A stretch of DNA of 64,000 bases from Cryptosporangium arvum DSM 44712 (GTDB taxonomy: Bacteria > Actinomycetota > Actinomycetes > Mycobacteriales > Cryptosporangiaceae). Made by a program: the position numbers and the translations under genes. Position 1 is the first letter of the stretch, and each line of letters starts with the position of its first letter. The notes below the pieces were generated by a model. That model saw only the letters and a list, made by a program, of their open reading frames with translations. It made no database searches and was not told where the DNA came from. The stretch is from contig NZ_KK073874.1 of NCBI RefSeq assembly GCF_000585375.1, forward strand, positions 5,920,894 through 5,984,893, given 5' to 3'. Shown here piece by piece: positions 1 through 64,000 of this stretch.

Positions 1-85
1 GCGGGACGGGGCGGGGCGGGACGCGCTGCGCAGGGCGGGTACTTCTGCTCAGGCGTCGCGGGGCGGGGGGCGACAGGGTGTACGC

Positions 86-3000
86 ATGTACCCGGATCAT
101 GAGGCGGCTCGGCGAGAAGCGGCTCGGCAGGAGTTGGCGCGGGCCGACGCTGCGGTGGTCGTGACGGCGCGGACGTTGTCGGTGGCGACCGGTCGCGCGC
201 GGGCCGCGAGGTTCGAGGCCGACCGAGCGGAGAACTACGCGGCGGCGGCGTACCACGCGTGGGCCGGAGCCTCGGCGCATCGAGCGCGTTTGCTCGCCCA
301 GCGCTTGGTCTCGCCCGGACTCGCGGGGACTGGATCCGGGGTCGCAGGACCCGGAGCCGCAGTGCCCGGGGTCGCAGGACCTGGAGCAAAGGGGTCCGGA
401 GCAGCGGGGCGCGGCGGGGTCGGAGCCGGGTACGCGGCGCCCTATGCCGCGAGCACCGAGGCCGGCGCACCGGGGCACACGGCACCCGCATACGCGTCTC
501 CGGCTGCCGGTGGGGCTGCTCCTGGCGTCTCCTGGCCCGGCGCGGCCGGACCTGGCGCGGCCGGGCCTGGTGGGGTGGGGCCGGTGCCGCCGTGGGTGGG
601 GCCGGTCGGCGAGCCGGTGCGCCCCGAGGCGTCGGCCTGGTCGGTGCAGACCGTGCTGCTGGCCCTCGGCGGCGCCCTGCTGGCCGTCGCCGCGGTCGTG
701 TTCACCGTGGTCGCCTGGGGCGCCTTCGGCATCGGCGGACGGGCCGCCATTCTCGCCGGCATCACCGCGATCACCTTCGCCGTGCCCGCGCTGCTGCACC
801 GCCGCGGCCTGACCTCGACCGCCGAAACCATCGGCCTGCTCGGCCTGGTCCTCCTCGCCCTCGACGGCTACGCACTCCACCACGCCGGACTGGTCCCCTC
901 CGGAGGAGCGAGATACGCGGGAATCGTGCTGGGCACCGTCGCGGCGATCGCCCTGGTCTACCCCGCCCTGGTTCCCCTGCGCACCCTCCGCCCGGCGGGC
1001 CTGGTACTCGCGCACCCCGCGGCGCTGCTCCTGTTCAGCCCTTCGCTCGACGTGCTCGCGGCCTACGCGGCACTCGGTCTCGCGCTGGTCGGAGCCGACG
1101 TCGCCATCCGCTGGTTCAGCCGGAACCAGGCGCTCCGCACCGTGGCCCTCGTCTGCGGCGCCTTCACCGCCCTCGGCACCGCCCTGAGCGCCTTCGTCGC
1201 CGCCGCCGCCCCGACCGGAGCGACAGCAGCCCCGGCCCAGCGCCTGGTCGGCACCCTCGTCCTCATCGGCCTCGCCGCAGCCATCCTCCTGGCCGCCGAA
1301 ACCGCCACTCCTGCCCGCACCACCTCCACGTCCGCCCGCACCACCTCCACGTCCGTCCGCGCCACCTTCAGTCGCGCCGCTCTCCCCTCACCGCCCGCCA
1401 ACCCCGCCAACCCCGCCGAGCCCACCAACCCCACCAACCCCACCCAGCCCGCAACCGCGCCCCACGCCTCCGGCGCCGACTCCCACCCGACCGGGCCGGC
1501 GCACCCGTCCACCGCGCGTCCGGCGGCACCCACCCCGGCTGACGCACCCTCGGCGGAGCGTGGGGCGGACGGGGCGTCGGCGGTGGCTCGTGGGCTGGCC
1601 GCGGGGGTCGCGGTGCCGATGGTCCTGGCCGGCCCGGTGGTCCAGTGGCTGCTCTTCGGTCCCCGCGGCTGGGGCCTGACCGGGGTCGCGGTGGCGATCA
1701 CCGCCGCCGCGGCGGTCACGCTCGCGCTGCGTACGCCGTGGCGCACCGGCACCGGAATCGCGTCCGCGGTGGTCGCGGCAGTCGCGGGTATCTCACCGGT
1801 CACCGCCGTCGGCTTCACGCTCCTGGCTCCTCTGGTGAGCCCCGAACTCGTCTGGCGCGCGACCTCGGTGACCCAGCCCGTCTGGGCCGTCCCCGACGCC
1901 CGTCCCAGCCCCGACCTGGTCACCGCACTACTGGCCCTGACCGTCGCCACCGGACTCCTTCTCCTCTCCCTGGACCGCCGCCCCTCCCCGAGCACCGCAC
2001 CCGACTCCACGACCACCCCCCACGAAAAAATCCAGACCGCGCCGCGCGGCGTTCAGCCCACCTCGCCGCACGGCGAGGGGATCGCCCGGCAGGCGGCGAG
2101 CAGCGCGGCGCCGCTGGGCGTCGGTGCGGTCCTCGTGTTGGCCCCGGCGGCGTTCGGTGCTTCGATCTGGGCGACCCTGCTGGTCGTGGGCCTGGCCGCG
2201 GTCGCGGCCACGGTGGCGGGGATGGTCCGGCGCGCGCCTGTCCTCTCCTGGCTCGGCGGCGTCCTGGCCGCGCACGCCACCGTGGTGTCGCTGGCCTCCC
2301 GCGAGGCCACGCTCGTCACGCTCGGCCTCGTCGCCGCGCTCTACGGGATCGTGGCCGTTCGCTCCACCGGCACGCGTCAGGTGGTCGCCACCGGGCTCGC
2401 GCTCGGCACGCTCAGCGGTTGGGCGGCGGCCGTCGCCACCGCGGTCGCGAGGGATGCGTCCGGCTGGGTCGGGGGGCCCGGTCCGGCCGGCGTCGCGGTC
2501 GGGCTTTCCGCGCTCGTCGCGCTCACGATCGCCCGGCTGACGCGGGACGCGCGCCCGCACTCGGCCACGCTGGCCGCGATTCTCGCCGGGGTCACCGCCT
2601 ACACCGGCGCCGCGCTGGCCGCCGCCGTGCCCGGCCCCGGTGGCGATCTCCAGCTCGTCGACCGCTCGGTCCTCGCGATCCTCGCCCTGACCGCCGCCGC
2701 CCTGGCCGCCGTCGCCGTCCACGCCGCCCTGCCCCGTCCGGCCGCCGGAATCACGGGGAACTCCCGCCCCACCGGGGAGTTCGCCACCGAGGGCCGGCGC
2801 CCGTCGGCCGGGCGGTGGGGCGCGGTGGCTGCGGCGACGCCGGGCATCGTCGTCGCCGCGTCGGCGCTGGTGCCGACGGTGCTCGCCGTGGTGGTCGGAC
2901 CGCTCAGCTGGGTGACCGCCGTCTGGCGGGGCGCACCGGCCGACGCCGCCGCGCTCGGTCCGGCGCTGACCTACCCGGGCACCGTGCTCGACCCGGTCGT

Positions 3001-4225
3001 GCTGCTGGCCGCGGCCGTCGTGTTCCTCGGGGTGCGGTGGCGCGCGGACCGCCGAACGGCCCTCTGGTCCGCTGTTCCGGCTCTCGCTCCGGGCCTCGCC
3101 ACGCTGGCCCCCGCGCTCCACGCCCCCTGGCCGATCGCCGTGACCGTGCTCCTGGCCCTGGCCGCCACCGGCACCGTCACCGCCTGCCTTCCCCTCCGCT
3201 CCCCCACCGCCGGAATCCCGGCCACTCCCCTCCGCCGGTCGCCGAACACCACCATCGCCGCGGCACTGGCCGCCACCGCTACCCTCAACGCCCTGGCCTG
3301 GGCCCTGGCCGACCGCACCGCCACCCTCGTCGTTCTCACCCTCGTGCTCGCCGCCGCCACCGCCGTCACCGCGCTCACCCGCGACAACACCCCCCGCGGC
3401 ATCGGCGCCGCCGCCCTTACCGCCAGCGCCATCGCCCTGGCCTTCGCGACCGGCGCCGCCGCCGACCTCCCGGTGGCCTACCTCCTCGTGGCGCTCACCA
3501 CCGTGCTCGTCCTACCCGGCCTCCTCGCCGCTCCCCACGTCGTCACCGACGTTCTCGACGCGGGCGCCGCCGTGGCCGGCCTCCTCGCCTTCGCACTGAG
3601 CGCCTCCGCGGCCGGGCTCCTCGAGCTCGGCACCACCGGCGATCCGACGTTCGCCCTCACGACGACCCTTCTCGGCGTCCCGCTCGGGCTCGTCGGGTTG
3701 CGCTCCGACCGGCGCCGGTGCGGATGGCTCGTGCCGGTCGTGGAGCTCGTCGCGCTGTGGGCCTGGCTCGGCCGGGCCGGGGTCACCGTGCCGGAGGCGT
3801 ACACGCTCCCGGCCGCCGCGCTGACCGCAGCGTTCGGTCTCTTCACGCTGCGACGCCGACCGGCGGTGTCGTCGTGGCCTGCGCTCGGTCCGGCGCTCAC
3901 GGTCGCGACCGTGCCGACCCTCGTGGTCGCGCTGGCCGCGGGCACGCTCGGGGTCCGCGCGCTGCTGCTGGGGATCGCGGCGCTCGCCGTGACGCTCGCC
4001 GGCGCGGCGACCCGGCGGCAGGCTCCGTTCCTGGTCGGGGCCGTCGTGCTGAGCCTGGTCACCGCCCGGGCGCTCGTGCCGGTGCTCCCCGCGCTCGCCG
4101 ACACGGTCCCGACCTGGGTGCCGCTCTCCCTCGCCGGTGCGCTGCTGCTCGCGGTCGGCGCCACCTACGAGCGACGCCGCCGCGACGCCACCCGCCTGGC
4201 CGGCTTCATCCGCGCCATGCACTGA
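86..4225 (+). CDS. very large polytopic membrane protein, unknown function
   Basis: A 1379-residue protein. Residues 1-75 are an Ala/Arg-rich helical stretch. About 75-175 is a Gly/Ala/Pro linker with VAGPG-type repeats. Roughly 185 onward is a long series of hydrophobic helices in blocks (about 185-410, 520-640, 690-860 and 905-1370), separated by Thr/Pro/Asn-rich linkers such as NPTNPTNPTQP. The segment WGAFGIGGRAAIL after the first membrane helix resembles actinobacterial giant integral membrane proteins of unknown function. I see no catalytic motif. The ATG at 86 is the first in-frame start; upstream there are only 85 bases of G-rich sequence, so a promoter cannot be judged. A transport or envelope role is only a guess. 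Confidence 0.75.
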   Translation: MYPDHEAARREAARQELARADAAVVVTARTLSVATGRARAARFEADRAENYAAAAYHAWAGASAHRARLLAQRLVSPGLAGTGSGVAGPGAAVPGVAGPGAKGSGAAGRGGVGAGYAAPYAASTEAGAPGHTAPAYASPAAGGAAPGVSWPGAAGPGAAGPGGVGPVPPWVGPVGEPVRPEASAWSVQTVLLALGGALLAVAAVVFTVVAWGAFGIGGRAAILAGITAITFAVPALLHRRGLTSTAETIGLLGLVLLALDGYALHHAGLVPSGGARYAGIVLGTVAAIALVYPALVPLRTLRPAGLVLAHPAALLLFSPSLDVLAAYAALGLALVGADVAIRWFSRNQALRTVALVCGAFTALGTALSAFVAAAAPTGATAAPAQRLVGTLVLIGLAAAILLAAETATPARTTSTSARTTSTSVRATFSRAALPSPPANPANPAEPTNPTNPTQPATAPHASGADSHPTGPAHPSTARPAAPTPADAPSAERGADGASAVARGLAAGVAVPMVLAGPVVQWLLFGPRGWGLTGVAVAITAAAAVTLALRTPWRTGTGIASAVVAAVAGISPVTAVGFTLLAPLVSPELVWRATSVTQPVWAVPDARPSPDLVTALLALTVATGLLLLSLDRRPSPSTAPDSTTTPHEKIQTAPRGVQPTSPHGEGIARQAASSAAPLGVGAVLVLAPAAFGASIWATLLVVGLAAVAATVAGMVRRAPVLSWLGGVLAAHATVVSLASREATLVTLGLVAALYGIVAVRSTGTRQVVATGLALGTLSGWAAAVATAVARDASGWVGGPGPAGVAVGLSALVALTIARLTRDARPHSATLAAILAGVTAYTGAALAAAVPGPGGDLQLVDRSVLAILALTAAALAAVAVHAALPRPAAGITGNSRPTGEFATEGRRPSAGRWGAVAAATPGIVVAASALVPTVLAVVVGPLSWVTAVWRGAPADAAALGPALTYPGTVLDPVVLLAAAVVFLGVRWRADRRTALWSAVPALAPGLATLAPALHAPWPIAVTVLLALAATGTVTACLPLRSPTAGIPATPLRRSPNTTIAAALAATATLNALAWALADRTATLVVLTLVLAAATAVTALTRDNTPRGIGAAALTASAIALAFATGAAADLPVAYLLVALTTVLVLPGLLAAPHVVTDVLDAGAAVAGLLAFALSASAAGLLELGTTGDPTFALTTTLLGVPLGLVGLRSDRRRCGWLVPVVELVALWAWLGRAGVTVPEAYTLPAAALTAAFGLFTLRRRPAVSSWPALGPALTVATVPTLVVALAAGTLGVRALLLGIAALAVTLAGAATRRQAPFLVGAVVLSLVTARALVPVLPALADTVPTWVPLSLAGALLLAVGATYERRRRDATRLAGFIRAMH

Positions 4226-4243
4226 CCGGCGCGGACAACCCGC

Positions 4244-4777
4244 TCACGAGAACCGCCCCAGCAACGACCGCACGCACGACGTCCCGAACTCCACCGCCTC
4301 GACCGGAATGCGTTCGTCCACCCCGTGCACGAGCGTCGTGAACTTCATCGACGCGGGCAGCGTGCTCACGCAGCACCGAGGCGAGCGTGTCGAACAGCCC
4401 CAGCGACGGTTCGAGCGTGACGGGATCGTGCCGCACGACGCCCAGCTCGACGTCGTCGCCCAGCAGTGCCCGAAGCTCGGCCACGAACGACTCGGGCCCG
4501 AAGCCGGGCAGCAACCGACCGTCCAGATCGACCGAAGCAGACGTAGGGCGCACGTTCACCGCGCCGCCGGGGCGGGCAACGCGGCGGCCACCGCCGGTCC
4601 AGCACCGGCAGCATCGATCCCAGCCGCGCGGTCACCCCACCCGGCCGGGCGAGCGACCCGTGACCGCCCGGAGCACGCACGACCGCCCGCACCGTGCAAT
4701 TCTGCTTCTCCGCGACCTGAACCGGGTAGAACCGGCGACACCATCCGCAACACCGCGACCGGGTCGGGAACGGACAT
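4244..4777 (-). pseudogene. M20-family metallopeptidase, degraded by frameshifts and deletions
   Basis: Pieces of one M20 (ArgE/DapE/carboxypeptidase-like) protein appear in order but in different minus-strand frames. An N-terminal-like MSVPDPVAVLR starts at 4777. FYPVQVAEK...GGHGSLARPGG lies at about 4735-4590. VNVRPTSASVDLDGRLLPGF through LEPSLGLFDTLASVLR lies at about 4565-4370. KFTTLVHGVDERIPVEAVEFG to a TGA lies at about 4350-4244. The metal-binding N-terminal half and the segment before the C-terminal His are missing, so no active enzyme can be made. Its start overlaps the stop of the SMC-like gene (TGATG), so it may once have been translationally coupled to that operon. The order and spacing of the fragments make chance resemblance unlikely; the family assignment is from motif memory. 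Confidence 0.75.
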
Positions 4778-7700
4778 CAGACCTCCAGGAGATCGCCGGA
4801 GTAGCTTCCCGACAGCCACTCGCCCAGCAGCGCCACCCGGGCCGCCCGGCGGTCGAACCCGTGGATCACCGGCGCCTGGTTGTACGCCATCGCGTCCGAC
4901 GTCCGGCGCAGCTTCACGTACTCCCCGCACGCGTCGATCGCGTACCGCTCCATGTCGTCCTGGAGCGCGCCGACGACCGTGATGCCGCTGTCGGCGCCGA
5001 TCCGCTCGAACAGCGCCACCGCCTCGCGCCGGTGCTGCTTGCCGAGGTTGCGGCCCAACTCGTCCAGCACCAGCAGCAACGGCCGGCCGGTGCCCGACGC
5101 CAACGCCGCCGCGCACACCAGCTTCACCGCCTTCTCGTCCATCTGCGCGGTGTTCCCACGACGGTCGTAGGCGACCATCACGTTGCCCTCGGCCCGGCGC
5201 CACACCGGGGTGACCTCCCAGTTCCAGCGCTTGGTCGGGTCGGCCGGCGGTTCGGGCTCGACGAACCGCAGGCCCGCCCCGTACCCCCCGTAGGCCCGGT
5301 CGAGGTCGTCGAACTTCGCGCCGACCGCGGTGAGCCGGGCCGTGATCGCCCGGGCCAGCGACGCCCGCACCGCGGCGGCGGCCTTCGCCGCCTCCTCGTG
5401 ACCCAGCGACGCCGCGTCGCGGGCCCGCCGCTTCTCGACCCGCTCGTCGGCGAGGCGGGCGCGTTGATGGGCGTCCTCATGGGCCTTGAGCGTGAGGTGG
5501 TCGCGGACCGCGGCCAGGAGTGCACCGAATGTCTGTTTCTGCCGGTCGGCCTGACCGCGGCCGGGAGCCGAACGCTCCTCGCCCAGCGCCGTGACCTGCG
5601 CCGGTACCGGGTCCCCGGCCCGGAAGCACAGGGCGAGAATCTCCGCGAGCACCGACTCGGCGGCGCGCCACCAGTCGTCGGAGTCGAAGAGCTGCTCCTC
5701 GTCGGGCAGGTCGGCGAGATGGTCCTGCGCGGCCTCCACGGTGCCGCCCCACTCCTTGAGCAGGGAGTCCAGGTCGACGATCCGGCGCCGGGTCTCGAGC
5801 CGGTCGCGTTCGGCCCGGAGTTCGTCGCGGCCGTCCTCGACCCGGCGCCGGTTGCCGAGCAGCGCCTCGGCCTGCTGCTGGCGGCCGGTCTCGGCCAGGC
5901 GGGCCAGGTCGTACTCGTGGCGGGCGGCGGTGAGCCGGGGCGCGAGCGCGTCCTCGCGGTCGGCGACCTCGTCGAGTTCGCGGCGGTGCGCGCGGATCCT
6001 GGTCCGGCGGGACTCCGCGGTCACCGCGGCGCGCGCCGCGACGACCCGGCGGTCGGCGACCGCGAGCCGCCGGTCGGCGTCGGCGAGCTGCGCGGACGCC
6101 TCGTCGAGGGTGGTCCGCGCGTCGGCGACCGACGCCTGGGCCCGCTCGATGCGTGCGGCCCGCCCGGTGATCGGGGCGGCGAATCCCCCGACGACGGTCA
6201 CGCCGCCCGACGTGACGGCGGCGCCGTTCACCGCCGCCGCGGCCTCCAGCCGCGAGAGGAACGCCGACGGATCGGAGACGACGATCGAGCCCGGGATCCC
6301 GGCCAGCGCCGCCGTGGCGGCATCGAGATCACCCTCGCCGATCACCACCGCTTCGCGGTACGGCCAGAGCAGCGGCTCCCGCACCGCCCGCTGCGGCTCC
6401 GCGATCGTCACCGCGTCGACGAGCGCCGTCGCCGCGATCCCGGCGGTCCGCAGCGCGGCCAGCTGCGGGGCCGCGACGTCGTCCCCGGACTCCGCCACCC
6501 GCACCGCCGCCCGGGCCGCGTCCAGCGCCGACGCCGCGATAGCCCGGGCACCGATCGCCGCGGTGCGCACCGTCGCCGCGGCTTCTAGCTCGTCGGACGC
6601 GTCCGCCACCGACCGACCGTCCGTGTCCCGCGCCGTCGCCTCCAGCTCGTCGGCTTCCCGGCCGAGCCGCTCCAGGCTCCCGGTCAACGCCCGGCGGCGG
6701 TCACGTAGGGCCTGGTGGTCGGCGTCGACCGACGCGAACGACTCCTCCGCGCGGCGCAACCGGTCGCGCAGCGCGACGTCGTCGCCGAGCACGTGCAGTT
6801 CCTCGGCGATCGTCGCGAGCCGTTCGGCCTGCGCACCGTCGTCGGCGGCGATCCGCTCCAGGTCGTCCTCGATCGCCTCCAGCTCGTCGGCGCCCCGCGC
6901 GACCAGCACCGCCGCCCGCGACCGCCACCGGTCCCGCGCCGTTCCGGCCAGGTCGCGGGCCTGTTCCCGCCGCGCGATCGCGGACTCGATGTGGTGCGCC
7001 TGCTCTTCCCACTCGACGAGCTTGCGCTCGGCGTCGGCGGCCTTCTCCAACTCGGCGTGCTCGGTGTTGCGGTGGCGCTGCTCGTCGGCGATCTCGTGGT
7101 CGAGCCCGGTCAGCGCCGCGACCGCGGAGAAGATCCGGTCGGGCTTGAGCTCGTTGAGCGGCTGGGCCAGCAGGTTCGCGGTCGCCGACGGCCGTACCGA
7201 CGTCGACAGGAACGACACGCACCGGATGTGGTCGCCGAACAGCACGCGGGACAGGTCACGCGCGTTGTAGTCGCGTCGACCTGCGCGGGGCGGGAGCGCC
7301 GCCCACAGCGTGTCCGCTTCCCGCTCGCGGTCGGCCTCCGACGCACCGACCGGCACGTGCAGCCCGTTCGCCCACCGCACCAGCACGTGCGGGGTGTCCC
7401 GTGAGATCCGCAGCCACACGGTGAGCGCGCTCGGCCCCGGGTCCTCGGCCTCACGGTCGGCGAACACCCCGATCACGTACCCGTGGTCCGCGCTCGCGTA
7501 CTCCCGCTCCTGCGCGGCGATCTCCGCGGAGAACAACAGGTCGGCCGATTCGCGGGCCCCGGACGCCAGCCGCCACTGCTCGTCGCCGTGCAACAGCGTC
7601 AGCGCGGCGATGAACGAGGACTTCCCGGCCCCGTTCGAGTCCTTCGGCCCCTGCCCGGCGACCGTGATCAGGCACCCCGGCAGCAGCGGCACCGGGTGCG

Positions 7701-7782
7701 TCGAGAGCCGCGACACCCCGATCAGCTGGATCCCGATCGCGACCCGGTCACCCACGACGTCCAGGTGGTCGTCGATCCTCAC
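4777..7782 (-). CDS. SMC/MukB-like coiled-coil ATPase
   Basis: A 1001-residue protein. The N-terminal ATPase half has a P-loop GQGPKDSNGAGKSS at residues 43-56 (Lys54). Residues about 230-460 and 550-700 are Arg/Glu/Ala-rich heptad-like coiled coils. A small globular hinge-like region sits at about 470-545. The C-terminal half has a Walker B PLLLVLDELGRNL at 901-913 (Asp907, Glu908). Where an ABC signature would be expected (about 878-886) the sequence is TAQMDEKAV, so the usual SGG is missing. Its GTG start overlaps the upstream stop as GTGA. The order head, coil, hinge, coil, head is the SMC/Rad50/MukB plan, and the partners suggest a condensin-like loop extruder acting on DNA, possibly in chromosome maintenance or plasmid/phage defence. 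RecN- or SbcC-like alternatives fit less well because no nuclease partner is seen. Confidence 0.8.
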   Translation of the reverse strand: MRIDDHLDVVGDRVAIGIQLIGVSRLSTHPVPLLPGCLITVAGQGPKDSNGAGKSSFIAALTLLHGDEQWRLASGARESADLLFSAEIAAQEREYASADHGYVIGVFADREAEDPGPSALTVWLRISRDTPHVLVRWANGLHVPVGASEADREREADTLWAALPPRAGRRDYNARDLSRVLFGDHIRCVSFLSTSVRPSATANLLAQPLNELKPDRIFSAVAALTGLDHEIADEQRHRNTEHAELEKAADAERKLVEWEEQAHHIESAIARREQARDLAGTARDRWRSRAAVLVARGADELEAIEDDLERIAADDGAQAERLATIAEELHVLGDDVALRDRLRRAEESFASVDADHQALRDRRRALTGSLERLGREADELEATARDTDGRSVADASDELEAAATVRTAAIGARAIAASALDAARAAVRVAESGDDVAAPQLAALRTAGIAATALVDAVTIAEPQRAVREPLLWPYREAVVIGEGDLDAATAALAGIPGSIVVSDPSAFLSRLEAAAAVNGAAVTSGGVTVVGGFAAPITGRAARIERAQASVADARTTLDEASAQLADADRRLAVADRRVVAARAAVTAESRRTRIRAHRRELDEVADREDALAPRLTAARHEYDLARLAETGRQQQAEALLGNRRRVEDGRDELRAERDRLETRRRIVDLDSLLKEWGGTVEAAQDHLADLPDEEQLFDSDDWWRAAESVLAEILALCFRAGDPVPAQVTALGEERSAPGRGQADRQKQTFGALLAAVRDHLTLKAHEDAHQRARLADERVEKRRARDAASLGHEEAAKAAAAVRASLARAITARLTAVGAKFDDLDRAYGGYGAGLRFVEPEPPADPTKRWNWEVTPVWRRAEGNVMVAYDRRGNTAQMDEKAVKLVCAAALASGTGRPLLLVLDELGRNLGKQHRREAVALFERIGADSGITVVGALQDDMERYAIDACGEYVKLRRTSDAMAYNQAPVIHGFDRRAARVALLGEWLSGSYSGDLLEV

Positions 7783-8396
7783 TGTTCTCCTCTGCCCGCT
7801 CGAATCGCCGCCGCCAGGGGGCTCCCCGGGCCGGCGGCCAGCACCAACTCCTCCTGCAGCACCTTGCGCGCGGCCGGCGTCAGCCGGTGGAACTGCGCCC
7901 CCGGCACGTACCCCGCGCTGCGCGTCTGCCGGATCAGGTCGGCCGTGCGCAGCCGCTGCAGCGCCTCGCTGAGCTTGCCCCGCGCCAGCTGCGTGTGCCC
8001 GCGCAACTCGGCCACCGTGGTCGGCACCGCGGAGGCCCAGCTGTCGTCGGTGAGGTGCCCCTCCGACCGCGGGATCGCCACCGAGTGCACGAGGATCGTC
8101 GTGAGCACCGCGCGGTCGTACTCCGGCAGCGCACCCCAGCCGCGGGCCACGAGTTCCTCGCGCACGTCGTCGGCGTACCCGCTCGTCCACTGCCGACCGG
8201 CGGCACGCACCAGGTCACGCCCGGTCCGGCGCAGCACGGCCCGGAGCGTCTCGCGCAGCGCCGGGTCCCGGAGCGCGGCGAACCCGACCTCGTCGACCGG
8301 CTCCCGCCCGTACTCCACCGCGGCCCAGGCGGCCACGACTTCGTCGCGTTGCCGCTCCGACAGCGCCCCCAGGATGTCGTCCGCCGGATGAGTCAC
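7779..8396 (-). CDS. winged-helix-like small subunit of the SMC-like operon
   Basis: A 205-residue soluble protein. The C-terminal half (TTVAELRGHTQLARGKLSEALQRL followed by AGYVPGAQFHRLTPAARKVL) reads like a winged-helix fold, and the N-terminal half is helical. In SMC-kleisin operons a small winged-helix protein (KITE type: MukE, MksE, JetB) sits next to the ATPase gene, and this gene is in that place. The start is the GTG at 8396, which overlaps the stop of the upstream gene as GTGA; its own TGA overlaps the GTG of the ATPase gene in the same way. The role is inferred from size, fold impression and position; no direct family signature was recognised. Confidence 0.65.
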   Translation of the reverse strand: MTHPADDILGALSERQRDEVVAAWAAVEYGREPVDEVGFAALRDPALRETLRAVLRRTGRDLVRAAGRQWTSGYADDVREELVARGWGALPEYDRAVLTTILVHSVAIPRSEGHLTDDSWASAVPTTVAELRGHTQLARGKLSEALQRLRTADLIRQTRSAGYVPGAQFHRLTPAARKVLQEELVLAAGPGSPLAAAIRAGRGEQ

Positions 8397-9985
8397 CCCG
8401 CCCCCTCGCGTGTACTTCCCGCTTCTTCTCCGTACGCCGCCCCGCTGCCCACCGCCCGCGCGGCGCCCCCACCCCGAAGCGCCTCCGGCGACGAGCCCGA
8501 AGCGGGCGAGACATCGGCGTCGGAAGTCGCTGGCTTCGGGGCCGGAGCCGGCGTCGTTGCCCGGGTAGCCCCCGGAGCCGCGGTGGGCAGCTCCGACACA
8601 GCCGACGTGGTCCCGCGGGAAGCGTCCCGCGGAGGCAGCATCGTGCCGCGGGTAGCGTCCGCGGCGGCCGACCCTGTCGTGCGCGGTTTCTCCGGTGGCA
8701 TAGGCGGGGTGGGCATGGTGCGGCACAGCTCCCGCAGGGCCTCGAGTTCCGCGACCGGCCAACCCGCCACCCGCGGCCCGAGCCGGATCGTTCCCGCCCG
8801 CTCCCTCCACCGCAACCAGCCGGAGTCGTTGAGCTGCCGGAACGCCTCGACCGCGAACCGGTGATGGGTTTGCGGCAACCGAGTGGGCAGCAACTCCGCC
8901 AGCATCCCCATCACCGCGGCGACCGACGTCTCCCGCCCCGGCCAGGGCTCCCCGGCCAGGTCGCTCCAACAACAGCGCAGACACACGGCGAGCACCCGGC
9001 TCGCCTCGTTCCGATGGTCCAACGTGGGCAGCCCCAGCCGCAGATCACGCAGCGCCGCCGGGGTCACCCCATCCGGCCCGACCGGCACCAACCAGGCCCC
9101 GGACGGGCCCCCCGCCGCCCGGCGGACCTCACCACTCCCAGCCCTACCGAGCGCGCGGTCAGAAGGGCCGCCGACCTTCCCCTCATCCGGAGCACCACGA
9201 GAACTCTGGTCAAGCCCAGCGTTCCCATCACGCCCAGCACGCTCGACATCCCCAGCCTTCTCAGCACCCTCAGCACGGCCAGCACCCTCGGCACGCCCAG
9301 GGCCCTGGACACTTCCGGTGCCCTGGACACTTCCGACGCCCTGGACACTTCCGACGCTCTCGATTCCCTGGACAATCCCGATGCCCTGAGCGGTTTGGCC
9401 ACTTCTATCGCTACGGCCGCGTTCGTCACTTCGGGCGTTTTCCTCACGCTGAGCACGCTGGTCACGCCGAGCGCTCTGGTTGCTTCGGGTGCTCTCGCCA
9501 CTTCGGGCGCTCTGGTCAACTTGGGTGTTCTCGTTCCCCGGGGTGTTCATGGCGCTCTCTGGACTGTCTGCGCCCTCGGCGGTTCCGGCACCACCACGAG
9601 TCACGGCACCGCCGTCGGACACGTCATCCCGGACAGTCACGCGATCCCCACCGGCCACGCCGTCCCCCGCGGCCCCGCGGCCCCCTGCGGCTCCGCGGCC
9701 CCCTGCGGCATCAGGATCTCCAGCGGCTCCAGGATCCCCAGCGGTCCCCTGATTCCCGGCGGCCCCATCGCCACTCATGCCCAGCGCGCTACTCGCGCCC
9801 GTGTCGGTGCTCGCCGCACCATCAGCCACGGAAGTCACGCCGTTATCCGCCGAAACACCCGCTGGCTCCAGCAACCGCCGGAACCCGTCCGGTGCCGCCA
9901 CCCCCGGCGCGACCGCCAACGGTCCCTCGGCGCGAGCTCGAGCCGCCCACAACGCCGCCTCGTCCAAAGCCGCCACCTCTACCAC
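8393..9985 (-). CDS. 3' part of the middle gene of the SMC-like operon (repeat-expanded)
   Basis: The open frame from a GTG at 9985 gives 530 residues. The first 45 (VVEVAALDEAALWAARARAEG... GFRRLLEPAG) look like folded protein. Then about 200 residues are low-complexity repeats (GSVQGVGSVQGTGSVQG, SARSGESTRSNQSARRDQ). A compact domain follows (LRLGLPTLDHRNEASRVLAVCLRCCWSDLAGEPWPG... RFAVEAFRQLNDSGWLRWRERAGTIRLGPRVAGW) that reads like a winged helix. The tail of about 100 residues is Ala/Pro/Thr-rich. Its stop overlaps the next GTG as GTGA. The true start is probably upstream in another frame at 10434: reading back from 9985 in this frame gives plausible protein (AGQLCAAGR) without a start. 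It is best seen as the second half of one gene broken by an indel. Confidence 0.6.
   Translation of the reverse strand: MVEVAALDEAALWAARARAEGPLAVAPGVAAPDGFRRLLEPAGVSADNGVTSVADGAASTDTGASSALGMSGDGAAGNQGTAGDPGAAGDPDAAGGRGAAGGRGAAGDGVAGGDRVTVRDDVSDGGAVTRGGAGTAEGADSPESAMNTPGNENTQVDQSARSGESTRSNQSARRDQRAQREENARSDERGRSDRSGQTAQGIGIVQGIESVGSVQGVGSVQGTGSVQGPGRAEGAGRAEGAEKAGDVERAGRDGNAGLDQSSRGAPDEGKVGGPSDRALGRAGSGEVRRAAGGPSGAWLVPVGPDGVTPAALRDLRLGLPTLDHRNEASRVLAVCLRCCWSDLAGEPWPGRETSVAAVMGMLAELLPTRLPQTHHRFAVEAFRQLNDSGWLRWRERAGTIRLGPRVAGWPVAELEALRELCRTMPTPPMPPEKPRTTGSAAADATRGTMLPPRDASRGTTSAVSELPTAAPGATRATTPAPAPKPATSDADVSPASGSSPEALRGGGAARAVGSGAAYGEEAGSTREGAG
9303..9356. repeat. 18-bp tandem repeat, three units
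   Basis: Three consecutive copies of ccctggacacttccgacg (the first differs at two bases) lie inside the low-complexity part of the middle gene and encode SVQG-type repeats on the minus strand. The length is a multiple of three, so copy-number change would keep the frame. Confidence 0.85.
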
Positions 9986-10434
9986 CCGCCCCGCAGCACA
10001 AAGCTGGCCCGCATCACAGTGCGACCCAGAACAGAGCGACCCAGAACAGAGCGACCCAGAACAGAGCGACCCCGCCGCACAGAGCGGTCCCCCATCACAG
10101 AGCGGCCCCGCAGCACAGTGCCAACCCGCAGCTCAAAGCCACCCCGCACGACAACCCCGCACGACACCCCGCCCCGCATCACAACAGCTGCCCGCTCTCC
10201 GAAGCCGCCTGCCGCAGCAGCGCGCACCTGCCCCGCAGCAGCGCGCACCTGCCCCGCAGCACGAGGCGACACCAACCCGCCGCTCGTCCGCGCGCCCGGC
10301 CGGATCCCGCCCGCCCACGCCCGGGCGCACCGCAACGCGGCATCGCCCACCACACCTGCGCCCACCACACCTGCGCCCAGCGCGGTGAGCGGCGCGAGGG
10401 CAGCCGGCACCCCCGCGATCGGAGGTGCGCTCAT
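9979..10434 (-). CDS. 5' part of the middle gene of the SMC-like operon, ends early in repeats
   Basis: The ATG at 10434 overlaps the stop of the kleisin-like gene as ATGA, the coupling used by the other genes here, so this is probably the authentic start. The frame encodes MSAPPIAGVPAALAPLTAL and then ARAWAGGIRPGARTSGG, passes through short tandem repeats that give RSVLGRSVLG-type sequence, and stops at 9979 after 151 residues. That stop overlaps the GTG of the downstream frame (GTGGTAG). The distance from this ATG to the last stop of the gene (2042 bases) is not a multiple of three, so one continuous product would need a frameshift. Either it is a short coupled ORF or the 5' half of a disrupted gene; I favour the latter. 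Confidence 0.45.
   Translation of the reverse strand: MSAPPIAGVPAALAPLTALGAGVVGAGVVGDAALRCARAWAGGIRPGARTSGGLVSPRAAGQVRAAAGQVRAAAAGGFGERAAVVMRGGVSCGVVVRGGFELRVGTVLRGRSVMGDRSVRRGRSVLGRSVLGRSVLGRTVMRASFVLRGGW
10020..10072. repeat. 15-bp tandem repeat, three units plus a partial
   Basis: agaacagagcgaccc occurs three times in perfect tandem (10028-10072) with a partial copy before it. It lies just upstream, on the minus strand, of the place where the middle gene of the SMC-like operon changes frame. Confidence 0.9.
10212..10253. repeat. 21-bp tandem repeat, two perfect units
   Basis: Two identical 21-base units beginning ccgcagcagcgcgc lie inside the 5' part of the middle gene and encode GQVRAAA repeats on the minus strand. 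Confidence 0.85.
10348..10377. repeat. 15-bp tandem repeat, two perfect units
   Basis: caccacacctgcgcc is present twice in tandem near the start of the middle gene and gives VVGAGVVGA on the minus strand. Confidence 0.85.
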
Positions 10435-11648
10435 CCGGCGACCAACACCCGGCGGAACGTTCCCTGCCCGCGCCACGACGGCACGCCCCCGGCGTCGACC
10501 AGAAGACCGTCACCCCAGACGAGCGCGTACGGCAGGGACGGGTGTTGGGCCGCGGCGGTGAGGTCGGCGAGCAGGCGGCGGGCCGTGGGCCAGTCCCCCG
10601 AACCGCCGACCAGCTCGGCGACGGCCACCGCCTCCCGCCCGGCGAGCGCGGCCTCGGCCCGGGCGGCCAGGTCGGCGGCCTCGGCGTCGTCGGCGGTGCG
10701 TGCGGGTTCGGCGTCCATCGGCTCGTCGTCGGCCGGACGGGGCGGACGGATCCGCGCGGCGGTGGGTCGCTCGGCCTGCGCCACGGCCTCGGTGAGGTCG
10801 GCCGCCGACAGCCAGGCCCGGGGCGCGTCGAAGACGAGCCCGGCGAGCGGCGCGGCGAGCGCGCTCACCGACGAACGGCGCGTGAACGTGCGCCACACCT
10901 CGGGCGGCAGCAGGTCCAGCGCCCGGGTGGCGCCCACGGCCTGGGTGAGCCGGCCCGCCGCGGCCGTCGACACGTCGCGATAGGACGCGATCGCGGCACG
11001 CAGCTCCGTGCTCGGCCGGGTGAGGTCCGGCCAGCGCGACAGCAAGGTGTCGTGCAACCCGGTGGCTTCGCCGATCAGCGCGTCGGCGTTCCAGAGCAGC
11101 GGCGCTTTCTCCCGGAGCGTGTCGATCGTGCCGCCCGACGTCAGCATGAACAGTTCAGTGACGATCAGCCGGAACGCCTTCGTGAGGCGCGCCGCGGCCT
11201 CGCGGGCGTCGTCCTCGGTCGCGGACGGGTCGTCGAGGTTGAGGCGTTCGAGGCTCAGCATGCGGTGCAGCTCGAGCTGACCACCGCGGGTGAGCATCCG
11301 GCGGACGAAGAGCAGCGAGACGTAGCTGGTGAAACTGGCGCGGTAGACGTCCTGGTGCGGACGGTCGAACGCCTTCTGCACCGCGCCGAGCTCACGCAGC
11401 ACGCGGACCCGCGACTGGAACACCGGCTCGGGGAAGCCCCGGCACGCGTGGCGCATCTGTTCCATCGTGAGGCCGTCGCTGCCGGCACTCGAGAACGCCG
11501 CGAACAGCGCGTCGGCCAGGTCGACCATCTCCGGGTCGGCGATGACGGACTGCGCCGAACTGCCCAGGACCGCGAACATCTGCCGGTAGACCGCGACGAT
11601 CGCGTTGTCGTGTGCGGCGCTCTCCAGCGTCAGGTCATCGAAGTCCAC
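10431..11648 (-). CDS. kleisin/MksF-like first subunit of the SMC-like operon
   Basis: A 405-residue soluble, mostly helical protein starting at a GTG. Residues about 45-95 (GLTMEQMRHACRGFPEPVFQSRVRVLRELGAVQKAF) look like a winged helix. About 110-290 are long helices, 300-340 an acidic Pro/Ala/Asp linker, and the C-terminus a second small domain (PYALVWGDGLLVDAGGV). A winged helix, helical middle and C-terminal domain is the plan of bacterial kleisins such as MukF and MksF/JetA, and the gene sits first in the operon as those often do. Its TGA overlaps the ATG of the next gene. The family call is an inference from architecture and neighbours. Confidence 0.6.
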   Translation of the reverse strand: MDFDDLTLESAAHDNAIVAVYRQMFAVLGSSAQSVIADPEMVDLADALFAAFSSAGSDGLTMEQMRHACRGFPEPVFQSRVRVLRELGAVQKAFDRPHQDVYRASFTSYVSLLFVRRMLTRGGQLELHRMLSLERLNLDDPSATEDDAREAAARLTKAFRLIVTELFMLTSGGTIDTLREKAPLLWNADALIGEATGLHDTLLSRWPDLTRPSTELRAAIASYRDVSTAAAGRLTQAVGATRALDLLPPEVWRTFTRRSSVSALAAPLAGLVFDAPRAWLSAADLTEAVAQAERPTAARIRPPRPADDEPMDAEPARTADDAEAADLAARAEAALAGREAVAVAELVGGSGDWPTARRLLADLTAAAQHPSLPYALVWGDGLLVDAGGVPSWRGQGTFRRVLVAG

Positions 11649-11687
11649 AATCCGGTCACTCTAACCGGGCCGGGGCCCGGCATGGAG

Positions 11688-11716
11688 TAGGGCCCCGGTC
11701 GGTGACCGGGGCCCTA
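11688..11716 (-). terminator. strong hairpin downstream of rpmJ
   Basis: A perfect 13-bp inverted repeat (tagggccccggtc, 3-base loop, gaccggggcccta) begins 16 bases after the bL36 stop codon on the minus strand. There is no clear U tract, as is common in high-GC actinobacteria. It separates rpmJ from the SMC-like operon downstream. Confidence 0.7.
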
Positions 11717-11732
11717 CTGTACGTGCTGCGGT

Positions 11733-11855
11733 TCAGCCCTGACGGGCCTTCAGCCTGGGGTTCTTCTTGTTGACGACGAGGAGCTGGCCGTGGCGGCGAA
11801 CCACGATCGAGCCGTCCTTCGCCTTCAGCGATCGGAGCGAGTTCCTGACCTTCAT
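11733..11855 (-). CDS. rpmJ: ribosomal protein bL36, zinc-free (C-) paralogue
   Basis: A 40-residue basic protein beginning [20 protein letters not shown] and ending NPRLKARQG, the typical end of bL36. It has no cysteine or the zinc-binding set of the canonical protein, so it is the zinc-independent C- form that replaces the zinc-containing form in the large ribosomal subunit when zinc is scarce. An SD-like ggagg lies before the ATG at 11855. A Zur-box-like sequence about 50 bases upstream fits repression by zinc-loaded Zur. The gene stands alone, with a strong hairpin behind it. Confidence 0.9.
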
Positions 11856-11902
11856 GACGGCCGTCCTCCCTGCTTCCGATGTCCCGGAAGCCTCACGTAC
11901 CC

Positions 11903-11918
11903 GATAACGATTTTCATC
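11903..11918. promoter_or_regulatory. Zur-box-like operator upstream of rpmJ
   Basis: gataacgattttcatc closely resembles the actinobacterial Zur operator, an AT-rich imperfect palindrome around TGAAAATNATTTTCA. It lies about 48 bases upstream of the start of the cysteine-free bL36 gene, a classical Zur target. It is also a conspicuously AT-rich island in GC-rich surroundings. Confidence 0.6.
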
Positions 11919-12034
11919 TGGGGTACATTCCCGGGCTCTCGGCGATCGAGGCCCGCATCAGTGCGGGCGGTGGGTGTCGCCGCGACGTCGCGGCGGTGGC
12001 CGGCGCTCCTCGTCGGGCGCGCGGCGTCGTCGCG

Positions 12035-12247
12035 TCAGGCGGCGACGGGGGCGCTCCGACCGGGAAGCCGGTCGAGCGACGGCGTGAGGCCGTACGCGGC
12101 CTGGGCGCGCAGCGCCTCGCGCGTGTAGGAGTCGGCCAGCTGCCAGGCCAGGTCGTCGCGGTCGTCCGCGACCGCCTCGTTGATGCGAGCCGCGTACTCG
12201 TCGTGAAGTTCCTGCAGGTGCTGCTCAATGCTCAGTGCCGTAGGCAC
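12035..12247 (-). CDS. small helical hypothetical protein
   Basis: A 70-residue protein, mostly predicted helix (SIEQHLQELHDEYAARINEAVADDRDDLAWQLADSYTREALRAQ), acidic, with no membrane segment or cysteine. The GTG at 12247 is chosen because gaggaagg lies about six bases upstream; a longer frame to 12280 has no ribosome site. Small Asp/Glu-rich helical proteins of this type are common in actinobacteria, but I cannot name a family. It is transcribed towards rpmJ, with the Zur-like site between them. Confidence 0.6.
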   Translation of the reverse strand: MPTALSIEQHLQELHDEYAARINEAVADDRDDLAWQLADSYTREALRAQAAYGLTPSLDRLPGRSAPVAA

Positions 12248-12499
12248 GGTGACCTTCCTCGGTTCGTTCGATCGGAACACTTGTTACTGTACCGATTCAG
12301 ACGCCAAACGACCACTGAATATTCCGCCCGGAGCCGCCGCGCGGCGGGCATCACACGGATGACTACCCTGAGTCGGCCTCGCCGCGATGACCAGTCGCGA
12401 CGAGAGCGTCACCGAAGGAACAAAAGACCACTGAGGACACCGGAATATGTCCGATCGGACGAGGCGCGACCACCCACCCGGCCCCTAGCGTCCGGCGCC

Positions 12500-15400
12500 A
12501 TGACCTCCGGAACCACCCCCAGCGCCGCTGGGGCAGCCGCCGCTGCGTCCGTCAACAACCCGGAGGCCACTGTCCCGCTCGAGCCGGTCCGGAGCGCCGG
12601 CCCGACGGCAACGGTTCCCTTGGTCACGATCGACCCCGATGCCGACGAGGCTGCGGACGACGCGCCGCTATCCGCCGCTTCGCCGAAGCCGACCGCCGAC
12701 GCCCGATCCGCTGAGTCCGCGTCGGCCGACGGGCCGGAGCAGGTTGACACCGAGGTCGGGCGCACTGCGGCTGCGGAACAAGCCCCGCGGTCCGACGAGG
12801 AGCGCACGAACGCCTCGGCGGAGAACGCCGCTGATGATGCGGCCGCACGAGCGGATTCATCTGACCCGGCCGTGGCGCCGGTCGTTGAGCCGCCCATTCG
12901 TGCAGCCGCCGGGGACGATCGCCGTCCGAACGCCGCTCCACCGGGCTCGGCCGACGCACGCTCCGGACAAAGCCACCGGCCGACGCCGAACGGTGGGACG
13001 TCCGAGGTGAAGCCTGCTCGTCCAGCACCGACCCCTACGGCCGCGGCAGCGATCGCGCTGATCAGCGCCCGCCGCGGTGCACCCACGCCGCGCGACGCGG
13101 ACTCCACCCCACGTGAGGCGAGTTCGACCCCACGCGACGCGAGTTCCACCCCACGCGATGCGGGCTCCATTCCACGCGGCGCGCGGCCGACGGGATCGGA
13201 TCACGCGCGTCCGGCCGGTCCTGGCGACGCACGGCCGACCGGGCCTGGCGACGCACGGCCAGGCGGGCCGGGTGACGCGCGGCCGGCCGGGCCGGGTGAC
13301 GGAGCCGTGGCCTCGCGTGACGCGTCCGGCGACGAGCAGCGGGGATCTGCGCCCGGTGCGGGGCGGGACCGTGAAGGGACCGGGGCGCGGGACCTGGACC
13401 GGCAGGGGCCTTCCGACCCCCGGGCGGCCGGTGGCACCTCGTCCGGGCCGCTCGACCGCGTGACCGAGCCGGGTGCGGGCCCGGCGAAGTCTCCTGCGCC
13501 CTCCGCGAAGTCGCCGACCCGGCCGGTGGGACGTACCTACGGCTCCCCGTCGAACGACGCTCAGCCGTCGAGCGGACCGAGCACCTACCACCGAGCCGGG
13601 AACCCACCCGCACGACCGGTCGGCCGTACCTACACCACGTCGTCCGGCAACGCTCCCGCGCCGGAACCGGCGACGGGCTCCGGCAACGAGGGCCCGCCTG
13701 CCGGCCGGACCGACACGCGGTCCGGCGCTGACGACCGGTCGGCGAAACCGGCCGGGCGGATCTACTCCGGCGGGTCGAGCGCCGATCGGGGAGCTGACGG
13801 CTCGGAGGCCGGGGGAAGACCCGACCCGACGATCCAGCGCACCGGGCGGACCTACTCCGGTGCGGTCCCGGCGGACAGCAGGTCCGCGGCACGTGGTCCT
13901 CGGACCGACGAACCGAGAACCGCAACCCGGCCCGCCGGGCGCACCTACTCCGGCACCGTCCCGGTCGGCGACGGCATCCCGGCGACGCGAGCCCCTCGCA
14001 CCGAGGAGTCGCCGAGCGGCAACCGGCCTTCCCCACGCACGTACACCAGCTCGGTCTCGGCGGACGACACCGGTCGGACGACGGCTCCGACGCGGCCGGG
14101 GAGTCGACCGGCCGGCGGCGACCAGCAGGGCGCCCCGGCGCGTACCCCCGGGGCGGGCGAGGCGCGTACCCCCGGGGCGGGCGACGCGAAGGTCGGCACC
14201 CGGCCGGTAGGACGGACCTACTCGGCCTCGGCGTCACCTCGAACCGAGGACGACGCCGAGCCCGCCGAGCCGAAACAGGCTTCGGAGATCTTCAAGGTGG
14301 CGCCGGGGTCGGCGCTCGCGGCGCTGTTCGCGATGACCGACAAGTCCTCGGCCTCGGCGGCGAAGGACGACTCGGGAACGGCCACGACGGCTGAGCCCGC
14401 CTCCCCGTCCTCCCGTGCTCCGGGTGGGCGGAAACCCGCGTCATCGGCGGCTCGAGGCACGCCGGCGTCTCCGGCGTCTCCGGCGTCTCCGGCCGATCCG
14501 GATGCCGCGTCGGTAGGCGACTCCGAGGACGCGCCGCCCGCTCGGACGGGGAACGGTGCGGCGACGAGCGCGCAGATCCCCACGGGGGCCTCCGGCGCGA
14601 AGGCTGGTTCCGAGGGGCTCGGTCGGTCGACGTCGGCAGGAGTGTCGCGGGCTCCGTCCCGGCCGAACTCCGCGGCGGCGGACCCGACCACGGCGGCCCA
14701 CCCCGGTTCGGCCTCGGCGTCCGCGCTCGAACCGTCCGACGACGCGACACCCGCCCCCGCGCCGACGGAGAGAGGACGCTCGCGACCGGCGACCACCGCA
14801 CCCGAAGCGCGGACCACCGACGCCGACGCGCCGCCGAGGCCCGCGCGGGCAGCTGTTCCGCCCGGTACGGCGACGGTCAGCAGGGCTTCGATCCCGCACA
14901 TCCCGACCCAGCGCGCGACGGCGCCCGTCTCGGCGCCGCCGAGCAGCGGCTCCCGCACCGCGCCGCCGGACTCCGCGCGATCGAACTCCGCGCCGCCGGA
15001 CTCCGCGCGATCGAACTCCGCGCCGCCGGACTCCGCGCGATCGAACTCCGCGCCATCCGACTCCGCACCGTCGGATTCCGCACCATCCGACTCCGCACCG
15101 TCGGATTCCGCACCATCCGACTCCGCACCGTCGGATTCCGCACCGCCCGGGTCAGTGCGCGGCGCGGCCACGCCGACTTCCGCGCCGCCGACCACTCCCC
15201 GGTCCGCGGCAACACCGCAGCCGGCCACTTCCACGCGGGCCACGGTCACACCGGTCTCCGCACCGCCGCACAGCGCTCGGGCTGCGGTCACGCCGCCAGT
15301 CTCCGCACCGCCGCACAGCGCTCGGACCACGGCCACGCCGCCAGTCTCCGCACCGCCGGTGACGCCGCGGCCGTCGGTAACTCCGCGGCCGTCGGCGACG

Positions 15401-16768
15401 CCGCATCAGGCCGCCGCCCCGACCTCGGCCCCTCCCGCCGCCGCACGACCGACCGCGATGCCACCCGGCGGCGCGCAAACCGCGTTCGCGCCGCCTGTCC
15501 CCGCGCCACCAACCGGCACGCGGGGAGCAGCCACGCCACCAGTCCCCGCCTCCGCGCGACCGGCGAGCACGTGGGGCGCGGTCACACCACCGGTCTCCGC
15601 ACCGCCGGCAAGCGCCCGCGCCGCGTCGCCCACCTCCGCACCACCGGCGGACGCCCGCGCCGCGTCGCCCACCTCCGCGCCGCCGACCGGCACCTGGGCC
15701 GCCGCCGCAGCACCCACCTCCGCGCCTCCGTCCGGCACCTGGGCCGCCGCCGCAGCACCCACCTCCGCGCCTCCGTCCGGCACGCGGCCCGCTACCACCC
15801 CGCCCGTTTCCGCCCCACCGGCCAACGGCGCGCCGCCCGCCTCCGCCTCCCCCACCGGCACCTGGGGTGCAGCCTCCCCGCCTTTCTCCGCACCACCGGT
15901 CAACGCCCGGCCCGCCACCACGCCCACCTCCGCACCACCGGTTGGCGCGTGGGGTACGGCCGCACCGCCCACCTCCGCACCCCCGGCCGGCACCTGGGGC
16001 GCCGCCGGTCCGCCAGTCTCCGCGCCGCCCGCCGACGCCCGGGCCACCGCCGCACCGCCCACCTCCGCGCCACCGGCCAATACCTGGGGTGCGACCGCCC
16101 CGCCGGTTTCCACGCCACCGGCCGGAACGTGGGGTGCGGCCACGCCATCGGTTTCCACCCCACCGGCCGGAACGTGGAGTGCGGCCACGCCATCGGTTTC
16201 CACCCCACCGGCCGGAACGTGGAGTGCGGCCACGCCATCGGTTTCCGCGCCTCCGGCGCCGGTGGGCGGCGCGGCCGCGCCGCCCGTCTCCGGCCCGCCG
16301 ACCGGAGCGCAATCGGGCGCCTACCCCGGCGGGCGGGTCGAGGAGACGCCTAACGCGTTGCCGTCCAACGCGGCTGATCCGACGCTTCCGATGCACGTGC
16401 TGCCGGCCAAGCGGGAGCGACCGGAGCGGCCACGGCCGGTCGTCGCGGCGATGGTGCTGGTGAACCTCACCGGGGTCGGGTTGTTCGGGCTCTCGCTGCT
16501 GTTCGCGACGCTCGGACCGGCGGTGTTCTTCGTGCCGCTCGCCGCGGCGGTGATGATGGGCTGGCTGGGGCGGGGTATCTGGCGCGGTAGCCGCGGGGCG
16601 TACGTGATCACGCTGGCGATCGCGTCGTTCGTGGTGCTGGCCGGGTTCGCCTCGATCGGCGGCGCGTCGATTCTCGTCACCGGGCTGCAGTTGTTGTTGC
16701 CCGTGGTGCTGATCGGGTTGCTCACCGGCCAGTCCGCCACCCGTGCCTACTTCTGGACGGCCCGCTGA
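12500..16768 (+). CDS. giant low-complexity protein with C-terminal membrane domain
   Basis: About 1422 residues. The first 1280 are Ala/Pro/Ser/Thr/Gly/Arg-rich and predicted disordered, built from several repeat types: DASSTPR units (about residues 200-220), seven or more spaced copies of RPxGRTYS (about 330-580), SAPSDSAPSDS units (about 840-890), and SAPPxGTWxAA units (about 1000-1260). The last 120 residues are a conserved-looking domain with four hydrophobic helices (RPVVAAMVLVNLTGVGLFGLS to the end), so the protein is anchored at its C-terminus, probably with a cytoplasmic repeat tail. ATG 12500 is the chosen start; an upstream in-frame ATG near 12360 is possible and neither has a good SD. 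It overlaps the convergent MFS gene by 22 bases. Function unknown. Confidence 0.65.
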   Translation: MTSGTTPSAAGAAAAASVNNPEATVPLEPVRSAGPTATVPLVTIDPDADEAADDAPLSAASPKPTADARSAESASADGPEQVDTEVGRTAAAEQAPRSDEERTNASAENAADDAAARADSSDPAVAPVVEPPIRAAAGDDRRPNAAPPGSADARSGQSHRPTPNGGTSEVKPARPAPTPTAAAAIALISARRGAPTPRDADSTPREASSTPRDASSTPRDAGSIPRGARPTGSDHARPAGPGDARPTGPGDARPGGPGDARPAGPGDGAVASRDASGDEQRGSAPGAGRDREGTGARDLDRQGPSDPRAAGGTSSGPLDRVTEPGAGPAKSPAPSAKSPTRPVGRTYGSPSNDAQPSSGPSTYHRAGNPPARPVGRTYTTSSGNAPAPEPATGSGNEGPPAGRTDTRSGADDRSAKPAGRIYSGGSSADRGADGSEAGGRPDPTIQRTGRTYSGAVPADSRSAARGPRTDEPRTATRPAGRTYSGTVPVGDGIPATRAPRTEESPSGNRPSPRTYTSSVSADDTGRTTAPTRPGSRPAGGDQQGAPARTPGAGEARTPGAGDAKVGTRPVGRTYSASASPRTEDDAEPAEPKQASEIFKVAPGSALAALFAMTDKSSASAAKDDSGTATTAEPASPSSRAPGGRKPASSAARGTPASPASPASPADPDAASVGDSEDAPPARTGNGAATSAQIPTGASGAKAGSEGLGRSTSAGVSRAPSRPNSAAADPTTAAHPGSASASALEPSDDATPAPAPTERGRSRPATTAPEARTTDADAPPRPARAAVPPGTATVSRASIPHIPTQRATAPVSAPPSSGSRTAPPDSARSNSAPPDSARSNSAPPDSARSNSAPSDSAPSDSAPSDSAPSDSAPSDSAPSDSAPPGSVRGAATPTSAPPTTPRSAATPQPATSTRATVTPVSAPPHSARAAVTPPVSAPPHSARTTATPPVSAPPVTPRPSVTPRPSATPHQAAAPTSAPPAAARPTAMPPGGAQTAFAPPVPAPPTGTRGAATPPVPASARPASTWGAVTPPVSAPPASARAASPTSAPPADARAASPTSAPPTGTWAAAAAPTSAPPSGTWAAAAAPTSAPPSGTRPATTPPVSAPPANGAPPASASPTGTWGAASPPFSAPPVNARPATTPTSAPPVGAWGTAAPPTSAPPAGTWGAAGPPVSAPPADARATAAPPTSAPPANTWGATAPPVSTPPAGTWGAATPSVSTPPAGTWSAATPSVSTPPAGTWSAATPSVSAPPAPVGGAAAPPVSGPPTGAQSGAYPGGRVEETPNALPSNAADPTLPMHVLPAKRERPERPRPVVAAMVLVNLTGVGLFGLSLLFATLGPAVFFVPLAAAVMMGWLGRGIWRGSRGAYVITLAIASFVVLAGFASIGGASILVTGLQLLLPVVLIGLLTGQSATRAYFWTAR

Positions 16769-18333
16769 CGCACAGTCGGACCCGCTCCCTCGGCCTCCAC
16801 CTCCCCCGTCCCACCCGCCGGCGAGAGCCCTCGAAGCCCCACCGCGGCCACCACCGCGGCCCCGACCATCACCACCGCCGCAGCCACCCCCGCCGCATGC
16901 ATCCCCTCCACAAACGACTCCCGGGCCAGCCGCAGCACGGCGTCCCCGACGGACCCCGGCAACGATCCCGCTACCGCTTGCGCGCCGCCGAGCGTCTCCC
17001 GCGCCACGTCCAGCGCTGACGACGGCACGCCCTCCGGCGCACCCGACGTCACCGAGCTCCGGTAGATCGCGCTCCCGAGACTGCCGAGCAGCGCCATCCC
17101 CAGCGCACCCCCGAGTTCGGTCGCCGACTCGAGAATCGCCGACGCCGACCCGGCCCGCTCCGGCGGCGCGACCCCCAGCGCCACTTCGGTGACCAGCGCC
17201 ATCACGGTCACCAGACCGGCCGCGTAGAGCGTCGCCACGAGCAGTACCAACGCCAGCCCGGTGTCCGGGGTCACCCGCGTGACCAGCAGGAACCCGCACG
17301 CGGCGACGGCGAAGCCGCCGGCCATGACCAGGCCCCGGTCGAACCGCCGCCCGAGCGCGGTCGCCAGCGGCGCCACTCCGCCGATCACCAGCGACGGCGC
17401 CACGCTCCAGAGCGCGGCACGCAGCGGGCTGAGCCCGAGCACCGACTGCAGGTACTGCGTGGCGAACAGCGCGAAGCCCACCACACCGAACATGGCGACG
17501 ACGTTCAGCGCGGCCGCGCCGCCGAACGCGCGCCGCCGGAACAGCGCCACGTCGACGAGCGGCGAGGGGTGCCGGACCTGGCGGCGGAGGAACACGACCC
17601 CGACGGCGAGCCCGACCACGATCGCCCCGGCCGACGACACCAGCGTGCCCGTCCGGGCGAGCTCCTTCACCCCCCAGATCACCGGCAGCACCGCCCCCAG
17701 CGACAGCACCCCGCTGAGCCAGTCGAACTTTCCGAGCCCGGCGGCCCGGAACTCCGGCACCAGCACCGGCGCCAGGACCAGCAGCAACGCCATGAACGGG
17801 AGGTTGATCAGGAAGACCGAGCCCCACCAGAAGTGTTCGAGCAGCAGCCCGGAGAGCACCGGGCCGAGCGCGATGCCGGCGCTCGTCGCTCCGGTCCAGA
17901 TGCCGATCGCGGTGCCGCGCTGCCGTTCGTCGTGGAACATGTTGCGGATCAGGGCCAGGGTGGACGGCATCAGCGTGGCCCCGGCGACGCCGAGCACCGC
18001 GCGGGCCGCGATGAGCAGTTCGGCGTTCGGGGCGTACGCCGCCAGCAGCGAGGCGGCGCCGAACGCCGCGGCCCCGAGCAGCAGCAGCCGGCGGCGGCCG
18101 ATCCGGTCGCCGAGCGCGCCCATCGGGATCAGCAGGCCGGCCAGGACGAAGCCGTAGACGTCGAAGATCCAGAGTTGCTGGGTGCTCGTCGGTTCCAGCT
18201 CGACGCTCAGATAGGGCACGGCGAAGTACAGGACCGAGACGTCCATCGAGACGAAGAGCAGCGGGAGGAGCAGGACCGCGAGACCGGTCCACTCCTTCCG
18301 GCCGGCTCGGTGGACGGCGTACGAAGTGTTCAT
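16747..18333 (-). CDS. MFS drug/proton antiporter, DHA2 (14-helix) type
   Basis: A 528-residue transporter with about 14 hydrophobic helices. The first cytoplasmic loop has the MFS motif GALGDRIGRRRLLLLG (about residues 65-80). The motif C region of antiporters is RAVLGVAGATLMPSTLALIRNMF and GIALGPVLSGLLLEHF. This matches the QacA/SmvA/EmrB-like DHA2 family, which exports cationic drugs or antibiotics by proton antiport across the cell membrane. The ATG at 18333 (MNTSYAVHRAGRKEWTG) gives a normal N-terminus. It is divergent from a GntR-TetR fusion regulator with repeated operator-like sites between them, a usual arrangement for a locally regulated exporter. The substrate cannot be told. Confidence 0.88.
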   Translation of the reverse strand: MNTSYAVHRAGRKEWTGLAVLLLPLLFVSMDVSVLYFAVPYLSVELEPTSTQQLWIFDVYGFVLAGLLIPMGALGDRIGRRRLLLLGAAAFGAASLLAAYAPNAELLIAARAVLGVAGATLMPSTLALIRNMFHDERQRGTAIGIWTGATSAGIALGPVLSGLLLEHFWWGSVFLINLPFMALLLVLAPVLVPEFRAAGLGKFDWLSGVLSLGAVLPVIWGVKELARTGTLVSSAGAIVVGLAVGVVFLRRQVRHPSPLVDVALFRRRAFGGAAALNVVAMFGVVGFALFATQYLQSVLGLSPLRAALWSVAPSLVIGGVAPLATALGRRFDRGLVMAGGFAVAACGFLLVTRVTPDTGLALVLLVATLYAAGLVTVMALVTEVALGVAPPERAGSASAILESATELGGALGMALLGSLGSAIYRSSVTSGAPEGVPSSALDVARETLGGAQAVAGSLPGSVGDAVLRLARESFVEGMHAAGVAAAVVMVGAAVVAAVGLRGLSPAGGTGEVEAEGAGPTVRQRAVQK

Positions 18334-18429
18334 TATCCAGCTCCGGGACGAGGGGACGACGCCCTCCAGTGAAGCGCACTGTTTAGACCGTACGCAAGCA
18401 GTAAAAGGCCAGTTCAAAGGCCTTAGAAC

Positions 18430-18442
18430 TGCACTAGTACGA
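18430..18442. promoter_or_regulatory. operator-like direct repeat, copy 1
   Basis: tgcactagtacga, containing the palindrome actagt, lies in the divergent region between the MFS exporter and its regulator gene. An identical copy lies 67 bases further on. The sequence resembles GntR-type operators and may be the site of the fusion regulator. Confidence 0.55.
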
Positions 18443-18496
18443 CGACATGGCCGACGACCTGCGGCACCACCGCTTGAGCAAATGCACCGAGGGTGG

Positions 18497-18509
18497 TGCA
18501 CTAGTACGA
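18497..18509. promoter_or_regulatory. operator-like direct repeat, copy 2, overlapping the regulator start
   Basis: A second identical tgcactagtacga ends on the first base of the ATG of the GntR-TetR gene. tagtac may also serve as a -10 element for a leaderless transcript, in which case binding here would give autorepression. Confidence 0.55.
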
Positions 18510-19489
18510 TGACCCCCTCGGCACGCATCACCGCGGAACTTCGCGAACGGATCACCTCCGGCGATCTCGCCCCCGGCGACCGCCTGCCGTCCACACGCCA
18601 GATCACGCGCCAGTGGGGCGTCGCGATGGCCACCGCCACCAAGGTGCTCACCGCGCTGCGTCAGGAGGGGCTGGTCGAGGCGGTGCCCGGCGTCGGCACC
18701 GTGGTGCGGTCGGTGCCCGCCGGCGAGCTCCCCCCGCCCGGCGTCGGCACCGTGGTCCGGTCGGCGTCCGCCGGCGAGCTCCCCCCACCGGGCCTCTCGG
18801 CCGCGGCAGCGCGGCGCCCCCGCGAGGGCTCGCTCAGCCGGGAGCGGATCGTCGACGCCGCGGTCCGGATCGCCGACGCCGACGGCATGACCGAGCTGTC
18901 CATGCGCCGGGTCGCGGCCGAGCTCGGCGTGGCCACGATGGCGCTCTACCGGTACGTCCCGAGCAAAGAGGACCTGATCACGCTCATGCTCGACGCGGTG
19001 TTCGGCACCGTCGAGCTGATCCCCGAGCCGCAGCCGGTGGGCTGGCGTGCCCGCCTGGACTCGATCGCCCGCATCCAGTGGGCCGCCTACAAACAGCACC
19101 CGTGGATGGCGGGCGCGCTGTCGTTCTCCCGTCCGCAGCTGGTGCCGCGCGGAATGGTGCACACCGAGTACGCGATGGCGACGCTGCACGAGGCCGGGCT
19201 GGAACCGGCCGAGTACCTCAACGGCGCGGTGAGCCTGTTCAACCACGTGCGGGGCATGGCGATGGTGTTCGCCGACGAGCAGCGCGCCATCCAGGACACC
19301 GGCCTGAGCGCCGACGAGTGGATGCAGGGCAACGACAGCTACTACCTGGAGGTGATGGCCACCGGCCGGTTCCCGATGATGGCCCTGGTGAGCACGATCC
19401 CGGAGGACGTGCTCACCCTCGAGTCGCTGTTCGAGTTCGGGCTGGCCCGCTACCTCGACGGCTTGGAGGTGCTGATCTCACGGCGCTAG
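18509..19489 (+). CDS. GntR-TetR hybrid transcriptional regulator
   Basis: A 326-residue protein with two DNA-binding domains. Residues 1-65 are a GntR winged helix (ITAELRERITSGDLAPGDRLPSTRQITRQWGVAMATATKVLTAL). About 112-165 is a TetR helix-turn-helix (IVDAAVRIADADGMTELSMRRVAAELGVATMALYRYVPSKEDL), followed by a TetR C-terminal ligand domain. The linker between them contains a 17-residue tandem duplication, GVGTVVRSxxAGELPPP, which lengthens the hinge. Such fusions are known in actinobacteria beside exporters. It is divergent from the MFS gene and probably represses it and itself through the tgcactagtacga repeats. ATG 18509 is chosen because the GntR domain starts there; no SD is visible, so the transcript may be leaderless. 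Confidence 0.88.
   Translation: MTPSARITAELRERITSGDLAPGDRLPSTRQITRQWGVAMATATKVLTALRQEGLVEAVPGVGTVVRSVPAGELPPPGVGTVVRSASAGELPPPGLSAAAARRPREGSLSRERIVDAAVRIADADGMTELSMRRVAAELGVATMALYRYVPSKEDLITLMLDAVFGTVELIPEPQPVGWRARLDSIARIQWAAYKQHPWMAGALSFSRPQLVPRGMVHTEYAMATLHEAGLEPAEYLNGAVSLFNHVRGMAMVFADEQRAIQDTGLSADEWMQGNDSYYLEVMATGRFPMMALVSTIPEDVLTLESLFEFGLARYLDGLEVLISRR
18689..18790 (+). repeat. 51-bp tandem duplication in the GntR-TetR linker
   Basis: Two 51-base units, 18689-18739 and 18740-18790, encode GVGTVVRSVPAGELPPP and GVGTVVRSASAGELPPP. They differ at only a few bases, so the duplication looks recent. It keeps the frame. Confidence 0.9.
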
Positions 19490-20680
19490 CCAGCCCGCCG
19501 GGTCGTCGAGCACCCGGTCGAGCACCGACCAGGCGGCCCCGAGCGCCGCCGCGTCGGCCCCCAGCACCGACGCGCGCACGGCCGGCCGGGACACCGCGGC
19601 CCCCACGAGCCGCCGGGACAACTGCGCTTCGATCGGCTCGACCAGCCAGGGCGCGAGCTCGGCGTGCGCGCCGCCGAGCACGACCGCGTCGAGGTCGAGC
19701 AGGTTCAGCGCACCGGCCAGCGCGATCCCGAGCGCCTCCCCGGCCTCCGCCAGCGCGGCGAGCATCGCCGGTTCCCCGGCGGCGGCCCGCGCCGCGAACG
19801 ACGCCGGCTCCGCCGCCCCCCGCGGCTCTAAGGCCCGCGCGATCGCCCGCACGCCCGCGTACTGCTCCAGGCACCCGTCGCTCCCGCACCCGCACGCGCG
19901 ACCTCCCGGCCACACCGTGACGTGCCCGAGCTCGCCGCTCCACCCGTGGCGGCCGCGGTAGACCTGGCCGTCGAGCACGAGCCCGGCCCCGATCCCCACC
20001 TCCCCCGAAACCTGCAGGAACGAGCGCGGTGCCGCGGATCCGAGCGCGCGCTGCTCGGCCCGGGCGGCGAGCGTCGCCTCGTTCTCGACCAGGATCGGCC
20101 CCCCGCCGAGCGCCGCGACCAGCGACGAGCGCACGCCGGCCGCGTCCAGGTTCGGCGTCACGACCAGTTCGCCGGACGACGGGTCGACCAGGCCGGGCAC
20201 CGCGAGCGCCGCCCCCGACAGCGTCAGCGCCAGCGACTCGGCCTCGGCGACGACCTCGCGGGCCATCGTGGCCAGCAGGTCCGCGCGCGGGACGCCGGGG
20301 TCCGAGAGCGCGGCGGTCCGCCGCACCCGCACCGCGCCGGTCAGGTCGGTGACGCAGATCGCGACGTGCTCGACGTTCAGCTCGATACCGAGCCCGGCCG
20401 GCCCGGCGGCGTCGAGCACGAGGCCGGTGGCGGGACGCCCCACCCCGGCTCGGGTCGGCGTACCGGTCTCACGCACGAGGCGACCGTCGATCAACGTCTC
20501 GACCAGCGCCGACACGCTCGCGCGGGTCAACCCGGTGCGACCGGCGACCGAGGCCCGGGAGATCGGGACGCCGGCGTAGGCGACCGCACGCAACACGAGC
20601 CCGAGATTGTGGGCCCGCACCGATCCGGTGCGCGCCGGAGCGTCACCATGGTGGATGAACGGAGGTTGCACCACCCGCAC
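19478..20680 (-). CDS. ROK-family transcriptional repressor (XylR-like)
   Basis: A 400-residue protein. The N-terminal winged helix (about 20-75, VPISRASVAGRTGLTRASVSALVETLIDGRLVRE) is followed by a ROK sugar-kinase-like domain with the zinc/ROK signature GELGHVTVWPGGRACGCGSDGCLEQYAG near residues 245-275. The kinase-like domain binds sugar, here probably xylose. It is divergent from xylA with an imperfect inverted repeat between them, so it is probably the local xylose repressor. The GTG at 20680 is the first start; a GTG at 20674 has better spacing to gggagagg. Its 3' end overlaps the convergent GntR-TetR gene by 12 bases. Confidence 0.88.
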   Translation of the reverse strand: MRVVQPPFIHHGDAPARTGSVRAHNLGLVLRAVAYAGVPISRASVAGRTGLTRASVSALVETLIDGRLVRETGTPTRAGVGRPATGLVLDAAGPAGLGIELNVEHVAICVTDLTGAVRVRRTAALSDPGVPRADLLATMAREVVAEAESLALTLSGAALAVPGLVDPSSGELVVTPNLDAAGVRSSLVAALGGGPILVENEATLAARAEQRALGSAAPRSFLQVSGEVGIGAGLVLDGQVYRGRHGWSGELGHVTVWPGGRACGCGSDGCLEQYAGVRAIARALEPRGAAEPASFAARAAAGEPAMLAALAEAGEALGIALAGALNLLDLDAVVLGGAHAELAPWLVEPIEAQLSRRLVGAAVSRPAVRASVLGADAAALGAAWSVLDRVLDDPAGWLAP

Positions 20681-20709
20681 CTCTCCCGTTTTTCGCCGTA
20701 GGGGGATAT

Positions 20710-20724
20710 GTTAACCCCCTGAAC
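20710..20724. promoter_or_regulatory. ROK operator-like inverted repeat between xylR-like gene and xylA
   Basis: gttaacccccctgaac-like sequence: gttaa at 20710-20714 and tgaac at 20720-20724 form an imperfect inverted repeat around ccccc, in an AT-rich patch of the 76-base divergent region. Position and form fit a ROK repressor site controlling xylA. Confidence 0.5.
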
Positions 20725-20756
20725 TAATCATCAGCACCGCACCGGAGGTAACCGCC

Positions 20757-21944
20757 ATGGCAGCGCAGCCGACCCCCGCCGACAAGTTCACATTCGGTCT
20801 CTGGACCATCGGCTGGGAAGCCCGCGACCCCTTCGGCGACGCGACCCGCGCCCCGATCGACCCGGTGGAATCGGTCCACAAGCTGGCCGAGCTCGGCGCC
20901 TACGGCGTCACGTTCCACGACAACGACCTGATCCCGTTCGAGGCCGACGAGGACGCCAGGGCCAACCACATCGCCCGCTTCAAGAAGGCGCTCGAAGAGA
21001 CCGGCCTGAAGGTCCCGATGGCCACCACCAACCTCTTCACCCACCCCGTCTTCAAGGACGGCGCGTTCACCAGCAACGACCGCGGTGTCCGCCGGTACGC
21101 GCTGCGCAAGACGATCCGCCAGATCGACCTGGCCGCCGAGCTCGGCGCCACCACGTTCGTCTGCTGGGGTGGCCGCGAGGGCTCGGAGACCAACGCCGCC
21201 AAGGACGTCCACGCCGCGCTCTCCCGGTACGCCGAGGCCATCGACACGCTGGTCCAGTACTCCCTCGACAAGAACTACGACCTCAAGTTCGCGATCGAGC
21301 CGAAGCCGAACGAGCCCCGGGGCGACATCCTGCTGCCCACCGTCGGCCACGCCCTCGGCTTCATCTCGCAGCTGCAGCACGCCGACCGCGTCGGGCTCAA
21401 CCCCGAGGTCGGCCACGAGCAGATGTCGAACCTGAACTTCGTCGACGCGATCAGCCAGGCCCTCTGGCAGGGCAAGCTCTTCCACATCGACCTCAACGGT
21501 CAGCACGGCCCGAAGTTCGACCAGGACCTGGTGTTCGGCCACGGCGACCTGATCAACGCGTTCTTCCTGGTCGACCTGCTCGAGCACGGCCCGCTCGGCG
21601 GCGGCCCGGTCTACGACGGCCCCCGTCACTTCGACTACAAGCCGTTCCGCAACGAGGACGCCGAGGGCGTCTGGAACTCGGCCGCGGCCAACATGCGCAC
21701 GTACCTGCTGCTCAAGGAGCGCGCGCAGTCGTTCCGCGCCGACCCCGAGGTGCAGGCCGCCCTGGAGGCGCACGGCGTCACCGGCCTGGCCCAGCCGACG
21801 CTCAACGAGGGCGAGTCGATCACCGACCTGCTCGCCGACCGCAGCGCCTTCGAGGACTTCGACGTGGCCGCCGCCGCGGCGAAGGGCTCCGGCGCCATCA
21901 AGCTCGACCAGCTCGCGATCGAACACCTGCTCAACGCCAAGTAA
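20757..21944 (+). CDS. xylA: xylose isomerase
   Basis: A 395-residue enzyme that converts D-xylose to D-xylulose (also glucose to fructose) in the cytoplasm, with two divalent metal ions. The catalytic pair His54 and Asp57 is in VTFHDND, and the metal-ligand region [13 protein letters not shown] lies near 181-195. Both match the numbering of Streptomyces class I enzymes of about 388 residues. The ATG follows ggaggt by seven bases. It is divergent from a ROK repressor. No xylulokinase gene lies next to it, so the pathway must be completed elsewhere. Confidence 0.97.
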
Positions 21945-22102
21945 GTCGTCACGCCTGCCGGGCGCGCGCCGGTCGCCTCCGCGACCGGCGCGCGGCTCCG
22001 CGCGCCGAGTCGTCCCGACGCGCCGTAGCGGGTTGCGCGCCAACCCTCCGATTGCGGGGGGTGTGCCGGGTGACCGCCGGGTTCGCGGGGCACACTGGCC
22101 CC

Positions 22103-23551
22103 GTGAGCGCATCCTTGAACCCGGACAAGACCGAGTGGGACGTCATCGTGATCGGCGGCGGCCCGCCCGGTGAGGTCGCCGCCCAGTACGCCACCCAGCA
22201 CTCCGGCCTCGACGCCGTCCTCGTCGAGAAGGAACTCGTCGGCGGCGAGTGCTCCTTCTGGGCGTGCATGCCCTCCAAGGGCCTGCTCCGGCCGATCGAG
22301 CTCGTCAACGACGCCGCCGACGTGCAGGGCGTCACCGGCGCGACGGTCGACGTGGCCGCGGTCCTCGCCCGGCGCGACACGATCGTCAACCACCACGACG
22401 ACACCTCCCAGGTGAACTGGGCCACCGGCGTCGGCATCGACGTGATCCGCGGGCACGGCCGCCTGGCCGGCGAGAAGACCGTGGACGTCGACGGCAGGCG
22501 CCTCACCGCCCGGCACGCGGTCGTGCTGGCCACCGGCACCCGCGCGAACGTGCCGCCGATCGACGGGCTGCGCGAGGCCCGTCCCTGGGTCTCCCGCGAC
22601 GCCACGAACGTGCACGAGATCCCGCGCCGCGTCGTGATCGTCGGCGGCGGCGTGGTGGCCTGCGAGGCCGCCACCTGGCTGCGCGGCCTCGGCGTCGAGG
22701 AGCTCACGATCGTCGAGGGCGGCCCGCGCCTGCTCGGCAAGAACGAGCCGTTCGCCGGTGACCTCGTCGGCGCCGCGCTCACCGAGGCCGGCGTCACCGT
22801 GCGCACCGGCACGCGCGTCGCCGCGGTGTCGCGGCCGGACGTGAACGACGCCGGCGAGGGGCTGATCCACGGCGGCGAGGTCACGGTGACGCTCGACGAC
22901 GGCTCGACCGTGGCCGCCGACGAGATCCTCGTCGCGGCCGGGCGCACCCCGAACAGCGACGACCTGGGGCTGGACACGGTGGGCCTGGAGGCACACGGGT
23001 ACGTCTCCGTCGACGACCACCTCACGGTGCCCGGCCGGGGCTGGCTGCACGTCGTCGGCGATCTCAACGGCCGCGCGCTGCTCACCCACATGGGCAAGTA
23101 CCAGGCCCGCATCGCCGGCGAGGTCATCGCCGCGCGCGCGGCCGGCGAGCCGCTCGACGGCTACCGCTACGCGGTCCGGCCGGTCGTGCCCCAGGTGACG
23201 TTCACCGACCCCGAGGTCGGCTCGGCCGGGCTCACCGAGGCCCAGGCCCGCGAGGCCGGGGTCGACGTCGAATGCGTGGAGTTCGACCTCGCCGCGCTGG
23301 CCGGTACCTACGTGCTGCGTGACCACTACGTCGGCCGGGCCAAGCTGGTGCTCGACCGCGCCACCGACACGCTGGTCGGCGCGACGTTCGTCGGCAGCGC
23401 GATCGCCGAACTCGTGCACTCCGCGACGGTCGCGATCGTCGGCGCCGTGCCGGTCAGCGACCTCTGGCACGCGGTGCCGAGCTACCCGACGGTCAGCGAA
23501 GGCTGGTTGCGCCTGCTGGAGACGCTCGATCAGCAGCGCCGGGGGAAGTAA
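22103..23551 (+). CDS. FAD/NAD(P) disulfide oxidoreductase, dihydrolipoamide-dehydrogenase-like
   Basis: A 482-residue class I flavoprotein. The FAD-binding GGGPPGEVAA is near residue 18. The redox-active disulfide lies in GGECSFWACMPSK (Cys-x4-Cys). The NAD(P)-binding GGGVVACEAATW is near 180. A C-terminal dimerisation domain follows. Where lipoamide dehydrogenase and glutathione reductase carry the catalytic HPTxSE motif, this protein has YPTVSE, so the usual His is Tyr. It may therefore act on a different electron acceptor than lipoamide (mercuric- or quinone-reductase-like enzymes are alternatives). GTG 22103 is chosen because the conserved part starts soon after; cacact about six bases upstream could be the -10 of a leaderless transcript. 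Confidence 0.85.
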   Translation: MSASLNPDKTEWDVIVIGGGPPGEVAAQYATQHSGLDAVLVEKELVGGECSFWACMPSKGLLRPIELVNDAADVQGVTGATVDVAAVLARRDTIVNHHDDTSQVNWATGVGIDVIRGHGRLAGEKTVDVDGRRLTARHAVVLATGTRANVPPIDGLREARPWVSRDATNVHEIPRRVVIVGGGVVACEAATWLRGLGVEELTIVEGGPRLLGKNEPFAGDLVGAALTEAGVTVRTGTRVAAVSRPDVNDAGEGLIHGGEVTVTLDDGSTVAADEILVAAGRTPNSDDLGLDTVGLEAHGYVSVDDHLTVPGRGWLHVVGDLNGRALLTHMGKYQARIAGEVIAARAAGEPLDGYRYAVRPVVPQVTFTDPEVGSAGLTEAQAREAGVDVECVEFDLAALAGTYVLRDHYVGRAKLVLDRATDTLVGATFVGSAIAELVHSATVAIVGAVPVSDLWHAVPSYPTVSEGWLRLLETLDQQRRGK

Positions 23552-23615
23552 CCAGGTCCGGATCCGGGAAGGCTAGGATTCGGACATAGGTTACTAATCC
23601 CTTCGGGAGCACTCC

Positions 23616-24062
23616 ATGCGGTTCTTCGGCAAGCTGAGCCATCTGCCGCCGCGTCTGGCGGCCGGTGCCTACATTCTCAACTCGGGCCTCTCCAAGCGTC
23701 ACGCCGACGAGGAGGCCGCGGCGGGGATGCACGGCATGGCGGCCGGGACGTATCCGTTCCTGGCCGGGATCGAGCCGAAGCAGTTCGCGAAATACCTGTC
23801 GACGGCGGAGATCGCGCTCGGCGCCGCGCTGCTGGTGCCGTTCATCCCGGCCGCGGTCGCCGGCGCCGGGCTGGTCGCGTTCTCCGGCGGGCTGCTCGGG
23901 CTCTATCTCGCGACGCCCGGGCTGCGCGAGGAGGGCAGCATCCGCCCGACGCAGGCCGGCACGCCGATCGCCAAGGACGTCTGGATGTTCGGCATCGGCG
24001 CCGGCTTGCTGCTCGACAGCATGGAGTCCGCCGAGTGCGCGAAGGGCTCGAAGAAGAAGTAG
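23616..24062 (+). CDS. DoxX-like small membrane protein
   Basis: A 148-residue protein with a soluble N-terminus (LPPRLAAGAYILNSGLSKRHADEEAAAGMHGMAAGTYPFL) and three or so hydrophobic helices at about 62-80, 80-100 and 122-140, ending in a Lys-rich tail. The RLAAGAYILNSGLSK start and GAALLVPFIPAAVAGAGL resemble DoxX/TQO-small-subunit proteins of actinobacteria. It follows the disulfide oxidoreductase by 64 bases with its own cgggag ribosome site, and the pair could be cotranscribed. A hairpin terminator follows. Role unknown; redox or membrane stress is a guess. Confidence 0.65.
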   Translation: MRFFGKLSHLPPRLAAGAYILNSGLSKRHADEEAAAGMHGMAAGTYPFLAGIEPKQFAKYLSTAEIALGAALLVPFIPAAVAGAGLVAFSGGLLGLYLATPGLREEGSIRPTQAGTPIAKDVWMFGIGAGLLLDSMESAECAKGSKKK

Positions 24063-24075
24063 CGGGCGCGGTTCC

Positions 24076-24107
24076 ACCGCCGTCCCGGCCTCGGCCGGGG
24101 CGGCGGT
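24076..24107 (+). terminator. rho-independent terminator after the DoxX-like gene
   Basis: accgccgtcccggcc and ggccggggcggcggt form a near-perfect GC stem around a 2-base centre, followed by ttgcgttt. It starts 14 bases after the stop codon. Confidence 0.75.
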
Positions 24108-24227
24108 TTGCGTTTCTGAGATTGTTCACAACTTCGCGCCGCTTGTCGCGCGTCGACGACCGTTTGGCGCAGGTAGCACCGATACGCGGTGGCGAATGTC
24201 AACAATGAGGCCGACAAATTAGTTCGG

Positions 24228-24251
24228 TTGACGTGACTCAGCTCACGTCAA
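24228..24251. promoter_or_regulatory. palindromic operator-like site upstream of the ABC importer
   Basis: ttgacgtga, six bases, then tcacgtcaa make a perfect 9-bp inverted repeat about 66 bases before the start of the binding-protein gene, within an AT-richer upstream stretch. Size and symmetry fit a dimeric regulator such as GntR or TetR type; no regulator gene lies next to it. Confidence 0.55.
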
Positions 24252-24316
24252 TAGCCTTGATCCGTTCAACTGTTCACACTGCGCGCTCTCTTGCTCACAC
24301 CCCCCTTGGAGCTTCC

Positions 24317-25276
24317 ATGCGCCGTGCATTGGCGAGCATCGTCGCCGCCACCGTGGCCTTCGCCGTCGTCGGCTGCGGCGGGTCCGGCTCCGACGTCAAG
24401 ACCGAGGGCGGCAACGCCCAGCTGACCGTCGGAGTCATCCCGATCGTCGACGTCGCCCCCATCTACCTGGGCAAGCAGAAGGGCTTCTTCGCCGAGCGCA
24501 AGATCGACCTGACGCTCAAGACCGCCGCCGGCGGCGCCGCGATCGTGCCGAGCGTCATGTCGGGCGAGTTCCAGGTCGGCTTCTCGAACTTCACCTCGTT
24601 ACTCCTGGCCCGGGAGAAGGGCCTGCCGCTCAAGGTCATCGCGAACGGCGTCTCGAGCACCGGCGAGCAGGGCAAGGACTTCGGCGCGATCGTCGTGCCC
24701 AAGGGCAGCCCGGCGAAGAGCGCGAAGGACCTGGTCGGCAAGCGCGTCGCGGTCAACACGCTGAAGAACATCTGCGACAGCACGGTGAAGGAGTCCGTCC
24801 GCAAGGCCGGTGGCGACACGACCGGCCTCGACCTGGTCGAACTGCCGTTCCCCGACATGCCGGCGGCCGTCGCGGCCAACCGCGTGGACGGCGCGTGCAT
24901 CGTCGAGCCGCAGCTCTCCCAGGTGGTCGCGGCCGGCGGCCGGGTGCTGACCTCGATGTACGTCGACGCGGCGCCGAACCTGAGCGTCGCCGGGTACTTC
25001 GTCAACGAGAAGCTGCTGAAGTCCGACCGCGACCTGGTCGACCGGTTCACCGAGGCGCTCAAGGAGTCGAACGCGTACGCCGACGCGCACCCCGACGAGG
25101 TGCGCCAGATCCTGTCGTCGTACACGAAGATCACCGCCGACCTGGCCCCGAAGCTGACGCTGCCGAAGTGGCCGGCCGAGATCAACAAGGACTCGGTGGC
25201 CACGCTCGGCCGGCTCGCGACCGGCGACAAGGTGCTCACCAAGGCGCCGGACCTGAACGCCCTCTATGCGGACTGA
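24317..25276 (+). CDS. NMT1/SsuA-like ABC substrate-binding lipoprotein
   Basis: A 319-residue protein with a lipoprotein signal (MRRALASIVAATVAFAVVGCG, lipobox VVGC at residues 17-20). The mature part is typical of the NMT1/THI5/SsuA family: VGVIPIVDVAPIYLGKQKGFFAERKIDLTL at the start and then VGFSNFTSLLLAREKGLPLKV. These proteins capture small organic compounds (sulfonates, pyrimidines, nitrate-like or aromatic acids) at the outer face of the membrane. Two permeases and an ATPase follow in an overlapping operon. ATG 24317 is chosen for the signal peptide and the ggag site before it. The substrate is unknown. Confidence 0.88.
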   Translation: MRRALASIVAATVAFAVVGCGGSGSDVKTEGGNAQLTVGVIPIVDVAPIYLGKQKGFFAERKIDLTLKTAAGGAAIVPSVMSGEFQVGFSNFTSLLLAREKGLPLKVIANGVSSTGEQGKDFGAIVVPKGSPAKSAKDLVGKRVAVNTLKNICDSTVKESVRKAGGDTTGLDLVELPFPDMPAAVAANRVDGACIVEPQLSQVVAAGGRVLTSMYVDAAPNLSVAGYFVNEKLLKSDRDLVDRFTEALKESNAYADAHPDEVRQILSSYTKITADLAPKLTLPKWPAEINKDSVATLGRLATGDKVLTKAPDLNALYAD

Positions 25277-26099
25277 GTTCCCGCCCGCTCCGGTGGTCGC
25301 GCCCGTCGCGGCCGCCGGGGCACCCCGACGCACCACCGGCCCGCTCCGGGGCGCGGCCGGGGTGCTGATCGCTCTCGCGGTCTGGGAACTCGTTCCCCGC
25401 ATCGGGCTCGTCCGCGAGGCCGATCTCCCGCCGGTCTCGAGCGTCCTGCGGGTGCTGGCCCGCGAGGCCGGGACCGGCGCGTACTGGACGGCGATCGGCC
25501 AGACGGTCTACGCCTGGCTGCTCGGGCTGGCGCTCGCGGCCGTCGCCGCGATCACGCTCGGGTTCGCACTCGCGCTGGTGCCGCGGGTCCGCGCGTTCAC
25601 GACGTCGACGGTGGAGTTCCTCCGGCCGATCCCGTCGGTCGCGCTGATCCCGCTCGCCGTGCTGGTCTACGGCACCGGGCTCGGATCGTCCCTGCTGCTC
25701 GTCGTGTACGCGGCGTTCTGGCAGATCTACGTGCAGGTCCTCGCCGGGGTCGCCGACATCGACCCGGTCGCGGACGAGACCGCCCGCTCGTTCCGGTTCA
25801 GCCGGTGGGGGCGGATCCGTCACGTCGTCTGGCCGTCCGCGCTGCCCTACGTGCTCACCGGGGTCCGGCTGGGTGCGGCGGTGGCACTGATCCTCGCGGT
25901 CACCGCGGAGCTGGTCATCGGCGCGCCCGGACTCGGGCTGGCGATCGCGGTCGCGCGGTCGGGCACCGAGCCGGCGCTGGTGTACGCGCTGGTGCTCACC
26001 ACCGGCGTGCTCGGGGTGCTGGTCAACGTCGGCGTGCGGGCCGGTGAGCGGAGGTTGCTGCGATGGCACGCGTCAGTGCGGCGGGAGGTGCCGGTATGA
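25266..26099 (+). CDS. ABC transporter permease (SsuC/TauC type), first subunit
   Basis: A 277-residue inner-membrane permease with about six hydrophobic helices. The EAA-like loop is ADIDPVADETARSFRFSRWGRIRHVVWPSALPYVLTGVRLG (about 170-210), which contacts the ATPase. It overlaps the binding-protein gene by 11 bases and the next permease by 4, so it is translationally coupled. With the second permease it would form a heterodimeric channel. Confidence 0.9.
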   Translation: MRTEFPPAPVVAPVAAAGAPRRTTGPLRGAAGVLIALAVWELVPRIGLVREADLPPVSSVLRVLAREAGTGAYWTAIGQTVYAWLLGLALAAVAAITLGFALALVPRVRAFTTSTVEFLRPIPSVALIPLAVLVYGTGLGSSLLLVVYAAFWQIYVQVLAGVADIDPVADETARSFRFSRWGRIRHVVWPSALPYVLTGVRLGAAVALILAVTAELVIGAPGLGLAIAVARSGTEPALVYALVLTTGVLGVLVNVGVRAGERRLLRWHASVRREVPV

Positions 26100-26860
26100 G
26101 GATCCTGCGCTGGTTCCTGCTCCCGCTGGTCCTGATCGGCGTCTGGTGGGCCGCCTCCGCCGGCGGGACGAACTTCTACCTGCCGACGCCGGACGCGGTG
26201 CTGCGCGCGGTCGGTCCGACCTGGACCCCGGCGACCCTGCGCGCGGACGTGCTGCCCAGCGTCGCCCGGCTGCTGGCCGGGTTCGCGCTGGCCGGGGTCG
26301 TCGGCGTCGCCGCCGGGGTCGCGATCGGGCTCTCCCCCGCGCTCCGCGCCTACACCGAGCCGGTGCTGGAGTTCCTCCGGGCGGTCCCGCCGCCGGTCCT
26401 CGTCCCCGTCGTCATGCTGTTCGCGGGCATCGACAACACGATGAAGGTGACGGTCATCGTGTTCGGCTGCGTCTGGCCGGTGCTGCTCAACACGATCGAG
26501 GGCGTCCGCGCGGTCGACCCGGTGCTCGACGAGGTGTGTCGGGCCTACCGGATCTCGGGCTGGACCCGGCTGCGGACGCTCGTGCTGCGCGGCGCGAGCC
26601 CGCAGATCATGACCGGTCTGCGCCAGGCCCTGGCGATCGCGATCATCCTGATGGTGATCAGCGAGATGTTCGCCGCGTCCAGCGGGCTCGGCTTCACGAT
26701 CGTGCAGTTCCAGCGCGGCTACGCGATCCCGGAGATGTGGACCGGCATCGTCCTGCTCGGCCTGCTGGGCGTCGTGCTCGCGGGGCTGTTCGGCCTGGGC
26801 GAGCGCGTCGTGCTGCGGTGGTACTTCGGTCTTCGCCGCTCGGGAAAGGGCACGTCGTGA
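26096..26860 (+). CDS. ABC transporter permease (SsuC/TauC type), second subunit
   Basis: A 254-residue permease with about six membrane helices and the EAA loop VRAVDPVLDEVCRAYRISGWTRLRTLVLRGASPQIMTGLRQA (about 135-175). The ATG at 26096 overlaps the previous stop (ATGA) and follows gggagg; a longer frame from 26063 is less likely. Its stop overlaps the GTG of the ATPase gene. Two non-identical permeases in one NMT1-type operon are less usual than the single-permease SsuABC or TauABC plan. Confidence 0.9.
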   Translation: MRILRWFLLPLVLIGVWWAASAGGTNFYLPTPDAVLRAVGPTWTPATLRADVLPSVARLLAGFALAGVVGVAAGVAIGLSPALRAYTEPVLEFLRAVPPPVLVPVVMLFAGIDNTMKVTVIVFGCVWPVLLNTIEGVRAVDPVLDEVCRAYRISGWTRLRTLVLRGASPQIMTGLRQALAIAIILMVISEMFAASSGLGFTIVQFQRGYAIPEMWTGIVLLGLLGVVLAGLFGLGERVVLRWYFGLRRSGKGTS

Positions 26861-27630
26861 GCCTGCTGGAGATCTCCGGGCTGCGGAAGTCGTACGGGCC
26901 GGTCGAGGCGATCCGGGACGTGTCGGTGTCGCTGCGCGACGGCGAGCTGGTGTGCCTGGTCGGCCCGTCGGGCTGCGGCAAAACGACGCTGCTCAAGTGC
27001 GCGGCCGGGCTGCTGAGCCCGAGCGGCGGGTCGGTGACGCTCGGGGGCCGGCCGGTCACCGCTCCCCCGCCGGACCTCGCCGTCGTGTTCCAGGAGTACG
27101 GGCGCAGCCTGTTCCCCTGGCTCACCGTGCGGCGCAACGTCGAGCTGCCGCTGAAAGAGAAGAAGGTCGCCCGCGACGAGCGGGCCCGGCTGGTCGACGA
27201 GGCGCTGACCGCGGTCGGGCTGGCCGAGCGCGGCGACGCCTACCCGTGGGAGCTCTCCGGCGGCATGCAGCAGCGGGTCGCGATCGCGCGTGCCGTCGCC
27301 TACCAGCCGTCGGTGCTGCTGATGGACGAGCCGTTCGCGGCCGTGGACGCCCAGACCCGGGCCGAGCTCGAGGACCTGATCCGGTCGATCTGGCGGACGT
27401 TCGGCGTGACGATCCTGTTCGTCACCCACGACATCGACGAGGCCGTCTACCTCGGGGAACGGGTCGTCGTGCTCTCCGGCTCGCCGACCGTCGTCCAGGA
27501 GACGCTCACCGTCGACCTGCCCGCCGAGCGCGACCAGCTGACCACCCGCTCCGACCCCCGCTTCACCGAACTGCGCACCCACGTGTACGCGGAGATCCAA
27601 TCGGCCAAGAAGCCCGCCGCGTCGGCCTGA
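26857..27630 (+). CDS. ABC transporter ATPase (SsuB/TauB type)
   Basis: A 257-residue ATPase: Walker A GPSGCGKTT (about 36-44), Q-loop FQEYGRSLFPWLTV, signature LSGGMQQRVAIARA (about 135), Walker B VLLMDEPF, and the switch His in VTHDIDEA. It powers the importer made with the two upstream permeases. GTG 26857 overlaps the previous TGA. It is the last gene of the four-gene transporter unit; the amidase starts 131 bases later. Confidence 0.93.
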   Translation: MSLLEISGLRKSYGPVEAIRDVSVSLRDGELVCLVGPSGCGKTTLLKCAAGLLSPSGGSVTLGGRPVTAPPPDLAVVFQEYGRSLFPWLTVRRNVELPLKEKKVARDERARLVDEALTAVGLAERGDAYPWELSGGMQQRVAIARAVAYQPSVLLMDEPFAAVDAQTRAELEDLIRSIWRTFGVTILFVTHDIDEAVYLGERVVVLSGSPTVVQETLTVDLPAERDQLTTRSDPRFTELRTHVYAEIQSAKKPAASA

Positions 27631-27761
27631 CCCAGGCCGCGCTCTTCGGCGAGCATTGCGGGCCGCGGCTTCGTCGGTTGGCAGGTTCTGCCGGAGGGTG
27701 GGGCGGCTTGGCGGCAGAGTGATCCCGTGACACGGGACGCGACGGGGGCGAAGCTCGGGGC

Positions 27762-29168
27762 ATGGACGAGCTCTGGGCCCTGGACGCGACCGAACTGGCT
27801 GACCGGCTGCGCCGGCGGGACGTCTCCGCCCGGGAGGTCGTGGCCGCGCACCTCGCGCGGATCGAGCAGGTGAACCCGACGATCAACGCGATCGTCACGC
27901 TCGACGCCGAGGGAGCGCTGGACGCCGCCGCGGCCGCCGACGAGGCGCTGGCCGGTGGCGCCGAACCGGGCCCGCTGCACGGGCTGCCGATCGCGTTCAA
28001 GGACACCCACGACACCGCCGGGATGCGCACCACCTACGGCTCCCCGCTCTTCGCCGACCACGTCCCGGCCGCGAACACGCTCATCGTCCAGCGCATCGCG
28101 GACGCCGGCGCGATCCGCGTCGGCAAGACGAACGTGCCGGAGTTCGCCGCCGGCTCGCACACGTTCAACACGCTGTTCGGCGTCACCCGCAACCCGTACG
28201 ACCCGACCCGCTCGGCCGGCGGGAGCAGCGGCGGCGCGGCGGCCGCCCTCGCCGCGCGGCTCCTGCCGATCGCCGACGGCAGCGACATGGGTGGCTCGCT
28301 GCGCAACCCGGCGTCGTTCTGCAACGTCGTCGGGTTCCGGCCCACCCCCGGCCGGGTTCCGACGGTCCCCACCGACGACCCGTGGGACACGCTCGGCACG
28401 TCGGGGCCGATGGCCCGCACGGTCGCCGACGTCGCGCTCCTGCTGTCGGTGGTCGCCGGCCCCGACCCCCGCTCCCCGATCGCGCTCGACGACCCCGGCG
28501 CGACGTTCCGCGCACCGCTCGCCGCCGACCTGGGCGGGGTCCGCGTCGCCTGGAGCCCCGACCTCGGCGGGCTGCCGCTCGACCCGGACGTGCGCGCGGT
28601 CCTGTCCGGCGCGCCCGGCGTCTTCACCGCGCTCGGCGCGCACGTCGACGCGGCCACCCCGGACCTCACCGAGGCCGAACTCGTGTTCCGGACGCTGCGC
28701 GCGAACGCGTTCGAGGTCGCGTACGGCGCGACCTTCGACGAGCAGCCGGAGCAGTTCAAGCCCGCGCTGGCCTGGAACATCTCCCAGGGCCGCACGCTCA
28801 GCCGCGGCGACGTCGGCCGGGCCCGCACCGCCTGGGGCCGCCTCTACACCGCCGCCGCCGCGTTCTGGGACACCTACGACGTCCTGATCGCGCCGGTGAG
28901 CCAGGTCCCGCCGTTCCCGGCCGACTGGGAGTACCCCCGCACCGTCGGCGAGGCCGAGCAGCACTCCTACCTCGACTGGATGCGCTCGGCCTATCACGTC
29001 ACCGTGCTCGGCGCCCCGGCGATCTCGGTCCCGGCCGGGTTCACCCCGACCGGCCTCCCGGTCGGTCTCCAGATCGTCACCCGCCCCCGCTCCGACCTGT
29101 TCACCCTCCGGGTGGCGGCCGCGTTCGAGGCCGCGACGAACCACGGCCGCCACCGCCCCACGCTCTGA
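27762..29168 (+). CDS. amidase-signature hydrolase
   Basis: A 468-residue amidase-signature enzyme that hydrolyses a C-N amide bond in the cytoplasm. The Ser-cisSer-Lys triad is visible: Lys80 in AFKD, Ser155 in AGGSSGG, and Ser179 in DMGGSLRNPA. The C-terminal APAISVPAGFTPTGLPVGLQIV is also typical. It follows the NMT1-type importer in the same direction, so the imported compound may be an amide, but the 131-base gap leaves cotranscription open. GatA is less likely: there is no gatB or gatC here, and the sequence resembles general amidases. Confidence 0.9.
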   Translation: MDELWALDATELADRLRRRDVSAREVVAAHLARIEQVNPTINAIVTLDAEGALDAAAAADEALAGGAEPGPLHGLPIAFKDTHDTAGMRTTYGSPLFADHVPAANTLIVQRIADAGAIRVGKTNVPEFAAGSHTFNTLFGVTRNPYDPTRSAGGSSGGAAAALAARLLPIADGSDMGGSLRNPASFCNVVGFRPTPGRVPTVPTDDPWDTLGTSGPMARTVADVALLLSVVAGPDPRSPIALDDPGATFRAPLAADLGGVRVAWSPDLGGLPLDPDVRAVLSGAPGVFTALGAHVDAATPDLTEAELVFRTLRANAFEVAYGATFDEQPEQFKPALAWNISQGRTLSRGDVGRARTAWGRLYTAAAAFWDTYDVLIAPVSQVPPFPADWEYPRTVGEAEQHSYLDWMRSAYHVTVLGAPAISVPAGFTPTGLPVGLQIVTRPRSDLFTLRVAAAFEAATNHGRHRPTL

Positions 29169-29240
29169 ACCGCCGGCGCCGACGGGTCGGGCGCCCCGGC
29201 GCGCCAGGGCGGGCTGTCGCGTCCGGGGCGGGCTGGCGCG

Positions 29241-30425
29241 TCAGGACGCGCCGGCGCTGCGGGGTGAGGTGCGGATCCGGCAGGTGGCGTCGACGAGCGG
29301 CGCCGGTCGGACGCGCCGGCCCCAGGCCTCCAGCAGCGAGTCCTCGATGTGCAGGTCGTGCACACGCAGCCGGTAGACCGGCACGTCGGGGGTCGCCGGA
29401 CACAGCACCCTGGTCGCGACGGCGTCGTTGTGCACGTACCGCACGCCGCCGCTCTCCGACAGGATCGCGGTCAGCTCGTCGTCGGAGGCCACCACGTACC
29501 CGCGGATGCTCGTCGACTCCCCGTCCGGGCCGGTCAGCGTGGTGACGGTCAGCGGCAGCACCGGCATCGTCATCGAGGTGGCCGCGGCGGCGACCGAGAA
29601 CGCCAGCACCGCGACCGGCCCGACGACGGCCAGCGGCAGCGCGAACCACCGCGGCACCCGCCCGCCGACGCCGAGCGCGAGCGCCGGTGGCACCGCGAAC
29701 ATCGCGAGCGCCAGGTGGGCCCGCTGGGCGTGGGCGTCGACGAGCGTCGGCCAGATGACGGCGGCGTACGCGGCGAGCACCACCCCGAGCACCGCGAGGC
29801 GGTGACGTGGCCGGGCCGCGCGCCACTCCCGGGTGGCTTGCGCGACGAGCACGAACGCGGGGATCAGCAGCGGCAGGTACAGGATCTGCCAAGTGGCCAG
29901 CGCCAGCCCGAACACCGCGGCCAGCAGCCACGGTGGTGTGCGGCTCGTCCAGCGCGCGAGCCACCGCTGCTCGAAGCCCGGGGCGCGGCTCAGCACGCCG
30001 CCGAGCGCGAACGCGAGCACCAGGACGCCGGTGACCAGGCGCATGCTGACCAGGAACGTCGTCGCGAACAGGTTCACCGGGTTGACGTTCTGCACCAGCA
30101 GCAGCGTCGTCTGGAACTGGCCACCGGCCTCGATCCAGAGCCGCAGCAGCGAGAGCGCCGCCGGAAAAGCCACCGCGAGGCTCCAGAACGACTGCGACCC
30201 GGAACGCGCAGGCGGCTCGACCGCCTCGGCACCCCGCCGCGCCGCGCCGGGCCCGACGGCGGTCGCGGCGGGCACGGCGGCGGGCACGGCGGCGGGCACG
30301 GCAGGCGCGGCGGGTTCGGCTTGTGCCGTTGGCACGGCGGGCGCGGCCGGACGGGCCGGCCTGGGCGGGCGCGTGAGCCGGCTGCGGGCCGCGGGGAGGC
30401 TCGACGAGCGGCGGTGCCGCGTCAT
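29241..30425 (-). CDS. polytopic membrane protein with extracytoplasmic C-terminal domain
   Basis: A 394-residue protein. The first 75 residues are Pro/Ala/Arg-rich with AAVPAAVPAATA repeats. About 80-275 hold seven or so hydrophobic helices. A soluble C-terminal domain of about 110 residues (GPDGESTSIRGYVVASDDELTAIL... HDLHIEDSLLEAWGRR) follows the last helix and is probably outside. Its ATG overlaps the stop of the upstream solute-binding lipoprotein gene (ATGA), so the two are coupled and may work together. No family recognised. Confidence 0.65.
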   Translation of the reverse strand: MTRHRRSSSLPAARSRLTRPPRPARPAAPAVPTAQAEPAAPAVPAAVPAAVPAATAVGPGAARRGAEAVEPPARSGSQSFWSLAVAFPAALSLLRLWIEAGGQFQTTLLLVQNVNPVNLFATTFLVSMRLVTGVLVLAFALGGVLSRAPGFEQRWLARWTSRTPPWLLAAVFGLALATWQILYLPLLIPAFVLVAQATREWRAARPRHRLAVLGVVLAAYAAVIWPTLVDAHAQRAHLALAMFAVPPALALGVGGRVPRWFALPLAVVGPVAVLAFSVAAAATSMTMPVLPLTVTTLTGPDGESTSIRGYVVASDDELTAILSESGGVRYVHNDAVATRVLCPATPDVPVYRLRVHDLHIEDSLLEAWGRRVRPAPLVDATCRIRTSPRSAGAS

Positions 30426-31360
30426 TCGGCCGGGTACTTGGCGTCGCTGTCGATGAGGTCCGGCGGGTCGTCGGGTTTCGGCTGGGTGAGCGGGCCGAGC
30501 CCGGACAGGTACCGGCGGTAGGCCTGGTCCCACGCCGTCACCTCACCCTTGCGGTCGGCCCGGTAGCTCTTGTCCAGGTAGTAGTCGACGAGTTCCCGCA
30601 GCGCGGTGTTCGACTTCTGCACCCCGACGCCGATCCGCTCGACCGCCGTGCCACCGCCCTCGATCTGCAGTTCGACGTCGATGATCGAGTACTGGGTGCG
30701 GTGCTCCTCGTACAGGCCGAGCAGCACCGACCGGTCCGTGCTGATGGCGTCGTACTCGCCGTTCCGCATTTTCTGGAAGCAGAGCATGTCGCTGCCTTCG
30801 GAGCGGAACGGGATCCCGCGTTGCGTCAACAGCCGCTCCGACGTGGTTCCGGCACTGGTGCACATGCGGTACTTCGGGTTCTCGAGGTCCTGCACCGTGC
30901 GGATCCGTCCGGCCAGCTCGGTACGCACCATCACGGCCTGGTCGACGACCAGGTACGGCCCGGCGAGCAGCACCTCGTTCTTGCGCGCGTCGGTGATCGA
31001 CAGGCTCGCGAACACCAGGTCGACCCGGTCCTGCTGGAGCGCCTCGATCCGATCGGCGACGTTGACCAGCGGCACCCACCGGACCTTGCCCTCGTAGCCG
31101 AGGTTGGCCGCGACGTACTTCGCGACATCGACGTCGAAGCCGGCGTGATTGCCCTTCCCGTCCAGGAACCCGAGCAGCGGCTGCCAGTCGTACACCCCGA
31201 TCCGCAGCTGGTTCGGCCGGTTGTCGTCGAGCAGGCCCGCCTGGTCGAGCTTCTTCTGCACGGTCGCGCGGTCGGGCTCCCCGGTCCGGCCGTGGCAGGC
31301 GGCCACCGCGGCGACCACCACGAGCAGCAGCAGGCAGAGAACCCTGAGCGTGGTGCGCAC
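30422..31360 (-). CDS. family 3 solute-binding lipoprotein (GluB-like), without its own transporter
   Basis: A 312-residue protein with a lipoprotein signal (LLLLVVVAAVAAC, lipid Cys near residue 22) and the polar amino-acid binding fold: RIGVYDWQPLLGFLDGKGNHAGFDVDVAKYVAANLG, then VDLVFASLSITDARKNEVLLAGPYLVVDQAVMV. Such proteins bind amino acids such as glutamate outside the membrane. Here no permease or ATPase gene follows; a polytopic protein of unknown type does, overlapping by 4 bases. It may be a sensor or an orphan binding protein. The GTG at 31360 is chosen as the first start before the signal peptide. Confidence 0.85.
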   Translation of the reverse strand: MRTTLRVLCLLLLVVVAAVAACHGRTGEPDRATVQKKLDQAGLLDDNRPNQLRIGVYDWQPLLGFLDGKGNHAGFDVDVAKYVAANLGYEGKVRWVPLVNVADRIEALQQDRVDLVFASLSITDARKNEVLLAGPYLVVDQAVMVRTELAGRIRTVQDLENPKYRMCTSAGTTSERLLTQRGIPFRSEGSDMLCFQKMRNGEYDAISTDRSVLLGLYEEHRTQYSIIDVELQIEGGGTAVERIGVGVQKSNTALRELVDYYLDKSYRADRKGEVTAWDQAYRRYLSGLGPLTQPKPDDPPDLIDSDAKYPAE

Positions 31361-31549
31361 CTGGCATCGACCCCTTCCTCACCCTTGGTGAGTCGATTAG
31401 CACACACAGTGACAGCGACATCACGGAGATTTTGTCCCGCCACACGCCGACTGTCGGGGAACCGACTGCTCACAGCGCGCGTTGACCGGGCACAAGGGAG
31501 GAATCCACCCGGCTTCCCCCATTGCTGACTTCGTGTCCGAGGAGATGTT

Positions 31550-32563
31550 GTGGTCTTCAGGAAGTTGATGCACGCCTTCGGCGCCGGCGGACCGTCCGTC
31601 GACACCGTGCTGGAGCGCAGCGACTGCCGGCCCGGCGAGCTCTTGCGGGGTGAGGTGCGGCTGCGCGGTGGCGACCGCACCGTCACCATCGAGCGCATCG
31701 AGCTGGGCCTCGTCACCCGCGTCGAGTTCGAGGGTGGCGACCACGAGCAGGCCGGCGGCGTCGAGTTCGCGCGGCTACCGCTCAACAGCCGGTTCGAGCT
31801 GCGTGAGAACACCGACCAGACGATTCCGTTCCAGTTCCCGGTGCCGTGGGAGGCGCCGGTCACCGCGGTGTTCGGCCAGCCGCTGCGCGGCATGGCGGTG
31901 GGGCTCAAGACCGAGGTGGCGGTCGCGAAGGCGATCGACGCCGGCGACCTCGACGCCGTACGCATCCACCCGCTGCCGGCCCAGGAGCTGTTCCTGGACG
32001 CGGTCGCCCGGCTCGGGTTCTCGTTCCGCAGCGCGGACGTGGAGTACGGCCAGCTGCGCGGCGTGCCCCAGCAGCTGCCGTTCTACCAGGAGATCGAGTT
32101 CTTCCCGGCCCCGCAGTACTCCGGGCGCCTGAACGAGCTCGAGGTCACGTTCGTGGCCGACCCGCACGCGGTCGACGTCGTCCTCGAGGTCGACAAGCGC
32201 GGCGGACTGTTCAGCGGCGGCGCCGACACGTTCCACCACCTGCGTATCGACTACGCGACGGCCGAGGCCACCGACTGGGCCGGCTACCTCGACGGGTGGC
32301 TCCAGCAGCTGCTCGCGAACGCCGGCGGCTTCGGCGGCCACGGAGCGGCCGCGTTCGGCGGGCACGGGGGCCACGGCGGGTACGGGGGGCACGGGGGTTA
32401 CGGCAGCCACGGCCACCACGGGCACCGCCGTCACCGCAGCGGCCCGGGCATGGGCGCGATCGCCGGGGGCGCCGCCGCCGGGTTTGTCGGCGGCATGGTC
32501 GCCGGCGAGGTCTTCGAGGAGGTCTTCGACGACGACGGCGGCGACGACGAGGGCTTCTTCTGA
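31550..32563 (+). CDS. Spo0M/SpoOM-family arrestin-like protein
   Basis: A 337-residue protein. Residues 1-250 are the Spo0M beta-sandwich: MVFRKLMHAFGAGGPSVDTVLERSDCRPGELLRGEVRLRGGD, the TIPFQFPVPWEAPVT segment, and a VDVVLEVDKRGG. Spo0M influences sporulation and cell division in Bacillus; the actinobacterial role is unclear. The tail from about 265 is Gly/His/Tyr-rich (GGHGGYGGHGGYGSHGHHGHRRH), then a Gly/Ala helix (GAIAGGAAAGFVGGMVAGEVF) and an acidic end. The His-rich part could bind metal and the Gly-zipper-like helix could meet the membrane. GTG 31550 follows gaggag. Confidence 0.85.
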   Translation: MVFRKLMHAFGAGGPSVDTVLERSDCRPGELLRGEVRLRGGDRTVTIERIELGLVTRVEFEGGDHEQAGGVEFARLPLNSRFELRENTDQTIPFQFPVPWEAPVTAVFGQPLRGMAVGLKTEVAVAKAIDAGDLDAVRIHPLPAQELFLDAVARLGFSFRSADVEYGQLRGVPQQLPFYQEIEFFPAPQYSGRLNELEVTFVADPHAVDVVLEVDKRGGLFSGGADTFHHLRIDYATAEATDWAGYLDGWLQQLLANAGGFGGHGAAAFGGHGGHGGYGGHGGYGSHGHHGHRRHRSGPGMGAIAGGAAAGFVGGMVAGEVFEEVFDDDGGDDEGFF

Positions 32564-32650
32564 CCGCCCGCGCCGGCCGGCCCGGGGCCGGCCGGCGCAC
32601 CGTTCACGCCGCCGGCCCGCGCACCGCGGTCGGCGGCCGGCGGACGTCGC

Positions 32651-33577
32651 TCAGCCGCGGATCGGCACCGCGGCGATCGGGGCGGGGATTCGCTCCGTCG
32701 CGGTGAGCAGCGTGCGGGCGTCCGCGGTGTAGGCGATCGCCTCGCCCTGGCGGCTCTCCGGCAGGTTGATGTGGCGCGGAACCTGCGTCGTCACCACCCG
32801 CGCGAGATCGCCGCGCGGCGCGTACCACTCGAACGCCCGGTCGTAGGTGCGCAGCACGGCCCGGGTGCCGTCCTTCGACACCGCTCCCCCGGTGATCAGA
32901 CGGCTCCGGGCCCGGCAGTCCGGGCACGCCCGGCGCAGGTCGACCCGGCCGGCCAGGCGCAGCGAGCCGGTCGGCTTCAGGGGGCCGTCGGCGACGTAGA
33001 GACCGGCCGGTTCGCTGCTCTTCGTCGCGATCAGCACCTGGCCGCCGCGGGCCAGGAGCAGCGCCTCGGCGTCGTGGGCTCCGTCGGGGTAGCGCAGGTC
33101 GAACCGGGTCACCGCGGTCGACGCCGTGCCCATCCGCCAGCGGAACAGGGAGACCACGGTGCGGTACGTGGTGTTACCGCCGATGTCGGCGATCCACAGG
33201 TTGTTCTGGTGGTCCAGAGCGATGTCCTCGGTGTCGAACCGCTTGCCGGTGCGCGGCGTCGCGTTCGGGTCGTGGGCCGCGGGAGCCCGCAGCACCGCAC
33301 GACGGATCGGGCGGCACCCGGCGTCGAGCCGCCAGACCACCGGGCCGGTGTCGTTGACGACCATGAAGCCGCCGGGCCGCTCGACCAGTCCGCTGATCTG
33401 ACCGAGCCGCCGGTCGGCCACGACGCACCGGGTGACCGGGCGTCCCAGCTCACGCAGCGTGGCCCGGCCGTTCGCGCGGGCCGGGTGGCCCGCCGCCGTG
33501 ATCGTGAGCCCGCCCGCGACGACCGCGCCGGTCAAGACTGTGCTCAGCGCCCTCAGGGTTCGCCGCCTCGTACGCAC
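32651..33577 (-). CDS. secreted protein, possible beta-propeller
   Basis: A 308-residue protein with a Sec-type signal peptide (MRTRRRTLRALSTVLTGAVVAGGLTITAAGHPARA). The mature part has short beta-rich repeats with NDTGPVVWRLD, LDHQNNLWIADIGGN, RTVVSLFRW and GGQVLIATKSSEPAGLYV, typical of secreted propeller-like proteins of unknown function. It has a CPDC pair near residue 222. The GTG at 33577 follows a ggggg stretch. No operon partner. Confidence 0.7.
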   Translation of the reverse strand: MRTRRRTLRALSTVLTGAVVAGGLTITAAGHPARANGRATLRELGRPVTRCVVADRRLGQISGLVERPGGFMVVNDTGPVVWRLDAGCRPIRRAVLRAPAAHDPNATPRTGKRFDTEDIALDHQNNLWIADIGGNTTYRTVVSLFRWRMGTASTAVTRFDLRYPDGAHDAEALLLARGGQVLIATKSSEPAGLYVADGPLKPTGSLRLAGRVDLRRACPDCRARSRLITGGAVSKDGTRAVLRTYDRAFEWYAPRGDLARVVTTQVPRHINLPESRQGEAIAYTADARTLLTATERIPAPIAAVPIRG

Positions 33578-33630
33578 CGCAACCCCCGTCCGCCCGTAAT
33601 GTCCGTTTCATCCGGGCGGTACGCACCGTA

Positions 33631-34641
33631 CTAGATCCGCTGCGAGCGCGCGGGCGCGCCTTCCGGATACAGCGAACCGAGCGCCGCCACCGTGTCGGCG
33701 ATCATCGCGCGCAGCTCCGGCGGGCCGAGCACCTCGACGTCCGCGCCGACCGCGAGGAAATCGCCGTGGGCCTTGCGGACGTGCTCGACCGGGATCCGGG
33801 TGCGGATCCAGCCGTCGGCGTCGGCCGGCTCGGCGTTCTCGTGCGCGGCCTGCACCATCGCCGGGCCGCCGAGCAGGTGTTGCAGCCGGTCGAGCCCCTG
33901 GGGGGAGATCCGCACCCGGGCCTCACCGCGGATCAGGCTCCGCTCGAAACGGCGGGTCCACTCATCCCAGTACTCGGCGAGCACGAAGCCCGGCGGGCGT
34001 TCGAACTGCTCCGGCTCCAGGTCGACGCCGAGCAGGTGCGAGACCTTGTACGCACGCACCTCGCCGTCCTCGGACCGGCGGGCCACGAAATACCAGACCC
34101 CGGCCTTGAGGACGACGCCGAGCGGGTCCCAGAGACGCTCGACCTCGCGAGGGGCCCGCCAGCGCCGGTACCGGGCGCGGATGCGGCGCTGGTTCCAGAC
34201 CGCGTCGGCGACCGCAGCAAGGTGCGGAACCGGCTCGGCCTCGCGGAACCAGCCCGGTGCGTCCAGGTGGAACCGTTCACGCATGCGCCCGGCCCGGGTG
34301 CGCAACTCGGCCGGGAGCGCCGCGAGCAACTTGAGCTCGGTGGCGGCCAGCTCGGTGCCGAGGCCGAGCGCGGCGGCCGGGCCGGGCATGCCGACGAGGA
34401 AGAGCGACTCGGCCTGGTCGATCGTCAGGCCGGTCAGCTTCGTGCGGTACCCGTCGACCAGCTGGTAGCCGCCGGCCGGGCCTCGGTCGGCGTAGAGGGG
34501 TACCCCGGCCGCGGAGAGCGCCTCCACGTCCCGGTACACCGTGCGCACCGACACCTCGAGCTCGTCCGCGAGCTCCTGCGCCGTCATCCGCCCCCGGGTC
34601 TGCACCAGGAGCAGCAGGGACAGCAGTCGGTCAGCGCGCAC
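33631..34641 (-). CDS. WYL-domain transcriptional regulator (YafY type)
   Basis: A 336-residue regulator. The N-terminal HTH (about 1-60, MRADRLLSLLLLVQTRGRMTAQELADELEVSVRTVYRDVEAL) is followed by a WYL ligand domain (about 145-225, with RARYRRWRAPREVERLWDPLGVVLKAGVWYFVARR) and a C-terminal extension domain. WYL domains bind nucleic acid or small ligands. It lies just behind prcA, where many actinobacteria have pafA-pafBC, but it is a single regulator of the general YafY type and not clearly PafB or PafC. A GTG start at 34641 is used. Confidence 0.88.
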   Translation of the reverse strand: MRADRLLSLLLLVQTRGRMTAQELADELEVSVRTVYRDVEALSAAGVPLYADRGPAGGYQLVDGYRTKLTGLTIDQAESLFLVGMPGPAAALGLGTELAATELKLLAALPAELRTRAGRMRERFHLDAPGWFREAEPVPHLAAVADAVWNQRRIRARYRRWRAPREVERLWDPLGVVLKAGVWYFVARRSEDGEVRAYKVSHLLGVDLEPEQFERPPGFVLAEYWDEWTRRFERSLIRGEARVRISPQGLDRLQHLLGGPAMVQAAHENAEPADADGWIRTRIPVEHVRKAHGDFLAVGADVEVLGPPELRAMIADTVAALGSLYPEGAPARSQRI

Positions 34642-34700
34642 ACCCCAGTGTCGCGCGGGATCCTGCCACCCCGTGACAGGTTCTCGGTCCGACGACGGGT

Positions 34701-34752
34701 TCTCGGGCCTTCAGCGGTCCCGGTAGGCCCGGGAAACGCTGACGGCCCGAGA
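34701..34752 (-). terminator. hairpin behind prcA
   Basis: tctcgggccttcagcg at 34701-34716 pairs with cgctgacggcccgaga at 34737-34752 with one mismatch and a 20-base loop that can itself fold (cccggtaggcccggg). It lies nine bases behind the prcA stop and likely ends the proteasome transcript. Confidence 0.6.
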
Positions 34753-34760
34753 CCCTGTGG

Positions 34761-35528
34761 TCAGGAGTCCTGCGACTCGTCCGACTCGGAGGTCTCGGTG
34801 GATTCCTCCGAGGACTCCTCGGTGGAATCCTCGGTGACGAGTAGGCCCTCCAGGGCCGCACCCACCAGACGACGGAACGCCCGGCCGGGGCGGGCACGGT
34901 CGAGGACCGCCACCTCGAGCTGCGCCGCGGACAACGTGCGCGGGTTGCCGTTCTCCCCGCCGATCGACGCGAGCGCATCGACCGCGACCTTCAGCGCCCC
35001 GCGCAGGTCGGCCTCCCGCGACTGCTTCTCGCGCAGCTGCGACGCGATCGCCTCGGACTGGCCGCCCATCGCGATGAAGCCGGGCTCGTCGGTGACCGAG
35101 CCGTCGTAGGTGAGCCGGTAGAGCTCGTCCGCGGCCGCCGACGCCCCGACCTGCGCGACGCAGACCTCGACCTCGAACGGCTTGGACTGCTCACCGAAGA
35201 TCGCGCCCAGCTGCTGCGCGAACGCGTTCACCAGCCCGCGCGCGGTGACGTCACGCCGGTCGTAGGAGTAGCCACGCAGGTCGGCGTAGCGCACGCCGAC
35301 CTGGCGCAGGGCCTCGAACTCGTTGTACTTGCCGACCGCCGCGTAACCGATGCGGTCGTAGATCTCGCTGACCTTGTGCAGCGCCTTCGACGGGTTCTCG
35401 GCGACGAACAGCACGCCGCCGGCGTAGCTGAGCACGACGACGCTGCGGCCGCGGGCGATGCCCTTGCGCGCGAACTCCGAGCGGTCGCGCATGAGCTGCT
35501 CGGGAGAGGCATAGAACTGCATTGCCAT
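34761..35528 (-). CDS. prcA: proteasome alpha subunit
   Basis: A 255-residue outer-ring subunit of the 20S proteasome. It starts [33 protein letters not shown], which matches actinobacterial PrcA and carries the gate-forming N-terminus. It has no catalytic Thr. The last 25 residues are an unusually Ser/Glu/Asp-rich tail ([21 protein letters not shown]). It follows prcB by 21 bases and is cotranscribed with it. With PrcB, ARC and Pup it degrades pupylated proteins. Confidence 0.97.
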
Positions 35529-35549
35529 GTTTGCTGGATGCCCCTTCGC

Positions 35550-36374
35550 TTAGACGCCGGGATTGGCGGTACGGTCGGCGATCACCTCGGCGACGACCGC
35601 GCCCACCTCGTCGTCGGTCAGCCGGCGAACACCCTCGGCGTCGACGACCGCGAGGATCGGGTACAGCTTGCGGATCAGGTCGGGACCACCGGTCGCCGAG
35701 TCGTCGTCGGCGGCGTCGTAGAGCGACTCGACCAGGATGCGTACCGCACCGGCCTCGTCGAGCGACGGCTTCCAGAGCTTCTTCAGCGACGACTTGGCGA
35801 ACACCGAGCCGGAGCCCACCGAGGAGTAGCCCTGCTCCTCCCAGCAGCCGCCGGTGACGTCGAATCCGAAGATGCGGCCGGCCTTCGCCGGTTCCACGGC
35901 GTCGAGGTCGAACCCGGCGAAGAGCGGGATCACGGCCAGGCCCTGCAGCGCGGCGCCCAGGTTGCCGCGGATCATCGCCGAGAGCCGGTTGGCCTTGCCG
36001 TCGAGCGTGAGCGGCGTGCCCTCGATCTTCTCGTAGTGCTCGAGCTCGACCTGGTAGAGCCGGATCATCTCGATCGCGATACCCGCGGTACCGGCGATGC
36101 CGGCCACCGAGTACGAGTCGGTCGGGAAGACCTTCTCGATGTCACGCTGGGCGATCATGTTGCCCTGGGTGGCGCGGCGGTCGCCGCCCATCACCACGCC
36201 ACCGGAGTAGGTGGCGGCCACGATCGTCGTCCCGTGGGGCGCGATGGCCCCGTGGTCACCCGGCGGCAACGGACGCCGTCCGGGGAGCAGCTCGGGGGCC
36301 GCCTGGCCGAGGAAATCGGTGAACGACGATCCCCCCGGGGCGGTGAACAAGTTCGAGAAACGGCCCGTTGCCAC
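35550..36374 (-). CDS. prcB: proteasome beta subunit (proteolytic)
   Basis: A 274-residue N-terminal-nucleophile protease. A 48-residue propeptide ends in IAPHG, and self-cleavage would expose Thr49 of [23 protein letters not shown] as the catalytic residue. The Asp and Lys of the active site lie in GDRRATQGN and downstream. It forms the inner rings of the 20S core. pup lies 105 bases upstream with a strong hairpin in between, so prcBA may be uncoupled in part from pup. Confidence 0.97.
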
Positions 36375-36434
36375 CTGGATCCTCTCTCGTACGTCCGCGT
36401 GAATCTCTTCGCAACCCTACCGTCAGGTGCACGA

Positions 36435-36468
36435 AGGCCGCCCGGCAGCCATCGCTGCCGGGCGGCCT
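36435..36468 (-). terminator. 15-bp perfect hairpin between pup and prcB
   Basis: aggccgcccggcagc, loop catc, gctgccgggcggcct form a perfect 15-bp stem 11 bases after the pup stop codon and about 60 bases before prcB. It has no U tract. It may terminate or attenuate transcription so that Pup and the core are made in different amounts. Confidence 0.65.
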
Positions 36469-36479
36469 CCGTGAGGGGG

Positions 36480-36692
36480 CTACTCGCCGCCCTTCTGCAC
36501 GTATCCGCGGACGAACTCCTCCGCGTTCTCCTCGAGTACCGAGTCGATCTCGTCGAGCATGTCGTCGACGTCGGCGGTGATCTCCTCGACCCGCTCGGCT
36601 ACCTCAGGATTCGCCTCGACGGCCTCGACCTCGTCGACGTCCTGCCGGGCCCGACTGCTCTGCGACTGACCGCCGCTGTCCCTGGTGCTCAT
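36480..36692 (-). CDS. pup: prokaryotic ubiquitin-like protein Pup
   Basis: A 70-residue, very acidic, mostly disordered protein with the conserved helical region DDMLDEIDSVLEENAEEFVRGYVQKGGE. It is attached through its C-terminal Glu to Lys of target proteins. The end is GGE, not GGQ, so no deamidation by Dop is needed. dop lies 81 bases upstream and prcB downstream, the usual order. The ligase gene pafA is not seen in the window. Confidence 0.97.
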   Translation of the reverse strand: MSTRDSGGQSQSSRARQDVDEVEAVEANPEVAERVEEITADVDDMLDEIDSVLEENAEEFVRGYVQKGGE

Positions 36693-36773
36693 GGCGTCTC
36701 CCCTCGGTTCGCATCTCGACGGTACCTCCCCGGAAGGCCGATTGGCCCCGAGTTAACGCCCCGACTGTTTCAC

Positions 36774-38297
36774 TTAACGACCAGGGCCGGTGAGCGCGTC
36801 CAACAGCTCAGTGGCGCTGTCGCACCGATCGAGCAGGTTACCGACGTGGCTGAGCGTGCCCCGCTCGGGCTCGAGCATCGGCACCCGCACCAGCGACTCC
36901 CGCCCGACGTCGAAGATCAGCGAGTCCCAGCTCGCCGCCACGACCGCGGAACCGTACTTCTCCAGGCACCGACCGCGGAAGTACGCGCGGGTGTCGGTGG
37001 GCGGCTTGAGCATCGCCCGGGTGACCTCGTCGTCGTCGAGCAGCCGCTTCATCGCGCCCCGGGCCACCAGGCGGTGGTACAGGCCCTTCTCCGGGCGCAC
37101 GTCGTGGTACTGCAGGTCGACCAGTTGCAGGCGGGGCGAGTCCCAGCCGAGCCCGTCGCGGTCGCGGTAGCCCTCCAGCAGGCGCAGCTTGGCGACCCAG
37201 TCGAGCTCGGTGGCGCAGAGCATCGGATCCTGGCGCAGGCGCTGCAGCAGCGACTCCCACCGGTCGAGGACGTCGGCGGTGTCCGGGTCGACGTCGTCGC
37301 CGAGACGGTCGGTGACGTAGTTGCGCGCCCGCTCGCAGTAGATCTCCTGGATGTCCAGCGCGGTCATCTTGCGGCCGTCGCGCAGGCTGACCTTGTGCTG
37401 CAGCGCCGCGTCGTGCGAGACCGCACGCAGGTCGCTGACCGGCTCGGCGAGCGCGAGATCGCTGGGCAGCGCCTTGTCCTCGATCATCGAGAGCACCAGG
37501 GCCGTGGTGCCGACCTTGAGGTAGGTCGCGATCTCCGACATGTTCGCGTCGCCGATGATGACGTGCAGGCGGCGGTACTTCTCGGCGTCGGCGTGCGGCT
37601 CGTCGCGGGTGTTGATGATCGGCCGCTTGAGCGTCGTCTCCAGGCCGACCTCGACCTCGAAGAAGTCGGAGCGCTGGCTGATCTGGAAGCCGCTGCCCGA
37701 GCCGTCCTGGCCGATGCCCACCCGACCGGCGCCGCAGATGACCTGGCGGGTGACGAAGAACGGCGTCAGGTGCGTGACGATCTCGCTGAACGGCGTCCGC
37801 CGGCGCATGAGGTAGTTCTCGTGGGCGCCGTACGAGGCGCCCTTGTTGTCGGTGTTGTTCTTGTACAGGTTGATCGGGGGCGCGCCCGGCACGGTCGCGG
37901 CCCGCCGCGACGCCTCGGCCATCACCCGCTCGCCGGCCTTGTCGAACAACACGATGTCCCGCGGGTTGGTGACCTCGGGCGTCGAGTACTCCGGGTGGGC
38001 GTGGTCGACGTAGAGCCGGGCGCCGTTGGTGAGGATGACGTTGGCCAGCCCCAGGTCCTCGTCGGCCAGCGCCTCGGCCGGGTCGTAGAGCGCGCCGCCG
38101 TAGTTGAACCCACGGGCGTCGCGCAGCGGCGATTCCTCTTCGTAGTCCCATCTCGCCCGGCCCTGGCGCGACGGGTCGTTGCGGGCCCCGTACGCGTTCA
38201 CGATCTGGGACGAGGTGACCATCGGGTTGGCGCCGGGCTGGCCCGGGACCGAGATGCCGTACTCCACCTCGGTGCCCATGATTCGTCGCGCGCTCAT
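36774..38297 (-). CDS. dop: depupylase/deamidase Dop
   Basis: A 507-residue member of the carboxylate-amine ligase-like family. It begins [25 protein letters not shown], and the GTEVEYGIS start marks Dop; PafA has a different opening. The region [18 protein letters not shown] fits the Dop-specific loop. It removes Pup from targets using ATP as cofactor. Since Pup here already ends in Glu, depupylation is the only needed activity. It is followed by pup and preceded by an unrelated membrane-protein gene. Confidence 0.95.
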
Positions 38298-38367
38298 GGG
38301 TGAAGCCTACGTACCTCGGCGGCTCGCCGCCCGGTTCGCCCGTCGCCTGATGCACCACATCGGGTGA

Positions 38368-40947
38368 TCACGCCGGCGCACCGGGTCGCGCGGGCGCCTC
38401 GAGGCCGGACCGCGGATCGTCGGGGGTGAGGTCGTCGGCGGGCAGCCGGGGCGCGTTCAGGTCGGACTCGGCCGCCCCGGGGAAGGGACCGGCCGGGCCG
38501 GCGGTCACCCCGGCGGCGACCGGCACCGGGCTCTCGATCGCCCGGTCCTCGGCCGGGTCGGGCGAGCTCTCCTCCGGCACCTCGGGCCGCAACCGCCGCG
38601 ACAGCGACACCAGCAGGCCGACCGTCGTCAGCAGGAACAGCGGGTAGACGGTGCTGAACTGCCGCGCCCCGGACGGCACCCCGACCAGCAGGCCGAGCAG
38701 CACGCTGACGATGCCGCCGCCGAGCGCGAGCGCGGCCAGCGGATCACGCAGGGACCGCAGCGGCGCGGCGATGACCGCGATCATCAGGACGGCGCAGAGC
38801 AGCGCGTCCGCGGCGATGTACGTGCCGTCGATCGAGGTCATCTCGTGCAGCCGGTCGGCGATCGAGCCCGCGACCCCGCCGGTGCCCTCGGAGATGACCT
38901 CGCGCGCCCGGCCCAGGTAGCGGGCGTCGACGATCGCGCTGACCTGACCGAGCGACACGACACCCACCGCGGCCAGCCCGGCGACACCGGCGAACGGCGT
39001 CCACCGGTTGCGGACCGACCGGGTGACGAGGCTGTGGCAGAGCCAGCCGACCCCGATCGCCCCGACCAGCGTGATCGACGTCGACCGGCTGGCCAGTGCG
39101 AGCACCAGCAGCACGCCGAACGTCGCCACGGCTCTCTTGGTGCGCCGTTCGTCCAGCGGGAGCGTGAACAGCATCCCGATGCCCAGCGCGATCGCCAGCA
39201 TGTCGCCGGTGCCGGCCAGGCCTGCGCTCGCGATCCGGTCGGTGAGCAGGAACCCGACCGCGGTCAGCGTGCCCGCCGCCGGTCCCCAGCGGCGGGTCGC
39301 GAAGAGCGTCAGCATCACGATGGCGACGAGCATCGCGATCACCGGCACCACGAGCAGGCCGGAGAAGCCGTAGAAGTGCACTAACGGCGCCGAGAGCAGC
39401 GGGTAGACCAGGTTCGGGTCGCCGGAGGTGGCGTGCTGGTAGATCCAGTAGTCGCCGTACTCCCAGCACGGGCCACCGCACCCGGAGCCGAAGAACGGCA
39501 TGTTGTGCAGGTCGTCGTAGGTCTGCGCGGTGGCGTCGGCCGGTGAGTAGCCGAGGATGCGGTAGGTCCAGGCCAGGTGGTAGATGCTGCTCGGGCCGTA
39601 GTGCCAGGTGCGGTCCTGCAGCTCCCAGAACGTCACCACGGTGAGCGCGCTGATCACCAGCCAGGCGTGCACCGGGAGCTCGCCGATCCAGCGCAGCCCG
39701 TTCACCGTCGGCTTCCAGCGTCGAGCGGGCTTTTTCTCCGGTGGTGTCGTCACCCGGTAAGCCGGTGGCCGGGGCACGGCCTCGGTGGAGCGGGACGGAC
39801 GCTGTCGCAGCGGGCCCCACAGGTCGGCCAGCAGCGCGACCGCGGCCAGCACCAGCAGCGGGACGATCGGCGCGTGGTAGCGGAACGCGGCCGGCCAGAA
39901 CTCGACGATGTTGATCGCGCTGACCGACAGGAACGCGCCCGCGGCCATCGCCGACAGCTCGCTGCGCGACCGCCAGACGACCGCGACCGTCACCAGCACC
40001 AGCAGCGCCATCAGCGGCAGGTCGTAGCGGACGCGCAGCAGGTCGGACGTGATGACGTTCCAGGTGACCTCGGGGATCGCGGCGAGCCCGGAGGACTGGA
40101 AGTACTGCGTGGACAGGTCGTTGAACTGCCCGATGAGCGAGAGTTCCTCGCCGCCGAAGATCATCGGGGTGATCAGCATCTGCGCCAGCAGGATGCCGAA
40201 TCCGACCAGATTGCCCCAGAACGCGAACGGGAACCAGACGTTGAAGAACCTGCGGTCGCGAAGGAACACCAGCAGCCACGCGAACCCGACCGCGACCGGC
40301 AACGCGATCGCGAACTGCCGGTTGAGCATGCCGAGGCCGACGAGCGCCACGTAGGCGATCAAATGCTTCCGGCCGACGCGCCGAGCCAGCGGGAGCAGCA
40401 GGAGCGGCACCGCGAGGAGCGCGAACGCGGGGCCCTCGGTGTGCGCGACGACGCTCCACCGGGAGACGTAGACCGGCAGCAGCAGCACCGCACCGGCCAC
40501 CAGCGCCCAGCGCTGACCCCAGAGACGCGAGGCGAGCAGGACGGTGGCCACGACGGCCAGGGCGTACCCGACGATCGGCACCACGAGCATGCCCATCGGC
40601 CCCATCAGCGCGACGAACGGCGCGGACAGGAAGGGGAGCAGCACGCGTGGCCCGACGACGGCCGCGTACTGCCCGGTGAAGAACTTCTCGTGGTAGTCGT
40701 CGGGCCAGCAGGACCAGCAGTCCTTCAGGCCGGTGTTGTCCCACAGGTAGTTGTAGGAGAGCTGTGCGGCCTCGGCCTGCGGGTGGCCCAGGTACCAGTA
40801 CGTCCAGGCCAGGTAGATCCGGGAATCGGGACCGTACTGCGGGTTCGTGATGAGCGCGAGCCCCACCGCGAGGACGTAGAGCAACCCGAGGAGTAGCCAG
40901 CCACGCACGGGGAGTGCGTCGGTGAGCCGACGAGCGACCGTCCTCAT
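38368..40947 (-). CDS. large membrane protein with two similar halves, GT-C glycosyltransferase-like
   Basis: About 859 residues and roughly 20 membrane helices in two repeats. The first (about 25-160) has YGPDSRIYLAWTYWYLGHPQ, a Trp/Cys-rich loop (CWSCWPDDYHEKFF), then LPFLSAPFVALMGPMGMLVVP. The second (about 450-590) has YGPSSIYHLAWTYRILGYSP, a loop (GCGGPCWEYGDYW), then YPLLSAPLVHFYGFSGLLVVP. This is an internal duplication. Acidic residues in the first outside loop are typical of GT-C mannosyl/arabinosyl transferases that use lipid-linked sugars. The tail is Pro/Asp-rich. ATG 40947 is used; a TTG lies 18 bases upstream. It lies between dop and arc, where it is not a known proteasome component. 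Confidence 0.65.
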   Translation of the reverse strand: MRTVARRLTDALPVRGWLLLGLLYVLAVGLALITNPQYGPDSRIYLAWTYWYLGHPQAEAAQLSYNYLWDNTGLKDCWSCWPDDYHEKFFTGQYAAVVGPRVLLPFLSAPFVALMGPMGMLVVPIVGYALAVVATVLLASRLWGQRWALVAGAVLLLPVYVSRWSVVAHTEGPAFALLAVPLLLLPLARRVGRKHLIAYVALVGLGMLNRQFAIALPVAVGFAWLLVFLRDRRFFNVWFPFAFWGNLVGFGILLAQMLITPMIFGGEELSLIGQFNDLSTQYFQSSGLAAIPEVTWNVITSDLLRVRYDLPLMALLVLVTVAVVWRSRSELSAMAAGAFLSVSAINIVEFWPAAFRYHAPIVPLLVLAAVALLADLWGPLRQRPSRSTEAVPRPPAYRVTTPPEKKPARRWKPTVNGLRWIGELPVHAWLVISALTVVTFWELQDRTWHYGPSSIYHLAWTYRILGYSPADATAQTYDDLHNMPFFGSGCGGPCWEYGDYWIYQHATSGDPNLVYPLLSAPLVHFYGFSGLLVVPVIAMLVAIVMLTLFATRRWGPAAGTLTAVGFLLTDRIASAGLAGTGDMLAIALGIGMLFTLPLDERRTKRAVATFGVLLVLALASRSTSITLVGAIGVGWLCHSLVTRSVRNRWTPFAGVAGLAAVGVVSLGQVSAIVDARYLGRAREVISEGTGGVAGSIADRLHEMTSIDGTYIAADALLCAVLMIAVIAAPLRSLRDPLAALALGGGIVSVLLGLLVGVPSGARQFSTVYPLFLLTTVGLLVSLSRRLRPEVPEESSPDPAEDRAIESPVPVAAGVTAGPAGPFPGAAESDLNAPRLPADDLTPDDPRSGLEAPARPGAPA

Positions 40948-41084
40948 CGAGGCCGCACCGAACAACGTGCGGTCCGTGTAGCGCCGGTGTTCGTCATCGC
41001 AGAGGTCGGATCCCGTGGTTCGTCGTGGCGCGGCGCCGCCCGGAGACCACGTCGGTCCCCGGGCGGCGGCCCGTCATAGCCGGG

Positions 41085-42872
41085 TCAGAGATACTGTCCC
41101 GTATTGCTCGCGGTCTCGATCGACCGCCCCGCTTCGCTGCCCTTACCCCCGGACACCAGGGTACGGATGTACACGATCCGCTCACCCTTCTTGCCGGAGA
41201 TGCGAGCCCAGTCGTCGGGGTTCGTCGTGTTCGGGAGGTCTTCGTTCTCCCGGAACTCGTCGACGCAGGCGTCCAGCAGATGCTGCATCCGGACACCCTT
41301 CTGGCTCAGCGTCAAGAAGTCCTTGATCGCCATCTTCTTCGCCCGGTCGACGATGTTCTGGATCATCGCGCCCGAGTTGAAGTCCTTGAAGTACAGGACT
41401 TCCTTGTCGCCGTTGGCGTACGTCACCTCGAGGAAGCGGTTCTCCTCGGTCTCGGTGTACATCCGCTCGACAACACCTTGGATCATCGCGTCAAGCGTCG
41501 CCTGCCGCGAGCCGCCGTTGGCGGTGATGTCCTCGTCGTGGATCGGCACTCCGCCGGTGATGTACTTGCTGAAGATGTCCTTCGCCGCTTCGGCGTCCGG
41601 ACGCTCGATCTTGATCTTCACGTCGAGCCGGCCCGGGCGCAGGATCGCCGGGTCGATCATGTCCTCCCGGTTGGACGCGCCGATCACGATGACGTTCTCC
41701 AGGCCTTCGACGCCGTCGATCTCCGACAGCAGCTGGGGAACGATCGTGTTCTCCACGTCCGACGAGACACCGGAACCACGGGTACGGAAGATCGAGTCCA
41801 TCTCGTCGAAGAACACGATCACCGGGGTTCCGCCGGACGCCTTCTCGCGCGCCCGCTGGAAGATCAGCCGGATGTGCCGCTCGGTCTCGCCGACGTACTT
41901 GTTGAGCAGCTCCGGACCCTTGATGTTGAGGAAGAACGACTTGCCGGCGTCCGAGCCGGTGTCGCCGCGCACCTCGGCCACCTTCTTGGCCAGGGAGTTC
42001 GCCACCGCCTTGGCGATGAGCGTCTTGCCGCACCCGGGCGGGCCGTAGAGCAGGACGCCCTTCGGCGGCCGCAGCTCGTGCTCGCGGAACAGGTCGGCGT
42101 GCAGGAACGGGAGCTCGACGGCGTCCCGGATCTGCTCGATCTGCGAGGAGAGGCCACCGATCGACGAGTAGTCGATGTCGGGCACCTCCTCCAGCACGAG
42201 CTCTTCGACCTCGGACTTCGGGATGCGCTCGTAGGCGTAGGCCGACCGGGGCTCCAGCAGCAGGGCGTCGCCGGCCCGCAGCTGCACGTCGTCGAGGGTG
42301 TGGGCCAGGTACACGACCCGTTCCTCGTCGGCGCGGGAGAGGACCAGCGCGCGGTCCTTCACTCCCGCCTCGTCGTAGAGGATCTCCTTGAGGGTGACGA
42401 TTTCACCGGCCCGCTCGACACCGAGGGCCTGCACGACATTGAGGGCATCGTTGAGCATGACCTCCTGACCGCGGGCGAGGCTCTCCACCTCGACCGACGG
42501 GGAGACGGCGACACGCAGTTTGCGTCCGCCGGTGAACACGTCGACGGTTCCGTCGTCGTGTGCGACCAGGAAGACCCCGTAGCCGCTGGGCGGCTGGGCC
42601 AGCCGGTCGATCTCCTCCTTCAGCGCGACGATCTGGGTGCGCGCTTCTCTGAGAGTCGAGGCCAGTTTGTCGTTCTGTTCGGTCAGGCGAGAGATCGTTG
42701 CTTGCGCGGTGGCAAGACGATCCTCGAGGGTCCGGACGTGCCGGGGCCCTTCCGTGAGCTTGCGGCGCAGGAGCTGGACTTCCTCCTGGAGGAAGTCCAC
42801 CTGGGCCGTGAGATCGCGGACCTCTGCCTCCCGGCGCGTGTTGCCGTGCGCGTCGTTCGGATCTGTGTTCAC
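41085..42872 (-). CDS. arc: proteasome-associated AAA ATPase ARC/Mpa
   Basis: A 595-residue unfoldase. Residues 15-95 are a coiled coil ([23 protein letters not shown]) that binds Pup. Two OB-like domains follow to about 235. The AAA domain has Walker A GPPGCGKT near 275, Walker [11 protein letters not shown] near 340 and the Arg-finger region [18 protein letters not shown]. The last residues are GQYL, the tail that docks into the PrcA ring and opens its gate. It forms a hexamer that feeds pupylated proteins to the core. The gene is divergent from a ferredoxin gene. Confidence 0.96.
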
Positions 42873-43107
42873 GAGCGGCCACCTCCCCCGGTGATCGGTG
42901 CATCAACAGTACCGACTCACCCACAGAGCCGTCGTGCAGACGATGCCCGCGTCACAGAAGGGAAACTTTGTCCTGTTCACTCACGCGCCTTGGTTACACG
43001 CCGGGTTGACACGCCGTGTTCACCGACAGTCAACGAGGGCCCGGCCGTGTGGTCGACACGCGGTTTCCGTGCCTAGGCTGGCGGAGTTTCTTCCCGGAGG
43101 AGGGGCT

Positions 43108-44360
<1,253 letters not shown>

Positions 44361-44439
44361 TCAGGGGTCGGTCGCCGGTTGTCCACAGGACGCGGGTGAG
44401 TGCGGCGAAGTGTCGGAGGGCTGTCCTAACCTCACCGGC

Positions 44440-45309
44440 ATGAGCATCACGGCGGATGGGCGCACCGAACTGACGATCATCGGCTCGTTGTCCCCGTCGC
44501 GCGCGTCGGACTTCAAGACCTGCCCGCTGCTCTACCGCTTCCGCAGCATCGACCGGCTGCCGGAGCGGCCGAGCGCGGCGGCCACCCGCGGTACGCTGGT
44601 CCACGCCGTGCTCGAGCGCCTCTTCGACCTGCCGGCCGGGGAGCGCTCCCCCGCGGCGGCCGAGGCGCTGCTCGAACCGGAGTGGGCCCGGCTGGCCGAC
44701 GCCGAGCCGGAGCTCATCGGCCTGTTCGAGACGCCGGAGGCGCTGGCCGACTGGCTGGAGTCCGCGCGCGGGCTGCTGGCCGGCTACTTCACGCTCGAAG
44801 ACCCCAACCGGCTCGCACCGGCCGAGCGGGAGCGCCTGGTCGAGGTGGTCACCGAGTCGGGGCTGCGCCTGCGTGGCTTCGTCGACCGCATCGACGTCGC
44901 CCCCACGGGCGAGATCCGCGTCGTCGACTACAAGACCGGCGCCGCCCCCCGCGAGTCGTTCGAGGGCAAGGCGATGTTCCAGCTGAAGTTCTACGCGCTG
45001 GTCATCTGGCGCACCCGGGGCGTCGTCCCCCGGCTGCTGCGCCTGCTCTACCTGGGCGACCGCGAGGTCCTCGACTACACCCCCGACCTCGACGAACTGC
45101 TCCGCTTCGAGCGCACCCTGCAGGCGATCTGGGCCGCGATCGACCGCGCCACGGCCGCACGCGACTTCCGGCCCAGCCCGGGGCCGCTCTGCGGGTGGTG
45201 CGATCACCAGGAGCTGTGCCCGGCCCACGGCGGCACCCTGCCGCCATTTCCGGAGCAGCTGCCTCCGCTCACCGAATCCCCGGCCACCGACCCGGCCTCG
45301 GAGGATTAG
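44440..45309 (+). CDS. RecB-family exonuclease with Fe-S cluster
   Basis: A 289-residue PD-(D/E)xK nuclease. The catalytic block is GFVDRIDVAPTGEIRVVDYKTG at about 147-168 (Asp and DYK). Cys28 (FKTCPLLYRF) together with the C-terminal CGWCDHQELC would bind a 4Fe-4S cluster as in AddB and Cas4-like nucleases. It would trim or degrade DNA ends in repair. No helicase partner is adjacent. The same nuclease beside trmI and arc is common in actinobacteria. ATG 44440 is used; a longer frame from 44293 runs through the trmI promoter. Confidence 0.9.
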   Translation: MSITADGRTELTIIGSLSPSRASDFKTCPLLYRFRSIDRLPERPSAAATRGTLVHAVLERLFDLPAGERSPAAAEALLEPEWARLADAEPELIGLFETPEALADWLESARGLLAGYFTLEDPNRLAPAERERLVEVVTESGLRLRGFVDRIDVAPTGEIRVVDYKTGAAPRESFEGKAMFQLKFYALVIWRTRGVVPRLLRLLYLGDREVLDYTPDLDELLRFERTLQAIWAAIDRATAARDFRPSPGPLCGWCDHQELCPAHGGTLPPFPEQLPPLTESPATDPASED

Positions 45310-46148
45310 GGCGTCATGGTGGTGTAGGCGGCGCGGGCGGCGCAGGCGCCCAGCTGGCACGGGCAGCGCTGGTGTCACAGGGCGCACAGGCATCGCAGGC
45401 ACCGCAGGCACTGCAGGCACCGCAGGTCGCACGGACAGCGCGGGTGGCGCCGGCGTTACGGGAGGCACGGACAGCGCAGGCGGACTGGGGCGCAGGCACC
45501 ACGAACACCGCGGGCACCGCGGGTCACACGAACAGCGCTGGTGTCACAGGTGGCACAGACAACGCAGGCACCGCAAGCGGACCAGAGGGGCTCAGGTATC
45601 GCGAACACCACAGGCACAACGAACACCGCAAGCACCGCGAGTAGCACGGGCACCGCGAACACCGCAGGGGACCGCAGGGACCGCAGGGACCGCAGGCACC
45701 GCAGGCACCGCGAGTAGCACGGGCACGGTGGGCAGCACAGACACCGCAGGTCACACGGGCACCGCAGGTCACACCGGCACCGCAGGTCACACTGGCACCG
45801 CAAGCACCGCAGGCACCGCGGACACGGCGGACACGGCGGGCGGCGCAGGCACCGCAGTTCGCACGGACAACGCGGGTGGCGGTGGCGGCGCAGGCGTCAC
45901 AAGTGGCGCAGGCATCACAGGCGGTCTGGGCGTCACACGTGGCACGGGCGGCGCAGAAGGAGCAGTTGGCACGGGCGGCACATGCAACGCGGCAGCACAG
46001 ATCGCGCGGACAACGCTGGCGTGACAGGCGGTGCTAGGCGTCACAAGTGGCACGGGCATCACGGCACCACAGGCGTCCTGAGCACCACAGGCGTCCTGAG
46101 CGTCACAGGCGGCGCAGGCGGCACGGGCGGCCGTTCGGATCGGTGACA
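45310..46148. repeat. degenerate minisatellite, about 9-bp period
   Basis: Over some 800 bases the sequence is made of variants of gcaggcacc, cacaggcgg and gcacgggca, with a roughly 9-base rhythm. Several frames on both strands stay open (TAGTAGHTG-like or CAACGACG-like products), as expected for a 9-base repeat without stops, and none has a convincing start or folded segment. I see no gene. The block lies between the RecB-like nuclease and a histidine kinase, and runs into the kinase 5' region. Confidence 0.7.
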
Positions 46149-47871
46149 ATGAACGCCGTGCGCTTTCCGCTGCCCCTGATCGACACGCGGCCCCGTCTCG
46201 GCGCGGGCCGGTGGTTCAGCGCGTGGCGATGGTTCAGCACCGGCCGGTCCCCCAGCGCGGAGCGGCCCCCGAGCGCGGAGCGGCCCCCGAGCGCGGAGCG
46301 GCCCCCCGAGCGCGGAGCGGCCCCCGAGCGCGGAGCGGCCCCCGAGCGCGGAGCGGCCCCCGAGCGCGCACCAGCCCCCTAGTGCGAGGCAGCCCTCCAG
46401 CGCGGAGCGGGCCCCCAGCGCAGGAAAGCCCTCCGGCCCAGGAAAACCCCCCAGCGCAGGGCAGCCCTCCGGCCCAGGAAAGCCCCCCGGCCCAGGAAAG
46501 CCCTCCGGTGCGGACCGGTCCCCCAGCGCGGCGCAGCCCTCCGGCACGGAGTGGTCCCCCGGCGCAGGGCACCCCTCCGGCACAGGAAGGCCCTCCGGCG
46601 CGAGGCGGTGGCTCGACGGGCGGCGGTGGCTCGAGGTGCGGCGGTGGGGCGGTGGGTTCGGGCGGGGGCCGTGGGAGGAGCGCGACCTCTCGGGGCCGCC
46701 GCCTTTCTGGCGGACGCTCGGCGTCGACTCGGCTCTGGCGCTCGCGATCCTCGCGCTGTTCGCGGTGGCGGCCGGTCCGATCGGGCCCGATCCGAGCACG
46801 GCCGGTCGCGGGACGGACTGGTTCGTCCTGCTGCCGGCCTTCGCGCTGCTTCCGGTCGCGCTGCGCCGGGTCGCCCCGCTGACGTCGGTCGGTCTGGTCT
46901 GTGTCTCGCTGCTCCTCACCGAGTGGCACGCCGACGGTGCGACCGCCACGACGGTCGCGGGGCTCGTCGTCACCTACACCCGCGCGGCGCTCGCCCCGGT
47001 GCGCCAGGCCGTCCTCGCCACCACGGCGCTGGGCGTCTGCGGCAGCACGGTGGGGCTGGTCGGGCCGGAACCGAACCCGGAGCGCTGGGCCGCGGTGACG
47101 TTCGGCGTCCTCGCGCTGCTGGCCTGCTTCTTCCTCGGCCGGACGGTGTTCACCCGGCGGGCGTACACCGCGGCGCTCGAGGAGCGGGCCCGGGTCGCCG
47201 AACTCAACCGCGAGGCCGCCGCCGGCCAGGCCGTCCTCGACGAGCGCCGCCGCATCGCCCGCGAGTTGCACGACATGGTCGCCCACCACGTCAGCGTCAT
47301 GGGAGTGTTGGCCACCGGCGCCCGGCGGACGCTGCGCCGCGACCCCGACTCCGCCGACGAGGCGCTCAAGATGATCGAGGACACCGGCCGGGCCAGCCTG
47401 CGCGAGATGCGCCGCCTGGTCGACGTCCTGCGCACCGACGACGAGCGTGCCCCCGACGAGCCGCCGCCCGCGTCGGGGGTCGCGGGGCTCGAGCAGCTCG
47501 CCGAGCAGGTCCGCGAGGCCGGCCTCGACGTGGAGCTCACCGTCTCCGGCGCCGCACCCCAGCTCGATCCCGGCCTCGACCTGACCGTCTTCCGGGTGGT
47601 GCAGGAGGCTCTCACGAACACGCTCAAGCACGCCGCCGCGACCCACGCGGTGATCACGGTGGAGTTCGCGGTCGACGGCGTCCGCATCACGGTGACCGAC
47701 GACGGGCACGGGCCGGCACCCGGCGACGATCACCTGGGCCACGGGCTGGTGGGCATGCGTGAGCGCGTCGCCCTCTACGGTGGCACGCTGCGGACCGGTG
47801 CTCGGTCCGGTGGTGGGTTCCGGGTCTACGCCCGGTTACCCCTGGACGGCGCCTTCCGGGCGTCAGGCTGA
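46149..47871 (+). CDS. histidine kinase (DesK/NarL-partner type), 5' end split by a repeat indel
   Basis: The body (46636-47871) is intact: a membrane sensor part with four or five helices, a dimerisation box RIARELHDMVAHHVSVMG with the phosphorylated His, and a HATPase with VVQEALTNTLKHA and GHGLVGMRERV. Upstream, ATG 46149 starts a good N-terminus (MNAVRFPLPLIDTRPRLGAGRWFSAWRW) in another frame. The two frames join exactly if the C6 in the third 18-bp unit is read as C5, giving about 573 residues. Without this, translation must start inside the repeats; the first start in the body frame is GTG 46636, with no SD. Followed by its response regulator 16 bases on. Signal unknown; the nearby ABC/FtsX exporter suggests envelope stress. 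Confidence 0.75.
46254..46362 (+). repeat. 18-bp tandem repeat, six units, one with an extra C
   Basis: agcgcggagcggcccccg occurs six times in a row. The third copy (46290-46308) is 19 bases because it has C6 instead of C5 at 46302-46307. Translated, the units read SAERPP; the extra C moves the frame between the 46149 start and the kinase body. Confidence 0.92.
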
Positions 47872-47887
47872 CGACGAGAGGGTGACG

Positions 47888-48571
47888 GTGACCGAACCGG
47901 CGCGACCACGACCGATCCAGGTGCTCCTGGCCGACGACCAGCCGCTGCTGCGTACGGGCTTCCGGATGGTGCTCGGCGCCGAACCCGACCTCGACGTCGT
48001 CGGCGAGGCCGGCGACGGGGTGGAGGCGGTGGAACTCACCCGGCGGCTGCTGCCGTCGGTCGTGCTGATGGACGTGCGCATGCCCCGGCTCGACGGTGTG
48101 GCCGCGACCAGGGCCATCGTCGCCGCCGGGCTGCCCGCCCGGGTGCTGGTGCTGACGACGTTCGACCTGGACGAGTACGTGGTGGGCGCGCTGCGCGCCG
48201 GGGCCAGCGGCTTCCTGTCCAAGGACGTGCCGGCCGAGGACCTGATCGCCGCGATCCGCACGGTGGCGGCGGGCGAGGCGGTGGTGACCCCGCGCATCCT
48301 GCGGCGGTTGCTCGACCAGTTCGCCGACCGCCTGCCCGAGCCGGGCGTCGACCCGCGGAGCCCGCTGAGCGTGCTCACCGACCGCGAGCAGGAGGTGCTG
48401 ACGCTGATGGCCCGGGGCCGGTCGAACGGGGAGATCGCCCGCGAGCTGTTCGTCAGCGAGACGACCGTGAAGACCCACGTCGGTCACGTCCTCACGAAGC
48501 TGGGCATCCGCGACCGCGTGCAGGCGGTGATCCTCGCGTACGAGACCGGCCTGATCCGACCCCGCGCCTGA
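47888..48571 (+). CDS. NarL/LuxR-type response regulator
   Basis: A 227-residue regulator. The receiver domain has the acidic pair in LLADDQPL, phosphorylated Asp in LMDVRMPRLDG (about residue 60) and Lys in FLSKDVP. The C-terminal LuxR HTH is LTDREQEVLTLMARGRSNGEIARELFVSETTVKTHVGHVLTKLG. It pairs with the kinase just upstream. GTG 47888 has the better spacing to gagagg; GTG 47882 is the alternative. Confidence 0.92.
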   Translation: MTEPARPRPIQVLLADDQPLLRTGFRMVLGAEPDLDVVGEAGDGVEAVELTRRLLPSVVLMDVRMPRLDGVAATRAIVAAGLPARVLVLTTFDLDEYVVGALRAGASGFLSKDVPAEDLIAAIRTVAAGEAVVTPRILRRLLDQFADRLPEPGVDPRSPLSVLTDREQEVLTLMARGRSNGEIARELFVSETTVKTHVGHVLTKLGIRDRVQAVILAYETGLIRPRA

Positions 48572-48574
48572 GTC

Positions 48575-48591
48575 GTCAACCTGAGGTTGAC
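48575..48591. promoter_or_regulatory. palindromic operator-like site 1
   Basis: gtcaacctgaggttgac is a near-perfect 17-base palindrome (gtcaacct/aggttgac arms). With a second copy 28 bases on, it precedes the HTH-Clp_N gene and is likely an autoregulatory site. Confidence 0.65.
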
Positions 48592-48602
48592 GGAGCCCCT
48601 GC

Positions 48603-48619
48603 GTCAACCTAGGGTTGAC
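48603..48619. promoter_or_regulatory. palindromic operator-like site 2
   Basis: gtcaacctagggttgac, a 17-base palindrome, ends two bases before the ATG of the HTH-Clp_N gene. It shares gtcaacct and ggttgac with site 1; centres are 28 bases apart, near three helical turns. Confidence 0.65.
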
Positions 48620-48621
48620 GC

Positions 48622-49314
48622 ATGACGACACCTCAGCTTCCGCCCGGCATCGGACTCGACGCGCTGATCGCCGGCATCAAGAAAGCCCAGACCGACCCGC
48701 TCGAGCAGCTCTCCACCGCGGTACTCACCGCCGAGGCCGTCGGCGAGGTCGCCGACCACCTGATCGGGCACTTCGTCGACCAGGCCCGCCGGGCCGGCGC
48801 GTCCTGGACCGAGATCGGCAAGAGCATGGGGGTCACCAAGCAGGCCGCCCAGAAGCGCTTCGTGCCCGGCGACCCCGACCAGAACTTCGGCCGGTTCACG
48901 ACCCGCGCGCGTAGCGTCATCGTCCACGCGCAGGAGGAGACGCGGCAGGCCGGGAGCCCGCAGATCGCACCGGCGCACCTCGTGCTCGGGCTGCTCGCCG
49001 AGCCGGAGGCGATCGCAGCCAAGGCCATCGCCGCGTCCGGGGTCACGCCGGACGCGCTGCGCGCCGCCGCGGCCGCGACGCTGCCGCCGCCCGCCGAGAG
49101 CCTGCCGGCGCTGATCCCGTTCGACGCCGCCGCCAAAAAAGTCCTGGAGCTGACGTTCCGCGAGGCGCTGCGGCTCGGTCACAATTATGTCGGCACCGAG
49201 CACATCCTGCTGGCGCTGCTCGAACACGAGAACGGCGACGGCCTGCTCACCGGCCTCGGTGTCACGAAGGCGACGGTCGAGCCGGTGATCGCCGAAGCAC
49301 TGGCGGCCAGTTAG
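48622..49314 (+). CDS. HTH plus Clp N-domain protein
   Basis: A 230-residue protein. Residues about 25-80 look like a helix-turn-helix module (LEQLSTAVLTAEAVGEVADHLIGHFVDQARRAGASWTEIGKSMGVTKQAAQKRF). About 88-228 are two Clp_N repeats (FTTRARSVIVHAQEETRQAGSPQIAPAHLVLGLL and IPFDAAAKKVLELTFREALRLGHNYVGTEHILLALL), as in ClpA/ClpC, but no ATPase follows. It may sense or bind Clp substrates and act as a regulator. Two palindromes just upstream, the second at the start codon, point to autoregulation. With so little room upstream the mRNA may be nearly leaderless. Confidence 0.88.
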   Translation: MTTPQLPPGIGLDALIAGIKKAQTDPLEQLSTAVLTAEAVGEVADHLIGHFVDQARRAGASWTEIGKSMGVTKQAAQKRFVPGDPDQNFGRFTTRARSVIVHAQEETRQAGSPQIAPAHLVLGLLAEPEAIAAKAIAASGVTPDALRAAAAATLPPPAESLPALIPFDAAAKKVLELTFREALRLGHNYVGTEHILLALLEHENGDGLLTGLGVTKATVEPVIAEALAAS

Positions 49315-49333
49315 TACCCCAGAAGGAGTACAG

Positions 49334-49350
49334 CTCAGGGAAACCCTGAG
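49334..49350 (+). terminator. small hairpin behind the HTH-Clp_N gene
   Basis: ctcaggg-aaa-ccctgag, a perfect 7-bp stem 20 bases after the stop codon. The stem is short and there is no U tract, so the call is weak. The rest of 49315-49533 is a non-coding upstream region of the ABC genes. Confidence 0.4.
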
Positions 49351-49533
49351 AGCACACCCGGGGTCGGTGTCCCCCCTAGGTCGTACGAGCGGACCAGACC
49401 AGGCGACGACGAATACGCCTTGAGTCTCCCCTTACGTTGGGGTGGACGCTGCATCACGACAGCACACGGGGATGTGGCGCGGCTGTGGACGAATTCTGAC
49501 GGCCGCGCCGATGTCAGGGGATGGAGAAGGGCC

Positions 49534-50318
<785 letters not shown>

Positions 50319-50319
<1 letters not shown>

Positions 50320-52853
50320 TGTTTCGCGCGACCCTCAAGAGCCTGCTGTCGAGGAAGGTGCGGCTGACGCTCTCCGCGTTCGCCGTCGTCCTCGGCGTGA
50401 TGTTCGTCGCGGGCTCCTTCGTCCTGACCTCGTCGCTGGCGAAGTCGTTCGACGCGCTCTTCGCCGGCATCAACAACAGCGTCGACGTCCAGGTGCAGGC
50501 GAAGTCGAAACTGGACAACAACGGCGGTTCGGACACCGCCACCTCCACGATCCCGGCCTCGCTGGTACCGAAGATCGAGGCGGCGCCCGGCGTCGCGAAG
50601 GCCAGCGCGTCCGTGTTCGTCAACGGCGCCCGGGTGATCGGCAAGGACGGCAAGGTCGCGGCGTCCGGCGCACCGCGCTTCGGGAGCAGCTGGGGCGGCG
50701 AGGACGACCTGATCAAGCTGCGTGAGGGCCGTGGCCCCACCGCGCCGAACGAGGTCGCCGTCGACGCCTCGATCGCCAAGTCGATGGATTACCAGATCGG
50801 CGACACGATCGGCATCCTCACGCTGCAGCCGAAGAAGGAGTTCACGCTCGTCGGCATCTTCGGCTACAGCGGTGACCGGGACACGCTCGGCGGTTCCCAG
50901 GTCGTCGCGTGGACGCTGCCGGTCGCACAGGAGCTCATGCTCGGCGAGAAGAACGCTTTCACCGACGTCCAGCTCCAGGCCGACCCGGGGGTCAGCCAGC
51001 AGGAACTGAAGAAGACGATCGAAGGCGTCGTCGGCAGCGGCTACACCGTGCAGACGCGGGACGAGGTGAACGAGCAGACTTCCAAGGACATCAGGGAGGG
51101 CTTCAAGTTCATCAACTACATCTTCCTGGGCTTCGCCGGTGTCGCGCTCTTCGTCGGCATCTTCCTGATCCTCAACACGTTCTCGATGCTGGTCGCCCAG
51201 CGGACCCGCGAACTGGCGCTGTTCCGGGCGATGGGGGCGGCTCGCGGGCAGGTGATCCGGTCGGTGCTGTTCGAGGCGCTGTTGATCGGCCTGCTCGGGG
51301 CGGTGCTGGGGCTGCTCGCCGGAATCGGGATCGGGTGGCTCCTCGGCAAGGTGTTCAACGCCTTCCTCAAAGCGGAGCTCGATCTGCAGCTGACGGTGCC
51401 GGTCTCGGCAATCGTCGGGTCGTTCGTGGTCGGCGTCGGGATCACGCTGATCGCGGCGCTGTTCCCGGCGATCCGCGCCTCCCGGATCCCGCCGATCGCC
51501 GCCATGCGTGACGCTGCCACCCCGGACAAGCCGCTCACCAAGATCACGTCGATCGGTGGCGCCATCTTCGTGGTCGGCGGTGCGCTGATGGCGTGGGGGC
51601 TGACCGACAACGGCTCCCTGTGGGCACTGCTGGCCGGCGTCCTGCTGGTGTTCATCGGGGTCGCGCTGCTGACCCCGATCATCAGCCGGCCGATCGTCGC
51701 GGTGCTGGGCCGGATCTTCGCGTGGTCGGTGCCGGGCCAGCTGGGCCGGCGCAACTCGGCCCGCAACCCGCGCCGGACCGCGATCACCGCGGGTGCGCTG
51801 ATGGTCAGCATCGCGCTGGTCACCGGCGTCAGCACGATCGTCTCCTCGGCGAGCAAGAGCATCGAGTCCCTGGTCGGCGACCAGCTCAACGCCGAGCTGA
51901 TCATCTCCGGGCAGCAGACCAGCGCCCAGCCGCCGGTGTTCGACGTCGCGACGCTCGACAAGATCGAGCAGACCGACGGCGTCGAAGCGGTCTCCGGGTA
52001 CTACGTCGGTCCGGCCCGGATCAACGACCGGAACACCTTCCTGATGGCGATGAGCGATCCGGCGGCGAACCAGCGGCTGATCGGGCTGAAGGCGAAGTCC
52101 GGTGAGGTCGACCGGGTCGGGCCGAACGAGCTCATCGTCGACGAGGACACCGCGAAGGAGCAGCGGCTGTCGGTCGGCGACGAGGTTCCGGTGCAGCAGA
52201 TCCGGGGCACCGCGGAGGACTACAAGATCGTCGGCATCTTCGAGAAGAATCCGGCCGCGGGTACGTTCATGGCCGGCGAGGACGCGGCGAAGAACTTCCA
52301 GATCGCCCAGCCGTCGCAGGCGTTCGTGAAGGTCGAGGACGGCGCTTCGGTGAAGGACGTCGAGGCCACGATCAAGACGCTGCTCGTGGACAGCCCCGAG
52401 GTGAACGTGCAGAACCAGAGCGCGTTCATCAACGACGTCACCCGTCAGTACGACATGATCCTGACGTTCGTGCAGATCCTGCTCACCCTGGCGATCCTGA
52501 TCGCGGTCCTCGGCATCATCAACACGCTCGCGCTGTCGGTGGTCGAGCGGACCCGCGAGCTGGGGCTGCTGCGAGCGATCGGCCTGCGGCGCTCGCAGAC
52601 CACCCGGATGATCACGGTGGAATCGATCGTGATCTCGATGTTCGGCGCCCTGCTGGGCATCGTGGTCGGTCTCGGGCTCGGCGCGGCCGTGGTGCAGGCG
52701 CTCAAGTCGCAGGGGCTGAGCCAGTTCGCCCTCCCCTGGGGCCAGATGGGTACCTACCTGGTCGCGTCGGTGCTGGTGGGCGTGATCGCGGCGCTGCTGC
52801 CGGCGCTGCGCGCAGCCCGGCTGAACGTGCTCGCGGCCATCTCGTACGAGTAG
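50319..52853 (+). CDS. MacB/FtsX-type ABC permease, 8-helix duplicated form
   Basis: An 844-residue membrane protein: first helix about 18-40, a large outside MacB-PCD domain (about 45-260), a three-helix FtsX domain (about 270-395), a central pair of helices (about 405-470), a second outside domain (about 490-715) and a final FtsX domain ending AALLPALRAARLNVLAAISYE. The two halves are similar, as in actinobacterial antibiotic or lipoprotein export/resistance transporters. It works with the upstream ATPase, probably moving or releasing hydrophobic or peptide compounds by mechanotransmission. Confidence 0.92.
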
Positions 52854-52874
52854 GGCGACCGGGTACGGCGTACC

Positions 52875-52904
52875 GGCCGGGCGGGGAGTTCTCCCCGCCC
52901 GGCC
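52875..52904 (+). terminator. strong hairpin terminator behind the FtsX-type permease
   Basis: ggccgggcggggag-tt-ctccccgcccggcc, a perfect 14-bp GC stem 21 bases after the stop. It could also serve the convergent PGY-rich gene. A second inverted repeat (cggccgtccg/cggacggccg) follows at about 52936-52969. Confidence 0.75.
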
Positions 52905-53051
52905 GTCGCGTGTGGAGGGCCGGGAAGAGCACGGCGGCCGTCCGCGCACCCCTCGCGCCCGGACGGCCGCTCGTGATCAACAGCAGCAGGCGTCACCCCG
53001 GCACCGTGCCGCGGGATCGACCGTAACGCAGGCGGGCAAGCAGGCCCGGGC

Positions 53052-53699
53052 TCAGCCCTTCGCCATCTGGATGAGGCCCTTGATGACGCCGATCACGCCG
53101 AAGATCATCGGGCCGGTGGCGACGAAGAAGTGGCCGCCCGGGTCGGCGAACGCGAAGGTGCCGACGGTGATCACGAGCCCGACGACGAACAGGACCGCGC
53201 TGCCGACGACGAGCTTGGTGCCGGGGCGGTGCCAGAGGCCGGCACCGGACGCGGCGGCCGGAGCCGCGAAGTTCTGCTGCTGCGGGTAACCCGGCTGCGG
53301 GTACCCGGGCTGGTGCTGCCCCGGCTGCTGGTGCCCGGGCTGCGGATACCCCTGCTGCGGGTGCCCGAGCTGCGGGTGCCCGGGCTGCGGGTGCCCGGGC
53401 TGCGGGGCTCCGTACTGGTGGCCCGGCTGCGGATACCCAGGCTGCGGCGCACCGGGGTACGGCGGCGCGCTCGGCTGCCCGTACCCCTGCTGGGGCGGGT
53501 AGCCCGGGTACGGCGGCGCGCTCGGCCGGCCGTACCCCGCCTGCGGCGTGTCCGGCGCGCTCGGCTGCCCGTACCCCGGCTGCGGCGGGCCGCTCTGCGG
53601 GTAGCCCGGCTGGGCCGCACCCGGGTACGGCGGAGCGGGTTGGCCGTACCCCGCTAACGGTGTCTGGCCGCCCTGGCCGCTGTAGCCCTGTGGTTGCAT
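53052..53699 (-). CDS. PGY/Q-rich protein with C-terminal membrane helices
   Basis: A 215-residue protein. The first 145 residues are made of [18 protein letters not shown] and PGHPQPGH units, a low-complexity, phase-separation-prone sequence. The C-terminal 65 residues have two hydrophobic helices ([24 protein letters not shown] and [23 protein letters not shown]). Such P/G/Y/Q-rich tails on small membrane domains are common in actinobacteria and often face the cytoplasm; function unknown. ATG 53699 is five bases behind ggggag; an in-frame GTG is adjacent. Confidence 0.78.
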
Positions 53700-53762
53700 C
53701 ACGTCTCCCCGTTAGTTGCGGGCCTCACCCGACCCGGGAGGCACTGTAGACCCGCCGGTGGG

Positions 53763-54424
53763 TCAGGACGCAACAGCCGTGAGGACGGCTCCGAGCTCCG
53801 GAAGGCCGACTCCGACCAGCGAATCCCGGTGGACGCGCCGCGGCCCGGCCGGCACCGGCGCCTCGCTCGGCACCACCAGCACCGGGCACCCGGCCGCCTC
53901 CGCCGACGCGGTGCCGTTCACCGAGTCCTCGATCGCGACGCAGTCCTCCGGGTTCACGCCCAGCAGCGACGCCGCCCGCAGGTACGGCTCGGGGTGCGGC
54001 TTCGAGTGCGCGACCTCGTCCCCGCAGACCACCGCGTCGAAGTTCTCCCGCCCGAGCGTGTCGAGCGCGACCTCGACGAGGTTGCGCCGGGTCGCGGTGA
54101 CCAGCGCCGCCGGGATCCCCGCCGCCCGTACCGCCGTCAAGAGTTCCTGAGCGCCGGCCCGCCAGACGAGCGACGTCGTGAACAACGTGCGCATGTGGTC
54201 CTCGAGCCAGGCACCGCTGGTCGCGATGTCCAGCTCCGGGCGCCCCAGGTCGGCGTGCAGGATCTCCATCGACATCGCCAGCGGCGCGCCGATCATCGTC
54301 GTGCGCGCCGCCTGCGACAGCTCCCCGCCGAGGTGCTTCGCCAGCTCGTCCAGGCCGACGTCCCACAGCTTCTCGCTGTCGAACAGCGTCCCGTCCATGT
54401 CGAAGAGGACGGCGTCGGGACGTC

Positions 54425-54428
<4 letters not shown>
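53763..54428 (-). CDS. HAD-superfamily phosphatase (beta-phosphoglucomutase-like)
   Basis: A 221-residue HAD hydrolase with motif I FDMDGTLFDSE (Asp10, Asp12), motif II LVTATRR, motif III Lys in SKPHPEPYL and motif IV CVAIEDSVNG. The cap is the helical C1 type of the PGMB/GPH group. It likely dephosphorylates a small phosphate ester or is a mutase. The ATG overlaps the metH stop (ATGA), so it is coupled to metH, a pairing seen in other actinobacteria. Confidence 0.9.
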
Positions 54429-57988
<3,560 letters not shown>

Positions 57989-58087
57989 GTTGTCAAGCTT
58001 ACCGTGAACGGTGACTGGCTCCGGCAGAGCCATCAGGGCATATCGGGTGCGGTCGGCCGCTCCGCCCCCTTCGACTTGCGTCCCGCG

Positions 58088-58100
58088 TAGGGTGGTTGCG
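58088..58100 (+). promoter_or_regulatory. possible -10 of a leaderless transcript for the PAC2 gene
   Basis: tagggt at 58088-58093 lies six bases before the GTG at 58100, the spacing of a -10 to a start that is itself the start codon. No SD is present, which fits leaderless translation. Confidence 0.4.
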
Positions 58101-58972
58101 TGACCGAGTTCGACGGACTACCTGTGCTGCGTTCCCCCATCGTCATCGCGGCGTTCGAGGGCTGGAACGACGCGGGAGACGCGGCGACCGCGGTGGTCGA
58201 GCACCTCGAACTGGAGTGGCAGGCCAAGCCCGTAGCCGAGATCGATCCGGACGACTACTACGACTTCCAGGTCAACCGTCCGCTGGTCTCGATGTCGGAA
58301 GACCCGAGTGGACGGCGCATCGAGTGGCCCACCACGCGGGTCTCCACCTGCACTCCCCCCGGCGCCGAGCGCGACGTGGTGCTGGTGCGCGGCATCGAAC
58401 CGAACATGCGCTGGCGGGGCTTCTGCGAGGAGATCCTCGAACTGTTCCACGCCCTCGACGTCGAGCAGGTGATCCTGCTCGGGGCGCTGCTCGCCGACAC
58501 CCCGCACTCCCGGCAGTTCCCGGTCACCGGCAGCGCGTCGGACCCGGAGATGGCCAACCGGTACGACGTCCAGCAGACCAAGTACGAGGGCCCCACCGGC
58601 ATCGTCGGCGTCCTGCACGACGCGTGCGTGCGAGCCGAGATCCCGTCCCTGTCCTACTGGGCGCAGGTGCCGCACTACGTCGCCCAGGCGCCGAACCCGA
58701 AGGCCACCCTCGCGCTGCTCCACACACTGGAGAACGTGCTCGACATGCGCGTACCGATGGGTGAGCTCGCGGAGCGCGCCGCGGCGTGGGAGTCGCAGGT
58801 GAACGAGCTGGCGGCCTCGGACGCGGACATGGCCGAGTACATCCGCACGCTGGAACAGCGCGACGGCGACGAGCCGCTGCCGCAGGCCTCGGGCGAGGAC
58901 CTCGCGCGCGAGTTCGAGAAGTACCTGCGCCGCCGGGGTGGTACCGCCGGCCCGGGCGGCCCCGCCGTCTGA
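58100..58972 (+). CDS. PAC2-family protein
   Basis: A 290-residue protein of the PAC2 (proteasome assembly chaperone 2) fold: LRSPIVIAAFEGWNDAGDAATAVVEHLE at the start, DPDDYYDFQVNRPLV, VVLVRGIEPNMRWRGFCEEIL, and a C-terminal helical part (AAAWESQVNELAASDADMAEYIRTLEQRDGD). Its role in actinobacteria is not established and a link to proteasome assembly is not proven. It is divergent from metH. GTG 58100 is the start. Confidence 0.9.
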   Translation: MTEFDGLPVLRSPIVIAAFEGWNDAGDAATAVVEHLELEWQAKPVAEIDPDDYYDFQVNRPLVSMSEDPSGRRIEWPTTRVSTCTPPGAERDVVLVRGIEPNMRWRGFCEEILELFHALDVEQVILLGALLADTPHSRQFPVTGSASDPEMANRYDVQQTKYEGPTGIVGVLHDACVRAEIPSLSYWAQVPHYVAQAPNPKATLALLHTLENVLDMRVPMGELAERAAAWESQVNELAASDADMAEYIRTLEQRDGDEPLPQASGEDLAREFEKYLRRRGGTAGPGGPAV

Positions 58973-59072
58973 GGCCACGCGCCGCAATTGAGCCGACAGC
59001 GCTTCGCGCCGGTGGCGCTACCAGGCCGCCCCTCGATCGCAGCCCGGCAGCGCCGGCTCGCGGACATGCCGC

Positions 59073-59312
59073 TCAACGGCCGCCGGTGAGGAAACCGATG
59101 CTGGTGAGTACGGACAGCAGCGTGGATCCGAACGCCACGAAGCCTGCCGACAGGGCTCCCTGTGTGCTCGCCCCACAGATGGCCATGACGATGCCGGCGC
59201 TCTCACCGGCCACCAGCCCCGCCAACACCGCAAGCAGGAGCAGTAGCCACCGCGGTGGTACCGCGCCGCCCCGCTGTCGCTCCACTCGCGGGGGGAAGTG
59301 TCTCACGGCCAC
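59073..59312 (-). CDS. small two-helix membrane protein
   Basis: About 79 residues with a basic N-terminus (RHFPPRVERQRGG) and two hydrophobic helices (PPRWLLLLLAVLAGLVAGESAGIVMAI and ALSAGFVAFGSTLLSVLTSIGFLTGG). GTG 59312 is chosen because gaaggag lies five bases upstream; a longer frame to 59537 has no such site. Several actinobacteria have such a small membrane protein near XRE/DUF397 genes. Function unknown. Confidence 0.6.
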   Translation of the reverse strand: MAVRHFPPRVERQRGGAVPPRWLLLLLAVLAGLVAGESAGIVMAICGASTQGALSAGFVAFGSTLLSVLTSIGFLTGGR

Positions 59313-59630
59313 AACAACTCCTTCGTTCGCGGGTCGGACGGACGTACCCCACTTCCCGGATTGGGGCGCGTGATCCTGGTGGGCCACCATGGAAAAGCGC
59401 CCCGCAATAAAGCCTAATGCCACCCCCGATACCCGTTTGATATCGGGCGAGATGAAGGGCATCGAACAGCCACCTCGCGAAACGAAACAACGCTTTTGGC
59501 ATTCGCAAAAGGCACGTGCCACGGTTTTCATCGGCATCCGGCCACTCCGACCCCGACAGCAATGTAGGCTGATTGCCGGTTTTCAAAAAGCGAGGTGGCC
59601 GCTGGCCAACGGTCTCCGCCGGGGGAAATC
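59313..59630. other. intergenic region with an inverted repeat, no gene seen
   Basis: This stretch has more A and T than the surroundings. It holds the inverted repeat cccgata (59425-59431), nine bases, tatcggg (59441-59447), and a gggggaa ribosome site at its right end for the XRE gene. Open frames across it (for example from 59389) have no ribosome site and no recognisable content. Confidence 0.5.
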
Positions 59631-60515
59631 ATGCCGCGAACCATCGATCCGGTCATTCACCGCCGCCGGCTGAGCGCCGAGCTTCGACGGGCCCGAGAGC
59701 GCAGAAGCATGACTCAGCGGAGCGTCGCCCACGCGATGGACTGGTCCCTCTCCAAAGTCATTCGGATCGAGGCGGGCTCCGTCGGCGTCGCGGTCAACGA
59801 CGTTCGCGGCCTACTCAATCTCTACGGAGTGCCCGAGGGAGACCGGTTGGCCGCCCTCTTGGAGACCGCCCGGGCCGCCCGTCAACCATCGCTGTGGAGT
59901 GCTTATCAGGACCGGATCTCGGCGGAGTTCTTCTACTACCTCGGCCACGAATCGTCGGCGTCCGTCATCCGCGGCTACCAGCCGCTGGTCGTACCCGGTC
60001 TGCTTCAGACCGCCGACTACGCCCGGGCAGTCCTCCAGGTCTTCGCGAGCAACCACGACGACGACCGACTCGAGGAAATGATTGAGTTACGCCTTCGGCG
60101 CCAGGAGATACTCGAGGGAGAGGATCGGCCGGATATCCACTTCCTGCTCGACGAATCCGTCATCCGCAGGGTCGCCGGGACTCCCGCGGTGATGCGTAGG
60201 CAACTCGAACATCTCTTGGAGCTGTCCACCGCCGATCGCATCAACATTCTCATCGTTCCATCGACGTCAGGTCTGTATCGCCTCATGACCCGGCCGTCCG
60301 CGTTACTCGAATTCGACGACCTGGTCGACGCTCGCATCCTTCATCTGGAACTTCCCGAGGGAGACAAATTGATCCGGGAGGATGACCCGGACATTCGCTC
60401 CCTCGGGCTGCCCCACGGCTATCTCGAGGAGTTCTGGGAGCTGGAGAATATCGCGCTGGACCAGTCGACCGGCGGCCTGATCGAGGACGCGCTCGACGGC
60501 CTCAGCCGCGCCTAG
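59631..60515 (+). CDS. XRE-family regulator with DUF5753 domain
   Basis: A 294-residue protein. The HTH is at about 12-65 (RLSAELRRARERRSMTQRSVAHAMDWSLSKVIRIEAGSVGV), and a DUF5753 domain runs from about 95 to the end (FFYYLGHESSASVIRGYQPLVVPGLLQTADYARAVL... LLDESVIRRVAG). This is the large actinobacterial family that works with DUF397 partners in morphological and antibiotic regulation (BldB/WhiJ-like systems). ATG 59631 follows gggggaa. It meets its DUF397 neighbour tail to tail with 14 bases of overlap. Confidence 0.93.
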   Translation: MPRTIDPVIHRRRLSAELRRARERRSMTQRSVAHAMDWSLSKVIRIEAGSVGVAVNDVRGLLNLYGVPEGDRLAALLETARAARQPSLWSAYQDRISAEFFYYLGHESSASVIRGYQPLVVPGLLQTADYARAVLQVFASNHDDDRLEEMIELRLRRQEILEGEDRPDIHFLLDESVIRRVAGTPAVMRRQLEHLLELSTADRINILIVPSTSGLYRLMTRPSALLEFDDLVDARILHLELPEGDKLIREDDPDIRSLGLPHGYLEEFWELENIALDQSTGGLIEDALDGLSRA

Positions 60516-60702
60516 CCAACTCCGCGCGGGTAAACGCCACGAACTCCCGCCAGGCACCACGGGAAACCGAGAGACGATGCCCGTCCGGGTTTTTCGAGTC
60601 CCGAACGAGGACGTTCGCACCATTTTCCACGAAAAACTCCAGACAATTCAACGATTCACTGTAGCTACTTTTTACCCATTTATTTTTATTCTGTGCGACC
60701 AC
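60502..60702 (-). CDS. DUF397 protein, partner of the XRE regulator
   Basis: A 66-residue protein with the DUF397 pattern WVKSSYSESLNCLEFFVENGANVLVRDSKNPDGHRLSVSRGAWREFVAF. DUF397 proteins pair with DUF5753 regulators as small antagonists or effectors. It begins at a GTG with aaggagg about nine bases upstream. It uses more AT-rich codons than the rest of the window and faces the XRE gene instead of following it. Confidence 0.92.
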   Translation of the reverse strand: MVAQNKNKWVKSSYSESLNCLEFFVENGANVLVRDSKNPDGHRLSVSRGAWREFVAFTRAELARRG

Positions 60703-60850
60703 AGGAACGAATCCTCCTTGTTCGGATATGTCCGTTTGGTTCCGAAACCAACCGAACGGATGCTCTTAGGTCGCGAGGTCTCACCCGACCAGGGGGACCA
60801 TGGATCTCAGATAATGGGAACACAGTGAGCCGACCGGTAACCTCGGCCGC

Positions 60851-62095
60851 ATGCGGCACGTGCATCTGTGGCTCCGGGGACACCCGTTGGTGTTCGACGG
60901 GCTCGCGGCGGCGACCGTCGCGCTGCTTGCGCTCGTGTTGTTTCCCGGGGTGGCGAGCTCCGGCGACTGGTGGCAGGCGCTCTTCCCGATCGTCTTCGTC
61001 GTGCCGGTCGCGCTGCGTAGCCGCCACCAGGTCGGGGCCCTCTACGCCACCGCCGCGCTCGGGCTGGTCAGCCTGGCCACGTTCGGGTTCCCGCATCCGG
61101 CGATCCTGTACGCGGGCATCGTGATGGCCTACTCAGCGGCCGCGTACGCGCCTCGGCCGCACGCCCGGGCCGCCGGGGTGCTGAGCGTCGTGTTCGGCGT
61201 CATCGGTGGGGTGAAGTGGTCGTATCTGGTGCTCAGCCTGACCGGGAGCTCGTACACGCTGCAGGATCTCTCGGTGAGCAACCAGGTCGTCGCGCTGGCG
61301 GTCTGCGTCGGGGCGTGCAGTGCGCCGCTCGTCACCGCGTGGCTGTGGGGTGGGGTTGTGCACGCCCGGCACGCGTACCTGCAGGAGGCGCTCGACCGGG
61401 CCTCGCGGCTCGAGCGGGAACGTGACGCGCTGGCCCGTCTCGCGGTGGTCGAAGAGCGCGGACGCATCGCCCGTGACCTGCACGACGTCGTCGCCCACAG
61501 CCTGTCGGTCGTGGTGCTGCAGGCGGACGGGGCCCGGCACGTCCTCGAGTCCGACCCGGCGCGGGCCGCGGTCGCGCTCGAGACCATCGGGCGCACCGGG
61601 CGCGAGGCCACCGCGGAGATGCGCCGGCTGCTCGGCGTGCTGCGGAGCCCGGAGGCGGCGTCGCGGACACCCCAGCCCGACCTCGGGCAGCTCGAGACGC
61701 TCGTCGGCCAGGTCCGTGAGTCCGGCCTGCCGGTGACGCTGCGGGTGTCCGGCGACCTGAGCGGCGTGCCGGCCGGCGCCGGGCTGTCGGCCTACCGGAT
61801 CGTGCAGGAGGCGCTCACCAACACCGTGAAACACGGCGGTCCGTCCGCGTCGGCCGCGGTCAGTCTCGAGGTGCGGCCCGACGGTCTGTCGGTCTCGGTC
61901 GTCGACGACGGGCGGGGCGCGGCCGCCGCCGACGACGGGGCGGGGCTCGGCCTGCTCGGCATGCGTGAACGGGCCGCCGCGGTCGGTGGCGAGGTCACCG
62001 CCGCTCCCCGGTCCGGCGGTGGCTTCGCGGTCACGGCGTGGCTGCCCGCGAGCGGCACCCCGTCCGTGCGGGACTCCAGGGAGGTGGCGCGGTGA
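60851..62095 (+). CDS. histidine kinase (DesK/NarL-partner type), second module
   Basis: A 414-residue sensor kinase: five or six membrane helices (about 15-175), a coiled linker, dimerisation box RIARDLHDVVAHSLSVVV with the His, and HATPase motifs IVQEALTNTVKHGG, VVDDGRG and GLGLLGMRERA. It overlaps its response regulator by GTGA and precedes an ABC/FtsX pair, the same plan as the 46149-52853 module. The upstream 150 bases are AT-richer and may hold the promoter. Confidence 0.92.
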   Translation: MRHVHLWLRGHPLVFDGLAAATVALLALVLFPGVASSGDWWQALFPIVFVVPVALRSRHQVGALYATAALGLVSLATFGFPHPAILYAGIVMAYSAAAYAPRPHARAAGVLSVVFGVIGGVKWSYLVLSLTGSSYTLQDLSVSNQVVALAVCVGACSAPLVTAWLWGGVVHARHAYLQEALDRASRLERERDALARLAVVEERGRIARDLHDVVAHSLSVVVLQADGARHVLESDPARAAVALETIGRTGREATAEMRRLLGVLRSPEAASRTPQPDLGQLETLVGQVRESGLPVTLRVSGDLSGVPAGAGLSAYRIVQEALTNTVKHGGPSASAAVSLEVRPDGLSVSVVDDGRGAAAADDGAGLGLLGMRERAAAVGGEVTAAPRSGGGFAVTAWLPASGTPSVRDSREVAR

Positions 62096-62751
62096 TCCGG
62101 GTACTGCTCGTCGACGACCAGGAACTGGTGCGCAGCGGGCTACGGATGGTGCTCGACGCCCAGGACGGCCTGGTGGTCGTCGACGAGGCCGGGGACGGCC
62201 AGGCCGCGGTCGAGCGCGTCCGGGCCGGCGGTGTGGACGTCGTCGTGATGGACGTGCGGATGCCACGGCTGGACGGCGTCGGCGCCACCGAGCGCATCGC
62301 CGCGCTCCCCCAGCCGCCGCGGGTGCTCCTGCTGACGACGTTCGACCTCGACGAGTACGCGTTCGCCGGCCTGCGTGCCGGGGCGGCCGGCTTCCTGCTC
62401 AAGGACGTGCCGACGAACGAGCTGGTCAGCGCGATCCGGGCCGTCCACGAGGGTGACGCGGTCGTGGCCCCGTCCACGACCCGGCGCCTCCTCGACCGGT
62501 TCCTCCCGCACCTGCCGGGGCCGCAGGCCGAATCGGCCGACGTGTTCGCCGAGCTCACCGCCCGCGAACGCGAGGTGCTCGTGCTGCTCGCGAAAGGCCT
62601 GTCGAACCTGGAGATCTCCGAGGCCCTGTTCCTCAGCGAAGGAACCGTGAAAACGCACGTCAGCCGGGTGCTGACCAAGCTCGGCGTCCGGGACCGGGTG
62701 CAGGCCGTGGTGCTCGCGTACCAGTCGGGGCTGGTAGGTCTCGAGCGGTAG
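62092..62751 (+). CDS. NarL/LuxR-type response regulator, second module
   Basis: A 219-residue regulator: VIRVLLVDDQELVRSG, phospho-Asp in VVMDVRMPRLDG (about residue 53), Lys in FLLKDVP, and LuxR HTH LTAREREVLVLLAKGLSNLEISEALFLSEGTVKTHVSRVLTKLGV. It starts with the GTG of the GTGA overlap and is close to the 47888 regulator throughout, so the two are paralogues. Likely controls the ABC/FtsX genes that follow. Confidence 0.93.
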   Translation: MIRVLLVDDQELVRSGLRMVLDAQDGLVVVDEAGDGQAAVERVRAGGVDVVVMDVRMPRLDGVGATERIAALPQPPRVLLLTTFDLDEYAFAGLRAGAAGFLLKDVPTNELVSAIRAVHEGDAVVAPSTTRRLLDRFLPHLPGPQAESADVFAELTAREREVLVLLAKGLSNLEISEALFLSEGTVKTHVSRVLTKLGVRDRVQAVVLAYQSGLVGLER

Positions 62752-62830
62752 TCGGGTACATCGCACGACCGATGCCGGACGCGACGAGAGCCAGACGATT
62801 CACGCGTTCACACTTCGTAGCGTCGAGGGC

Positions 62831-63570
<740 letters not shown>

Positions 63571-63571
<1 letters not shown>

Positions 63572-64000
63572 TGCTGCGCGTCGCGCTCACCCGGGTCCGC
63601 TACCAGTTCGGATCCCTCCTGCTCGTCTCGCTGGCGGTCGCGGCCGCGGTCGCGTTCATCGCGGCGTCGTTCACGTTGGGCGACGCCATCCGCGCCGCGG
63701 TCTACCGGGAAACCGCCGCCCAGGCCGCGCCGGTCGCCGCGCACGCCACCCCCGGGGACACGCCGTTCACCGGCACGCAGGTCCGGGCGGTGGCCGCGTT
63801 GCCGGGCGTCACCGCGGTCCAGCCGCGCGCGGACTTCGGCACGATCACGCTGCTGCAGTCCGACGGGACGGTCGTGCGCGTACCGGGGCAACCGATCCTG
63901 TCGGCGTTCGTTGCTCCCGTCGACCCGGCCCTGTCCGAGCACGAGCTGACCGCGGGCCGGTTCCCGGCGAAGCCCGGCGAGCTCGTCGTCCCGGCGTCGC
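63571..64000 (+). CDS. FtsX/MacB-type ABC permease, cut by window end
   Basis: The first 143 residues are seen: MLRVALTRVRYQFGSLLLVSLAVAAAVAFIAASFTLG is a short cytoplasmic start and first helix, followed by the beginning of an outside MacB-PCD domain (VRAVAALPGVTAVQPRADFGTI). By analogy with the 50319 permease it should continue for about 800 residues beyond the window. Confidence 0.88.

Follow-up and report, generated by a model that had tools for sequence, protein, structure and literature searches.

The 64-kb window, the whole stretch of DNA that was analysed, carries a genuine operon of four linked minus-strand genes, read from its open frames and encoding a kleisin, a KITE-like middle protein, a small winged-helix protein and an SMC. 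The product is probably a ring-shaped motor that organises DNA. On balance, we favour the view that it belongs to a family of KITE-type SMC complexes that has diverged from Wadjet types I/II and from MukBEF, with armed forms serving in defence and unarmed forms that probably act on the chromosome. The features of the operon and its flank are the following:

10431..11648, minus strand: kleisin-like subunit, 405 aa, with an N-terminal winged helix, a helical bundle, a disordered linker and a C-terminal winged helix
9979..10434, minus strand: low-complexity frame of 151 codons containing tandem repeats, from an ATG over the kleisin stop to the start of the middle frame
8393..9985, minus strand: repeat-rich, KITE-like middle subunit, 530 aa, with a core (residues 7-45 and 296-428), a 250-aa low-complexity insert (46-295) and a low-complexity tail
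9101..9850, minus strand: the strain-specific low-complexity insert of the middle protein, mostly in 18-bp periods
7779..8396, minus strand: small winged-helix protein, 205 aa, with sub-threshold winged-helix matches in its C-terminal half
4777..7782, minus strand: SMC-type ATPase, 1001 aa, with a split head, a pair of long helical arms and an intervening region taken to be the hinge (arms and hinge by eye, from the sequence)
7618..7656, minus strand: Walker A GQGPKDSNGAGKS, residues 43-55, with K54 invariant in 33/33 aligned rows
5131..5154, minus strand: NTAQMDEK, residues 877-884, at the place expected for SGG (aligned by eye to the ABC/SMC signature position)
5041..5079, minus strand: Walker B and D-loop LLLVLDELGRNLG, with D907 and E908 invariant in 33/33 rows and LDELG in 44/44
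4250..4737, minus strand: pieces of an M20 peptidase gene, by tblastn against the L054 peptidase (residues 178-224, 291-363 and 397-434)

The first-pass annotation described 4-base overlaps at all junctions. Those at 8393-8396 and 7779-7782 were confirmed, but the kleisin/middle junction is of another kind. The overlapping ATG at 10431-10434 starts the separate 151-codon frame, which stops at 9981-9979 and is possibly a coupling leader, and the first in-frame start of the conserved middle-protein frame is the GTG at 9985. No Pfam or NCBIfam model scored above its cut-off for any of the four proteins.

The kleisin was modelled by AlphaFold2 with a low mean confidence (pLDDT 64.5, pTM 0.40). A Foldseek search of the PDB with this model placed MukF-containing entries in the top four positions (9gm7_D at E 0.019, 1t98_A, 3euh_B and 3rpu_A), none of them below E 0.001. 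Together with the domain layout, this predicted fold, closest to MukF, points with moderate confidence to a MukF-type kleisin of the broad KITE-type SMC class, in line with the earlier reading of the protein as kleisin/MksF-like. A sub-threshold nSTAND1 match (E 8.5e-4, 4/44 members) was put down to chance.

The middle protein had been presented as a repeat-laden extra subunit. The repeats are present and the subunit is additional, but the repeats are strain-specific and the protein itself appears to be a conserved KITE with an insert. In three relatives of the same genus (L054-L056) it measures 231-259 aa without the 250-aa insert, and the core is 75-84% identical to theirs. The gene of the window strain has lost its ATG-overlap start and gained the insert. 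A 169-aa orthologue from L016 was modelled as a proxy (pLDDT 82.4, pTM 0.78). When Foldseek compared this model with the PDB, ranks 1-8 went to Wadjet JetABC or MukE/MukF structures; the best match, 8as8_C, has an E value of 0.0029, and no match falls below 0.001. Of the first 14 matches, 12 hit chains from MukE/MukF/MukBEF or Wadjet JetABC entries, and these chains were assigned to MukE or JetB from their length (for 7v8p, from the title). Through this orthologue, the middle protein is predicted to be the KITE subunit of a complex of that class. The small winged-helix protein matched MarR_2 in 16/44 members (sub-threshold, best E 4.5e-4), and a profile search of the PDB with its family returned mostly HTH regulators, at E 0.14 or worse. 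Judged from its sequence, it is probably the second KITE subunit.

The fourth gene was initially read as an SMC-like ATPase with split ATP-binding halves, and both Walker A and Walker B (LLLVLDELG, residues 902-910) were found, invariant in 33 rows. The canonical SGG signature, whose absence was noticed at the same time, is missing from all 33 rows of the SMC alignment; NTAQMDEK stands there instead, in 43 of the 44 SMC sequences (the exception is L059). As SGG is missing family-wide, ATP use by the SMC is uncertain. A repair ATPase of the RecN, SbcC or Rad50 type, encoded next to genes unrelated to it, is a very improbable reading. Such a protein might show the weak matches to Rad50 and ABC models seen among members, and the match to an archaeal SMC-related protein in 16/33 of them (best 1.4e-4), but the best and commonest SMC match is SMC_prok_B (19/33 members, best 6.7e-7, sub-threshold and far short of its cut-off), and the kleisin- and KITE-like neighbours are constant. 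The first-pass annotation had left room for a known repair family, or for small subunits of other folds; no operon protein reached the cut-off of a RecN, SbcC or Rad50 model, and of the three smaller subunits, two are predicted to fold like a kleisin or a KITE.

Wadjet systems restrict plasmids, and the type I/II components are JetABCD and MksBEFG. The operon shares with these types an SMC, a MukF-like kleisin and a KITE and, in some relatives only, a JetD_C/DUF2399-type toprim gene immediately behind the SMC gene. Unlike Wadjet, the operon in the window has an extra small subunit, no SGG signature and no nuclease, and its SMC is shorter, at 1001 aa: two type I loci have 1133 and 1158 aa, and six type II loci 1385-1562 aa. 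The JetA and JetB models (types I-III) gave no match to the operon proteins and JetC only E values of 0.17-1.9; in the positive control, eight type I/II proteins from the same phylum each matched a Jet model at 1e-90 or better. Alignment of the core families with Wadjet I/II subunits by hhalign yielded nothing convincing. The highest probability was 7.1 (SMC and TIGR02680, over one stretch of ~90 positions), followed by 2.9 for SMC-JetC, 1.7 for kleisin-JetB and 1.0 or less for the rest, and column-shuffled controls reached up to 0.3. Since the subunit profiles show no convincing homology, what links the family to Wadjet is the toprim gene and the fold. PDB HMM searches with the four family alignments returned nothing specific, and Muk or Mks families were not among the matches listed for the operon proteins and family members. 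The resemblance to MukBEF, MksBEF and Wadjet with one extra subunit, as first proposed, is borne out by the Foldseek comparisons (kleisin nearest MukF, middle protein nearest JetB/MukE); the profile searches suggested alongside it listed no match that would place the proteins in a Jet, Muk or Mks family.

The complex is like MksBEF and MukBEF in that its predicted folds are nearest MukF and MukE/JetB, no nuclease is present, and it is additional to an ordinary SMC (942 bits), encoded elsewhere in the genome. It differs from them by two different KITE-like genes, the second a probable one, and by the order kleisin-KITE-winged helix-SMC. Smc-ScpAB follows the same SMC-kleisin-KITE plan; the ordinary SMC of this genome is the one that sits elsewhere. 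In comparison, Smc5/6 has an Nse1/Nse3 KITE heterodimer, and two different KITE-type subunits would be alike here if the small winged-helix protein is a KITE. This likeness is an analogy only: the operon, unlike Smc5/6, has a single SMC gene, and its heterodimer is a prediction. No apparent description of this SMC family was found in the open PMC literature.

The four-gene order is kept in 44 of the 49 loci examined, the window included. Five loci fall outside this count. L036 and L058, which belong to one genome and are frameshifted, and the fragments L045 and L060 were excluded; L061 was without a match. A 760-aa frame in Fodinicola (L036/L058) was rejected as a kleisin-KITE-winged helix fusion, being a frameshift artefact. 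Immediately behind the SMC gene of the 44 loci, a toprim gene is found in four (L017, L024, L049 and L059); in two (L028 and L039) a protein kinase is joined to an N-terminal domain like that of the toprim proteins, and 38 have neither. The neighbourhood survey that had been advised shows a conserved gene order, with a toprim gene next to it in 4/44 loci. The toprim calls were made by Pfam (L059, L049 and L017) or by 84% identity to L017 (L024). In profile-profile alignment (hhalign), the toprim proteins reach a probability of 95.7 with Wadjet II DUF2399 (shuffled control 0.1) and only 6.4 with JetD. With a toprim or kinase gene in some of its members, the SMC family cannot be called nuclease-free overall.

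In the window, no JetD-like gene follows the SMC gene. In the complete 9.2-Mb genome, searches detected no JetD_C (the positive control responded in 1/14), no DUF2399 (the control responded in none, so this result is weak alone) and no L017-type toprim gene (the same search responds in 7/21 genomes), in agreement with the early remark that a JetD/toprim gene is lacking. The stretch 4206-4780 was ruled out as a broken JetD, as the M20 peptidase pieces lie there; this gene is intact downstream of the operon in L054-L056, and the L054 protein is a Peptidase_M20.

The unarmed SMC is present in all four genomes searched from the window's genus and in 38/38 Kribbella, with a family-type effector gene in 0/4 and 1/38, respectively. 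The effector-bearing Kribbella carries, in one genome, the unarmed core copy and a second, diverged, low-GC3 armed operon. The unarmed state, which is that of the window, looks fixed and core in both genera. Its probable site of action is the chromosome, where it would work alongside the ordinary SMC in the manner of Pseudomonas MksBEF. We consider it unlikely that the unarmed complex is instead a defence system without a nuclease of its own, which would entrap plasmid or phage DNA and silence or unload it, much as Smc5/6 entraps and silences viral circles, or would recruit an unrecognised effector in trans. Its armed kin L017 and L049 do adjoin known defence genes (PDC-S68 and Avs2, and two CD-NTases, by PADLOC). 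In the PADLOC scan, two genes next to L024 and one next to L039 gave no match. Phylum-wide matches are rare, in at least 3/246 and at least 3/396 genomes, own included; these are lower bounds, since scoring covered, for each genome, the best 2-3 candidates of a first look. A pairing in trans is possible because in a Kineosporia (L014 genome) a toprim gene with 47% identity to the one in L017 lies away from the operon. However, the presence in every searched genome of the two genera is unlike that of patchy defence systems, even if core status in a genus does not on its own rule out a role in defence, and 14/21 genomes searched, the window's included, have no family-type effector gene. Moreover, no match was found among 50,697 phage records or in viral contigs (scanned with two short peptide patterns), and the sole match among 72,556 plasmid records is an 11.9-Mb Nonomuraea record; these collections yield no mobile carrier.

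In the favoured reading, the four genes would build one KITE-type complex, made of an SMC dimer whose heads are bridged by the MukF-like kleisin, on which the middle and small winged-helix proteins would sit as two KITE-like subunits, probably as a heterodimer. This core would act like JetABC or MksBEF by ATP-driven DNA entrapment, probably loop extrusion. In armed members, the N-terminal domain of the fifth gene product would dock on the core and its C-terminal domain would be the toprim nuclease, or in two cases the protein kinase. Such complexes probably restrict plasmids or phages in a Wadjet-like manner. The condensin and the defence complex initially offered as alternatives are both supported, in different branches of the family.

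How the two states are related was approached with a 23-row SMC tree. The unarmed state may be ancestral, with toprim and kinase genes recruited later and no domestication from defence, a scenario to which we give rather less than even weight. With the root left free, armed and unarmed states are explained by as few as two changes, and four armed or kinase rows form a single clade (100/100). Yet both outgroup rows, L059 and L106, are armed, and the toprim proteins of L059 and of L017, L024 or L049 are 35-37% identical, against 34-36% for their SMCs, which matches the expectation of co-inheritance. In addition, the root is unsafe because the branches are long, and the placement of L049 is weakly supported.

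According to a proposal in one review, MksBEF was likely derived from Wadjet via JetD loss (PMC10586767). Both forms, armed and unarmed, coexist within a single SMC family, even in one genome, and the Wadjet-to-MksBEF step is therefore directly testable. The fusion to a kinase suggests a sensor function of the SMC core, with different effectors docking on it. More tentatively, this unnamed actinobacterial family might have a heterodimeric KITE pair and shift between an anti-plasmid or anti-phage weapon and a housekeeping condensin by losing or swapping its docked effector (toprim, kinase or none), its unarmed form being fixed in whole genera as a core chromosome organiser. The family may show how such machines pass between roles in defence and in the upkeep of the chromosome.

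That the operon is the decaying remnant of a Wadjet-like system in the window strain is improbable. The neighbouring M20 gene is in pieces, the start of the middle gene is displaced and its repeats are expanded, as decay might leave them, but the frames are uninterrupted and dN/dS against the three same-genus relatives is 0.11-0.28 over the winged helix (0.11-0.14), the kleisin (0.15-0.22), the SMC (0.21-0.24) and the KITE core (0.15-0.28). These sequence comparisons indicate purifying selection on all four; taken over its full length, low-complexity parts included, the middle protein gives 0.33-0.45.

The operon lies on the minus strand of the window, in a one-contig genome of 9,195,993 bases, downstream of a ribosomal protein L36 gene. 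Its open reading frames, and one further frame found by frame reading, are organized as follows.

11736-11855, minus strand: gene for ribosomal protein L36, preceding the operon
10431-11648, minus strand: kleisin gene, 405 aa
ATG at 10431-10434 to stop at 9981-9979, minus strand: repeat-rich frame, 151 codons
8393-9985, minus strand: middle-protein gene, 530 aa, first start GTG 9985
7779-8396, minus strand: small winged-helix gene, 205 aa
4777-7782, minus strand: SMC gene, 1001 aa

The first-pass annotation had placed a 4-base overlap at every junction. Those at 8393-8396 and 7779-7782 stand when the frame junctions are read directly, but the ATG at 10431-10434 opens the separate 151-codon frame. 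In three same-genus loci (L054-L056), the overlap can serve as the middle-protein start, the procedure used there favouring overlap starts. Judging from these relatives, it was probably the repeats that shifted the start out of frame in the window strain. The middle-protein insert of this strain is not present in its same-genus relatives. Short-repeat arrays, with periods of mostly 13-21 bp, occupy window 9101-10434, within and before the middle gene.

None of the four proteins reaches the cut-off of any Pfam or NCBIfam model, and their best PADLOC match has an E-value of 0.0018. The kleisin model (39 alignment rows; mean pLDDT 64.5, pTM 0.40) is predicted to contain an N-terminal winged helix, a helical bundle, a disordered linker and a C-terminal winged helix, the domain order of MukF. 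Its top four PDB matches all come from entries that contain MukF, with E-values of 0.019-0.45 and no hit under 0.001; 1t98 is MukF by its title, and the remaining three chains were taken to be MukF from their length. The middle protein was modelled through the 169-aa Haloactinopolyspora orthologue (35 rows; pLDDT 82.4, pTM 0.78). Chains of MukE, MukF, MukBEF or Wadjet JetABC take ranks 1-8, and 12 of the first 14, among its PDB matches, with assignment to MukE or JetB made by chain length. Chain C of E. coli Wadjet JetABC ranks first (E 0.0029). Based on these matches to MukE/JetB-type chains, the middle protein is most likely a KITE. The small protein, with winged-helix matches in its C-terminal half that are all sub-threshold, may be a second KITE. 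Of the kleisin and winged-helix subunits proposed earlier, the kleisin is supported by a model nearest MukF, and the small protein has sub-threshold matches.

In the SMC protein, the Walker A residue K54 and the Walker B residues D907 and E908 are invariant across all 33 aligned rows. In the same alignment, NTAQMDEK occupies the expected SGG position; it is found in 43 of 44 SMC sequences (the exception is the distant locus L059), in line with the earlier reading of an ATPase lacking the canonical signature. SMC_prok_B is its commonest and best sub-threshold match (19 of 33 members, best 6.7e-7). By the PADLOC models, which recognised 8/8 type I and II Wadjet proteins of the same phylum as a positive control, the four-gene system falls outside Wadjet I-III. 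No Muk or Mks family is among the matches listed for the four proteins. Its predicted folds place the system among the KITE-type SMC complexes in the broad sense. No description of this SMC family was found in the open PMC library.

The locus set combined 40 loci from one contig scan with same-genus, same-order and distant loci from whole-genome searches. The four genes occur in identical order in 44 of the 49 loci read (window counted); the gene for the extra middle subunit noted at first pass is one of these four. Five loci were set aside: L036 and L058 (one genome, frameshifted), L045 and L060 (fragments) and L061 (no match). The winged-helix and SMC genes stand about 2 kb apart in L035 and L042. 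Comparison with three relatives from the genus gives dN/dS values of 0.15-0.22 for the kleisin, 0.11-0.14 for the winged-helix protein, 0.21-0.24 for the SMC and 0.15-0.28 for the middle-protein core (identity 75-84%), and 0.33-0.45 for the full-length middle protein including its low-complexity parts.

The absence of a JetD/toprim gene, claimed from the sequence, was borne out. What follows the SMC gene in the window is an M20 peptidase gene in pieces (4250-4737, minus strand), whose counterpart in L054-L056 is intact. The window genome has no match to the JetD_C model (positive in 1/14 control genomes) or to the DUF2399 model, a result weak alone as it was positive in 0 control genomes. With the L017 toprim protein as query, 14 of 21 genomes gave no match: the window's, three congeners, two of family f68 (including the Fodinicola of L036) and those of L015, L016, L018, L020, L021, L023, L025 and L032. 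The seven matched genomes were the four with a toprim gene in the operon (L017, L024, L049 and L059, the last being G151), two with a kinase fusion, in which the match is confined to residues 1-155 or 1-185 (L028, L039), and Kineosporia (L014). The Kineosporia mesophila effector (L093:8795-10033, minus strand), 47% identical to the L017 toprim, is unlinked to the operon, with no core gene found in 19 kb around it.

Among the 44 four-gene loci, four carry a toprim gene after the SMC gene (armed), two a kinase fusion and 38 neither (unarmed); the fragment L060, outside the 44, contains a piece of a toprim gene. The toprim proteins of L059 and L049 pass the DUF2399 cut-off of 23.4 bits (36.0 and 24.0). 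That of L017 passes JetD_C (23 vs 22) and is below the DUF2399 cut-off (20.6), and that of L024 was assigned through its 84% identity to it. The toprim-set profile matches the DUF2399 of Wadjet II with a probability of 95.7 (column-shuffled control 0.1); PADLOC labels the DUF2397/DUF2398/TIGR02680/DUF2399 set as type II Wadjet. The toprim acidic residues, ExN...E and DxD, are kept in the alignment. In L028:7778-9160 and L039:13114-14493 (both plus strand), a Pkinase domain (E 6e-27 and 2.5e-27) is joined to the effector N-terminal domain, and a similar gene of 342-352 aa without any Pfam match follows. A PADLOC scan of nine neighbour genes at four armed or kinase loci placed PDC-S68 and Avs2 beside L017 and two CD-NTase genes beside L049, and gave no match for two L024 genes and one L039 gene.

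L049:14410-19738, minus strand: DUF3800 protein gene and two CD-NTase genes, after the armed operon

The unarmed form, present in 4/4 genomes searched of the window's genus and in 38/38 Kribbella genomes (the genus of L023), looks fixed. Phylum-wide matches are rare, in at least 3/246 and at least 3/396 genomes (window's own included), lower bounds with two or three first-look candidates scored per genome. An effector match, to the N-terminal part only, was obtained in one of the 38 Kribbella genomes, G479. The operon occurs twice in that genome, once as an effector-free core copy (L107) and once more as a further set of the four genes (L106).

L106:6356-13630, plus strand: second, low-GC3 armed operon of G479, four genes then a 469-aa protein

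By alignment alone, the 469-aa protein matches the family toprim proteins over its length. The L106 kleisin is closest to the distant L059 type (42%), and third-position GC is 0.62-0.69, versus 0.76-0.84 in L107. Transposase-like frames were seen by eye about 2 kb beyond L106. The armed operon of G479 looks acquired and the unarmed one native.

In the 44-row SMC tree, the window clusters with its own genus, and 22 Kribbella-type rows, seven Jiangella rows and L017 + L024 + L028 + L039 each form a clade (all 100/100), L049 being weakly attached to the last (83/36). In a 23-row tree rooted on L059 + L106, the unarmed label requires two changes, fewer than in all 500 shuffles; root and direction are uncertain because of the long branches L059, L106 and L057. 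Between L059 and L017/L024/L049, identity is 35-37% for toprim and 34-36% for SMC, as co-inheritance would give. The SMC of L033, titled Streptomyces sp. SID13031, lies within the Kribbella clade, and this locus is probably from a mislabelled Kribbella.

By analogy with JetABC and MksBEF (PMC10586767), the core complex would bind DNA and probably extrude it. In armed members, extrusion finished on a small circle would trigger a docked effector. The fusion of a kinase to the same effector N-terminal domain argues for that domain as the dock onto the core. We infer complex formation, docking, extrusion and the function of the four-gene system. The window genome also encodes an ordinary SMC.

On the opposite strand, window 11879-16768 (plus) holds a 1629-codon frame with abundant Ser/Pro/Ala/Thr repeats and a hydrophobic C-terminal end, whose sole match is extensin-like and sub-threshold. 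Visual inspection shows an L36 gene upstream of the operon in L054-L056 as well.
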